64,000 nt of DNA from Paramecium sonneborni (Eukaryota; Ciliophora; Oligohymenophorea; Peniculida; Parameciidae), in NCBI GenBank assembly GCA_905182985.1, contig CAJJDN010000025.1, forward strand, positions 1 through 64,000, written 5' to 3'. Under the pieces are notes generated by a model. That model was given only the letters and a program-made list of their open reading frames with translations, was not told the origin of the DNA and did not search any database. Made by a program: the position numbers and the translations under genes. The first letter of the stretch is position 1, and every line of letters begins with the position of its first letter. Shown piece after piece: positions 1-64,000 of this stretch.

Positions 1-36
1 AAACCCAAACCCAACCCCAAACCCAACCCCAAACCA
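1..36. repeat. Macronuclear telomere
   Basis: Six units of C-rich telomeric DNA run from the first base, alternating AAACCC and AACCCC (G strand GGGTTT and GGGGTT). Mixed G3T3/G4T2 units are characteristic of Paramecium telomerase. The C-rich strand reads 5' to 3' into the window, so base 1 is the physical left end of the chromosome. Confidence 0.95.
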
Positions 37-100
37 AGGGGAAAATGAAAAACTTAAAGAGAAATGTATAAAAATAAAAGGGGCCACCGTTTTTGATGTA

Positions 101-236
101 AAATCTTGATATTTTTAAAGATTATGGTAGGTATCAAAAATCTTGGTATTTTAAAAGATTATGGTAGGTATAAAAATCTTGCTATTTTAAAAGATTATGG
201 TAAATCTTGGTATTTTAAAAGATTATGGTAAGTATT
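101..236. repeat. Subtelomeric tandem repeat, about 36 bp, four copies
   Basis: Four copies of a unit starting AAATCTTG and containing AAAGATTATGG begin near 101, 138, 174 and 202. The spacing is 37, 36 and 28 bp, the last copy boundary lacking the GGTAT segment. No open frame of interest runs through it. It sits 60 bp inside the telomere, so it is a subtelomeric minisatellite. Confidence 0.85.
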
Positions 237-2008
237 AGGTAACGAAAATTTTTTTTCTCCCTTTGTAAAAATTGTTTTTTTTTTTCAAATTTTTTATTTT
301 TTAAACATTTTTTTTTCTCGTGTGTAGAGAATTCATCATAATGTGACTGTTGAATTAAACCTACTAGTAATCAAACCCATTTTCGCAAAAAATGAAGTTT
401 TTTCTTATCTCTTCTTTTTATTTTTGGATTTAAATATTCTTATAATGATTCCATTCCTTTCTGAAAATAAGAGTTTTCAACCAATGCTTTGAAAAGAATA
501 TATGTTAAAGAGAAGCAAGAGAACTTTAGCATTAATATTAAAATAGGTTTATTTATATGGATATCATAATTTATCATTGTTACTATTAGATAACATCTCT
601 TATGACTTTTGAAAAATTCTCCTTTTATTCAGATTCTTTAGCCATATCCTCGAAGTTCAAACCATTTTTACCAGTTTGCATTTTTGTTAATACTTCATTT
701 TTCTAAACATTAGGTTGATTTTATTCTAATTATTGATTCATGATAATTAAAAAGTTATTTTAAATATTAAAATTATTTAAATTTGCTTTTGCTTAAGAGC
801 TTCAATTTTAAACATAAAAAGAATTTCTATTAAAAAAAATTTTTCTAGAAAATTTAAAAACTTAAACTTCTCTTATTTTTGAAATAAATTTGAATTTCAT
901 ACAGTATGCTTTATGACCACCTTTAATAATAATGAATTGAAGCTACGAATTTATTTAAAATAGATTTCAATTAACTAAGTATTAGAAAATCATAATTGTT
1001 AATTTGAGCAATCTATAGTAGGTAACATTTGAATTTAATTTAATCACTTTAATTTGGTTGACTGATGCCTCTTTGAGGGTTTTGCTGATAGAAACATGAA
1101 GCTGAACTTGCTTTAGAAAAAAATTTATTTTTTAAAATTCCCCTGACTTTATTTCTTTAAACTATAGATTAATTATTTTTGTATTTAATAAATAAGAATA
1201 ATATCAACTTCCTTTACAGAAATAGAATTTGTCTTCTATTACACGCGGCCTAAAATGAAATTATTATATATTTTTAAAAATAGGTAGTATTTATTCATCT
1301 AGTAAATTTAGTATTTCCAAACAATTGCATTATTTTATTACAATAAAAATGAAATTAAAATAAATAAATCATTATAGAGAAATCAAAATATATAGTAAAA
1401 ATAAAGGAATATAAAATGAGGTATTTCGTATGTATGTGATTGAATTAGTTCAAATAATTTGAAGTAGTGAGATTCTTTTCTATTATATTTTATTATTATC
1501 CGTATATTAGAGGAGATGGAAAATATTTGTAAAATAAATAATATTCTTGTTTTTATATCTTTTTTTGGAGTTTAAATTAATCACATCCCGCAACAATTTA
1601 GGAATTAAATTTTCAATATAAATTGTTTATATCTAATATTATAACTTTAAGAGGTATTAAATAGTCTAATCAATTATTTAAGATTATTTTTAAACTAGAA
1701 TAAGATGAAGGATCATTTATTTTAAGGGAATAAAATCTGTTATACATAAATGCTGTTAAATTAATTATGAATATTTTCTGTTAAATTTACATCTCATTCA
1801 TTCTCTTTTTATTTTATATTGTTGATTCAGCAAGTAATACTTACTAATCTATGACACATAATCTAGATTGTTTTAGAAAATCAATCTTGTGTTATATATA
1901 CTTATAATAATTGGATATCTCTTTTATAATTAAATTGAGGTACTTGAACTTAGAATGATTTCTAATACTTTACCTTTGTGCTTCTTATTAATTTAAATTT
2001 TTTTCATT
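237..2008. other. Gene-poor AT-rich subtelomeric DNA
   Basis: Homopolymer-rich sequence with frequent TGA in all frames. Apart from the small minus-strand frame at 574-741 I see no gene, RNA or further repeat. Confidence 0.6.
574..741 (-). CDS. Possible small ORF or gene fragment, 55 aa
   Basis: With the ciliate code this frame runs from an ATG at 741 to a TGA at 574. It is hydrophilic and glutamine-rich and contains the stretch KNGLNFEDMAKESEQ, which has more coding character than its surroundings (balanced Glu, Lys, Asp, Asn use). I do not recognise it. No neighbouring exon could be joined by a short intron, so it may be the relic of a longer subtelomeric gene rather than a working one. 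Confidence 0.3.
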
Positions 2009-2908
2009 TCAATTAAAACCCCAAAAAACACAATTCATCAAATTTTTATTCTAAATAAAATTCTTAAGGCATCTCATTTTATGAAGTTTTTAAAAGATAT
2101 AATAGTTCACTTAAATGATAAAAATTTTGAAAAGTGCCAAGTTTTCTTCAGCACATTAGAAATTAATTTTAGAAATTTTTTTTTATAAGCTCAACAATAT
2201 TATCAAATATTTACATGTTTATTTAAAACTTAAATTGATATCTAAAGTAACTGAATGGTATGTGAACGTAAAGTTCCTACTACTTTCTGCTGGTAAGCCT
2301 CTTATTGCAATAATAGGAATATTTGCATTATTTGTTAATTCTTAAAGATGTGAAAAAACTATTTGAGCTGAATAAGGACTTGACGATCTATTAACAAAAG
2401 GACCTGAAAATTAACTTTAAGATGAAATAGGACTTGACCATAATGATTGATCAGTAACCAAAAGAACATTGAACTTTATGTAATCAACCCTAGCAACCTT
2501 AATTGTTGTTTATGTTATCTCTTCAATCTAAAATTCTAATTATTAAAAATTTTACTTTAAACTCAACGTCGGATTATTCAAATTATATCTAACTCCTAAT
2601 AATGATACAATTCTATTGATGGGAGTAGGTTGAAATTCTATTCTTCTATCACCTCAACCAGATTTTAGCTGTTAAAGTTCAGAAGATTCAAATGTGATTA
2701 TTTTTCCTCTTTGGTCACTGAATAAGAACCATTTAAACCATACCGAAGAAAGCGAGGTTATGGATGCTGCTATTCCTTTCAATTTGAATCCTAAAGACTT
2801 ATAATTCAATAATTTACCATTAGTGTTTACATAAGTAACCTATACAATAAAACTTTATGGCAATTCAAAACTAAAACTTCAATCTAAACTTATCATTTTC
2901 TCTCTCAT
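2009..2908 (-). pseudogene. Decayed gene of unknown family
   Basis: A single 300-codon frame runs from ATG at 2908 to TGA at 2009 and contains two internal TGA codons, at 2879-2881 and 2654-2656. Between them and after them the composition is clearly coding, for example LGFKLKGIAASITSLSS, PTPINRIVSLLGVRYNL and NANIPIIAIRGLPAESS, with normal TGG tryptophans in VWFKWF and LWSSP. Both TGAs sit where tryptophan would fit (LD-SFSF and KSG-GDRR), suggesting TGG to TGA decay. The second TGA could instead lie in a 21-base intron (GTTGAGG to AATAG). The last 80 or so codons (toward 2009) look less coding. The product is unknown; part of the reading is also present in the duplicated block at 3894-4140. 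Confidence 0.55.
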
Positions 2909-3892
2909 CTTTAAGCATTATATATGTTACTCTTTATGTTTAGGTTTCTTATTTTTTGAATCAGCTCTGACCACACAATACAAATGGGATATTGTTATTT
3001 TTAAATATTTTGATTTTCACTATTAGGTTGGATGGAATATCAAGAAACAACTAAAAAGGGTATTTGAGCTGCCCAATTCTTTTAACATTTTATTTTTATA
3101 ATGACTACTTTATCATATTCATAAAACAGCAAAAATTGTAATAGATTTACGAATACTTTTGCAGAGAATAAATTGAGAAATTTAATTAGCCTGATACATA
3201 AGAGTATTTTTATAAAATTAATATATTGTGACAGATTTGTTAATGAGGAATATTTAAAATTTTATTCAATTAAACTTTATCAGGATTAGTTTTTGATAAA
3301 CAAGAATGAATTAACATCAATAGTAAAGTTCTTGGCAATGAATTGGATTGGCAATTATAGAAAATTTAATTTCTACAATAATTGTTGAATGTCTGACTTG
3401 AAATTTTTGTATTTGAAAATTATTTGATTAATCGATATTGCCTAAAAGATTTTGTAGTCACTTGTTTTGAACTAAAATATAATTCGCCAAATATAATTTA
3501 AGACTTTAAAAAACCTTAATTTCTCTATTTAAATTTTTTATAAATATTTTTAATTTATTAATTCATTGCCTATATAACTTTTCAATTAAATTTAATGAAT
3601 GGATTAATGAGCTGATATCCAAAAATATTCTATATTTACTGGGATTTAAAAAAATTGTGATCAAAGAAATAGTAGCAATAAACATTTAAAATGAATTATT
3701 TAATTTTTATACCATTTATGATATTTTTTAATATTCCCCTTGAACAATATTTTATTTATATGAGTACTGCATTTCTGCTCCATTATCTTTGATAAATGTA
3801 TTATTTAGTAATTTGATTTAAAAATTAATATAAATATCTAAATCTTAAACAAATTTATTGTTATAAATTTTTTCTTAATTAAATTGATGTAT
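2662..3892 (+). repeat. 1231-bp direct repeat, copy 1
   Basis: Identical by eye to 3894-5124 (offset 1232) in every line compared. It starts ATTTTAGCTGTTAAAG and ends TTGATGTAT. It holds the 5' part of the decayed gene (2662-2908) plus about 980 bp with no convincing gene. One plus-strand stretch near 3185-3390 is open and faintly coding-like (EEYLKFYSIKLYQDQ) but has no clear start or splice partners. Confidence 0.95.
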
Positions 3893-3893
3893 N
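3893..3893. other. Single ambiguous base (N) at assembly join
   Basis: The only N in the window lies exactly between the two copies of the 1231-bp repeat. This is what a scaffolder leaves when two contig ends overlap but are not merged. Confidence 0.9.
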
Positions 3894-5124
3894 ATTTTAG
3901 CTGTTAAAGTTCAGAAGATTCAAATGTGATTATTTTTCCTCTTTGGTCACTGAATAAGAACCATTTAAACCATACCGAAGAAAGCGAGGTTATGGATGCT
4001 GCTATTCCTTTCAATTTGAATCCTAAAGACTTATAATTCAATAATTTACCATTAGTGTTTACATAAGTAACCTATACAATAAAACTTTATGGCAATTCAA
4101 AACTAAAACTTCAATCTAAACTTATCATTTTCTCTCTCATCTTTAAGCATTATATATGTTACTCTTTATGTTTAGGTTTCTTATTTTTTGAATCAGCTCT
4201 GACCACACAATACAAATGGGATATTGTTATTTTTAAATATTTTGATTTTCACTATTAGGTTGGATGGAATATCAAGAAACAACTAAAAAGGGTATTTGAG
4301 CTGCCCAATTCTTTTAACATTTTATTTTTATAATGACTACTTTATCATATTCATAAAACAGCAAAAATTGTAATAGATTTACGAATACTTTTGCAGAGAA
4401 TAAATTGAGAAATTTAATTAGCCTGATACATAAGAGTATTTTTATAAAATTAATATATTGTGACAGATTTGTTAATGAGGAATATTTAAAATTTTATTCA
4501 ATTAAACTTTATCAGGATTAGTTTTTGATAAACAAGAATGAATTAACATCAATAGTAAAGTTCTTGGCAATGAATTGGATTGGCAATTATAGAAAATTTA
4601 ATTTCTACAATAATTGTTGAATGTCTGACTTGAAATTTTTGTATTTGAAAATTATTTGATTAATCGATATTGCCTAAAAGATTTTGTAGTCACTTGTTTT
4701 GAACTAAAATATAATTCGCCAAATATAATTTAAGACTTTAAAAAACCTTAATTTCTCTATTTAAATTTTTTATAAATATTTTTAATTTATTAATTCATTG
4801 CCTATATAACTTTTCAATTAAATTTAATGAATGGATTAATGAGCTGATATCCAAAAATATTCTATATTTACTGGGATTTAAAAAAATTGTGATCAAAGAA
4901 ATAGTAGCAATAAACATTTAAAATGAATTATTTAATTTTTATACCATTTATGATATTTTTTAATATTCCCCTTGAACAATATTTTATTTATATGAGTACT
5001 GCATTTCTGCTCCATTATCTTTGATAAATGTATTATTTAGTAATTTGATTTAAAAATTAATATAAATATCTAAATCTTAAACAAATTTATTGTTATAAAT
5101 TTTTTCTTAATTAAATTGATGTAT
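3894..5124 (+). repeat. 1231-bp direct repeat, copy 2
   Basis: Exact second copy of 2662-3892. After it the sequence continues with unique DNA. It most likely repeats the same genomic segment, so the true chromosome would be about 1.2 kb shorter here. Confidence 0.95.
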
Positions 5125-5625
5125 AATTAATTAGAAAATCAAGTTAAATTAAATAATTATTTTTCAATTTTATTCTATTCTAACTAAAATAGTGAATTAT
5201 TTAAGTTTTAATAGAATTTATCCCTTATCAAATTCAAATCTGAATTGAAAAAAGCAAAAAACTTCTATGTTCTTCTCCCTATTATCTCAATTAACCTTTG
5301 AAATTTTCATTGTATTTATTTGATAAGGCTTTATACTTTCCCTCTAATTTAACCAAAAAAAAAGAGCTTGATTGGATAATCCCTAGTTTAAGAGTCAAAA
5401 TGAATTTTCAGTTTTATGTATAAAATCCAAGTAAACTACAATTGCAATCTATTTTAAAATCATAAATGATTCAGAATTTAAATCAAAAATTAATTTTAAT
5501 ATCAATTTAAATTATATGTAAATAATTAGTTTTAACAACTAATGGAGTATCTATAAAATTAAAAAAAAATATTTCTTTTTTTTAGGGAAATAGAGAGTGA
5601 TCTAATATTTATTATAACCAAAAAC
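5125..5625. other. AT-rich gap, nothing recognised
   Basis: Five hundred bases of A/T-rich sequence between the duplicated block and the 3' end of the first arrestin-like gene. No gene or RNA seen. Confidence 0.5.
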
Positions 5626-6779
5626 TCAGCTATTCATAGGATTAGCCATCTCTTTCAAGTTTTTATTATTGTTGTTGAAAGGATCAGAGCTATTTGGTTT
5701 TATAATCAAAGGTTAAAATGCTTGTGGTTACCAGTTTTCAGGTTAAACGACTGGTTCTAAATATTCTTAAGGAAGAACTGCTAATATAGTTATTGGTACC
5801 ATTACAACAGGGACAGAACTACAACATGTGCAACCTTTATAATTTTTTCATTTTACCTTCAAAATTAGGAATAATTTTCACATAGTATGAAGAGTTTACA
5901 AAATTTCCTGTTGTAGACGGTGTTACAGTCAAATTGGGTTATTAAGAATAAACAATTTATAAAGAACATCCTTATGATGATGATTATAATGTTTTCATTC
6001 CTTTTTCAACACCTTTATGAGATAAGGCATTTAATTAAAATTCACGATTATATTAAGAACCTGAATTCGATCTGATATTCAGTCTATTTACAATCATGAC
6101 ATCAATATTTTCAATATTAAGCTTGCAATTTGAATTGTCAATATTGTAGGTTATTTAAATGAATTCTCCTGGAAAATATAAATTCTTCTCAACCTTTGCT
6201 GATATTGATGAAACCTAAATTACACATTATCATACTCCTTAATTTTTGCAACACCATGTAGTAAGATTAGCGGTTTCTTATTTTGAAGATATTTATAAAA
6301 TTTCTTTTATAGGTTCTTTGATGATAATTTCTTATTTATTTTTGATATCGTTAATCGATTTAGAGGTGGATACAACTCTGACCTTAACTTTATAATTTAG
6401 GCTGGCTAGTATAGAACTTTAATAAAGGAAAGATCCAGGTAAATTTGGAGGAAGATGCAATTCAAAGGGAAATACAAATTGTCCAACCATTAGGTTTTCG
6501 TCTAAAAAGGTATTAATTACAACAGTATCTCTATGAAAGACATTTTTCCCGTGATGAGTTCTTCTGTGTTTACCAGAACCAATTGTCCATCTAGTTTTTT
6601 CTTTTCCTACTATTGAAAATTAAACAACATTTCCATGATAGCCTGGTTTCACTATGTGAAGATATATGTTTCCTTAAATTATTGTTTGACTTACCTTTAA
6701 CAACATCTCCTGCAAAATATAACGATTTCTCTGTTCTAATCATTATTCCTCCAAATTCAGAACCTGACTTATTCCCCAT
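5626..6779 (-). CDS. Arrestin-like domain protein, paralogue A
   Basis: Minus-strand gene of 362 codons after removing introns of 22, 21 and 22 bases (1154 - 65 = 1089 bp). It opens MGNKSGSEFGG, so the glycine at position 2 could be myristoylated. The N-terminal half has the arrestin-fold pattern: YFAGDVVKGNIYLHIVKPG, then VVQFSIVGKEKTRW, then GQFVFPFELHLPPNLPGSF, then LNYKVKVRVVS. A WCCKNQG motif near residue 170 precedes the second sandwich, which opens YFPGEFIQITYNIDNS. The C-terminal tail is Pro/Gln/Asn-rich. Arrestin-type proteins link membrane receptors to endocytic or ubiquitin machinery; that role here is inference. It is paralogous to 19760-21042, and both share the MGNK-S-EFGG start and a Cys-Cys motif. 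Confidence 0.8.
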
Positions 6780-7096
6780 AAAATTATTTAATTATTTACA
6801 CAACTCAGAAAAAAACTCATTAAAAGTTTGATCGAAGGATAAATTACGATTTTTATTCTTATTCTAAACACAATGCACAAAAAAAGTTTAAGATGTAAAA
6901 AAATAAACGAATGAATTTTCATTTACATTAAGAGTTTTCAAGGATTATAATTTATGTAAAAATTTAATTCATTTGAATTCAATTAGTTAATTCTAAGAAA
7001 TGAAATCAATTATAAGGTTTAAACTCATTTTCCTAAAGACAATTATTAGATGAAAAATTAATTAAGAATTATTAACAATAATTTATATTAAATTCA

Positions 7097-9255
7097 ATGG
7101 CGAATAGACAAAAAAAGATTTCTGCGTCCAAAAGAAGATCAAGCAGTTTACATTCACATGTTGAATAACAATAGATTCAGTAAGAATCTGGAGTAGAGGT
7201 AATAATTCTTAAAATTAAGCAAATCATTGAAATCTATAAGAAACCGGTTTTATTTAGAAAGCCTCATGAAACAAGATTATTAATAAACTCATTAAGGAAT
7301 ATTAAGTTTTTCAAAGAATAATTTAATGAGCATTATGAAGGAATGTTAGAAGATGTTGCCGAAAATGCTAAGTTACATATATATAGTAAAAATGAGACAA
7401 TCATAAAGCAGGATACTTATGGAGATACCTTTTATATCATAATAAAAGGATAAGCAAAAGTTGTGAAAAGAGTGGTTACGAATGTTGGATCATATATTAC
7501 AAAAAAAGGAAAAAAAAGAGATAAATACCATGAATAAATAAAAGAAATTATGACTTTAAATGATGGTGACTATTTTGGTGAATTAGCATTGTTAGTAATT
7601 ATTTACTATGTAATTAAAGGAAAGAAAACCAAGAGGAGCAGATGTTATCTCAGTCACAGATTCTTATATTTTAGGCTTAGATAAGGATTCATTTGATAGA
7701 ATAATGGCTACTAAAACTAAAAGATAATTTTTGCATCTACTTGACACTTTAAGTTGCAATTCAATTTTAAAAGAAATATCAAAAAATACTGTCAAAGCAT
7801 TGTTTATGATTATGGAGAGAAAAGTATATAATTATGGAGATATAATTTATAAATACGGAGAAAAAGGAAGCAGTTTATATTTTATAATTGAAGGAGAATT
7901 TAAAATGGTGTTAAATATATATAAAAATGAAGAGAGATAAGATAATTAAGATTTTAAACAAATAGAGAGAGAAGCAGAAATTTGTATTTTAGGAAGAAAT
8001 GAAACTATTGGGCTTGAGGAATTTTTAGATGAAGAAAAGAGATAATGGAAAGCTATTTGTACAAGTTAAGTTGGAATAGTATATAAACTGAATAGAATTG
8101 ACTATAAAAGAATAGAGCAAAGATATCCTGACATTGTTGATGCTATTTAAAAGATCAGAGATGAAAAGAAAAGCTATTATGAGGCGTGGAAGGACAAGCA
8201 TGCTAATCCCATAAATGCTGGTACATAAAAATAAGATTAAAATGAGGACGATGAAAAATTCGATTATTAAAAGTATGTTGAAAGGTCGAAGTAATTAAAA
8301 TAAATTATAATGAATGACAAAGAAATGTAATTCATATCTAGAGATTAAGTCACTATTAATGATGACATGGACATTATGTTGAGATATTGTCCTTATTTTT
8401 AATTAGGAGTATTATTTTCTTAACATCTAGGATAAAAAAGCAACTCCCTTTTTAGTAAACACAATAGAAACCATTTAATAAAGAAGAGTTAAAAGTGCTA
8501 ATTATAGACCTTTGTCATCTGTGAATTAAGTAGAAACATAGAAACCTGTGAGACCAAATTCTGGAAAATTATCCTCTCCAAGGAAGTTGGATATTGAAAA
8601 AAACAAAATGAAAGTTGCTGAATCCTAACCAACAATTACAATAAATCAATAATTAACTACATAACCAGAAGATAATAAACAGAAATCAATGTAAAATTCT
8701 AGGGCAATTATAGTGTCTTCTCCAACTTAAGAATAAGAGTCATCAAAAATAATAATAAAAAAAAAAGCAAGAACATATAATGATGTTATACAAAATAAAA
8801 TAATTTTTTTTATGAAACTTACACCATAAAAAATAGAGTAGATGGCTATCTAATAAAGGATAGATAAAGAAGAATTTAAAGTTAAAAAATTATACATTAC
8901 TAATTACCCCCCGAAAACCACTGGCTAAATGTTAAATAGAATAAAATCAGCAGTAAAATTACAAACTTAGAATACCTCAACCTATAGAACAAAATATGGT
9001 TAAATAAGAAGAGGAATAGCTAGTAGTGTTAATTTGTTGAGTTCTGATGACAAAATTCCAGCAGGAGAATGCTCAAGAATACATTCTACTAAAAACTCAA
9101 CTGGACTTAATTTTGATACTTCTGCTCTTCCTTTAAAATATTAAGCAGATATGATAGGAAAATAATTTTTATAAAAAAATAAATCTATAGCACCAACATA
9201 GGCATTTAAGGGATTGAGCAAGTAAAAATTTAAATAATTATCCACGGAATATTGA
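7097..9255 (+). CDS. Cyclic-nucleotide-binding domain protein
   Basis: Encodes 703 aa with introns of 25 and 22 bases. The first cNMP-binding domain (about residues 80-205) shows the beta-barrel signature GDTFYIIIKGQAKVV and then GDYFGELALL followed by RKPRGADV. GELALL and the arginine two residues before the ADV match the phosphate-binding cassette. A second, more diverged copy follows (about 225-340: YGEKGSSLYFIIEGEFKMV), but its cassette region lacks a clear GE-L-R pattern, so it may not bind nucleotide. The C-terminal half is basic, Ser/Gln-rich and probably disordered. No kinase or channel domain is present, so this is a stand-alone cAMP/cGMP sensor or scaffold, not a typical PKA or channel. 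Start chosen at the first in-frame ATG. Confidence 0.85.
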
Positions 9256-9508
9256 AATCTATCTTAAAATAATTTAGTCTTTTTTAAATATATATCAAGT
9301 TAAGTTATGAAATTTATAACTAATTTTTATCCAACAATTCCTAAAGGAGTTCTTTTGATCTTTAAATGAATAATTTCTTAGACTATATTTCTTTTAATCA
9401 ATTTTTTTCTCTCGTCTTTTTAATTAAATTTTCTTTTATTCAATATTTTATTCCTACTCTGATTGAAAAACATACAATTAATTGTGAATCATTTTGATTA
9501 AAAAATTT

Positions 9509-9836
9509 ATGAGTTGGATCAAAATGAATTTTTTAGATGAAAAAGTGAAATATTAATAAATTTTAAAATAAGAGTTATTTTAAAAAGAAAAATCAGAGAA
9601 GTAAGTTTAAAATAAGATTATCTAAAGACAGCAAAGAAGAAAAAATTTATAAATCATTATTATTAGAAGTTTAAAAAAAGGAACGCATCAAGTTATAAAA
9701 AAACCAAAGGCTATTATTTAGGAATTCTGTTTAAAGAAATTTAATTATTGCTGAGCTAGAATTCAAATTTTTCTATGATTAACCAAAATAAAAAAAAAAC
9801 TCTCTGATGTCAAAGTCAAATATCATAAATACCTGA
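9509..9836 (+). CDS. Small basic hypothetical protein, 99 aa
   Basis: With a 28-base intron (GTGAAATA to AAATAAG) the reading gives exactly 100 codons from ATG 9509 to TGA 9834-9836. The product is rich in Lys, Gln and Asn (KSLLLEVQKKERIKLQKNQ) and probably alpha-helical, with no signal peptide or membrane segment. A second in-frame ATG at 9524 is an alternative start. I do not recognise a family. It sits tail-to-tail with the phosphatidylserine synthase gene, 41 bp away. Confidence 0.5.
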
Positions 9837-9877
9837 TATAAATGATTGTAAATTCTGATATAAAATTAATATATACA

Positions 9878-11224
9878 TCAATCAATTTTCTTAAGCTTAT
9901 TTAATCTCCTTTCTCTTTTCCAAATGGAGAATAATGTTATGAAGAATAATGCAAATATTCCTATCCATATAATTACAATGTAAGTTGGAAATTTTTCAAC
10001 AAAAATACCTTAATAATTTCTAAAGAAAAGAACCCATTCTCCTAGAACAATTGCATGCATTAACCAAGCATTAGGACCTAATCTTGTAACATTTCTAATA
10101 ATATTAATATTATTTACTCATCTGAAATATACACATAATAATCCCTAGCAGCAACTATTGAGAAAAATCCTAATGGAAAAACTCTAAATTTCATAACATT
10201 ATGAGCCGTATTAATTTAGAGTACAAATTTGTTAAAAAAGAAACTTAAGTCACAAAGATTCATAAAAACTAAAAACCAAATTACCAATAAAAATCTTTTA
10301 ACAGAAGAAAATACTTTCCATTCAATTCTATCTAATTGAGGACTTAGACATAATCTTTTAAAATTTTTAAACCAAGAATCTTTTCTATTTTCTTTTCTTA
10401 AAGACCATTTGTACTCCTTCATTCCAAACAGTTTCATAGTGTACCATCCAACAATAATTCCTCCTGTATTACAAATAATAATATCTAAAATAACATGATC
10501 CCACCAACATTCCCAAAAATTAGGCAACCAATGTCTAAATGTGATTTCCATAAATTCAAAAGCAATTTACTAAAACATTGCTAATTTAAAATCTCTTAAA
10601 ATCCACATTTTAACTGTCCATCCAAAGATGTGAGCTGGTACAAAAACATCAAATGAACTAGTCAAATTATAGAATTTGGATTTCTCATTTTCTGGTGTAT
10701 AAAATCTACAATCTTCAGCATAACTTTTTTATGGAAGTGGTCTTCCTAATTTTGGATCAACAAACTACTAAAGAAATTGTTAAAGTTATTCAGGTGTCTA
10801 AGAAATTAGATAAAATATGATACAAAATAAATGAGAAAAACAATGCTCATCATATAAACACAAGCCCAACTTTATAATAATCTCCAGAATAATGGATGTG
10901 GTCTTTGAATTAATGTATTTGGAAAATAGCTACCTCCATAAGCACAAAAAGCTAAAAAGCTGAAGATATATCCAATATATGCACTCTCTTAAAGTGTTGG
11001 ACTTTGAAACCAATAACTTGTAACATATAGAGTAACAAGCATAAATATTAATAAAGATATTGTTCTTGATCTGTAAAATACACTCCAGCCTTCAGATTCA
11101 TGGAAAAATGTCGATTATATGTTTGGTGGAATGTATTCTCTTTAAAGCACTTCACACTGAATTCCTAAAATTAAATGCCTTTAAGATATATACCTTTATC
11201 AATTTTCTTAGATGATATTTCCAT
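9878..11224 (-). CDS. PTDSS: Phosphatidylserine synthase (base-exchange type)
   Basis: 422 aa after removing introns of 29, 26 and 23 bases. The protein is polytopic and carries the PSS family core FWECWWDHVILDIIICNTGG with the following MKEYKW near residues 210-250, plus the upstream DPKLGRPLPQKSYAEDC segment. These enzymes swap serine for the head group of PC or PE in the ER or mitochondria-associated membrane to make phosphatidylserine. At least eight hydrophobic segments are visible, from LLIFMLVTLYVTS near residue 50 to IVIIWIGIFALFFITLFS near the end, followed by a basic tail. Length is close to the animal enzymes (about 470 aa). Its ATG is only 22 bp from the ATG of the divergent kelch gene. 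Confidence 0.93.
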
Positions 11225-11246
11225 AAATAAAAATAATTTAATATAG
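11225..11246. promoter_or_regulatory. 22-bp divergent start-to-start spacer
   Basis: The start codons of phosphatidylserine synthase (minus) and the kelch gene (plus) face away from each other with only 22 A/T-only-or-nearly bases between them. Any shared promoter and both 5' leaders must fit here or overlap the coding regions. No motif is identifiable by eye. Confidence 0.5.
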
Positions 11247-12794
11247 ATGTTAAATCAAAGTGATATTAATAATGTAGAGAATGTTATTTAATAAGTGATT
11301 GATTCCCTTTCAATATGTAGATAAAGGATAGAAGAATTACACATAGAAAAAGAGTCACATGATAAAATGAAAGAAAATATGGACTTAATTAAGTCAAGTT
11401 AATAAGAATTTCATCATATTATAAATGAATATTTCAAGGATTTAGGTGAAAATTTTAGATCTTTGTAGAGTCGATATCCTAATTCTGAAGTTAAAAGTAA
11501 TTATACTACGAATATTAGAACAGTTAATTTTAAAATTAGATGAATATATTTAAAATTTAGATATTCAAGCTTCAAAATTAGCAGAAAATTAATTCACATT
11601 ATAAGACTATGAATACTTTAAATAATAAAATTATCCAAATTTAATGTAAAATTTTAGTAAAATAAGTTTAGAAATGAATTATCAAAAGAAATAGATGAAT
11701 TAGCAACTTATTCACAACGGAACAATAAACAAGATTAAGATTTATTACCATAGGTTAAAGTTAATCATAGAGTGGTAGAAGGCTTATATTTAACATTAAA
11801 TGATTATGCTTCAGTTTAATGGAGTGGAGATATACCAATAGAGAATTGTAATAAACCAATAATTGAGTCTAAAGGAGGAATAGCTTTGGATAATTTAATT
11901 ATTATAGATGAAACTCATCTTTAATATGGATTATATAATATAGCTACTAATGAGTATCATGTCCATTAATATAATTCAAAAGTGAATATCAATTATTCAC
12001 CTTCTGTTGTTTAAGGAGAATCTGGCTAAACCTATTTGATAGGTGGAGTTACTTAATAAGGATTAATAAGTGCTTAATTTAACTAATTAGATGTGAATTC
12101 TGGTCAAATTATAAGTTTACCAGATATGAATGTTAAAAGAGTTGGATGTAGTAGCATTATTATAAGAGAAGGAGATTGTTAATATCTCTATGTTATTGGT
12201 GGTAAAACTTGTAATAAAGTGAAAACAAAATTATGTGAAAGATATAATTTTACAACATAAAAATGGGAATTTATAACTAAAATGAATCATGCCAGATCTA
12301 ATTCTGCTATTGCAAAACATGATGATTATATATATGTTTTTTTTGGAATAGATTCAGAAAATCAAAATTCAAATTTCATTGAAAGATACAATTATGCTAA
12401 CACAAAAACATGGGAAGTAATATGCATCTAAAATTCATTACCAGGTTTTGACAGTTCTAATTGTTCTGCTATTTCTATTAATTAAAGTTAAATCTTGCTT
12501 TTAGGAGGAATCAGGTATAGTATAATTTTCAATGATTAAATGTATTTTAATAGGAAATTACTTGCATTAAATATTACAAATAGCACTTTTTCAGTAATGG
12601 ATAACTAATTACCAATTGATTTTATTCCTTACTCTCATATGGTTATATATAAAAATGAAATCTATGCTATTGGATACACAATTAAATAGGCTGAAATTAA
12701 GCCAACACTTTTTCTAGATGGAGGATTTGTTTTAAAAATTAGTAAAGATTATGTTAAAATTCTAAAATTTATACCAGCATTTTAAAATAAATGA
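11247..12794 (+). CDS. Coiled-coil and kelch-repeat protein
   Basis: 499 aa with introns of 22 and 26 bases. Residues about 5-180 are Glu/Lys/Gln-rich and likely coiled coil. From about 195 there is a set of kelch-type beta-propeller blades: TYLIGGVTQQG, then LYVIGGKTCNK followed by ERYNFTTQKWE, then IYVFFGIDSEN followed by ERYNYANTKTWE, then ILLLGGIRYS, then IYAIGYT. The Gly-Gly doublet and the Y-x(5)-W spacing define kelch repeats, although the second blade has GI instead of GG. The coiled-coil plus kelch arrangement is typical of ciliate scaffold proteins and differs from BTB-kelch adaptors, as no BTB domain is present. Partner unknown. Confidence 0.8.
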
Positions 12795-13837
12795 AATAGA
12801 TATAAAATTATAAAATTATAAAATTATTATTATTAAAATTTATTTATCATTTTACATTTATTTCTTAACTCCTTTTGATCGTGAAAAATTAACAATCTTA
12901 GAGATAATTATATGTTTTGTTCAGCAAATTTATTTCATTGTTTCAATCTAAACCTTTAGCTAATAAAATTAAGAGTTTCTAATAACTGTAAACAGAACCA
13001 TATATAGATAGATAGTTTTTTGTATAAATATCTAACTAAAATGAAATTATAAAATCATATTGATTTTTTTTTTATTTTTTTTGAAAAAAGGATAGACTAA
13101 GTTTATATGAGATTTACATAAAAGATAATTAGAATTGTCAATTTGTAAAGCAATTTTAAGAGAAAAAACATTTTTGATAACTGCAATCAATCATATCTAT
13201 ATAATATTAAATATTATGCCATTTTAAATAGCTTATTAAAACTAAGTAATAAATTAGAAAGAATAATAATAATTTTAGAAGTAAAATATAAATATAACCA
13301 TAAACTAATAATTTTTTTATTTTCAATATATTTTCTTATCATTTTTCCTGATTATATTTTCTAAAACCTTTATTTCAATTAATACATCTCTAGAATTGGC
13401 TTTGATATATAATAATTAAATAAAGGGAGTTAAATACTAATTTATATATTTTAGGAACATACCCTTTATAAAAATATTTTTGAATTCTTTAATGAAGTTA
13501 AAACCTTAAATTACTTGAGATAACATGATAGATGTATGTTTGTAAGAATAATATGTTGATTTTTATATAAGCGTAAATTTAAGAAGTTAATAATCAATTA
13601 TTACTTTTTAGTTGAATAACATAAAACAATAATTAAATCTATCTGAACTAAAAAAACTAAATAAATGAAAAAGTTTTCCCATTAAAATTAATATAAATTA
13701 TATTGATAATTGTTTTATGTAGATCAAAAATAAAATTCATTATATATTGTAAAACAAAAAAAATTTATTATTTATAATATTTGTACATTTTGATTTAAAA
13801 GTGATAAAATAAAGGAATAATAGATATATTTTTTTTA
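12795..13837. other. About 1 kb intergenic, nothing recognised
   Basis: Very A/T-rich with poly-A and poly-T runs and no reading frame of coding character on either strand. It holds the 3' end of the kelch gene and presumably the promoter of the gene at 13838. Confidence 0.5.
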
Positions 13838-14359
13838 ATGATTAAAAGATTGAGTTATGCAGATATTAGAACTAGTGCTTAAAATTAGATCAAATAAAAT
13901 ATGGCAGTGAAGCCTTTGAGGCCCTCTAAATTTTTAAATGACTTTGAAAGTGTTCCAAAAAATTTTATAAAAGAAAAAGAATTTGAGTAAGTAATTGAAT
14001 ATGTGACCCCACGACCAATAAGAAGAAGAGTGGCTCTTGGAAATGATAAAGTTAATTTAAAAGTAGAATTTACACTTCCAAGTGTTTAAAATATTTCAAT
14101 TCATAGTCAAGAAGGTGGTATTGATTTGAAAAAATCTGAAATTTTGCATATCGATAAAAAAATCGAAAATGAATTAGAAAGTATTAATAGAAAAATCAAA
14201 AAAATAATCAATAGCAACAAAAGATAAGTAACTTTTTAATCCTCTTTAATTGTCATTGATGAATAAAATAAGATTTCTTAAATAAAGGATCCTTACTTCT
14301 AAATGGATGATCAACGTAGAAGAAAAACCATTGTAAGACACAAGACTTTGGAAGTTTGA
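13838..14359 (+). CDS. Basic hypothetical protein, 173 aa
   Basis: An intronless frame of 174 codons from ATG to TGA. It is strongly basic (KPLRPSKFLNDF, TPRPIRRRVALGNDK) and has a short charged helix near residues 105-130 (KKIENELESINRKIKKII). No signal peptide, membrane segment or known motif. Codon use matches its neighbours. I do not recognise a family. Confidence 0.6.
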
Positions 14360-14450
14360 TCAATTTAGTAGGAAATTTCTTTATATAATGTTGATTAATA
14401 CAACATGTATAATTAAAATTAAAAACAATTTAAGAAAAAATATTATAATA

Positions 14451-16041
14451 TCATTTATAAGAACTTAAGTCTTCGATTTATTTTTTAGCAAATAAAAGTC
14501 CGTTTTTCTCTAAAAATCTCTAAATTTATTTAATGTGATTGAGAAATTGTGGTTCTTTACTATTTTATGCTTATTCAATCTAAAAATTATTAATAAATCT
14601 TACAAATTATAAGATTGGCTTTATAATTGCTTCTGCTTCTTGTTTATCAAATTAAAGAAGTTTAGCTCTGATTAAAGCTTATAATAATAAATGATCCTGG
14701 AAATAGGCATCATCAATTTAATTTCTAAATTTCTCAAAATTTTCATAAATAACTTTTAATAAACCTTGTTAATCTTTGATATCAACTGGCAATTCAATTA
14801 TAACTTAAGCAGTTAAATGTAGTAATTATTCTAAATTTATTTTTTCTGAACTATTTTCTATAAGAATTAAAGCTTAATGTATATGTTCAGACAAAGCTTT
14901 ACTATAACCTTATTTAAAAGTGTATTCTATAGATAAAAGCAACACTTCTGATATAATAAAAGGATCTGTCACTCTAAAATTTTTCATAGTTTCAAAAAGT
15001 TTTTCATAATCTGCCTCATTTACTTCTTTTTAGGATTGAATAACAAATTTATACATTTAAACTAAAAGTAAGAATTCAGATTCTCCATATTATGAAATTT
15101 CATCATATAATTCTTAAATTAATTAAATAGATTTCTCATAATTTTCTTTTAAATAGGATCTTGCTATTCTACATTAGCATAAAATTGATTTAGGTGTTAT
15201 ACCGCTAGCAAAAGTTTCATAAATCTAAATTAGATTTCAATTAATACTTCATGAGCTTTTTCTAAAAATGATCTAGCTTCTTCCTCTTATCCAGAAATTA
15301 ATAAGAATTCAGCTAATATCTCAAAATTTCTAGCTATTTTACTCATAGCTTATTGTTTTCCAACTTAATATTTAATTTATTCAACATTCTCTTTATGTTT
15401 GATAATGTCATTAACAATTTTAACTGCTTAATCTAGACATTTAGTTGATTCTTCTAAAAATTGAACATAACCTTCTGGGTTTAAAGTTTTCTAATAGAAA
15501 GCCTTCATGTCAAAATATTAAGATTGCCTTAACAAATTGTTAAATTCAGCTTCGCCTAAATCACTTATTTTTGATTCAAAATTATATATGTTTTCTAATA
15601 TGCCTTTAATTCGCCTAATTTATATAATTTATTTTACTCTAACACTAATTCTAATAATTGTATTTCTCTTCTGTTTAATCTATAATGGTATTCCAATAAG
15701 GATAATTCCATTGAAATATTTAATATCAATTAAATCTTTTATGGATATTGTTTTGGAATATATAATCTTTCTATAAAGTTCTTATCGAACATTTCTTCAA
15801 AAAATTCCCAATTCTTATCTTATAATTCACTGCCAATCAAATTTTCAGCAAGATGGATTTTTTATAATACTTTCTAAATTGAAACTGAATTTTATTTGGG
15901 TTATGAAACTTTGTTATCCCAATATTCAACTAATTTATCAAATTCTTAATTTTTTAAGATTAATTAGGATGATCTATTTTAACTATTAATTTTACTCTTT
16001 TGCTAATTTGTTTTATTTTGAAAAGGAAAAGTAATAAACAT
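14451..16041 (-). CDS. Helical-repeat (TPR-like) protein
   Basis: 514 aa with two 23-base introns. The protein is almost wholly alpha-helical with short antiparallel helix pairs resembling tetratricopeptide repeats, for example ARNFEILAEFLLISGQEEEARSF and CRIARSYLKENYEKSIQLIQ read as A and B helices about 34 residues apart. The consensus small residues are only partly kept. No catalytic motif was seen. It lies 48 bp downstream of the ankyrin-exonuclease gene on the same strand. Ciliates rarely co-transcribe genes, so the closeness need not mean shared function. It could belong to a diverged TPR family such as those in intraflagellar transport or meiosis, but I cannot assign it. Confidence 0.6.
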
Positions 16042-16089
16042 GTTAAACTCTTTTTTAAAGTTATGCTAAAGGTCGCAAAAAATTTCTTA

Positions 16090-18838
16090 TCATTAATATT
16101 ATGTTCTTATTATTCTAGAAATTTGCTTTTATATATTTTAATTAAGGCATTTATTAAATTCTGTTGTAATACAATTCCTTTGGAGCTTTCTAGAAAGAGC
16201 AGAAATATCAATCTTATTTATAATATTTATTAATAGATATTGTTTAATCAAACTCAACTTATGGCATTGATTAAACACTTTGGTGATTAAATTAGATTTT
16301 CTGCACTTAAAAATATATAAGGATTATTACTTCATCAATTAATATTGGGTATTAAAATAATAGACTATCTGAATCTAATCTAGCATAATCTATCACTTCT
16401 TTAGGTAGTGGTCTTATTCTCCAATCTGATCTTTGATATAGTTTATCTAAATGAATGTTCAAATGTTTTTTGCATAATTTTTCTAAAGATTAAGCATTTG
16501 GAGATTTAATTAAAGCCATATCAATCTTACTTGAATCTAATATTGATTTCAAAATTAATTTTAAATCACTAAATAGAATTATTATATCAACATCACAACC
16601 ATGAAAAATTTTTTATAATTCTTAATTTTCAAAAATAGGTTTTAAATATTTATTACAGATATGTCTAAATCTCATTGCATCTATTACATAATCTACATCT
16701 ATAGTAGATAATTAAATTGTGCAAATAAAAGCTATTTTATATTTATCTATTTTATCAATAAAATGTTCAGTATCTATTCCCACAACATTATAATTTTAAA
16801 TTAAATTATTCATACATTATTCTAATTGTTTTTCTGTTTCTACAACAATTAATTATTTTTTTGATTAAACCTCTTAATAATATTAGGGCATATTACCTTT
16901 GTTAATCTTGTAATTTTTTATGATTTTTCAAAAAATAATAGCTCTTTCTGAGTTAATTATGATATATCCGAAAACTATTTGATAAATTTATAATTTTTTT
17001 CTTCTTGCAATTAGATTTAAGGTAATTTTGTAACATGATCTAATTCAATTTAATAATTAATTAAATTAAATTTAAGTCCTTATTTAGAACCATAACTAAC
17101 AGAAATAAAGTTATCGAGCATTTAATAAATATCCATAAATCTATGAATAACAGCTATTTCAATAATTGTAGATGAATTTGTGTTTTAAAAGATTATAAAG
17201 TTATAAATATCAACTTTAGTAATCTATTTTAAAAAGTAATTCCTATAATTGCTATAAATATATTAATTATATGTCTAAGATGATCTAAATCATAGATTGG
17301 TTAAAAATGTTACAAGAAATATTTGATATATTTATTTTCTTTAAAACTTTTAGTAAGATTCATTAAAGATTAAAGAATTTCTTACAATTTAAATTTTGTT
17401 ATCTTTTCTAATTAAAGTAAATATGGTTTCATTTAATCTAATAAATATTGAAATGTTTCAAATTGATCATTTTTACTGCAATTTCCATAGCTGTGAATCC
17501 TTCATTTTCTAAAAGAAAATCTGCTTAATTTTCTATTAATAATTTAGCAGTTTCATAATGATTAAATTTAGCAGCAACAATTAAAGCAGTTTCTCCAAAT
17601 TTATTCCTACTATTTATATCACAACCAAATGCTATTAAAATAGGAATTGAACTTAATGCTTCACTTGATGCTGGTTCATATAATGGAGTATTTTCATCTT
17701 TATCTTTAGATTCCACATCAATTCTATGCTCTAATAATAATTAAGCAATTAAAGGAAGTCCCAATTTATCTTCCATCTCTACTACCTTTAGGATCAAATA
17801 CTGCATTATGTAATGCATTTCTTCCTAATTTATCTGCATAATTATCGTCTATATTAGGTTATTAAAGTAGATATTCAACCACATTATATAATCCTAAAAA
17901 ACTTGCTTTTGAAAATGGAGTTCTTCCCAAAGCTATTCTAGATTTATATTTGCACCTCTTTCTAATAAGAATCCTATTATAAATAATTAACCAAATGAAC
18001 ATGCATAATAAAATGGAGTTCTGTTTTAATTATCTTAGTGTTCTAAATTTACTTTTTATTTAAGTAAATATTCTATCATTTTTATAGATTCCCTTTTTAT
18101 AGCTTAAAATAAAGGAGTCATACCATCATTATCTTCACATTCCCAATCTACATTTTTATTTTATAAATATTCAGCATAATTTATTCTAGCATATTTTTAT
18201 ATACCAAATGAGGAACTAACGTTTTATCTTTCCTCTTTAAGAATTTTATAAATTGAAGCTCCTTTCTCAATTAAATCTTTAAAAACTATAAATTTATCAT
18301 CTTATATCGATTCAATCAATTCAGGATTGCTTTTTTATTCATTATTCTTCTATATTTATACTCTTTTTTCTTTTTTAGGTAAATAATTTGGTTCTATATT
18401 ATAAGTTATTTCAAATTTTCCCATGAAATCCTAATACCAACTATATAAACATGATATCTAAGGAGGTATTCCTTTTTTAATCACCCTATGAAAAATTCTA
18501 CTTTTGTGTAAAAAGCTAAATACCAGCAAATCTATTATTCCATATTATGTCAATTAATATTTCCTATATTATGGTTACATTTCTATCTCAAAATTTTTAC
18601 CAAGATAATTTTATAAATCTGAATAAGTACCAAACATTGAAAAAGTTTATTCTAATTAGAAAAAAAAAATAACATTACTTGCATATCCTTATTTATACTA
18701 AGTATAAATAATGTCCTTCCTAATTTTTATAATAAGCTAAATTATTTCATTTACTTTCTTTAAATCCTGAAAAACTTATTATACTGCTTGATAAGAAGGA
18801 ATATGTATGTGTAAATATATATCGAATTACATTTCCAT
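16090..18838 (-). CDS. Ankyrin-repeat plus RRP6-type DEDDy 3'-5' exonuclease fusion
   Basis: About 864 aa in a model with introns of 27, 23, 25, 29, 26 and 25 bases and one base missing from an A5 run (17470-17474 on the plus strand): 2749 - 155 + 1 = 2595 = 3 x 865. As printed, the frame shifts there. Residues about 1-120 are unassigned. Residues about 125-380 hold ankyrin repeats (GMTPLFQAIKRESIKMIEYLL; RTPFYYACSFGQ; GETALIVAAKFNHYETAKLL). After a helical linker, residues about 640-785 form a DEDDy exonuclease: Exo I VGIDTEHF (Asp646, Glu648), Exo II FHGCDVDIIIL (Asp706) and Exo III YARLDSDSLL (Tyr775, Asp779). The SDWRIRPLPKE motif just before Exo III is a hallmark of RRP6/EXOSC10. No HRDC domain follows. 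The two introns ending AATAG and TAGAG are unusual and could hide further errors. Likely RNA or DNA trimming guided by ankyrin contacts; this is inference. Confidence 0.8.
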
Positions 18839-19759
18839 TCAAAGTATGCTTTTAAATAATTAAAAATTTATAATAAATTATTTTTGAATGATTAAGAAAT
18901 ATTAATAAATATTACTAATTAATTCTTTTATACTTTTTTAGAATTTTATAAATTTTTAAAAACACAACAACATGATTTAAAAATATTTTATTCCATTTTG
19001 TATTTTATTAAATAATTGCTATTTATCTATTAAATCTACTGAAATGCCATTATTAAAATCAATAATGAAATAAAGATCTTTGGAGTTTGACAGAAATCTT
19101 ATTTACTATTAAAATTTATAATGTATTTTTATTGGCATTATAATCTACTTAAATATTATCATACTTTTGAATTAATTGTATTTTAAGTTTATAGATTTAG
19201 CAAATATAAGTTTAAAAAATAATATCAAATTAAGATATTTTAAAAAATAATTATTTATTTATATTAAGATATAAGTAGGAATAATATGAAGAATTATGAT
19301 TGAAATAATATTTGAATCTAAAATTAGGTTATATTTTAAATTTCATATTCAAATTACTGAAAAAAAAATTGAAAAATAATCTTATATTATAATTAGTGTA
19401 TAAATGATATTATAAAACTTAGATTATTTGCTCAATTTATCAGATCATGAATGATAAATCTGAAATATAAAACAATTTTTCCTATAATAAAAAAAGATTT
19501 TAATGATGCTAGTTGAAAATACTAAGCCTAAATAAAAACAAAATAATTAAATTAATAATCTATAAACATAACATATAATGAGAATTATATATAAAATAAA
19601 AAACATTAATTTTATTCTGATTGTCTTGTTATTATATAAATTTTAATTATTTCAAATTATTTCCCTTTGTTGCACACCATAATAGCGTCACTATAATTTA
19701 TATTTAAAGATTTTAAGGAATAAAAAATTAATCAAATCTTATATAATATTAATAAGAAA
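18839..19759. other. 0.9 kb divergent intergenic region
   Basis: A/T-rich sequence between the divergent starts of the exonuclease gene and the second arrestin-like gene. No coding frame or repeat seen. Confidence 0.5.
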
Positions 19760-21042
19760 ATGGGGAATAAACATAGCACTGAATTTGGTGGAATTTTCGT
19801 TGAGACTTCAAAAGCCTTTTATTTTCCTGGAGAAATAATTTAAGGTAAAATAATTGAGAAACATACTTCTAGGAACGATTAGTTTAAACATAACAAAACC
19901 TGGTTATCCTGGAAGAAGACTTTAAATAAGTGTTACAGGAAGAGAAATTTTACATGGTGCTTTAGATATAAATGATAATAGTGATGATGAAGATAAATTA
20001 TCAACGAATACAACTTAAAAAATAGTAAAGAGTGAAATAGTGCTTTATGAATTTCAATAACCAACTATACCAATGGGTTAATTTACAATTTAATTCACGT
20101 TCCAATTACCATAAAATATACCAGGAACCTACAATAAAATACATTTAAGTGGAGCTTATGAGAGAATCATATATAAAATAAAAGGGTCTATTGTAGCAAC
20201 CAAGGGATATAAAACAATGAGTCATATTTAATAAATATAGGTTAGAGAACCTATATATTATCCTGAATAATAGATTATTGGAGATGGAAAACTTAATGAT
20301 AATGGATATTGCTGTAGATAAAAAGGAGTAATAATTTTATTATTATAATTAGAGTGCATAAATTACTGCTATAACCGACAGAAATGTTTATAGAATTGGA
20401 GAAGCAATAAGAATTTTAATAGAGGTAATTGATGAAGAGAAATTTCAGAAACCAGAAAAAATAATAATACAATTGGAAAACATAACATAATATAAATATA
20501 AAAATAATAACATAGAAACAAAAAAAAAAATAATTACTGAAGAAGAGATTTAAACAACTACAAAAAAACTTGGTTCCTATAAAGTATTAAATTAACAAGA
20601 AGTAGTTCTATTTGCATAATTAAAAAATCATAATAATAATGATCAATATAATATGATTTAGCCAACTACAAATGGCAATATTATTAAATCAAATTATCAA
20701 ATTTTGATTAAAGCTAGCTTTGGAAGTAAAATATAATTTATTATAATTTCAGTAAGCTGTTGCAATTTAAGTGAATGTCTTGAATTGCCTATACAAATTA
20801 TTTCGTCTTCAGTGTTACAATAACAATCTATTTAGCCTCCATTAGGATGGAAACCAATCCAACTTAATGATGAGAATCTTTAACTATTAGCCAATGCAAA
20901 ATAAAGTGGTACCAGTTTGCATTCGTTTTCTACATATTAAAAGACTTTATAAGGAAGAAATAGTTATAATGAATAATAAGAATCATAAAGATCTATTAGA
21001 GTTGGAAATTCAATCTAATCTTTAAACTATTAAATGAATTGA
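19760..21042 (+). CDS. Arrestin-like domain protein, paralogue B
   Basis: 409 aa with introns of 28 bases (19845-19872) and 25 bases. It begins MGNKHSTEFGG, a good fit to the N-myristoylation consensus (Gly2, Ser6). The arrestin N domain reads YFPGEIIQGTISLNITKPG, then RRLQISVTGREI, an acidic loop (NDNSDDEDK), then GQFTIQFTFQLPQNIPGTY. A YCCRQKG motif matches WCCKNQG in paralogue A and precedes the second sandwich (ITAITDRNVYRIGEAIRIL). The first intron interrupts the same codon position as in paralogue A (after the Gly of the second strand), so the pair shares ancestry. The acidic loop and longer second domain are paralogue-specific. Confidence 0.8.
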
Positions 21043-21887
21043 GTGATTATATATTGTTATCAATCATAATGGCATTCAAATTTTTAAATATTAATCAATT
21101 TTAATTTAATTCTAAAGAAACAAATTCATAAAAAACAGAACTATTACAGACTTAATAGTTCTGTTTAGTCTCAATAAAAAGAAAAGTGACAAGAATTTTT
21201 CCCTTTCTATAAATTCATTGCTTTAAATAATTAATCATTATTATTAAGTTAAGCAATCGTGTTCTATTAAAATAACATTAAAATTTATTTCTTTCTTATT
21301 AATAATTTAATCCTTCTAAAATTTCTAAACAATCTTGAATGACTTTATCTTATTAAAACTATTCAATAAACTCATTTATATAATAAAAATACTCTATCAA
21401 TATAACTTTAAATATAAATATAGAAGGCAAATTTATACATCCCATAAATGTTATATAATATTTGAGTTTAAACATAAAGAAACCTTAAGATTTAATATAA
21501 TTGTTTATGTTTAATTGACTTAAATCTTCTTAACTAACAAACATTTTTCTTAGTTACACCGAACAAACAATAATCATACTATATTACTTGGGTTATAGAA
21601 GTAAAGAATCTTAGATATTATTGTAATTTAATTAATTTGATTTAAATCATAATTCTTTTAATCTCAATTAACTTTTCAACAATTTACTTTCATTAACTCT
21701 TATTATTATTTCATTGATTGATTTTTTCAAATTTTAATGATTTTGTAACAAAGATTAACACAAATAATAGATTATTAGATGATTTATGTTATTTTTTGCA
21801 AAAAATTTAATCTTTATAAGTAATATAAGTTGTTATAAAATTTATATTTAGATAATAAAAATAGTTTATACTATATATTATTATAAA
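21043..21887. other. 0.85 kb intergenic, nothing recognised
   Basis: A/T-rich sequence with many TGA triplets in all frames. Just after the arrestin gene a short inverted repeat (AACTATTACAGACTTAATAGTT, 21140-21161) could form a hairpin, but no RNA gene is identifiable. Confidence 0.4.
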
Positions 21888-22410
21888 ATGTTTGAATATT
21901 ATGCAATAGGAAAAGAATCAAATAAAATTCATGATATTCATAAATATCTTTTAGGCATCTGCAACAAAAAAATGGTTGATAATTTAGTTAAAAATTAAAA
22001 TAAGCAGTAAAGAGTCAGCCCCTCTACTGAATAAAAAGCAAGACCCTCATTTAGTTATCGCCCTAAAGAAAAATGTAAGGTGACATTTTAGATTAGATCC
22101 AACTTTAATAGGAGCTCAATATAAATATTTTAAAGCACAACCAAAAAGGAAACAAATTTACTTAAGCACACTATAGAATGATCAATCGGAATCTACTCCA
22201 AGATTGAAAGCGAACTCTATAATTTAAGATTAAAAAATTGTATAATAAATGAATTCAGCCAGGGCTATTTAAACTGCATAATATAAAATCGAAAGAAATA
22301 TCTCAACTTAACAAGCAGAGAAAACATCTAAAAACTACTATCTACCTAAATGTGATAGTAATTGGATTATTCATTTAAGAAGTATAAGATAAAGAAAAGA
22401 ATAGTTATGA
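21888..22410 (+). CDS. Hypothetical protein, 166 aa
   Basis: 167 codons after removing a 22-base intron (22075-22096). The product is basic and Gln/Ser-rich (QKARPSFSYRPKEKY, RAIQTAQYKIERNIS) with no membrane segment or motif. The intron is needed: without it the frame stops at a TGA about 25 codons downstream. The gene converges on the minus-strand gene at 22437 with only 26 bp between stop codons. Family not recognised. Confidence 0.6.
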
Positions 22411-22436
22411 ACATATATATATATACTATAAACATT

Positions 22437-23773
22437 TCATCCTGGCTTTTTTGACATAGCTTTTAAATCTATTTTTATATTAATTGGTTATGGTTAGGGG
22501 TTTTTTTATTTTAAAGTATTATAATTTAAATTTGATTCTGAACCAGTAGTGTGGCTTAAATTACTTGTTTATTAAAAACTTCTTGGAGAGTTTAATAACT
22601 TTTCAGATGATATTGGAACTTAGGTTTCTTTTGATGTTGATATCTTTGATTTTTGAGAATTTTGAGGTAATTATAAATTGGAGTTTATTTTTACAGAAAT
22701 AAATTTAATCTATTCAGGTTTTTAATATACTTTTTCTTAAGAAAATAGTTAATTAAATTATTATTAATTTTGATTTTCAATTTTATAATTTAAAACAGTA
22801 GAGTTTAAAGATTATTTTTTATTTCCATAATTTTATTATTGTTATTATGAATTTCTTTATATATAAATGGCCTAAAATGAATTGTCATAACTAATACTTT
22901 TTAATTGCGCTACTTTTCAATTAATTTTTAATAATTAGTTGTATATTCTTCTGAAACATCTAAATTTTTATAAGAAGGACCTATATTCTATTCTATTTTA
23001 TTCTTCAAATTTCTAATTTCTGAATTTATTTAATAAACTAACTCTTATTCTTATTTATCATCTTCCATATTTTATTGATTAGTAATTGATAAAGGAGATT
23101 CTTGATAATTAGATTATTTTTAAGTATTATTTGATTTGTTAATATCTTATCCACTATCACTATCAGAAGGTAAAAGTTTATTGAATTTTGAGCTAATTTA
23201 ATTCTTTTGAATTCTGTTTACAAAAGGACTTGAAGAATGACTTTTATCTTCAAAATCTGTAAAATCTTCTTCATCTGACGATTATTATATTTTCTTTATT
23301 TAATTATGTTATCTTCCTCTAAAAGATGGTTGTATTGTTGAATTAGCAGTTCCAAAACTATCTAATAATATAATATTTTCTTAATTTTATTGGTTTAATT
23401 ATCTATAGAGTTCAATTATATTGACTTCCTCTATTGTTGTGTTTTTTATATAAGAATTTTATTTAAATCTAAAATCATTACTCACTCTTTCAAATTCGTG
23501 TTAAAAAGTTAAAATTTTATTTTCTTTTTGTAAAATAATTCTAGATTTGTTATGATTAAAAGATGAATTTAAAGTGAGTTTGCAATTTGAAAATAAATAT
23601 CCATTTACAATTAATGATTCATGAATCATAAAATGCCAATGACTAAAATTTAAGGCATTGTTTAGAAACTCTTCATTTATGTCTTCACTAAATTAATACT
23701 ATTTATCTTAATAAAAGCGAATAATTGAAAATGACTTATCTGAATTCTATGGGCCTAATTTTGATTAGCCCAT
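22437..23773 (-). CDS. Hypothetical protein with Met-Gly start, 436 aa
   Basis: 437 codons with one 26-base intron. It begins MGQSKLGPQNSDKSF, so glycine 2 may be lipidated. Residues about 20-115 contain alternating hydrophobic positions (FSHWHFMIHESLIVNGYLF) and could form a small beta-rich domain. The rest is low complexity: an acidic patch (SSDEEDFTDFEDKS), a coiled coil near residues 245-290 and a Ser/Gln/Asn-rich tail. It looks like a cortical or membrane-associated scaffold, but I cannot name a family. Confidence 0.6.
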
Positions 23774-23953
23774 TTATTTATAATGATTATTATTAGAATG
23801 CTCAATAATTAGATTTACAAAAAGTAAATAATTATATATATATATTTATAAAACTCATTTATATTTAATCTTCTCAAGATTTGTTTTATTGTAATGGTTG
23901 TGCCCTAGAGATGATATTAAATAAATTTTACGAATTTTAATGGTTTATTAAAA

Positions 23954-24987
23954 ATGGGTATTTCTTCGGTTAGTAAAAAAATAGTATGTCAGAAACTGAA
24001 ACCTAAATATTTAGAAAATCAATAAATTAGAATAGAAAATTGAAGATTTTATATATCAATACTAAAATGTACAGAGAAAGTGAGCAAGAACAGATTAAAA
24101 GTTAATGGGTTAGATAGATACTTATATCTAATAATTCGAAAATTGTTGCTATAAAATATTAAGAATAATGGCTTCTATATAATTTAATAGAAAAAAAGTC
24201 AAAAATTTTATTATTCCAAAGAAGTGGACCTGGAATGTTTTCTCCTGATTCCTAATATTTTATAGCAGTAGGAGTAAACATTTCAGAATAATAAGAATCA
24301 GTTTTATTAATTAAGTTAATGCCATATATTGAGAATCCGCTTTAATTATTGACTCTTGGAAACTAAGTGAAATGTCTAGATATAAATGAGCAATCAAATA
24401 AGTTATTATTGAATCTAATTAATGGTTCTTTTGAAATTTGGGATATTAATACTAAATAAAGAGAGCTACAATTAAATTAAAGTATACGATTTGATTTTAC
24501 ATAATTTTGTAATAATAGAATCATAGGAACTCAACCGCATTGTATTACTTATTTTGATTAAGTCCGATTGAAACAAATGAAAAAAATATTTGTTTCAGGA
24601 AGACTTTCTGAATATTAAAAATATTCTCATTACTGTGACGTTAAACAAATAACACCTTTTTTAATTCTTTTTAGACAGAATAGAGGCATGGAAAAATTTT
24701 GTTATAGAATTATCAACAATCAGAATTCAAAAATGATCAGAATATTTAAGGATTGTTAGCGATTTGAGAATTTAAATATAAATGTATCTCCAGATCATAA
24801 ACGTTTTGCAAGGTTATCGAAAATTTAAAATACATAAATTGAACTTTTAGAAATAGATTCAGGCAGATCATATACCTTTATCAATTGTTTAGATACAAAA
24901 TAACCAATTTGTTTTAGTTGTGATTGGAATATTATTATTTAATCTACAAAGCATGGTTATGCAAAAGTTTATAGAAAGATTGAATGA
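23954..24987 (+). CDS. WD40-like beta-propeller protein
   Basis: 337 aa with a short 20-base intron (GTAAAAAAATAGTATGTCAG) after codon 6. The start MGISSV allows N-myristoylation. The body has repeated blades: WLLYNLIEKKSKILLF, KCLDINEQSNKLLLNLINGSFEIWD, ISVNQSPDHKRFARL-type strands near residue 265, and a final PICFSCDWNIIIQSTKHGYAKVY. The GSFEIWDI pattern and the D-S-Q-Y (PDSQYFIAVG) strand turns are WD40-like, but most GH and WD pairs are eroded. It is therefore probably a diverged propeller used for protein binding. Confidence 0.6.
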
Positions 24988-25116
24988 AAAATTTAATTTT
25001 ATTTATTATAACAAATATCTCAAGAATAAGATTATTCATATATCTATATAGTTATTAGTTTTCATTTCTTCAAATCTAGATTAATTCTTTAATTTTAATA
25101 TTAAATCAAAAATAAA

Positions 25117-27206
25117 ATGTAGTAAGATGATGAAGCATTTTTAAAAATAATAGAATATCCTATCTTTCCTAATTCAAAACTATTTAGGCTTAAATGCAAG
25201 TTCTTTGATTAACAAAAATTATAAAAATAATTATAAACATCTGGAATTTTAGCGTTAAGTATAATAGGTATTTGAATAAATGAAAAAGATAATTTATTAT
25301 TGTAATTTTAATAGTTATTAGAATTTTTATTAGTAATTTCCACTTTTCATAACTTCTTAGATTAGTTTCAAACTTATGATTTAAATCATATAAAATTTTC
25401 ACCAAATTAATTGAAATAGAACTAATTACTTTAAAATTTCAAATTGCAATACAAATATGGATAATTATTTCTTAAATATAGATGCGATATATTATAAATG
25501 ATTATCATTTTTGATAATAGAATTATGATTGATATATTAACTCAAAGTAAAGAGTAGATTGAAAATATTTATAATAGAGATTAAGATGATTAAGACCAAA
25601 ATAATAAATTGATATAAAGAGAATGCATTTAATTTAATAATATTATAAGTTAAAAAATGAGTATGAAAAATATACTCTATTATCAGTTGATGATTTTAAT
25701 AATAAATTTGAATATATATTTATATATGAGAGTTTAATTCTAAACTGATTATGACACTAGAGTTACTCATAACCCATCAAAAAAGAAAGAATTTTCACAA
25801 AATACTAAATAGTCTGATATAACAGTACTTTAAAATTATGAATCGAATTATAACAAAATTGAATAAATTCCTGGACATATGAGATCTAAATCCTATGAAC
25901 ATGATTGCTTAACCAAAGCATCAAATACTTTTGGACTTAATATTGATTAAGCATAAGCTTAACCACTTAAAACAAAGCGCTAACACAGTATTTCATAAAA
26001 AGAAAATGATCCAGGATTTATTTCTCCAAAATTTAGATTTGAAAGTTGTGATACTCTTATTACAAGAAAATCCTAAAAGTAACTTATCTAAATAAAACAA
26101 TATTAGTAGTTTTATCAATGAACTCTAGGAATGTGTTGACCTTTCAAAAGTAACTGAACTATCTATGTAATCTTAATTATCTCCCAGTAAAGCATATAGT
26201 GAATTATATTAAAAAATAGAAGCTAAAGATTAGTTAATTGATGAACTTCAAAAATAATTAACAAGTTCAATCAAGAACATGACTTTGCAAGTAGATTTAA
26301 TTAGAAATGAAAAACATCAAGTTATTCAGTAATAGATTAGATAACTAGAAATTTATGAATAATAGTTACATGAAAGTAGATAAGAAGCATAACAAAAAAA
26401 TATAGAATTGATCGATTTAAAAAAAAATTATAAAGAATTAAAAAAGCTATTAGATGCAAAATAAGATTTATTCTAGTTTAATTGTATTTATACAATTATA
26501 TTAATTAGCAATTCAATCTAATTTTTAATCAAAAAAAGAGTGTATATGTTGCTCTTAATTAGAAAGAGAAAATAAAGCTTTGCTTGCCAAAGTTGAATAA
26601 TTTAGACATTAGTTATAGGTTTTAAAACATAATCTTGAATTTAATAATTTATCAATGAATAATCAAATTTCTGTTATAGAAAAATGTGATCTAACATAAT
26701 TTGAAAAAACATTTAAAAAATTAGCTGATGAATTAAATTTAACTATAGATAGCAAAAATATCAATTCAAGCTTTAGTTTATTAAATTAAGAAGTCATTGA
26801 AGGAGTAAAAACTCTAAAATAATAATATAAAGAAAATGAAAAATTTTTGAGATGCTTAAAAGATTTAGTTATTTAATGTGCTCCATAAGACTATTTTTTC
26901 TAAATGGATCCAAGTTTGAAAGAAGTATGGAAATTTATAAAATAAATACTTTAATCATATTTAGAAAATAAAAAATAAGCATTTTAAAATGAAGTATCAT
27001 ACATTTTTATAAATTAGGACATTGTTCTAACATTGTGTAAATACTTTAGATGTAATAAAACAGAATTAAATCATAAAGGAGCTTGTCTGATTGTTGATTA
27101 AGAGGTTTATTAAAGAATTGTTGAAAAAGTTAAACGAATTTTTAATTTATCTTCTTTATATAATATTAGGGAACTTGATAAAAAATTGGATTATTATTTA
27201 TAATGA
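25117..27206 (+). CDS. Coiled-coil protein, about 647 aa
   Basis: A model with introns of 21, 41, 31, 28 and 25 bases leaves 1944 bp = 648 codons. The 41-base intron near 25560-25600 is longer than usual, and without it an alternative start at 25623 gives a clean 499-aa protein, so the N-terminal third is less certain. The middle (QLIDELQKQLTSSIKNMTLQV, EIYEQQLHESRQEAQQKNIEL) is a long coiled coil. It is followed by a Cys cluster (KKECICCSQLERE) and a second coiled coil, then a globular C-terminus containing LTLCKYFRCNKTELN. No enzymatic motif. It resembles ciliate basal-body or cortical coiled-coil proteins in composition only. Confidence 0.6.
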
Positions 27207-28117
27207 TTAAATTTGGAATAAATAATTTTGAAGCTAATAGCTTTTATTTTATAATTATATATAAACAACAATTTTACTTATTTTCAATGTTTAAAGTAAA
27301 TTATCAAGATTAATTAGTTTGTTAATTAATTTTTTATGTAAACAATAGATTTTTTTTGATTAAATAAATAAACATCACATTTTTATATAATTAAGGAGTT
27401 GATAAGTTTAGTATTGTAAATCATTTTTTTTTAATAGATTTAATTAAATTTTATGAAATTGCAGGATAAGAAAGATTTTCGCCTTATCTCTTAATTTAAA
27501 AGTCAATATTGTAAATTAAAATTTATTATATGTGGAATCGTTATTAATGAAATCATGTACACTCCATCATAAACTGCTTTAAGAGAATGAATTTCTTAGA
27601 TATTATATATATTTAATTATTAAGAACAAAATTTGAGTATTAAAGAAAACTTTTTGTTTAGGAATAAATTACAATTTATTCTACTCAAGTAGATAGAAAA
27701 TTTATCATTTTCTTATTAAATTCAAATATGTTTCAAAAATAATTAAATTATTAGTATATATTATGTTATATCTATATTACAATTACAATATTTAATTAGT
27801 TTCTAAAGGTCATCACTAAGATAATAATTTAATAAAAAAATAATACCTCACAAAAATAGAATTTAATAAAAGTGAACAAGATAATTAATTTAATGCTTAT
27901 TTTCTATTGATTTTATCCTTTTCCTAGTTTTTGATTAAACTTTATAACCGATTATTAAAATTCAGTGAGATATTTAAGTTAATCATATTTGTATTTTGCC
28001 CTTTTTCACTTAATTGATTATATAATGATGATCTACAATAATAAATTTTTAATAATTAATTCTTTAGCAATAACCCAATAAAAATAATAAACTAATTTTA
28101 ATTAATACATAATTTAT
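27207..28117. other. 0.9 kb between convergent genes
   Basis: A/T-rich sequence lying between two 3' ends. No frame of coding character and no RNA gene seen. Confidence 0.5.
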
Positions 28118-28621
28118 TCATATTGAAGTGTTCCTCGTTTTTGTTTCTAGAATTTAATGAATAATTGATTTAATAGATTCATTAATTTCTATTAGAGAGA
28201 AACTTAAAATAGGGTAAGAGTTTTCGAATTCTAAATCATTTTAAAGAGAATCCAATAAATTGATAAGCTTTTTAATTTGTTGTAATATTTTCTATGAAAA
28301 TTCTTGATCTTAATATAATATTTTTTCATCTTCTAAATTCACTTACTTTGTAATGTTCCGCTATTTAAATTGTTTCTTGATTTCGTGTTGAATAATAATT
28401 GAAATATTTGAACGTATAATAATTAAGTAATTAATGCGTTCTCTTGTTTTGTGGTTTAAACTGTCTGTATTTCCAATAAGTTCTATTAATTAACTAAGTC
28501 TATGGTATTGCTCTAGTATTAATTAATTTTCAGTTTTTTTTTCTATTTCTTCTTTAGGCTTTTCTTTGAGACGGATATCGCAATTCTCAGTTTTTGGCTT
28601 TTTGGTATAGCATGAGCCCAT
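28118..28621 (-). CDS. Putative dually acylated helical protein, 167 aa
   Basis: Intronless frame of 168 codons. The N-terminus MGSCYTKKPK is a textbook dual-acylation signal: Gly2 with Thr6 for N-myristoylation, Cys4 for palmitoylation, then a lysine patch. The rest is helical and charged with heptad-like hydrophobics (EQYHRLSQLIELIGNTDSL, KILQQIKKLINLLDSLQND). It has no known domain. Predicted location is the cytosolic face of the plasma or alveolar membrane (inference). The DHHC-type gene at 30748 is nearby but there is no evidence of a link. Confidence 0.65.
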
Positions 28622-29397
28622 TATTAAAAATGTAATTGTAAAACTAAAACAATAATGATTATTTAAAAATTATTATATTCAGAACTCTTGAGAAAAAGAT
28701 TTATTTGAAACCATACGTATTTAATTTCTTAATAAAATTACAATCCAATCCAATTTATTTTAGGATTTGAATTTATTGTATGGTTTTAATCAATCCTTAC
28801 TAAAATAATGGGATTAGATGCAAATTACTATTTTTAAAGATATTATATATTGGTACAAAATTATTATTATAGTTTTACAAATTTAGGCTTCTTTTGATTT
28901 TAACTTGTCGTTCAGTAAAGGATCTAATTAATGTTAATTTATTACTCTAATGAATATTTGAATGCTTTTTAAAATTGACATTTAAACAAATCTAGAATTA
29001 TATTTATAAATAATATTAGAAAAGTATTATTATTGAATATAAAATATATATTTAATAAATTAAGATAAAAAAAACTCTAAATATTTTAATATAAGTGTTT
29101 TACTTACATTAAGCAAGAAAGATAAAAGAATCATCAATTCTATTAATATAAATAAGATAAGAAAATAAAGATAAATTAATTTAATTCACAATAATTGTAA
29201 TGAATATTAAATTAAGTAAAACATCTATAAAATACATGATATATAATGAAATATTTTTTAATATATAAATGTTTTAACTTTTTTATAATTTTTTTAACAA
29301 ATATTGAATGTTTTTAATAATAAAAGTTTCAGAATTTAATGGATTGATAAGTTTTTTAATTTTAACAATTTATAAGATTAATACTAAATGTATTTAA
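28622..29397. other. 0.8 kb intergenic, nothing recognised
   Basis: A/T-rich upstream region of the gene at 28621 and 3' flank of the MORN gene. No gene or repeat seen. Confidence 0.5.
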
Positions 29398-30665
29398 TCA
29401 TTGATCTTGATCCTCTTCATTTAGTATACCATTAATCCATGTTCCTGTAACTTCTACTCCATTTTAAACAGTTTTTCCAAATCCATGTTTAAGACCATCT
29501 TTAAATTCACCTTCATATATTCCTCCTTAATTATTTTATAAACTTCCCTATCCATGCATTTTTCCATTTAAAAAATCACCTAAAATAAATAAAATAGATA
29601 AATACCTCTATAAAATCTACCATTAGGATATTTAAGTTCTCCTTTTCCTGTTATCTAACCATCTTAAAAACTTCCTTCATATATAACTTTATTGCTAAAA
29701 TAATATTTTCCTCTTCCATGCATTTTATCATTTAAAAATTAACCGTCATAATAATCAAGCTTATTTTTGAAATTTAATTATCCTCTTCCACTTTTCAAAC
29801 CTCTTTAAAAATATCCTTCATATTTATAATCTTTATTCTCAAATATACCCTTTCCATGAGGCAATTCATTTTGGCATGCTCCTTTATAATACATGTTTTA
29901 ATCTCTAATTTCAAGGTCACTTACTATAATGTCATTTTCCCATATGCCTTGCTTAATAATATATAAAATAAATTACTTTAAGATAATCTTATTTTATTAA
30001 TCTACCATAACCACTCTTAATATTATTTTTAAAATAACCTTCATAAATTTCTGAATCTTATACAAGTATTCCATAACCATGCTTATTATTACTACCCTAT
30101 ATCTATCCTTAATAATATGTTCCTTCATTATATTTAATTAGATAAATTTGGTTTTCTTAATAATTAGGTTTTTATGGGCATTCATATTTTCCATACTTAT
30201 TTATCATTTATTATGCCCATTCTGGATACGGCTTTTGAATATTTAACTTTGAATCATTAAGTAAAGTTGCATTATTTGGATTTATTTAAGATTATATCAA
30301 TTCGAGATTTTAATTCTATTTAATTTATTTACTGTTCTCAGAATCTTATGACAATAAGTGACTACTAACAGTTGTTATAACTGGTGGTTAATCACTGATA
30401 TTTTAAGATTGCACCTATTTTAAACCCAATATTATATTTTGCTTTTCATTATTCAAAATAATTTAGCTTGCTATTTTTCCCTTAAAATTATATTTCTTAT
30501 AATTACAGGTGAATTTAACTTACTATTTCTTTCCTATCCTTTAGGTTTATTTAATGTAAATTCATCAGCAATGGGATTAATTTTTTAATTCGTTTGTTCT
30601 TTTTTAATTAATTCAGGAATATCGACAAGATAGCCAGCATCATCCTATGAAATTTATCCACCCAT
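29398..30665 (-). CDS. MORN-repeat protein
   Basis: 396 aa with introns of 26, 25 and 26 bases. The start MGGQISQDD fits the myristoylation consensus (Gly2, Ser6). From about residue 165 to the end there are eight or nine MORN repeats of about 23 residues with the Y-E-G-x-F-x-x-G-x-x-x-G-x-G pattern: IYEGYFKNNIKSGYGRL, YYDGQFLNDKMHGRGKY, IYEGSFQDGQITGKGEL and IYEGEFKDGLKHGFGKT. MORN arrays bind lipids or scaffold membrane-associated complexes. Combined with the acylation signal this suggests a cortical membrane scaffold. The N-terminal 160 residues are low complexity. Confidence 0.9.
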
Positions 30666-30747
30666 ATTTTACAATAAGATTTTTAATGAAATGAAATAAT
30701 TATTAAAAATCTAATAATTTTTAAAACTTAAATATTTCTAAAAAAAG

Positions 30748-31355
30748 ATGTAAGAATTAACAAGCATAAGATAAGATGATGATGAAATTAATACTACTTG
30801 TTAATCTATACAATTTCCAGTTTTCAAAAGACATTTTGGAAACAACTTAACATTATTTTATATTGGAGGTGAACCATTAATTACAATAGGACCACATTGT
30901 AAAATAGTTATAAATAATTAGTTTAGGGCCTTTAACTTTATGTATGATTATTACATTTGGTGGAGCTAGTTATCTATTAATATTTGAAATAGCTATAAGA
31001 AAAGGACTTTTTGTATATTACTTTTCTATTTTTATTGCTGCTCTTTAAATGTTTAGCTATTTGATTACTGCTCTTAAAAATCCAGGTATTGTAACTAGTT
31101 CTAGAGAATATAAAGGTTTATTATAATGCATAGTATTAAATTATAATATTATAACACCATTAGGTTTGTAATAACTCAAGAGACTTAGGTTCATTATATC
31201 ATTGTGAAGATTGTGATGTATGTGTATAAGGATTTGATCATCATTGTCCTTGGACAGGAAAATGTATAGGCAGAGGAAATATTAATATGTTTTATGTATT
31301 CGTAACTATGATTCCAATATATATTGTATATTTCATTATAGTTTCCTTATTATGA
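30748..31355 (+). CDS. Short DHHC-type palmitoyltransferase
   Basis: 182 aa with introns of 28 and 31 bases. Two transmembrane helices (about residues 45-95) precede a cysteine-rich domain with CIVCN, YHCEDCDVCVQGFDHHCPW and GKCIGRGN, which contains the full DHHC active-site motif and the zinc-binding Cys/His set. One more hydrophobic helix follows (FVTMIPIYIVYFIIVSLL) and the protein then stops at TGA. Family members normally have a fourth helix, a TTxE motif and over 250 residues, so the C-terminus is missing. Either a downstream exon was lost or this is a minimal form. It converges on the Trm1 gene with 10 bp between stops. Confidence 0.85.
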
Positions 31356-31365
31356 TAATATATTT

Positions 31366-32930
31366 TCAATCAATTTTTTATTTTTTAGATGTCTATTCTT
31401 CTTCTAATTCAATAACTTTTCTATTAATGTATTTTTATATTAAAATACCTTTAAATAGCTTTTGATTTTGGACCAAAACCTTCTTAATTTGGATAAAACA
31501 TCTTGGCAGAACTGAAAACTGGTTTAAAAGTAAAATCTGGTATAAATTATGTTTCAGAATTCAAAATAGTATAAGCTGGTGTATTTTCTTCAATATTCTT
31601 TAAGTAATTTTCACCATATTTCATTTTTTTCTTTTATTATATTTTTATATTTTACCCAAGTTTTTATTATATCATAAATTGCTTAATTTGGGGCATTTGT
31701 CTTATAAAGATCAACTTAGAGATAACATTAAGCTATTTTAAAACCTAATGATTAAAATCCAGCACTAATATAATATTTTATAAATTTTTACAAAATTTCT
31801 TTTTTACTAATATTAGAACATTTTAAATTAGAAGCTTAATAAGTCATATTATAAGAATAAGGATAACAAGAAACTTCAGATTAATTTACAATTCCTGTCA
31901 ATTTTCCCATAATTTTATCAAAAGTTTAAAAATGAGTATGTTTAGTCTCTAGATTTATTAACATTTTTTTAATAAATTCAATATCATTTATTTAATCTAT
32001 CCAAACAGGACCGTTAATTTTAAATAAACTTCCACAAACTTCGCATTTTGATGGAATAGGTTTTTTATTGATTTTATATCCTTTATCCTCCTTTTATCCA
32101 TATGGATAAACATGAAATGATTAACAAGATCCGCATAAAAAAATATTTCCAATTTATGAGAACATTTTATGTGTTTCTACTTTATCTTTAATAACTTAAA
32201 CAAATATTCTTAGATAAAATTCTCCATAAAATGAAATTAATGGTCTAATTGCTTTACCTAATCTTCCTGCTGTTTAACTAACTGTATATAATAAAGTTCT
32301 TAATCCATTTTCAGCAAAACAATTCATTTTAGTTCTAGCTGTACCATATTACTTTTATATTATAAATAATCATACAGCAAAACATTTTTATGTATCTGGA
32401 CCACATAATACTCGACTATCTGTACATGTAATACATAATAATGAATCATTACAAGAATGAATAGCTGAATCTAAAAAAGGACAAACTGTTCCATATGGAT
32501 CTAAATCTATTACATCAAATTTAATATCTTCTTTCATTAATTTATTAGCATCCATATTATAAATTTTAACATTTTAAATGTTATTAAGTTTAACATTTTC
32601 ATCTATTAATGCTAAACTAGCAATAGAAAGATCATTAGCATATATTTCTTTGACATTTTATATTTCTTAAGCAAATCTAACACTTCTTAATCCAGAAGCA
32701 GATAAAGCATCTAAAATTGTTAATGGTTAACGATTTTCTGAAAATGTATCAATAGCTAAAACAGTTAAATCACGATTAATAATTTAAGCAGGATTATAGA
32801 AGACTTCTTCTTCAATTTACTTTCCATCTTTCTTTTCAATTCTTTTAGTTTATATAAGAGCTTTTCCTTCTTTTATAAATTTTTATCCATCTTTTTCTAT
32901 AAACATAGACAATTCTTTCATTAATTTCAT
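31366..32930 (-). CDS. TRM1: tRNA (guanine26-N2)-dimethyltransferase
   Basis: 495 aa with introns of 24, 25 and 28 bases. It matches the Trm1 family: the N-terminal EGKALI and [18 protein letters not shown], the AdoMet motif [12 protein letters not shown] (about residues 75-85), the catalytic motif [16 protein letters not shown] (about 140-155), then ALCGPDT-like VLCGPDTQKCF and [10 protein letters not shown] with [15 protein letters not shown], and a zinc site CGSC to CEVCGSLF. The enzyme makes m2,2G26 in most tRNAs using S-adenosylmethionine in nucleus, cytosol or mitochondria. A C-terminal KKQKID tail may direct it to the nucleus. The first intron removed interrupts the helix after QKCFA. 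Confidence 0.95.
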
Positions 32931-33033
32931 AAATTAATTTATATTTATTTTATAAAAGAATAAAATGAAATATAAATTAGGATAATAATATATTAAATAT
33001 TATAATTGATATGATTTATGACTCTTTAATATA

Positions 33034-34666
33034 TCATTTCATTGTAGGCATAGCTGTACTTAAGGTATAACTATCAGAAGGTTCTTTCCATCTAGATGTT
33101 ATAGTTTTCATTTAAGTGAAAAATCTGATACCAGCTTTACCATAGAAATTAGCATCACCATTAAAGGATCTCTTATTTCCAGTAAATGAAAACATAGGCA
33201 AAGGAACTGGAATTGGTAAATTGATACCAATTTATCCAGCTTAAACTTCATTTTAGAATTTTCTAGCAATAGATCCATTTTAAGTGAAGATAGCTGTTCC
33301 ATTACCCCAAGGATTTCTAATAATTATATATTATTATTTAATTACTAATTAATAATTTCTATAGCTTAATCAAGAGTATCTGCATATAAAATATTAAGAA
33401 CTGGACCAAAGATTTCTTCTTTATATGATGTCATATTTGTATTCATCTAAATAATATAATAGTATCTTACATTATCAATAATGGTAGGACCAACAAAATA
33501 ACCTTTTGGATATTTAGGATGTTTAAAAGATGTTCCATCTAAAATTAATTTAGCTCCTTCTTTTTCAGCTGTGCCAACTAAATAATGAATTCTTTCATAT
33601 AATTCTTTATATGAAACTGGAGCAATGTCAATATTTTCATGACCAGGTCCAACTTTAAAAGATTTAGCTTTAGCAATAAGATCAGGAATCCATTCTCTGC
33701 TTTTTCCAACAAAAATTGCTACACTTAAAGCCATACATCTTTAACCAGTTGATCCAAAAGCTGCAGAAGCTAATGCATTTAAACAATCTTCTTTATCAGC
33801 ATCTGGCATAATAACACCATGATTCTTAGCACCCATATTAATTTAACATCTTTTGAATGTTTTTGATGCATTTTCATAGATATAATCACCAGCTTTATTT
33901 CCTCCAACAAATGATACAGCTTTAATATCTGGGTGTTCACATATATGTTTTGTTGTTTCAAAACCACCTTATACAATATTAACAACTCCTTTAGGAACTC
34001 CAGATTCTTCTAATAATTTAGTCAAATATGTGACTGCTCCTGGTACTCTTTCACTTGGTTTTAGAATATAAGTATTTCCTGTAACAATAGCAATAGGGAA
34101 CATCCATAACTATAAAAATAATCTATAAATATACTGGAATCATAGCAGGGAAATTAAATGGACATACTCCTGCGCAAACACCTAAAGGTACTCTATAACT
34201 ATAAGTATCAACACTCTTAGCCACATTTTCTACTGTTTCACCTTACATTACATGTGTAATTCCACATGCAGCTTCTACTACTTCCAATCCTCTTATAACA
34301 TCTCCTTTTGCATCTGCTAATGTTTTTCCATGCTCTTCTACTATTATATTAGCAATATCATCAATCTTAGATCTGATTCTTGCTTAATATTCAAACATAT
34401 ATCTAATTATCATTTTTAATCAATTACCTCTATCTTGTTGGTAATGGTACTTAGGACCATGTCTTAAATGCTGATTTTGCTGCATCTACTGCCTCATTAA
34501 ATTCACTTTATGTTGTTTATTTTGTTATTCCTACTACCTCATCTGTTAAAGGAGATCTTCTTTCTAAAGCTATTCCTCCATTTGATGTTTTCCATACTCC
34601 ATTTATGTAATTCTAAGCTATATTGCTGAATCTAAAACTCTACTTAAGCACCTTATTGTGGAACAT
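33034..34666 (-). CDS. ALDH6A1: Methylmalonate-semialdehyde dehydrogenase (CoA-acylating), mitochondrial
   Basis: 509 aa with introns of 25, 25, 24 and 29 bases. After a presequence rich in Lys, Arg and Phe ([18 protein letters not shown]) comes the aldehyde dehydrogenase fold: [65 protein letters not shown], then STGQRCMAL with the catalytic cysteine near residue 290. Near the C-terminus, [20 protein letters not shown] is specific to the MMSDH subfamily. It converts methylmalonate or malonate semialdehyde to propionyl- or acetyl-CoA in valine and pyrimidine breakdown, in the mitochondrial matrix. All catalytic positions are kept. Confidence 0.95.
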
Positions 34667-34915
34667 TAATAAATATTTGCGTATTATTTTAAATCTTTTT
34701 ACTCTTATATTAACTATTAAATATTCAAAATATTTATTATCTTTTTTATCAATCTTATGATTTTTTATTTATTTCAAATCTTTTCATTCATTACTTTCAT
34801 TCCTATTATCTATTATCTACTAATCCCTTCTATTTATATACACTTAAGAATTCACAAGTTTTATTATATATATTAAGTAATTTATCAAAAAAAGTAATAA
34901 ATATTAAATGAAATC

Positions 34916-36714
34916 TCATTTCACTAATGCATTTTCATAAAATAGAGATATTATTAAATGAAGTAGTTCATCTTTATTATTTAAAGTATCAACATAATAC
35001 TAATTCAAAGATTGTAAATCATTTTAATGTTTCTCTGTAATCTCTTACATTTAATCTTCACTCTTATTATTCATAATTATTGAATTTAATCTTTATATTT
35101 ATTCATTCTATTTTATTATTTATTTACACAAATCTAAAAAGTTTTGATTCTATTATTCTCTTATATCATGAATTTCCTAATCTTTTTATTATGAATATTA
35201 CACATAATATCTTAAATGCTAAATTATTACTTATAATTACTTCTAAAATAGTAGATTAATCAAAATACTTTTCTTATTAAGATTAATTAAACTTAGTCAT
35301 TGAATTCCTTCTTGAATGAGAACTTTATTAAAACATACTTAATTATCTTTCCAATTAAGTTATTTTATTTGATTTCTCTGTTAATTATAATTGTAACTTT
35401 GTCACATTTGTCTCATCTGTATATTTCAAAGATTAATTATTATGAGACATAGCATGATCTATTTCAGATTTATTCTAAGATTAAAGGAAATCAAAATATG
35501 TTGATTTTGGTGATTGTCCAAATCTTTAATCAACCTCTATTATATAACTATTATTTGAAGAATAAATTCCTTGATGTCTTAAACTCTCAAATGGAAGTTT
35601 CCTTTCATATTAATTCATAGATTAATATTCTTCTAATTCAACTTTAAACTTCTCCATTTTCTTTCTAAACTAACTTGCCTCCTTTTCTGTCTCATAAAGT
35701 TTTCTCTTTAATTTTGTTAATTCTGATTCATAATATGTTTATTTCAATCCTAACATTCTTTAATGTTCCTCTTTTATTCCTTAAATTTAAGCTTTCAATT
35801 TTTCTATTGTTCTCTATTCCTATGGATCTTTCACTATAATCTATTATTATTATTCTGGCTCAATTGATCTTGCTGTTTATGGACAAGATAGTAATTTTGA
35901 TTTTAGAGTTTAATTCTTTTATTATAATTTTGCTATCTCTTTTTATTGATTCTAAACTAAATAAGTGAAATCTTCAATTATTTATTTGCTATTATCAATT
36001 TCTTTTATATAATCCTCAAATTTTTAATAAACTTCTTCCAATTCACAACAATTAACCTTTTATAAAAAGAATGCTTATGATTCATTAAGTTATTGATATA
36101 ATTCATGTAATTCTGTTATTTTACTTTGATAATCAAAAACTTTATTTTGATATTCTGTTCTCATTAACTCAATTTATTTATTTTGTTGTGCAATTATCAT
36201 TTCTTTTGTATTCAAATTCTCTTCCAATGATATTATTGTATTTGTTGTTTAATGTTCAAATTACCAAAAATCTTGAAAACTTCCAATTTCTTCTGTTTAA
36301 TTTTCCAAAAATCCCATAATTTCTTATTATTATTATGGTAACAATTATTGCATCATTTCCACTAATTCTTATGAATTTACTCTAAGCATAGTATCAATAA
36401 AGTATGGTATGAATTTCGCAAAATCTAAATTACTATCAGAAAGTGTGATGTCATCATCAAAGTTTATAATTTCAAGTTTACATTTTTTCCTTGCTAATTA
36501 AATATTATTTATGATTTAATTCCATAATACTCTTTATATATTCGATCCTAAACTATATATTTTTGATCATATATTTACTAATCATCTAATAATTAAGCAA
36601 ACACAATTCCATCTTAAAGTTCAGAAATGTTATGTATCTATCTTTTTGACAAATTCCATTTGTTTAGCTATATCAATAGTTTATTATTCTTACAAGTGTT
36701 ATAGCACTTTTCAT
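34916..36714 (-). CDS. HOOK-domain coiled-coil protein
   Basis: 573 aa with introns of 26, 26 and 25 bases. The N-terminal about 140 residues match the HOOK/calponin-homology-like fold: LLNKWNLSKRQIHNISELQDG followed by VFAQLLDDYLGSNIQRVLWNQ, then FAKFIPYFIDTMLRV and the helix QELVEMMQQLLPQQQ. In HOOK and BICD-type dynein adaptors this domain binds dynein light intermediate chain. The rest is a long coiled coil (ISLEENLNTKEMIIAQQNKQ; QQKEIAKLQQKNQTLKSKLL; LTKLKRKLYETEKEASQF). The likely role is linking cargo or the cortex to dynein; cargo unknown. The second intron is supported because only its removal restores the RVLW-IINNIQLA helix. Confidence 0.7.
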
Positions 36715-37114
36715 TATTAAAATAAATTTTTATTAAATTATTCAAAAATGTAATTATTATAGAATAATACCTTCATTCTGAATCGAATTTTATATATAAT
36801 CCTATACAATGGCTTATTTAACTCAAATATAAGAGAAAAAGATTGAAAAGTGCAAAGCCCTTTAATTTTATTATTTATGAATAAATATAAAATAATTTAA
36901 AAAAATTCAAACTTATTTGAAATATGAAAAAATTATACATTACTAAATTTCTCTTTAAGAACTCAAAACTCAAACAAATATATTATATGAATAAGAATAA
37001 TAATAAATAATACATATTAATCTAGTTAAAATTAATATAAGAAATGCTTAGAGAAATTAAAGAATTTCTGAAATAATAGACTGATAAGTATTTTAATATA
37101 TATAATGACTTTAA
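36715..37114. other. 400-bp intergenic, nothing recognised
   Basis: A/T-rich promoter-side DNA of the HOOK gene and 3' flank of the gene at 37115. No motif or frame seen. Confidence 0.5.
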
Positions 37115-38114
37115 TCAATAATTTTAAGGTGATAATTTAGTTTTTGATATCTCGATTATTTCTTTATTAGTTTTGATTATTTTTTAATTATGCTGACTTG
37201 ATGATAAATTAGTCTAAATTTAGAAAGATTTTTTGTATAATTAATTTAGACGATTTTCAGAACATGAAAAGTAAGATCCTTCTTGGCTAATGAGATTTTG
37301 AATTTGATCAGATTTTTAAATGTCTTATTCTTTTTCAAAATTGTCTGAAAGTTGAGGTTATGAAAATGGCTTATATTATCTTCTAGATAAGGTACTATGT
37401 TACTTTTATAACAATTTTAGAACATTTTCATTATCCTTAAGTAAGTAAATTTCATACTTTAGTATTTTGATGAAGGTTTATTCTTGTTTTAAGAATAACA
37501 CTTTATTTTATCTTACTTTATAATGATTTAATTTCTTTATCATCTACACTGAGTAAATATAATTCCTTTTCTTAATATTAATCATCTGGTTCAATAGAGC
37601 TCAAAAATCGTTAAGTTCTATTAGAATAATGACCAGCTTCTTTTGTATAATTTCTTGAATTAAAATACTTTTTTTCAGAATTAAAATTGGTTATTCTGGA
37701 ATTTCGATTCATTTTAAATTGTACTGCATCTCGACGCTATACTGAAATCTCTTTAATTTTTAGTTATAGAGGATCTACTCTTCTTTATTCTAGATTTTTT
37801 GCTAAATGTTTTGGCGATGATTTTGCTTTTGGAGCAAACATACTCATAACCATTTACATCTATAATCTTTAATCAGCTGCTTAATCTTCTTTTTTATTCC
37901 TGTATCTCTAAATCATCTTTCTAAATATATGAGCATATTTTGTGATTTTAGATAGATCATTAGCTTGTCTAATCTATTGTCTTCTATCAATAATTGAGTC
38001 AATTAACTTAAGTCTATCATGGTAATTATCAAGAGATTCTACAGCATTTTTTATCTATGCTCTTGAAAAAACATCAGATATTTGGTTATATGTATTAGCT
38101 AATTTTTTATTCAT
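37115..38114 (-). CDS. Basic hypothetical protein, 325 aa
   Basis: 326 codons after a 22-base intron. The N-terminal 90 residues are helical and charged (SQIKNAVESLDNYHDRLKL-like helix, then RRQQIRQANDLSKITKYAH). The middle is very basic (QRRDAVQFKMNRNSRITNF) and the C-terminal third is Ser/Gln-rich. No signal peptide, membrane segment or known motif. Nothing allows a functional call. Start is the first in-frame ATG, 300 bp from the divergent channel gene. Confidence 0.6.
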
Positions 38115-38415
38115 TATATTGTTTGAGTAGATATAATTTAATCAAGTAATTGATTCTTCAAATAAATATAATTAATAAATAGGAATAGAAATCAAACAAA
38201 TTTATATTAATCAGTTATCAAAAATATATAAGTCTATACTTTTAAGTATTTTTTAATGTTTTTATAAAGATTTTTAAAAATGATTGTTTTACAAAATGGT
38301 TGTTTTTCATTTATTTTTACATGGCTTGTTTATGTAATCATTTGATTAGATAAAAATCAAAATTAAATATATAGTATTATTATCAATAATCAATTATGTT
38401 TGTTTTAATTATATT
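38115..38415. other. 301-bp divergent spacer
   Basis: A/T-rich DNA between the divergent starts of the hypothetical gene at 38114 and the TMEM63-like gene. It presumably carries both promoters. No motif identified. Confidence 0.5.
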
Positions 38416-41032
38416 ATGTTCAATATACTTAATGCAAAATCAATATTAGTATAAAAAAAGTTTGAAGATCATTATGACGCATTTAAAAGGCCACCTGATT
38501 TTATATTTGCTGAAAGACATGGAGTATTATAAACATTGAATTTAGTAAGCTTCTAGATTTGCAGTAGCTGAAAATGAAAAAGTTTAATTATGTGCTTGTT
38601 GTGGAATGCCTATCCAAAATCAACAATTATCTTTATGTTGTAATAAAAAGGATATCAATTTCAATGGTGCTGGAATTCCATTATACTTTGAGTTTATATA
38701 ATTTGCAGCCGTTTTGCTTGTTACTTTAGGGTATTTATGGATATTTTTATAGATTGATATCTGGAATATATAATATTATTACAAATTATTAAGGGAACAT
38801 TTGTGAACAATATTCTAATACATGCTATTTGAATTTCTATAATAAATACGCTTTATCTAATAAGGCTAAGTAAAAAAATATTTATTATTTAAGTGAATAG
38901 GATATTACACTTAATGTCTTAGATTTAATTTCGACTATTGTTATTATTGGATTTACAATTTATTATAGAAGATGGATGAATTTAACTGCAATTGAAGTTG
39001 ATAACTCAATAGTCACAATATCAGATTATTCTATTTAAGTTAGTAATTTACCTTTAGATGCAACAGAACAAGAAATTCAAGAATTTTTTAGTATAATTGA
39101 AAAAAAAGGTGTTGAAAAATAATTAGAAATTAAAAAAATTTGTTTAGGATATAACATAATGCAATACACTAATTTAGTTAATGAAAAATTAACTAAAGAA
39201 ATATAAATTAGTAATTTGATTGCATTGTATTACTTATTTCTTTATTGTAGGGAATAAAAAGGAAAGTTAAAAGATAAATTATAAAAAGAAGTACTTGAAT
39301 AAGAAATAGCTGCAATTAATAATGAAATTGATAACTTTCATTAGGTTTTTGATTAAAAGTTTTTATTTAGTGGAGTAGTTTTTATTACATTTAACACAAG
39401 CGTATTTATTTGATTATATATTCAGTAAGAAGCATAAGAATGTCGAAAATATCATAATTAAACAAAGATACAGTTATTATTCCATTAGCTATATTATTGT
39501 TTTAAAAGAAAGCAATAATTAATAAAATTTAAAGGAAAAACACCATATGTAGTAAGAGCACCTGAACCTGGTGATATAATGTGGGAAAATTTAGGAGAAA
39601 AACCTTGGAAATAAATCTCTAATTAAACATGGACAAATTTAGCAACATTTTTAATATTGGGAATTTGTTTTGGAGCAATATTAGGTATTTCTATAGGATA
39701 AAATTAATTAAATAAGAGTGAAACAAAAAATACTTATAAATCAGTAGCATTATTAATTACAATTTTGGGTTTAATTGCTTCATTAATTATTTCACTTCTT
39801 AATATAATTATGGCATTCACAATAAAGAAATTAGTTTTTTATGAAAGACCTTATACATAAACAGATTTTAATATAAGTTATGCAAATAAATTAGGAATAG
39901 TATTTTTTAATTATTTATTTTAGTCTTAATTTATTAATACAGCAATTATACCATTATTAGTTAATCTGGCATTATAAGATGAAGAATTATTAGTAAGTTT
40001 ATGGAAAAATGGAGGATTTAATTCTGATATAATACTTATTTTAATAATGAATGCTATATTTCCTTGGGTTATTAATCTTTTTGATCCATTTTATATATGG
40101 AAATTAATTTAAAGAATAAGAATTAAAAGTTAAGGAACTCGCTGCACATTGACTTAAAGAGAAGCTAATATAATTTTTGAAGGAACTTAAAATGATTTAT
40201 CTGAGAAATATGCTACTATTGTTAAAGCTTTAATGTTGACTTTCTTTTATGCTTAATTATTGCCTATAGGAATACCTATAGCTTTGGTATTTTTATTAAT
40301 TACGTATTGGGTGGAGAAATATTTATTATTAAAAAGATAATCAAGAAATGCTCCATTAGGTAAGTAATTAGCAGAAGAAATGATAGATTTATATATTGAA
40401 TTAACTCTATTACTTTTTGCAGCAGGAAATTGTATTTGGTAGAAAATTGTAGTAGGAGAAATTAATCTTATAGTTTGGATATAATTAGCTGTGGCAGGAT
40501 TTTAATTTCTTATTCCTATTGATTGGATATTTGAATGGTTTGTTAAGTTTAAAGAAGCAGAAACTAAAGAAACTTATTAATAAAAAAAGGCTTAATTATG
40601 GGATGTAATTTATTATTATAAAAATAGGATTATTCAAAACGAAATCCTGTAACTTAATAAAAAAGTATTGAGGAATGGATTAAGGAATAAGGAGGAGAAT
40701 AAAATTAAAAAGTTTAAGGATTCTTATAAAAGCTAGAAATTAAATATTAACATGATATTACAGAAGCTTAGCATAAATTAATTAAAAAAATTGTACCTTA
40801 AGATCTAATTAATGTATTTAATTCAGCATATTAAAAGACACATTATGAAATTAGAAAAAATCAAATTTAACCAAATAATCTAGAAGAACCTTTATTATAA
40901 AAATAATAAGGAATGAATACAAAAAAACTATATATTCGCTAATCAGAATCTATAAATATTTAGAAACGAGAGACTGAATTTGTACTCAATAAACCAGATA
41001 TTAAATAAACTGAATCTTTTACATATGATTGA
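38416..41032 (+). CDS. TMEM63/CSC1 (DUF221) osmosensitive cation channel-like protein
   Basis: About 841 aa with introns of 22, 22, 24 and 23 bases (a further 24-base intron near 39220-39245 is possible). Order of parts: an N-terminal segment with a CACCGM cysteine cluster, one TM helix near residue 95, another near 165, the cytosolic PHM7-type domain opening SDYSIQVSNLPLDATEQEIQ (an RRM-like fold), the hallmark APEPGDIMWENLGEKPW near residue 360, then at least eight TM helices (LATFLILGICFGAILGI; VALLITILGLIASLIISLL; INTAIIPLLVNLAL; LLLFAAGNCIWQ). CSC1/TMEM63 proteins are mechanically or osmotically gated cation channels. The long cytosolic tail is Gln-rich. In a freshwater ciliate a role in osmoregulation is a reasonable inference. 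Confidence 0.88.
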
Positions 41033-41057
41033 ATAATTCTATATAAATTCAATATCA

Positions 41058-42653
41058 TCATTTTAATCCTTATGAAAATGTAGGGGATGTGTACTTTTTA
41101 GATTTTTTTGGTTAACCCATCTAATTTGATTAAGAAGCATACTCTAAAGTCATCATTTAGGCAGGCTAGCTTTATTTCTATAAAGTCTAATTGAATAATT
41201 ATTAAGATTAAGATTAAGGTGAATCATCAAATATTTTATATTTTCTAATTTGACTAGTACTAGTTCCCATTTTATCAATTGTTTGATCCAATTTTTTTAC
41301 AGGATATAAATATTATTATAATAAATCCTCTTATGGATCATAAGGTACCTCTGCTAAATGCATTGTTTATACTTATTATACGTTTTGATGTATAACAGAA
41401 TTTTCTTGTTTCTTATTACTTATTTAAACTTTGTTTTGATTAGAAGGTAGATTTTATTTGAAGAATTCTTATTTATTAGAATTAGAAGGTCTTAAATATT
41501 TATCCAACATATTCTCTTAATAATTTACATTTTATTAAGGAGAATGAAATATCTAATCTTATAAAACAGTTTGATATGGACTTAAATAGTTCTATGATTA
41601 AACTGATTGTAATTTCTAATCTTAATCAATTTATTATTCTTGTATTCTTGGATCAGGAGAACTAAATCTATTCTAAAATTCATTCTGTCCATTCATCTAT
41701 AATCTTTTTCCTGTAAAAAATTCATAATTTGAGATCCCACCTTAAACTATTGGTTCAATAAAAGGACTCTTTTCTTAATAATTATTTTCTATTTCTAATT
41801 GTTTTGATTGTGGATGATCTATATAAACTTAAGGAATTTCAGGAACAAATAGATTATTTTATTTAAATATTTCTGGTATTTATTATTGATTAGTCTCAAT
41901 TAATTTATAATCAGGCTATCTATTAATTAATATTGAAAATGGAATTAATGGACAATATTTTATAAATTATTAACAAGAGATGATTACTTCATTGCATCTT
42001 ATCCTCTTCTTTAAAAATTAAATGTCTTAATTACTAAAAACGTACTCTTAAGATTTCATAAAATTAATTAAGCTTAAATTATATTATAATAAATACTTAA
42101 AATTAGGTATTTAATGACTAAAGTCTTAAACTAAAGTACAAAATTTCAAACCAGTTTCCTTATGTTTTTCAAATAAAATCATTCTTATTGGTTCAGCTTA
42201 ACGAAAGAATGTTATTTCTATTTTTAATAATCGTTAAAATATTTAGAGTAGATCTTTAACAATTTATTAATTGACATTATTATGTATTTGAGTATCTAAA
42301 CAAGTATCCTAGGGACAAATTAATTAATAAAAATCATCCCAACTAATTTAATTGTTATTGCTTGAGTACAATTAAAATATGTACTCTAATTCTTTTTCAT
42401 TTATGCTCATCATAAAATTGCTGAATAAAGAATGAGAATTACCTAAATAAATTCTAGATATCGTCCTTATTTATTCCTTAAGGGTTTGTTGCTAATTGAT
42501 TATAAATTGTTCTAGCTTGAAAATGTGGTGTTATGCTCATATTAATTCTTTACTCTTCTAACTGATATGATTATCTTCTTTTACTTTAGCTTCATAATAA
42601 CAAGTCATCTTAATTAAAGTAGCTATATCAGAAAGATGTTCTGGTGATAACAT
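41058..42653 (-). CDS. Hypothetical Gln-rich protein with EF-hand-like N-terminus, 516 aa
   Basis: 517 codons after introns of 23 and 22 bases. Residues about 35-100 (TNPQGINKDDIQNLFSNFMM then INEKELEYIFQLYSSNNNQIS followed by WDDFYQLI) look like a pair of EF-hand-type helix-loop-helix units. The second loop S-S-N-N-N-Q-I-S-W-D-D keeps the spacing but lacks the first Asp, so calcium binding is doubtful. Residues 100-260 are helical, and the C-terminal half is Gln/Ser/Pro-rich and disordered. It converges on the TMEM63-like gene with 25 bp between stops. Calling it EF-hand-like is tentative. Confidence 0.55.
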
Positions 42654-42995
42654 TTTATTTTAATAATTTATATTTAGATAACCACCGTCATGTTTTTTTC
42701 TTCTTTTTACATCAAACAATTTTGGAAGATAATATAGTCTTTATCTATATACAAATTTGCATAAAATGCTGAATATGAGATTGTAATAAATATTTTTAAT
42801 TCTTCTTTCTTTTCAGTTATTTAATTTTTAGAATTAGTTTCAGAAAAAAAAACAAATTCTAATATAAAACTATTGAGAAGATATAATATTAATGAATCTT
42901 AAAATAAAATGATGATTCTGTATAGGTTTTGATTGGTTTTAAATTAATGATGAAAAGAATCGCTAATTTTATTTAATATATTTAGAAATATATAT
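42654..42995. other. 342-bp divergent spacer
   Basis: A/T-rich sequence between the divergent starts at 42653 and 42996. No motif identified. Confidence 0.5.
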
Positions 42996-45900
42996 ATGAA
43001 TCATTAATTTTCTTCTTATTATGGATCACAGACAACAAGGAGTAGATTAAGATCTAATAGTCCTAATTAATTGAAAAATTTAGAGTTTATTATTAAATCA
43101 ACACAGTAAAAATATAAGTCTTAATAAACAACACCTCTAAAAAGTTCAAAAATTGTTGAGCCTATAAAAACTTAAAATTTCGATATCTTCAGCACTAAAT
43201 CTGAAATCAGAAAATTAAGAGTGTAAAGTATGCGAAGTCAATCTTAAATTGATAATAAAATATTATGGAATTAAGTATAAGATTAATTGGAAAGAAAATT
43301 AGGAACTTGTTCTGAATTTGAAAAATTGAGAAACAATTCAATTTATAGAAAATTGAGAGAAATGAAGCTATAAGAAAATGAAGAGAAAAGATTATTGCAA
43401 GAGAGATAAATCTAAAAGGAATTATCAAAAAAGACTAAGTTAATTGGTGAACAGAAATTATAGAAATAAATAGAGACAAAAAGATAAAATAAATTTCAAT
43501 TATCTACTATTGTTAATGCATTAACATTAATTTAAATACATTCAAAAACATATTCTATGAAATTAGCTAAATTAATAGCAAAAAATTATTTAAATATATT
43601 AGATTATAATAATTACATGGAATAGAAAAGATTAAATGATAATTAATCCAGTTAAAATACCCCAAAGACTCCAAATTTAGGAAAAGAGTAAATATTAGAA
43701 ATTTAAGATTTAGTTAATGGAGGAATACATTAGATAATAATTGAAAATAAAATTAAGAAACATAGAGAATAACTAAAAGCAAGTGAAATATTCTCTGAAG
43801 ATGTTTTAAGAAGAGTAAGACTCTTGTAAAGTTGTTTTCATTTAAAAGTATTTAGTAAAAAGAGTAAATCTCATAAATACAGAAGATAATAGGTTTATGG
43901 TGTTCCTAGTACAAGAGTAAAAGCCTAGACTCGTAGATTAGGTGATATTAAATTTATGAATTAATATTCACCAAAATCAAATAAACCTGGAGCAATGATT
44001 AATTTTAATAATGAATTAAAATAACCAAAAAAATCATTAAGACTTTTTAGAAGTTTAACCAAAGGTTCATTGACAACATAAAAAAGCTTATTTTTTAATA
44101 GGTAAAATACAAATGAATTCTTATTGAAAGGAGTTTAGATGCTCCATTATCCAATCATTAAATATATATCAATTTTTTACAAAAATATGGTCGTTTGGTC
44201 AATCTCTTATAAAGATATAACTTTAGATAAATCTTGCATAGTATTATTTTTTAAAGGAGAAGGAAAATATAAGTATAGATATCGTTTAGATGTACCAATA
44301 GGTCAAAATCCTATGATTAATTATAATGAAAATTGTTTAACTGTTTGGCCAACTGTCAGAGATTATTTAATTAGTTATCTTCATATGAAAGGATAATTAG
44401 CTTTACTTGATCATAAATAATTACCTACTGCTTAAATTTATAAATTAAATTTTATAAAAGGTTTAACTGATAGATCTAGAATGAAAATTACTAGTTTAGA
44501 TATTCATGGTATTACTGAGACTAAAAAAATACTTGATTATTTATAAAAATCTCAAATTGTTAAAATTAGAAAAGTATTTGGTACTGTTTATGAATTACTT
44601 CCTCAATTCATTGAAGTCAATAAATATGGATAAAAGAAATAATACATAGTAAATTTACCTTTTGTTCACAATATTGTTTTATAACTTAGAATGTTTGAGG
44701 AATAACTTTTATTATAAAAAAGAAGTTTAGTGGATGTTGAATAAAATTTAATTGAAAGATATTCATCCTTTCTATATGGAAATACTGATTATATAAATTA
44801 GATTTTAAATTTTAGATTTATTCACAATAATCCTGAATTTTTTAAAGATTAAATGTTGAAAGATATACAATTACTTGAGGAGAAATCTATTTATATTTAA
44901 TCAGCTACATTAAAATTAAGTGATATCTTATAAGTTGAAAGTAATACTGATCATATTTCTTATGGTAGTTATTGTCTATTAAGTATATTTTTAACAATTA
45001 ATTGTAAAATTAATTTAAAATTATTACTCTTAGATGTTTCTGATAAATCTATGTATAACAATCTATCTGACACTGTTAATTTATTTGAATATATTTGTAA
45101 AAAAAGAAATTAATTACAATTAATTTTTAAATAAGAATATTTTCAATTTTAAATTAAAGTAACTTTTCATGAAAGAGATGAAGCAGGTTATAATAGAGAG
45201 GTCTATTAAAAAAATTTATTTGCTGAAAAAAAAGATAGATAAATTAATTAATTAATTTTAAGTGTGAATGAGTGGTTAAAATTATGTAAAGCAATTAAAA
45301 GCAATAATTAAGTAGAAGATTCTGAATAATTTTTTGATTTTAATAAATTAGTAAAATCTATTTTGTTAGAATAACAATTTTACTCTAGAATAGCTGAAGA
45401 AACTTTAAAGTCTGTCTTTTGCATAAGCTTAAAAAATGAATAAGTTATGTTAAAAGCTTCATATAAACATATTTTATCTGTTTCATATAATTTTATTGAA
45501 CAATTAGATCATTACAATTTTTCAAAGAATCTTGGATATGTACATAAATATAGTATATATCCAACAGAATACCATGATATTAAATAAATTAAATAAGAAT
45601 AAAAAAAATTAACATTTACTTCAAAAGATGCTAAATAATTTAATAAATAATTTAAATAAATAAATACAGCTGAAATCAAATTAACAAATACTAATACCAA
45701 AATTTCACTTATTGTTGATTACTAATATGAATATCACATTTCTTAGAGTATGCCTATTGATTGTAATTAACTTTAATTAATAAGTTATAGTTCCTTTAAA
45801 AGAAATTATTTAACTTATTATATTGTAACTAATCGAGAGAGCACAAAAATTATAATATAAAAATTATTTAAATCTCCTATTATAATTAAAATTGAAGATC

Positions 45901-48272
45901 CAGATTTGATCTTTTAAATTTTAAATTGTCAAAATCTAACATCTAAATAACTTTCATAAGAATTACTTGGATGCATACATTAAATTTAAAAGAAGAATAG
46001 CTTTTTGACAAATAATATGCAATTTTTTATTTAAAACAATAAACACCCATTACCTAGTTATAAATAAATAAAATTTATGCTGATTAACGATTCCAATAAA
46101 TTATTAAATTATTTAGATAGATTGAGCTTTATGTTTTTATTTAAATAAAACTTTAGTGGATCTTAAATTTTAGTAAATGCTAAAATTTATTTTATTTGTA
46201 AAGATTTTCATACAAGATTTGATGAAAAGATCTTTTATTTTCATTCTGAAGATTTATTTTTAGGATTAGAAATCCAAGAATTTAAGTCAAAGCTAAAAAA
46301 ATATATTATTATTCTAAATAAATTTGATTTAGAAAAGCTTTTTGATATTAAAGGGTATTTAGATATATCAACCGTACATTTTTGGTGTAAAACAATTATA
46401 AATAATTTATCTTTTGATAAATAAAATATATATAGATTACCATATTTGTAAAATTTGAATCATTACATAATTCCAAAACTTGATGATGAAGAAGAATCTC
46501 ATAGATTAAAGGCTTAAAGAAGTATGACTAATGATTATAAGAATGATGAATAAAACACAGTTTGTAAATAATTTCTTTAACCTTAAATTAAATTATTCAG
46601 AGTAATAGGTCATTATGTTATGAAATATTTTCTTATGAAGTCATCAAAAAAATTTAAACTAACAACTCGTTTACAATAATAATATCATAATGAATATGAA
46701 TCTATTAGTATTGAATTTGTTGTCATTACTATATAAGCTCATAATATTTTTGATATGTTTAGAATAATATATTATTTTCCTAAAAGCAAAAGAAGATTAA
46801 TGACTCATATTTCAATATTGCAATTTTAAGAAATGGATTTTAGAGATAACTTAATTTTTGATTTACTTGATTTCAATGAATATAAAAATTATTAGGATAT
46901 TGAAATCTATGTAAAATCATAGAAAAGTGGAATACATTTCAAACATTCTATTTAATTAGATAAATAAGTTTTAACAAGAATTAAATTTATGAAGTAATCA
47001 GTAGATATTTAAAATCCTTTTTAATTTGCTTTTAAAAAAAGCACAAATAATTTTCTAAAGGTTAGTGATGATTTAATTACCAAAAATAGATACTTATTAT
47101 CATAAATCAAATAAAATTAATAGCTTTCGGATAAAGTTATTAAGTTTATGTTATTTACTCGAAAATTGAATAAAGATTTACAATTTGAATTGTAGAATAA
47201 ATTAATAGAAATCAAGATTTGGGAACTTTTGCTTAATTAAGTATTTGAGTTAAAATTTAACAATTTTAAATCAATAAATAATTATATCCATTTAATAGAT
47301 AGAATTATCTAGACTTTTGATTAAAAGAAACGAAATTAAGTTAAAATAATTGGCAAAGAATATTTGTTGAAAAAATAATCTAGTGGTTCTTTAAAAAATA
47401 ATTATACTGTTTAGTCTAATGTGACTTAACTATACACTAGACTAATACTCACACATAATATCAAAGTTACAGAAAAATTTAATTTTCCTGACACTGATAT
47501 TAATTTAAATATTGGATTTTTATAATATCCATTATTAGAATTCATATGTAGTTAAGAAATTAAATTAGAAAGATTAGGAAATGCTTATTTAGAATGTTTC
47601 ATTGAACAAATCAAGAAGACATAATAAAATTAACAAGTTTTTAATCCTCAATAATTAATATCATATTCATAATCATCAGATTATAATATCTATTTGAGAT
47701 ACTATTGTTTATAAAATTTAAAATACAAAGATATCAGATTAAATATGAGAGAATTATTGAACTTATTTATAGCTGATGGATTTTTCAAAAGTAAAACTAA
47801 TTATATGAATAGTAGATTAAGCTAATCAGACATATAGAATATGTGTTATTATTTAGTATAAAAAATACGAGACCAAAACTACTTAAACTTGTCTTCACTT
47901 GTTTTACTAAAAAAAGAAAGAAAGTTTTCTTTGGCATCGTAGATTTTATTAGAAACACAAGATTCGTTGATTCCTAATTAAAATAATTCGACTTTGCTTT
48001 TCGATGAAGGCTATCTTTATACAAAAGCAATAAAAGGAAATAAATGTTTTGATATTCTTTAATTGTAGATCTTTCCTTCAACAAAAAAAATTATTGTTAA
48101 TTTGAGTGATAGTAAAGCTGTATTATTTTAACAAAAAATTTATACCTTTTAGGAAGCTGATTAATTAGCAACTCATTTTCTTATTCTATTCAAATCTAAA
48201 TATGTACAATAGGCTTTATAACGTCTTGCATAAGCTTTAGAGTACAAATTAATTCAATTACAAAAAGTATGA
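42996..48272 (+). CDS. Very large intronless orphan protein, 1758 aa
   Basis: One uninterrupted frame of 1759 codons. The 5277 bases contain no in-frame TGA and need no intron. Residues 1-120 are Ser/Gln/Lys-rich; 120-180 form a charged coiled coil (KLREMKLQENEEKRLLQERQ). From about 260 a basic patch (LLQSCFHLKVFSKKSKSHKY) leads into a long series of globular-looking segments with many Phe, Ile and Tyr, for example SISYKDITLDKSCIVLFFKGE and DYLISYLHMKGQLALLDHK. No Walker, kinase, protease, WD or membrane motif was seen. The regular hydrophobic pattern suggests repeated beta-rich modules, as in large cortical or ciliary scaffolds, but I do not recognise the family. Neighbour genes of this size carry several introns, so its lack of introns is unusual. 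Confidence 0.85.
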
Positions 48273-48469
48273 AAATATTTTATAGTACAAATATATGAAG
48301 CATTTTTTCTAACAAATTATTAAACATATAATTTTTGTATCAAAACAAGCATGGATTTCTTAAAATATATAGACTGTCTAATTTGATGAAAGCTGTATTT
48401 CTAATTTATTTTTTTTTTATTTTCTTAAATATTATTATTATTATTAAGAAAAAATTTAATAATAAATTT

Positions 48470-48878
48470 ATGGAACCTAGATTTTAGAAAAGTCTAAAGA
48501 AGGAGTAACCATATTTTGGAAGAAAATTATTCCAGATACAAATGTCAAATTACTTTTATGTAAGGAAAGAGTTATTGCCTTAATAATATTTACAAGAAAC
48601 ATTTTTTTTAGTTGTATCTAATGCAGCATTACTAACTTGGTACTTTAGTAAATCAATTTCAAAAGTTATTTGTATTTTTCATTAATGATATAGTGGCTAC
48701 TTGTTATGCTTCATTTACTGTAATGGCATATGGTTAACATATTGAATTCAATAAATCCTTAAAATTTGATTTACCACAATCTATATTTACACGATTATTG
48801 TATAGAGAAAAGTTTAATGAAAAGTAATTTGATTATCTAAACTAAAACTTTGTAAAAAGATTTTAATTATCAGAATGA
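48470..48878 (+). CDS. Small two-helix membrane protein, 128 aa
   Basis: 129 codons after a 22-base intron. Two hydrophobic segments lie close together, ETFFLVVSNAALLTWYF and KVILATCYASFTVMAYG, separated by KSIS, forming a hairpin. The N-terminus is basic (RFQKSLKKEQPYFGRK) and the C-terminus hydrophilic. Ciliate mitochondrial respiratory complexes contain many such lineage-specific small membrane subunits, which is one possibility, but there is no motif to confirm it. Confidence 0.6.
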
Positions 48879-49241
48879 TGTATTTAAACTGATTTTTATA
48901 ATATAAGAGATTGAAATAATTAATAATAATTATTAAACCTATCTCAAATTTATAATTTTATGTATAAATTTATTAAGGATTTGAGTTTCAATTTTTGAAA
49001 TTTTTTAATACATTTTTTGAATAAATTTAATATTATTAAGACATACTCAATTATTGGGTTCTCTTTATTTGATCAAATAAAGGATTTGTTATTTTTAGAT
49101 TAATCTGTTTTTTTTTACCATCTTATAATAAATTAATTTTGACAAAAAAATTTAATATAATTATTTTCTGATAAAATAGAATAATAGGAATACATAAATC
49201 TTGATCAAAATAAAAATATCATTTATTTTCACAATATATTT
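48879..49241. other. 363-bp spacer, nothing recognised
   Basis: A/T-rich sequence between two plus-strand genes. It contains short open stretches but none with coding character. Confidence 0.5.
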
Positions 49242-51101
49242 ATGGGAAACAAACAAGTTATGGTAAATTTTGATTCTCCATTTGTTTTCTTACAAGATTT
49301 AGAGGATTAATTATAGAATAAAGGAAGTTAAAATCATCCATCTTTAGGATCTATCAGATTGTGGTAATTTAAAAAAGACCCTTAATTGTAGTTATTTTCT
49401 TTTGTATATACATATTTTTATGTTACAGGTTCTCTCAACTTCAAAATTGGATTCCAAAATGATATAAGTTCATTTATTTAGATGTAAGATATAACATCCA
49501 AATTTATTTAAATATTATGCCTGTCTAAATGATTCTATAATAGGTGGTGTTGAAAAGTAACAATATTTTTTTGAATATCATCCAAAGACATTGAACTAAT
49601 AAACCATACTTGCTCCATTAAAGGAAGAAAATATCTGGGATGTATTAAATATTTATAAATATATGTGAAGATTGTTGAACAAATTATAGATGTCATGGAA
49701 TATCTACAAAAATTAAATTTATTTCTCGGGAATCTATCAACTGAAGCTATTTTGATAGACAATAAATAAAAAGTCAAACTTTTAGATAATTTAGGCTAAT
49801 AGCGCTTAAATAAGTTTTCATTTTAAGAAGATATAATTTAATTAGGATTAATAATTCTTGAAATGATGACCCAAAGAAGTAAATTTTACTAATTATTTAT
49901 GATTAGCAAGTTAATTAAACTTTAGTAAGGCTTTAAAAAAATTGATTGGTTAATATAGTTTATAATTACTTTAATTCACAAGCAAATTATTATAAACAAA
50001 TGCAGAAACAAGAATAGATTTTATTGAATTAAAATAAATAATCAAAAATAGAATTAAAATTCCAATTACAAATAAATAAGCTCAGATTATATAAACTGAA
50101 TAAGAATACTCAAAATGCTCTATTGAACTAATTGTCGAATAATAAGAAATTGAAATAATAAAATAAAAATAACTTTAACAGTAAAATCAAATATAGAAAA
50201 TCAACACTTTACAATAAAGCCAAAACAAATAAATGTAGAAAATCAGTTTATCATAAATACCTAATTAAATTTTTTTCCCCAAAAATAATTCTAAAAAAAA
50301 AGATAAAATAAAAAACCAATTAAATAAGGAAAAGATCATAGATTTATTTTAATAAATTCACAAAATTGAAGATTTCTAAGAATAGATTTAAGCATAGAAA
50401 CAGAATCTTAATTCCTCAATTAATTCTAGTCGCAGTACATAATTATTATTTTCACCAAGTCAGAGAATATCAACCAGTCCCAATTCTTCTATCTAATCAC
50501 CTAGTAATAAATTTTCTAAGGTAATTATTATTTATTACATTATTAGAAGCAAACACGTTCTTCCAATAATATACATAATATATGAAATTTGTTTAATACA
50601 ATTTAAAAATTAATGCAAGCATTATAAAAGTAACCTCTTCATCTATTATTGGGGTTTCAGCAACCAAAACACAAAAATGTTATCCCTATTATTAATATGG
50701 TTATAAATGAATTATAATCCTCAAAAACATAGTATTTAACTATCTATGATTAATTTGGAATTTTAGAATAGAAATAATACAAAGTTGGACAATTAAATAT
50801 AAAGAGTGAGAATCAAAAAATATTTGATGACAAATTGTATGATTTCTATTAATCCTAAAAATAACTGGAAGATTACTTTTTTACAAAATAATTTCCTTAA
50901 TAATATTACATTCCTTAAGCAATAATTTTTTCTAAAAAATGTGTTTTACTTGGATTACCTTTTGAATATTTGAAAGGAGGGGAAATTCAATTTTGTGACA
51001 TAGACTAATTTGACTCAAATAAACTATATGAGTAAATTTTATTATTTATGAGGAGGATATATCTAAAATATGCATAAATAGAACAAAGAGAAGGAAAATG
51101 A
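49242..51101 (+). CDS. Protein-kinase-like protein, probably catalytically dead
   Basis: 568 aa in a model with introns of 25, 29, 25, 43 and 31 bases (1860 - 153 = 1707 bp). It starts MGNKQV (possible N-myristoylation). Residues about 120-190 have kinase C-lobe order: IIDVMEYLQKLNLFLGNLS followed by TEAILIDNKQKVKLLDNLG, then EDIIQLGLIILEMMTQ. The expected HRD is replaced by FLGNL and the DFG by DNL, and no VAIK lysine is evident, so it would be a pseudokinase. The middle is Gln/Asn/Ser-rich. The C-terminal about 130 residues form a separate domain (QQYYIPQAIIFSKKCVLLGLP) that I do not recognise. The 43-base intron near 50514-50556 is uncertain; without it the frame stops near 50583 and a second gene could start at the overlapping ATG. 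Confidence 0.55.
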
Positions 51102-51194
51102 TTAATTATATGTTAACAGAGTACTTATTGAGAATTGCATTCAATAAATTAAATTTAAAAATTCAAATTAATGTCATCAATGTGTTCTATTTCT

Positions 51195-52233
51195 TCACAC
51201 TTTTTAATTTGATCCTACACTTCTATTTCTAACTTATTGAGAAACACTAGGACATGGACGAGCAAATGTTCCGTTTGAATTAGGTCTCCAAGGTTTTTCA
51301 TATGTTTAAGTAGCACTTAATTTTTAGAATGTATTTTATTTAGTTTTAGGTATTGGCGCACCTTCTTCCATATATTATAACACTTCAAAAGTTCCTTAAA
51401 ATCCTTTTTTATTTTAATTAGCTGGTCTAAATGGAGCCCCTTTATAAAGTGGTCTTTTTATTTCTTAATTAAATGAATAAAATATTTACCAGATGAATAT
51501 CCAGCTCCATCAAGTAATATTCCATCAGCAGTAAAAGGACGATAACCATGACTAGTCGTAATAAATCTAGTTGTTCCTGGTAAAAATTTGCTTCTATGTT
51601 TAATCCTTTCTTATCTATCTAATTCTTCTTATCTATCATATGGATCAGGTATATATTCAATTTGTCCAAATACATTATGAATTGTTGTTCTTCCTAATCC
51701 TTTCTTCGCAGGATTTGTTTAAAAATTTCTTGCTTAAGTTCTAACATCCCCAGTTGGAGTTCTTGTATTAAATACTTTATCATTAAATTCTTTCATATGT
51801 TCAAATTCAGAATGTTTACTTTGATTATTGAAATTATTTACACAGATTTAACATGATCATTTGGTTTAAAACAATTAGGGTTTTTAATGGCTAATTCTCT
51901 TTCTTTATCATAAATTTATTTTGCTTTAAATTAATCTTTGTATGGATCATTTAATGTTGTGTAACCAGGTTCTAAAAATAATGCTGGTTCATGTTTTTTT
52001 TATAATTTTTTATTGACTAATACACCTTTTTCTTTACCTTAGCCTAGAGATAAATAAGTATTTGATTACTTTTTAATGCGTCGTTATATTAATCTCCTAA
52101 TAATAATGGAGGAGGTTAATTAAACAATCCATGACGCTCTCTTTTTATTATAAAAACAAAGATACCTTTAAGAAATGTTTTCTAAGTCTCTGATATAATT
52201 ATCGTTAGATGGTATTCTATACTAAGTTGACAT
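51195..52233 (-). CDS. CFAP96: CFAP96 (C4orf47-like) cilia-associated protein
   Basis: 312 aa with introns of 25, 26, 23 and 26 bases. The order of conserved patches fits the C4orf47/CFAP96 family: RHGLFNQPPPLLLGDQYND near residue 25, FLEPGYTTLNDPY, FQTNPAKKGLGRTTIHNVFG, then SKFLPGTTRF and a Gly/Pro-rich tail opening KGAPFRPANQNKKGFQGTFE. Vertebrate CFAP96 is about 310 residues and is linked to cilia and axonemes. The protein has no globular catalytic domain. Presence in a ciliated cell fits. The assignment rests on recognised patch order, not on an alignment. Confidence 0.7.
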
Positions 52234-52441
52234 ATATTTTATATTAATTATTTTTATAATGTAATTAAATATATAAATTCATTTAGAGTAAGAAGTTAAT
52301 TTGAAAGAGATGATACAAAATTAGAGATTAGATAAATTTTAATATATAAATAAATAAAAAAGAGAATAAAGATTATTATAATAATAAATATTGAATAAAA
52401 TAAATAGGGATATTATTATAATGTACTATATATAAATGAAA

Positions 52442-53411
52442 TCATGCCTTCTTCTTTAATTTAGCAGCTTATTTAGTGGCAATATCTATTTTTTTTAAAG
52501 CATTAGCTCTTCTTTATTTAGCATTTAATCTCTTGGCTCTGAATTTAGTATGATCTCTCTTTGGATTTTATTTAGCAGCTCTCTTAACTCTATCTGAACT
52601 CTTTCTAATTTCATCATGAATCTTCTTGAATAATTCTTAAACTGATTTAACTCCAGCCTATATAAATATAATTTAATAAATATACAGTTTTCAAAGTTTA
52701 TTCCCAATTATGGAATTAGACATCAAATTTAGATCTTCCATCTTTATTAGTCTTCTTTTCCTTTTATAAAAGAGCCATATATTTATCAACATGAACACCA
52801 AAGATTCTTTCTTTATGAACATTAGCATCATATTTTTCTTTTTTATCATTATCAACAACGAATCCTGGGAATCTTCTGTTATTGTGTGGAATGTGAATAC
52901 CACCATCAGCTGCACCTTTTAAGGCAGCAAATACTCTATTTCCAAGTGTTGATCTAACCAAACCAATATCAAGAACAGCAAAGAATGGTCTTCTTTCTGG
53001 ATTCTCTTTATCAGCTACATCATACAATGTTCCATCTATTGTTTTATTACCTTCATAGAATTTATCCATCTTTAATGATTTAAGTGTTCTTCTGGCTAAT
53101 AATAAACCTGTGGCATATGCAGCAGCATAATTTGTTAAACCACTTGTCAAACCAAATCTCTTCAATTCAGTTGATTCAGCAGCTGCTACTACCTTATCAC
53201 CCTTTAATGTAGCATAAATGACTTAACAAATGATCTTTGTGTTTGTATGTCTAACTACAAATCTGTATTTTGGTGAATTATATTTATCCTTATCTTAAGT
53301 TATCATTCTGCTTCTTGCATAGTAATCTGTCTTTCCTTCTCTTCGTCTTCTGAATTTTGTTTAGAATCTTTTGAAGTATGGTGTTCCTTTAACAAGCTTA
53401 ACAAATGCCAT
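52442..53411 (-). CDS. RPL5: 60S ribosomal protein L5 (uL18)
   Basis: 313 aa with one 28-base intron close to the C-terminus. It has the eukaryotic L5 order: MAFVKLVKGTPYFKRFQTK, RRRREGKTDYYARSRMI, YNSPKYRFVVRHTNTKIICQ, GLTNYAAAYATGLLLARR, ALKGAADGGIHIPHNNRRF, and a lysine-rich C-terminal helix (RAANALKKI-like RANALKKIDIATKQAAK). It binds 5S rRNA with uL5 and joins the central protuberance of the large subunit. Length is close to the human protein (297 aa). Gene density of charged codons and GC is a little higher than the neighbours, as expected for a highly expressed gene. Confidence 0.97.
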
Positions 53412-54390
53412 TAATTATTAAAAAGATTTGAATTTTTCATAAATTAAACACAAATACTTATATATATAAATTATCAAATATTATTCTGATTTAAATATTA
53501 TGCTCTTTTATATATCATTAATTATTAACTACCTCCATAATTGGAAAACTTATATATGAAGATTGATTAGACCTTTATAAAAACCTTAGTTCTTAGTTGT
53601 TAAATGATTATAAAGTTTAGAAGAGGGTAGAGGGAAGAAAACTTTAAAAATAAAAACTTGGGAGTATTTTATACTAAAATTTTATGAAAAAAACCAAACG
53701 ATAAAAATAAATAAATGAAATAAATTGATAAATACACAGAAATTTAGGGATTATTAATAATTCTAAAAAATTCCCTTTTGTTAACTTTATATTTATATAA
53801 ATATATACCTATGAATACCTACTATAAAGCCTTTGAAAGTTTTTCATATCAAATAAAAACAAAATATCTAAATTACTTTTAATAAAAATTTATACAGAAT
53901 TGCTTAATATTAAATATAAAAATTGATTTTAAAGGAACATCTATCTCTTTATTTTGATATTAAATCATTTTATCTTCAAGCAGAAATATTAATACATTAA
54001 AATAAATGAATACTTATTTAGATATTTGAGTTTTTAACACTGATAATCTGAAAATTTCTAAAAGACTAAAATTATAATTTTATTATTTCTTAATACTCTG
54101 AGCATACACAACAAATAAAAAATTTAAATTTCACACTTAATTATTATTTATCCATATAATTTTTTTTTTTAAATACAGCATTCCTTTCCTTTTTTAAATT
54201 TAATTTAAATTTAATAACCTAGATTTTGAGTAAGTTTTACTTTAGTTCTTTAAAAATTATTAACCTATATTATCACATTAAAACTATGTTTTATGAATAA
54301 ATGAAATGTTTTATCTTAGATTGATATATTATTTTTTCTAATTTAGCATATAATTAATTCAAATTAATTTTTTTCAGTTAATAAATTTTC
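53412..54390. other. About 1 kb divergent intergenic region
   Basis: Lies between the divergent starts of the L5 gene and the SFI1-like gene. Very A/T-rich, no coding frame seen. The L5 promoter presumably lies near 53412-53600. Confidence 0.5.
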
Positions 54391-56466
54391 ATGATTAAAG
54401 TGGAAAGCGATGTGACTCCAAATTTTTAACCTTAAAAAAGCATTTTAAAGTAGATGGAAGAGACTATGTAAATTATACAAAGACCTAAACCTCTTTAAGC
54501 TCCTTTAATTTAATAAGAGGAATTTTCATAATAATCAATGTTACTAAAAGAAATTGATTTTTTTTGTTAAAAGTTAACTACTGTAAAAAAAACAAAACCT
54601 AAAATTGATGATGTATCTACTAAATAATTCACATGTTCAACACCAGAAATTTATAAATTATAAATGTTAAATGAACCAGATGATGATAATGAAGAATAAT
54701 AACATTAAGTTAAATTTGCAGATGAATAATAGAAAGATTAAGAAAAAATTAGAACGATTCCTAATGAATCTATGTTTTAAAAAAGAACAGGTATTGTGAA
54801 ATAAATATAACCAAAATTAATAATAAAAAAATTAGAATTTGAATTAGAAAATCCACCTACTTGGATTCCAGTGAAAATTGAAAAATAATTAGAATTAGAG
54901 TTGAAATTGAATTTAAATATATGCATATTTTGGCCTGAGGAAGAATTAGCTAATTTAAGAACATAAAATATTAATATCTTATCTTTAATAGAGAGTATGA
55001 AAAATATAAATTATTTTAATCACTCAATAAAATAAAAGAATAATACTAATTTTCAAGAATTTACAATTCTAAGCATTTAACTCTTATAATAATTAAAAAT
55101 CTATAGTATTACATTATGTTTGAATTATATTCATCCTATTAGAGAACTTTGTATAAGATTAAATGACATAAAAAAAGAATTATTGAGTGAAGCTCTTTAT
55201 GAAAGAAAGAAAAGTATGTTATTATTAGAGTAAAAACGAATAATCAAAAAAATGTTCTTAAGATATTTATTTTTAAGAGTTAAATACAAAGGGGCAATAA
55301 ATAAAATAATAAATGATGTTCAATAGATAAGGCGAATGATTAACTAAAAAAAATATTTCTAAAAGCTATACATATATTCTTAAAGGAATAAATAAAAAAA
55401 TGAATTTTATGAATTGGTTAGCGATCATATGAGAGTAAGAACATTAAATACAATATTTCAAAATTGGAGGATTTTACAATAATGTTTAGTTCGATAAAGA
55501 AATGGTACAAAATTGATAAAATAAATTATAATTAAATAATCTTTAGGATAATGGAAATAGATAACTAAATAGATCATTTAATAATAAGCAATCTAATTAT
55601 AATTAGAGAGAGAATAAAGACAAAATATATAAAATATTTAAAATGCTGAAAATTTAAAAGAGGATAAGGATGATGATGATAATTAAGTATTATCATAATT
55701 TTTAACAGATGAAAAACCTAAACATATATATGATGGGCCTAATTGTCTAAATGATTTATATACAATTTATGAAAGAGAAACTTAGGCAAAGAAAATTAAA
55801 GTCATAATCTTTGAACTTAAAGAAGACTTAAAATTATGTCCAAATTTGATGTAAAAAGTATTTATTAAATGGAAAGTAGCATTTCTATAAAGACATAGAT
55901 AAAAAGAATTTATATAAATTATGCAATTAAAAAAAATGTAAAAGATTTTTTAATTTTGGAGAAGTGATAAAGAATATCATCCATTTTATCAGTTTATATT
56001 AAAAAGGAAAGGACTTGAGGGATTTAGATATAATTAATTAACAAATAAATAATAAAAGCTATAAGAATAATTAAAGATAATAACTTTAAAATAATAAAGG
56101 CAATAAATAGAAGATATGGCAATAGAAGTTTACAATAAAAATGTTCAGAAAAAAGCATTTTTTGCATGGAAACATTTAGTGAATAATGATAATTTACAAA
56201 TATTATGGAAATCTCTTTCAGATTAAAAATTGAAGCAAGATTTTGAAATAGTGTAACTTAAATATGATATTATTTAAAAGAAAAGAAAAATTAAATATTT
56301 TAAAAAATGGGTTGTAAATTTTATAAAAAGTAGAAGATCTATAAAAAATCTATAACAATGTGAAGTGACTGCAAAAGAAAAAGCAATTGAAAGTTTAATA
56401 AGAATTGCATTCGAAACATCAATGAAAACATAGTTTAAATGGCTAGAATACTATAAAGATAATTGA
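54391..56466 (+). CDS. SFI1-like centrin-binding repeat protein
   Basis: Intronless frame of 692 codons. After a disordered N-terminus of about 190 residues the protein is almost all helix, with scattered SFI1-type repeats in which an aromatic-hydrophobic and a W-R or W-K pair end a helix: TLNTIFQNWRIL, QSLGQWKQIT, KVFIKWKVAFLQR, KIFQFWRSDKEY, KAFFAWKHLV, KYFKKWVVNFIK and TQFKWLEYYKD. Such F/L-x-x-W-(R/K) repeats bind centrin in yeast and ciliates, where SFI1 proteins form the infraciliary lattice and basal-body fibres. Spacing here is irregular and repeats are few, so centrin binding is likely but not certain. Confidence 0.65.
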
Positions 56467-56605
56467 TTTTTAATTTTATAATTTTTAACCAAATTTTTCT
56501 GGAATTAAGAGAACTTTAAATATTTAAAATAATGATTTATATAAAATAAAAGATTTTTAATTATTTTAAATTATGATTTATATAAAATAAAAATAATTTG
56601 TATTT

Positions 56606-58334
56606 TCATAAATGTAGTTAAAACTATTCTAGACTGGCTAAAATTTATAAACGTTCCTTTTCATTAAGTTCATCTGCAATTCTTTTCTTAAATCTAATGA
56701 TAGATTTTTCAACTGAATATTCCATCATTTTTTCTTTCAAAATATTTTTAGTTGAATGTCCATCCTTTTTTTAAATAGGAATAGAAATCTCTTCATTGAT
56801 TGATTACTATATAAATAAAATAAATTTACATTTCTTGAAAATGATACATCTTCAATATCTTTTATAATTTTTTATTCATCATCTTTTTCTTTTTAATTAA
56901 GTTCAATAACTCTCATAGCTATTTCTTAAGTTTATCTTCTTTTTTCAGGATTATAGAGATCTCTTTCATCTCTAGTACTTAAATCTTATGCTTAAAATTC
57001 TTTAGATATGACTTTTCTTCTTAATTCTAAATTTTTATCATCTTTCATGTGTAAATAAATAAGTTTGCATCTATCAACATATAAAGGTTCTAATTTTGTT
57101 TTGTATTATGTATTAAATTTTATATGAGTGTAAACTTCAATATCTAAAGCTAAATTCTTAATATATTAAAACAAAGTATTATCAGTATAATTTATAATCT
57201 CTCTTTCTAATTAAGTAATAGATGAAGGATCTTTTTCATACATAATTTTTAATTCTTCTATACCATAAAAAATAACAGAAAAGAATTTTTCTCTTACTTC
57301 TTATCTTTTCTTTTCGAAATTAGAAACATTAGATTCCATTTATCTATATCTCTCAACCCAACTTTTCATTTTTTCAACAGCTTAAGGTGATATGTTCTTA
57401 AAAGGTTAAGATTATTATTTTTATTATTCTTGAGGATTATTTTATGAAATATTAATTTCATTTATTTAATTCTTATCTTTTGAATTTCCATTAGTATTTT
57501 AATTGACAATTTAAACTTTTATGTCTTATTTAACAATTTAAACTTTGGATTAAATTGGTCCATCTTTAGTTTTTATTTTTTTAACTATTTTTTCTAAATC
57601 AATTCTTCTTTCATTTCTATCTATTTATTCTTCTTCTTCTTCTTCTTCAATCAAAATAGATCTTTATTATTCATATGTTTTTTATTGATTAGTTTAAATA
57701 ACAATTGTAGATGGTCTAACTTATAATGCATCCCTTATACGATCTGTAATTTAATTATTAGATAGTATTTCTCTACATGAATCACAATTAGCATTTCCTT
57801 AATCAATTTGTTTAATTAAACATTCAGCATGAAATGGCTTTTCACATGAAGTACATAACACTAGTATCTAATCTGGGTTTACATATTAACCACAAAAACA
57901 CTATTTTAATAGAGGCATCAAATCTTTGGATATAAACTATTATCTCATCACATATCCTTTTTTTTCAGTCATTTGAATATACTCTGGAAGTTTACTTAGT
58001 TAGACTTTTTCAATTATATCAGACATTTTTCCTTTCTTTAATTAATCTGTCTTAAACACTTCATACAATCCATGATGTTGTTGCTTACCTAATAAAAATT
58101 AATAAAAAAGAAAAACACAATAATAAGGATTATTTGAAAATGTGTGTTGTGTAATAATTATATACAATTAAATATACAATAAATAAACCAACCTGTTGGT
58201 AATTCTTCACTTAAAATGTATTCGAAATATTCGAACCAATCTTCTTCTCGACTGAAGTTCTCTATTTTTCCTATGCCAAAGGTATTACCCTTTTTAAATT
58301 TGACGAAATCAGAAAAATTATAGTTTTCACTCAT
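56606..58334 (-). CDS. BAH - PHD finger - TFIIS central domain protein
   Basis: 533 aa with introns of 104 and 23 bases. BAH domain about residues 5-95 (DFVKFKKGNTFGIGKIENF followed later by GLYEVFKTDQLKKGKM). PHD finger residues 111-152 with Cys111, 113, 126, 129, His134, Cys137, 149 and 152 (C4-H-C3). An acidic run and basic linker lead to a TFIIS-M domain at about 265-400 (WVERYRQMESNVSNFEKKR; KLIYLHMKDDKNLELRRKVI), the fold found in Bye1, PHF3 and DIDO, which contacts RNA polymerase II. So the product likely reads histone tails and binds Pol II. The 104-base intron (58089-58192) is far longer than normal here and splits the BAH domain; its removal is what keeps the frame. Confidence 0.85.
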
Positions 58335-58615
58335 TAAATTATTTTTATTAATGACTTCATAATTAGAATGTATTTGATTTGAAAACAAATAAATGTGTGA
58401 TAATTTATAAATCCTCATAATTAATATAATCATTTTCCAACTTATTTTAATCCTTCTTAATAATACATAATGTTTACTCTCTCCTTTTATCAACTATAAA
58501 ATACTTATTACGAAATATCCCTGGCTTTAGTAGTCTAAGATTACTAATTATTTCTAAAATTTGATAATGAATATGCTAGAGCTTTCTTTTAAATATATTT
58601 ATATATAAATTACAG

Positions 58616-59715
58616 AAGTTTCACAATCAAATTCTCCATATAGTAATTTATCTTTCATTCTTAAATGAGTTTAATCACTATAAGCTTCCTTTACTTCACT
58701 TTTATATCTTAAATCTACTGATAAATTAGATCTATTTTTCAACAATCATTATTATTTTTTACTCTTTATGATGTACTAGATAAAAGAGTGATTTTCCCAT
58801 AAGTTTTTCCCAATCGATTTTCAGATCTTATACCAGGCCCAGCATAATATGTACATATAGTTATTAAATATGATTTCTATTCTCTTATATTTATATTAAA
58901 TCTTAATCAAAACCCTATGTAGGCATAAAACTATATTTAAAAAATATCATTCACAGTCCATCCTGGAATAGAATTAGCATTTTTCTACTTAAAACATTTT
59001 TAAAGAATTATTTATAATTAAAATTTTCATGAACTAAAAACTGAAAAACTTCAAAACATCAAATTTTTTTTATTTAAAATATTTTTGTTTTAAAAATAAT
59101 TAAGATTAATATGATAATATTTGGTAGGACTATTTTTATAATTTCTTTTTAAATTTAAATAGTTTCAATCAAATCATTCTTCTCTTCAATTCACTTTATG
59201 TCAATTAATAGGATTTTAAGAATTTTTTTTCATAATCTCTTTTTTTATTTTAGAATCTTCATGTTATTGTTATTCTTCTCCATTTATCTTTAAATTCATA
59301 GAAAAAATCTTAAATCAAAAAATAATGTGATTAAAAGAATAGTTATGGTTAAAAATAACCAATATAACTCAAAATGTATCTTTTTAAATTTTATGATTAT
59401 CAATATTATTGACAATTACAGGTTTATGGTTCAATTGAAATAGTTGCTATGATAATCTGGAGACAACTTGATTATCTAAAGTATCGTTATCTCTTGAATA
59501 TAATCTTAAAGTAATTAAATTTATAACAACTATTTAAAAAATGTTTAATAATAGATGTTTTGTCAATTACTTATTCATTTTAATCATTAATATATGCACT
59601 CATAAAATTTATACTATGTCTATTCCTTGTAGAATTCCTATGGTTAATTTTAGAATAAATTAATCTAGTGTTTCTTTTTCTTTGCCCTGCACTTTGAATG
59701 AGATATCATATGCTA
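58616..59715 (-). pseudogene. Possible gene relic with many in-frame TGA codons
   Basis: A single minus-strand phase, from about 59715 to 58740, reads with patches of coding character: AYDISFKVQGKEKETLDQFI, RDNDTLDNQVVSRLSQQLF, IPGWTVNDIFQIQFYAYIGF and YYAGPGIRSENRLGKTYGK. It is interrupted by about eleven TGA triplets, several at positions where tryptophan would fit (for example 58907-58909 after AYIGF). A further patch, RSNLSVDLRYKSEVKEAYS (58650-58730), is in a shifted phase. No clean set of short introns repairs it. It may be a decayed gene. With only one stop codon in this code, open frames also arise by chance, so the call is weak. Confidence 0.35.
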
Positions 59716-60356
59716 TAATAAAATATATATACATTAATAAAATAATAAGTAAATTATTCCAAAATAATTTTTATGTAATATAATATTATTAAGGTTAGCA
59801 TATCATTATATAAATCAAATCTGTATCTACTTAATAGCTTTGTTCATATCTTTCTATACTTTTAGATTGGTGATTATGACAAACTAAGTAAACTACTAGA
59901 TTTCAAAATAATTCTATACTTCAAGTTATAAATTTGTCATATTGTAGTAAATTTCTAATTAAATTGATGGTTTACTCGTAAAAATCTACTTAAATTTTAA
60001 TAAAACAGCTATTTGCATTAAATAAAAATTAGCTACTAATTCTATTGATATAATTTCTATTCTGAAAGACAAGAATTAACATGACTATCATTTTATCAAT
60101 TAATTTCCAACATTTCTTTGTTACTCTATCAGAATCTTATCTAAATTGCTGGAAATAATATAATGATAAAATTATTATTTTTCTTCAATTTCTTATATTA
60201 GTTAAAATTGTTCTGGATTCTTCAATTTATTTATTTATATTTTACGATGATGTAATGACGAATTATTTGTCAAGTGAAGGTTTAGTTCTTGATTGAGAAG
60301 ACTAGTTCTAAGTGTTAACTTCCTATGATCTTCGTTCATTAATTTAATTAAAATAA
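59716..60356. other. Intergenic, nothing recognised
   Basis: A/T-rich sequence upstream of the Gln-rich gene at 60357. No gene, RNA or repeat seen. Confidence 0.5.
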
Positions 60357-61203
60357 ATGGCAGAAGACCTTAATCATTTTGCTAAATATCAAACCTTTTC
60401 TTCATATTCAACAATATTTAACGAAATGGATGCTCAATCCTAAACTTAAGCTTTAAGAAGAAATCCATTAGAATATTATACAAAGAGAGGCTTAGATCCA
60501 CCAAAAACAATCTATGGAGATCCAGCTAAAATTCTTGATCACTAAGATCCTTAAAAATAAGATTAAACTAAAGAAGTTAATATTGTTGGATCGGTTCATC
60601 ACTTTGCAAGTGAAATAAATCGCTTATGTTAGGAAGTTGGCAAAATAATATAAAAACCTTAAGCTATCAAAGATCAGTTGAATCATAAAAAGAAAAAATC
60701 TTAAGATAAACTGCATAATCATCCTTCCAGTGATATGTAAATTTAATCACTCTAATAAATTAACTCTTTCAATGATTTTAATTCATAAATTCAACAATAG
60801 AATCAATAACTACAATTATAAGATTAATTATATGATTAATAACATATTAGAGGGAATTAATCAATCAGACCTAATGGTTTAAAACAAAATCTATAATTAT
60901 CATTATCACCATAAAATTAATAAATAGATTCGTTATAACAATAAGTATAGAATTCATAACATAGAGATGAATAATCATTCCATGCTTAAAAAAAAACAGT
61001 ATAATAATTATATTAAAGAAATCATAAATCTGGTATTCTAATTTATCATATTTCTTTTAGTATTTTCTGTAGAGGAATAGTCAAGAAAAATAAAAAACAA
61101 TCAAAAACCTTATGTGAGTTCTCTTACTGAATTAGCACAACATTAGGATGAAGAAATATAAAAGGCTATTAAAATATTATAGGGAGGATAAAAGAAACCT
61201 TGA
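60357..61203 (+). CDS. Glutamine-rich hypothetical protein, 272 aa
   Basis: 273 codons after a 28-base intron near the 3' end. The N-terminal 90 residues are ordinary (KYQTFSSYSTIFNEMDAQ, KEVNIVGSVHHFASEINRL). The middle 100 residues are very glutamine-rich, almost all written as TAA or TAG, for example around NSQIQQQNQQLQLQDQLYDQ. A standard-code reader would see dozens of stops here. The C-terminus returns to mixed composition. No known domain. A short conserved-looking motif, VHHFASEINRL, may be a peptide-binding element. Confidence 0.6.
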
Positions 61204-61264
61204 AAATGATTATGTAACTTTTTTAAATAAAATAAAAATTTTAACTAAATTAGGTTTATATAAT

Positions 61265-62682
61265 TCATTATTTATATGCAAATTGTACTAATTCTTAAAA
61301 TTTGTCTTCCCTTAATTCTGAAAAAATTTATTAAACATTCTCATAATTCTTAGCTAACAATAACTTAGGTTTATATTTATTTAAAAAACCAACACACAAA
61401 ATAATTAATATTTCTAAACTATCATGTCCAATGATTTAATCATAAATGGTTAAAATATGTGGAGGATCCATATCTCCAATAAAACAATAAACTAATTAAT
61501 GCATAATCAATTTTAATGTATCAGATCCAATTACCTTTAAATGATGAAATAATTTTGGAGATCGTGTGCTAACAATTTCTTCTATCTACATGCATAAAGC
61601 TAAAATTGAGTTATTCTCTGAAGAAATAGAATGCAAAAAGCAAAAATATCTACAAAAGAACTCTTTAAATAATGCATAAATTATGTGTATTTTTGTAGAG
61701 AGATAGCATATTGGTGCAACATATTTAGATATGTTTTTAAAAGGAAAGAAACCTGCAACAGGTAATTGAAATTCTGTATTTTCTTTTTTTAATCCACTTT
61801 ATAATTAAATCTAAAAATATATTATTAATTTTATTACTCTTATATTTTCTTTTATTGTTTTATCTCTAATGAAACATTTTAAACATGTAAGAATTTACTC
61901 TTAAAATACAAAATAAAATGTATCTTCAGAAATCTCATGTCCATCTATTTCAAGTAATTCATCATAAAATAGTTAATTTGAACATTCTTTTTATAATTTT
62001 GCAAAGTTTTACTATATAACAGTTTCTTAATGATCAAATTCAAAATATTTTAAGTAAAGAAGACATCTTTCTCCATTAGGTACAAAATTTTATGCTATTT
62101 TTTCTAATTCAATATCTAAATGTTCATTTTCAATTTACTTTCTAATCTTATTAATTTTATCATCTTGTAATTCTTCTTAGAGTAATAAATATTAATATTT
62201 ATCTAAGATAGATTATGATGATTTTAAAGGTATATTAATATTCAAAAGTTTATTAGATTAAAATTGTACATTTTAGTATAGAGAGTTAGATTATTATTAT
62301 TTAAAAGTTTATAAAAATGCCAAAAGGTTTTTTTCATCATAAATGTACAATTTAGAATCGGTATTAGTATCATCTTCTTCTTAATTTTTTGTTTTTTGAT
62401 GAACAATATCTAAATTTTTAAATAATAATTCTGTCCATTTGATTTTGGATGTATTTAGAAATTCAATTTAATCTTCCTTTAGAGTTTCTCTTTTTTTAGA
62501 TTTTTTAAGAATATGAGATATTAATTTAATTAACTAGTCTTCAATTTCACAACTTTAAGCAAATTTTTGAATATCATTAACTCCAATTTTAAGTTACTCA
62601 TTGAAACCTTATTTAATCTAGATAGATTATTAAATACTTTCTTTTTAATATCCCAGAATTATTTAGAAGCTTTAAGCTTCAT
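61265..62682 (-). CDS. TBC1D19-like TBC-domain protein
   Basis: 465 aa after a 20-base intron near the start. The N-terminal 200 residues are helical. From about 210 the order matches TBC1D19-type proteins: ERCLLYLKYFEFDH, FQLPVAGFFPFKNISKYVAP followed by ICYLSTKIHIIYALFKEFFC, RYFCFLHSISSE, SPKLFHHLKVIG, LVYCFIGDMDPPHILTIYDQ and IIGHDSLEILIILCVGFL. In this family the TBC fold is diverged: the IxxDxxR arginine-finger and YxQ motifs of active Rab GAPs are not evident, so GAP activity is doubtful. A role in membrane traffic is inferred from the fold. Start at the first ATG, supported by the intron that restores the frame. Confidence 0.75.
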
Positions 62683-62813
62683 TAATATTTCTTGATTGTC
62701 AAGTTATTACATGAAAAAATTAAATGATAAAAAATAATTGATTTTTTAACATATAAATTCGAATAATAGAATGAATGTGGGATGTTTTGTAAATTTTGAA
62801 TAATTCATATTTA

Positions 62814-64000
62814 TCAAATTTCTTCTCCAGCTGATTATCTTAAAGCCAATTATTCTCTTAAGGTTCTTAATTCCTTATTGACTAATCCGATAGTTTATGA
62901 AACAACATCTCTATCTGAGGTTCTAGCAGATCTAGCATCTTAATAATCTTAAACAGCTTCTTCACATTAGGTGAATCTATCATGTCTATCAGCTGAAACA
63001 TTTTCAATTCTTTATTCAGTAGTTTCAAGTGAGGCTTCAACTTAAGCAATAATATCATTCAAAGAAGCTAAATCAGAAATAGCATTAGCAAGAGCAGATC
63101 CTGCAACATTCAAAGCAATAACTACAAAGTTTCTTGATTTCTTATAAGCTTCAACTCTCTTATCTTCAGCAAATCTTAATAAAGATAATGAATCAGCAAT
63201 TTTAGCTAATAATTCATCAGCTAAATTTATGATTTTTTAGACAGCTCCAGCATCAGCTAATTATTCAACTTTTGAAGCAATTGTTGCAAATGCTTTGAAT
63301 AATTTGCTATATCCCTTTCTATGTTAGAATTTAGCTGTCTTCTTGGCTGATGTAGTGAAATGCTTTTAGATCATGCTAGCAACTTCCTTAGTGAATTTAT
63401 GAGCTTATTTTGTTGTCTTTCCTTTTTAGACAAAAGATTCATGTTCAATGTTATCAGCAAAGAGTCTTCTTGCTTCAGCAATGATTGCTGTTGCTTCTTA
63501 ATGTTCTAAGACTTTTTCTTCAAAATCTTCATGTTCTTCAGCTCTTTATGCATCAAGTTCATTTAAATCTTATTAATATCCTTTGACTTCAGCTGTCTTT
63601 TAAGCTACTAATCCTTCTAAGATGGATCTTTATGGATATAATTATCCTTCTAATCTTGCTTCAAGTTCAATCTTCTTTCTGTTTGATTCAGCTAAATCTT
63701 TATCGAAAGCAGAGATATCCTTAAAATTTAAATTAATATTCATACAACTGTGCATGCACCTTAGTACTCTTAATTTTTAGCATCATCTTCTTTCTATTCA
63801 GCTACATATCTATCTTCTAAGTCTGTTAATGTTGATAATAATCTATCTAATGGATCTCCTGTTTAGAGTTCTAACCAAATTGTATCAAACAATGTTCTTC
63901 CAAATGGTGATTAGTCGATCTTTTTAATTGTAGCTACAACATCAGCTTATGTTGATGAAGCTAACACAATAAGTGCTAATGCTAAAATCATTGTCTTCAT
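62814..64000 (-). CDS. Trichocyst matrix protein (secretory granule crystal core)
   Basis: 386 aa with one 26-base intron. The start ATG occupies the last three bases of the window. An N-terminal signal peptide (MKTMILALALIVLASSTQA) is followed by DVVATIKKIDQSPFGRTLFD, then LQTGDPLDRLLSTLTDLEDR and YVAEQKEDDAK, which are typical of the Paramecium TMP family. The rest is heptad-rich, acidic, Ala/Glu/Leu-dominated helix with an internal segment likely removed by proteolysis. TMPs are stored in trichocysts, processed by proteases and expand explosively on exocytosis. Codon use is more G/C-rich than neighbours, as expected for an abundant product. They belong to a large multigene family, so the exact member is not named. 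Confidence 0.9.

What the first reader, a model, noticed from the sequence alone, without database searches (positions are those of the whole stretch)
16090..18838. Ankyrin array fused to an intact RRP6-type DEDDy exonuclease
RRP6/EXOSC10 proteins usually pair the nuclease with HRDC and PMC2NT domains. Here ankyrin repeats come first and no HRDC follows, yet all catalytic residues (Asp, Glu, Asp, Asp with Tyr in Exo III) and the SDWRIRPLP motif are present. Ciliates run extensive small-RNA and genome-rearrangement pathways that need 3' trimming, so a nuclease steered by ankyrin contacts could be a new player. That function is inference; the domain order is seen directly.
Basis: partly seen in the sequence, partly recalled or inferred. 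Interest (0 to 1): 0.75.

Follow-up and report, generated by a model that had tools for sequence, protein, structure and literature searches.

The report
Broken copy of ankyrin-linked RNA nuclease
This stretch is a decayed duplicate of a gene whose intact twin encodes an unusual enzyme, an RNA-trimming domain joined to ankyrin repeats and, in relatives, to a docking domain otherwise known from protein-synthesis complexes; the enzyme family looks undescribed, but this copy itself cannot make the whole protein.

The parts
16208..18838 (-). Decayed copy of the ankyrin plus RRP6-type nuclease gene (homologous stretch aligned from 18838 down to about 16215)
   Evidence: (680 of 852 aligned codons encode the sister's residue, seven frame-breaking steps, 116 internal codons missing)
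17429..18838 (-). ORF holding the N-terminal region and, broken by frame changes, the ankyrin repeats
   Evidence: Pfam Ank_2 1.6e-31
16208..16891 (-). ORF of 227 aa with the whole DEDDy exonuclease domain, catalytic residues present; its C-terminal part differs from the sister because this ORF reads through the last intron
   Evidence: Pfam PF01612 1.2e-28; genome hit 16846-16340
18652..18678 (-). Intron of 27 nt at the same place as a 22-nt intron in the sister gene (splicing inferred, no RNA data)
   Evidence: sequence; (sister CDS rebuilt with this intron equals annotated P0002)
16306..16330 (-). Intron of 25 nt at the same place as a 25-nt intron in the sister gene (splicing inferred, no RNA data)
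17262..17279 (-). Junction at which 116 codons of the sister gene (14 + 102) are missing and the frame changes
16090..16207 (-).

Best explanation
The window holds a decayed duplicate (pseudogene, or one on its way) of a conserved gene. The intact twin on contig C16 encodes a 1026-aa protein: a diverged N-terminal domain, an ankyrin solenoid with a conserved basic glycine-rich loop, and a catalytically complete RRP6-type 3'-5' exonuclease without HRDC. The working enzyme is most likely a tethered RNA 3' trimmer: the nuclease cuts, and the solenoid and N-terminal domain fix it to a partner. Shown: the decay, the intact twin, domain content, conserved residues, an aaRS/EF1-like GST_C domain in 23 of 38 gathered relatives. 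Inferred: RNA as substrate, tethering, partner identity. I put about 0.85 on the pseudogene reading, about 0.6 on 'tethered RNA trimmer' for the family, and about 0.2 on docking to translation complexes.
For: Frame breaks and deletions against an intact sister; sister CDS rebuilt exactly to annotated P0002; P. pentaurelia orthologue P0003, also 1026 aa, 81%. Duplicated syntenic block. Controls against assembly error: one neighbour matches in one frame over 1770 of 1793 sister codons; a second shows, between its probable ATG at 19760 and its stop, only 3- and 9-nt indels plus one 1-nt difference in an intron-like stretch. Window-unique replacements 98 against 35 for the sister, of 852 positions. 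Family. Nuclease type. N-terminal GST_C. Ankyrin loop.
Against: Pairwise dN/dS between the copies is 0.27 overall and 0.34 in the nuclease, so constraint lasted for much of the time since duplication. The nuclease frame is open with all catalytic residues. An open spliced path exists on paper. The 98 against 35 count may include a shared stem if P0003 is orthologous to the sister only. Several other sister ORFs are covered by two or three window frames, or not at all, which I did not resolve into introns or breaks. The P. sonneborni assembly is said to contain micronucleus-derived sequence (passage of PMC10195154). In Paramecium itself the GST_C profile is not significant on one sequence (4.3 bits; shuffles reach 11.6). 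The nuclease tree does not firmly unite the family (35/67; one group in 36% of bootstrap trees).
Confidence: 0.82

Rival explanations
1. The locus still makes a short nuclease-only protein from the open 227-aa frame (ATG at 16891), freed from the ankyrins.
For: Frame open across the whole PF01612 domain with all catalytic residues; dN/dS in the nuclease 0.34, below 1.
Against: The nuclease has the highest dN/dS of the four large domains (the 16-codon C-terminus, 1.26, set apart) and 29 window-unique against 7 sister-unique replacements; a frame break lies just upstream (16923) and the sister's stop is lost; no transcript data were at hand, and no promoter scan was run.
Confidence: 0.1
2. The gene is intact and the frame breaks are removed by extra small introns.
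For: With GT-AG introns of 18-40 nt a continuous path from 18829 to 16215 exists; Paramecium introns are very short (recalled).
Against: It needs six introns that the sister lacks, two of 39 nt and one of 19 nt; it removes or scrambles much of the ankyrin array and scores lower (2634 against 3372, penalties slightly different); the stretches taken as introns align with coding sequence of the sister.
Confidence: 0.04
3. Assembly or sequencing errors break an intact gene.
For: Several breaks look like single-base differences, some in A-rich runs (sequence); the assembly is reported to contain micronucleus-derived stretches.
Against: A 116-codon deletion and a missing N-terminus are not base-call errors; two neighbours read cleanly over long frames, though others were not resolved.
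Confidence: 0.06
4. One reading: a functional ankyrin-steered nuclease of ciliate small-RNA or genome-rearrangement pathways (applied to the intact sister, since this copy is broken).
For: Family present in Paramecium and Blepharisma, both ciliates with programmed DNA elimination (recalled); the nuclease is an RRP6-type 3'-5' enzyme by homology.
Against: No expression, localisation or partner data; the N-terminal GST_C of relatives is closest to translation-complex proteins, pointing elsewhere; eight literature searches aimed at such a protein listed no paper on it (open-access library only).
Confidence: 0.1

Closest known systems
RRP6 / EXOSC10 (nuclear exosome exonuclease)
   Different: No HRDC or PMC2NT match in 38 gathered proteins; ankyrins and GST_C instead; the six RRP6 rows form their own group (99/96) and ordinary RRP6 genes coexist in the genome
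RNase D
   Different: Much weaker by sequence (1.9e-5 against 5.6e-24 for RRP6); RNase D's HRDC domains (recalled) have no counterpart in the family
GST_C domains of EPRS, AIMP3/EF1 epsilon, GluRS, EF1 gamma, Arc1p
   Same: The nine best solved sequences for the N-terminal family profile are EPRS (3.8e-12), AIMP3/EF1 epsilon (3.8e-8) and GluRS (8.2e-8); EF1 gamma 2.8e-6; Pfam Arc1p_N_like 29.1 bits, over its 27 cut-off, in P0250 and GST_C 21.3 over 20.7 in P0249
   Different: Fused to ankyrins and a nuclease; ordinary insect GSTs follow from 3.4e-7, before EF1 gamma; in Paramecium the domain is diverged and seen only by profile-profile comparison (94.9% probability)
RNase L (ankyrin sensor joined to an RNase)
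   Different: RNase L has a pseudokinase and an unrelated endonuclease domain (recalled); ankyrin matches at that Z are generic, and other ankyrin proteins score higher

Membership tests
RRP6 / EXOSC10 | DEDDy catalytic residues with the RRP6-type Exo III motif | tested here: met
   D, E, D, Y, D in 33 of 34 exo-bearing proteins, the other being cut short; RRP6 chains best by a wide margin. One branch has NWK[IL]RPLT instead of DWRIRPLP
RRP6 / EXOSC10 | HRDC domain after the nuclease | tested here: not met
   0 of 38 at E <= 0.01; tails after the last catalytic Asp are 45-94 aa in the 33 complete ones. Same-genome RRP6 genes match HRDC at 5.2e-5 and 6.3e-4, 23.6 and 20.1 bits, both under the cut-off of 23.8
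RRP6 / EXOSC10 | N-terminal PMC2NT domain | tested here: not met
   No match in 38; but the same-genome RRP6 ORFs, not full gene models, also showed none at E <= 1, so the feature is weakly diagnostic here
RRP6 / EXOSC10 | Falls inside the RRP6 clade | tested here: not met
   Six RRP6 rows are one group at 99/96; the family's own branch has only 35/67
RRP6 / EXOSC10 | Binds the exosome core | not testable with these tools
   needs biochemistry
aaRS/EF1-type GST_C domain proteins | GST_C domain nearest to synthetase-complex proteins | tested here: met
   For the family outside Paramecium; profile of 14 N-termini scores 57.9 bits or more in 23 of 38, nine of them not used to build it
aaRS/EF1-type GST_C domain proteins | Same domain in the Paramecium member | tested here: inconclusive
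   Single sequence 4.3 bits, shuffles up to 11.6; profile of five Paramecium-like rows (two of them Paramecium) against the other 14: 94.9%, E 4.4e-8, which the three other rows may carry; model pLDDT 45-73 there
aaRS/EF1-type GST_C domain proteins | Physical docking on a synthetase or EF1 complex | not testable with these tools
   needs pull-down
Pseudogene (decayed duplicate) | Disabling changes against an intact homologue | tested here: met
   control neighbours
Pseudogene (decayed duplicate) | Lies in a duplicated block | tested here: met
Pseudogene (decayed duplicate) | No functional transcript | not testable with these tools
   no RNA-seq at hand

The most novel reading that the evidence does not exclude
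Ciliates, and perhaps other protists, keep an undescribed family of RRP6-type nucleases that work outside the exosome: a synthetase/EF1-type GST_C domain docks the enzyme on a translation complex, a solenoid of 15 or 16 ankyrin-like repeats with a conserved GGRxGKK loop holds the RNA or an adaptor, and the nuclease trims or destroys RNA 3' ends there, tRNA being the first candidate.
Probability: 0.2. Interest if true: 0.8.

Novelty: new variant of a known kind. Interest (0 to 1): 0.45.

Why it matters
The window copy by itself is an ordinary relic of gene duplication. The family behind it is more telling: a nuclease of the RRP6 kind without its usual exosome-linked parts, joined to ankyrins and, in many members, to a domain otherwise used to assemble tRNA-synthetase and EF1 complexes. 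If it does dock there, RNA 3'-end trimming would be tied physically to the translation machinery, which can be tested by one pull-down in Blepharisma or Paramecium.

Tried and rejected
Reading the locus as one gene with extra introns: tried by dynamic programming and rejected as needing six introns absent from the sister.

Reading it as intact with sequencing errors: rejected because of the 116-codon deletion, with two clean neighbours as control. Other neighbours were not resolved.

How the 38 proteins were chosen: all 34 with both domains among the listed rows (27 of 120 listed, which found 433; P0002, P0003, P0004, P0011 from the 120 listed of 387, where P0006 and P0008 also stand; P0125, P0146, P0148 from the 120 listed of 2267), plus four ankyrin-only rows that share the loop (P0248, P0255, P0259, P0273). 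The other ankyrin-only rows were dropped. So '34 of 38' is a choice, not a rate.

Rows dropped elsewhere: the tree took 34 family members, 6 RRP6 and 6 other P. sonneborni genes; the hits on C41, C44, C48, C27, C2, C1 and the window's own nuclease were left out. The conservation count used 31 of 38 rows.

Viral or prokaryotic origin: pattern scans of IMG/VR and of GTDB genome contigs gave 14 and 44 pattern matches, none confirmed by tblastn. A Foldseek search of viral models showed in its 50 listed rows ankyrin, poxvirus-type or unnamed proteins, none described as a nuclease; this does not exclude viral relatives.

RNase L-like sensing: RNase L stands in the fold lists, but general ankyrin proteins score higher, so I do not build on it.

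Detecting GST_C in the Paramecium protein alone failed; only the profile-profile test supports it. The fold search barely tested the N-terminal part (note), so no fold evidence for GST_C is claimed.

Loop motif: my first pattern was written wrongly and matched 0 of 38; corrected, it matches 36 of 38 and 0 of 314 other session proteins. 29 of the 38 came in through a search with a region of P0006 holding this loop, so the 36 is biased; P0002, P0003, P0004, P0006, P0008, P0011, P0125, P0146 and P0148 were found by full-length searches.

Literature: ten searches ran in an open-access library only; none listed a paper whose title or abstract start concerns an ankyrin-RRP6 fusion. Seen as passages: PMC2848206, PMC6431247, PMC10195154, PMC9670198; all others as search listings.

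Full report
What the locus is. The window lies in a genome of 91.5 Mb (G000, contig C25). I read it as Paramecium sonneborni because a protein named so, P0002, sits on a contig of 820,478 bases, the length of C16 here. On the minus strand at 18838-16208 the ciliate code shows an ORF with ankyrin repeats and, after further frame changes, an open DEDDy nuclease. Pfam confirms both (Ank_2 1.6e-31, DNA_pol_A_exo1 1.2e-28).

It is not one intact gene. A genome search with the ankyrin part found a copy at C16:807145-807804 in one open frame. That copy continues through the nuclease; with two introns of 22 and 25 nt its CDS translates exactly to the annotated 1026-aa P0002. Aligned to P0002, 680 of 852 window codons encode the same residue. 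The alignment needs seven frame-breaking steps (two compensate each other), lacks 4 codons near 17756 and 116 codons at 17279-17262, has no match to residues 1-45 (leading residues were free to be skipped), and runs past the sister's stop. Both sister introns have counterparts in place (18678-18652 and 16330-16306). A version that forbids frame breaks but allows GT-AG introns of 18-40 nt finds an open path of lower score (2634 against 3372, gap penalties slightly different), with six introns the sister lacks and much of the ankyrin array lost or scrambled.

Duplicate, not error. ORFs of window 5-50 kb match C16:781-818 kb over long stretches, with inversions. One neighbour matches in one frame over 1770 of 1793 sister codons. 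Another shows, between its probable ATG at 19760 and its stop near 21042, indels of 3 and 9 nt and a 1-nt difference inside a stretch that begins GTA and ends TAG in both copies, which I take to be an intron. Other sister ORFs are covered by two or three window frames, or not at all, and were not resolved. Pairwise dN/dS is 0.27 overall and 0.34 in the nuclease; window-unique replacements are 98 against 35 for the sister among 852 positions compared with P. pentaurelia. The last count is not a clean rate test, since the tree of the three is not fixed. The block probably stems from the P. aurelia genome duplication discussed in PMC10195154 (passages), but a younger duplication is not excluded. 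That paper also says that the P. sonneborni assembly holds micronucleus-derived sequence.

The family. Searching with P0002's ORF returned P. pentaurelia P0003 (81%, 1026 aa) and distant proteins with both domains. A profile search was swamped by ankyrin proteins; its listed rows added three. A search with an ankyrin region of P0006 listed 27 with both domains among 120 rows (433 found), two of them named Blepharisma stoltei, P0249 and P0270. I aligned these 34 and four ankyrin-only rows that share the loop; four of the 38 carry species names, all ciliates, and the rest are unnamed. All 38 match ankyrin, 34 match DNA_pol_A_exo1, none matches HRDC or PMC2NT at E <= 0.01. Catalytic residues are complete in 33 of the 34, and the last is cut short. 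The tail after the last catalytic Asp is 45-94 residues in those 33.

Nuclease kinship. The sister's nuclease finds 34 solved chains at E <= 0.01: the best 13 are RRP6/EXOSC10 (5.6e-24 to 2.5e-21), then a jump to 8.8e-14; RNase D 1.9e-5, EXD2 5.1e-5, mut-7 1e-4, WRN 0.0038. A tree of 46 rows puts family and RRP6 together apart from six other P. sonneborni DEDDy genes (82/92); RRP6 is one group (99/96) and the family's unity is weak (35/67, one group in 36% of bootstrap trees). So it is an RRP6-related line, not RRP6 itself. Ordinary RRP6 genes on C93 and C111 show HRDC (5.2e-5, 6.3e-4, both under the curated cut-off) and no ankyrin match.

The N-terminal domain. Pfam finds Arc1p_N_like in 16 of 38 and GST_C in 3 of 38 at E <= 0.01, over the curated cut-off in P0250 and P0249 respectively. 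A profile of 14 N-termini finds as its nine best solved sequences EPRS (3.8e-12), AIMP3/EF1 epsilon (3.8e-8) and GluRS (8.2e-8); insect GSTs follow from 3.4e-7, then EF1 gamma (2.8e-6), p43 (1.3e-4) and AIMP2 (3.8e-4). These are parts of synthetase and EF1 complexes (recalled). The profile scores 57.9 bits or more in 23 of the 38, nine of which did not go into it. In Paramecium the domain is not detectable in the single sequence, but a five-row profile, two rows of it Paramecium, matches the others at 94.9%.

How it most likely works. Shown: domain content, conserved residues, kinship. Inferred: the intact protein is a 3'-5' RNA exonuclease acting without the exosome's RRP6 attachments, held at its place by the solenoid and N-terminal domain. 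Docking on synthetase or EF1 complexes, with tRNA 3' ends as substrate, is a guess from the GST_C kinship (about 0.2).

Novelty. Ten searches of the held open-access library listed no paper that, by title or abstract start, concerns such a fusion (eight were aimed at it); subscription papers are not covered. I call the family a new variant of a known kind, and the window copy a relic.

Noticed in passing
5300-50000: Duplicated block matching C16:781-818 kb with inverted segments; a rearrangement breakpoint lies just 3' of the decayed gene, whose downstream neighbour (about 14450-16040) has no match in the C16 stretch compared.
   Followed up: partly
19464-21039: Plus-strand gene in two frames, possibly arrestin-like by eye (untested), intact against its C16 sister apart from in-frame indels and an intron-like stretch of 25 against 24 nt.
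   Followed up: partly
G000 C44:17751-18188 and C48:14032-14445 (L016, L018): A pair of PF01612 hits (2.5e-11, 2.1e-10) that barely match the family profile (15.3 and 13.8 bits); identity not worked out.
   Followed up: no
P0270 (Blepharisma stoltei): The second Blepharisma copy has lost the usual GGRxGKK loop sequence while keeping the catalytic residues, which may mark a change of ligand.
   Followed up: no
P0278, P0280, P0281, P0285, P0286, P0148: A distinct branch of about 1300-aa members with NWK[IL]RPLT in place of DWRIRPLP and longer tails (88-94 aa).
   Followed up: no
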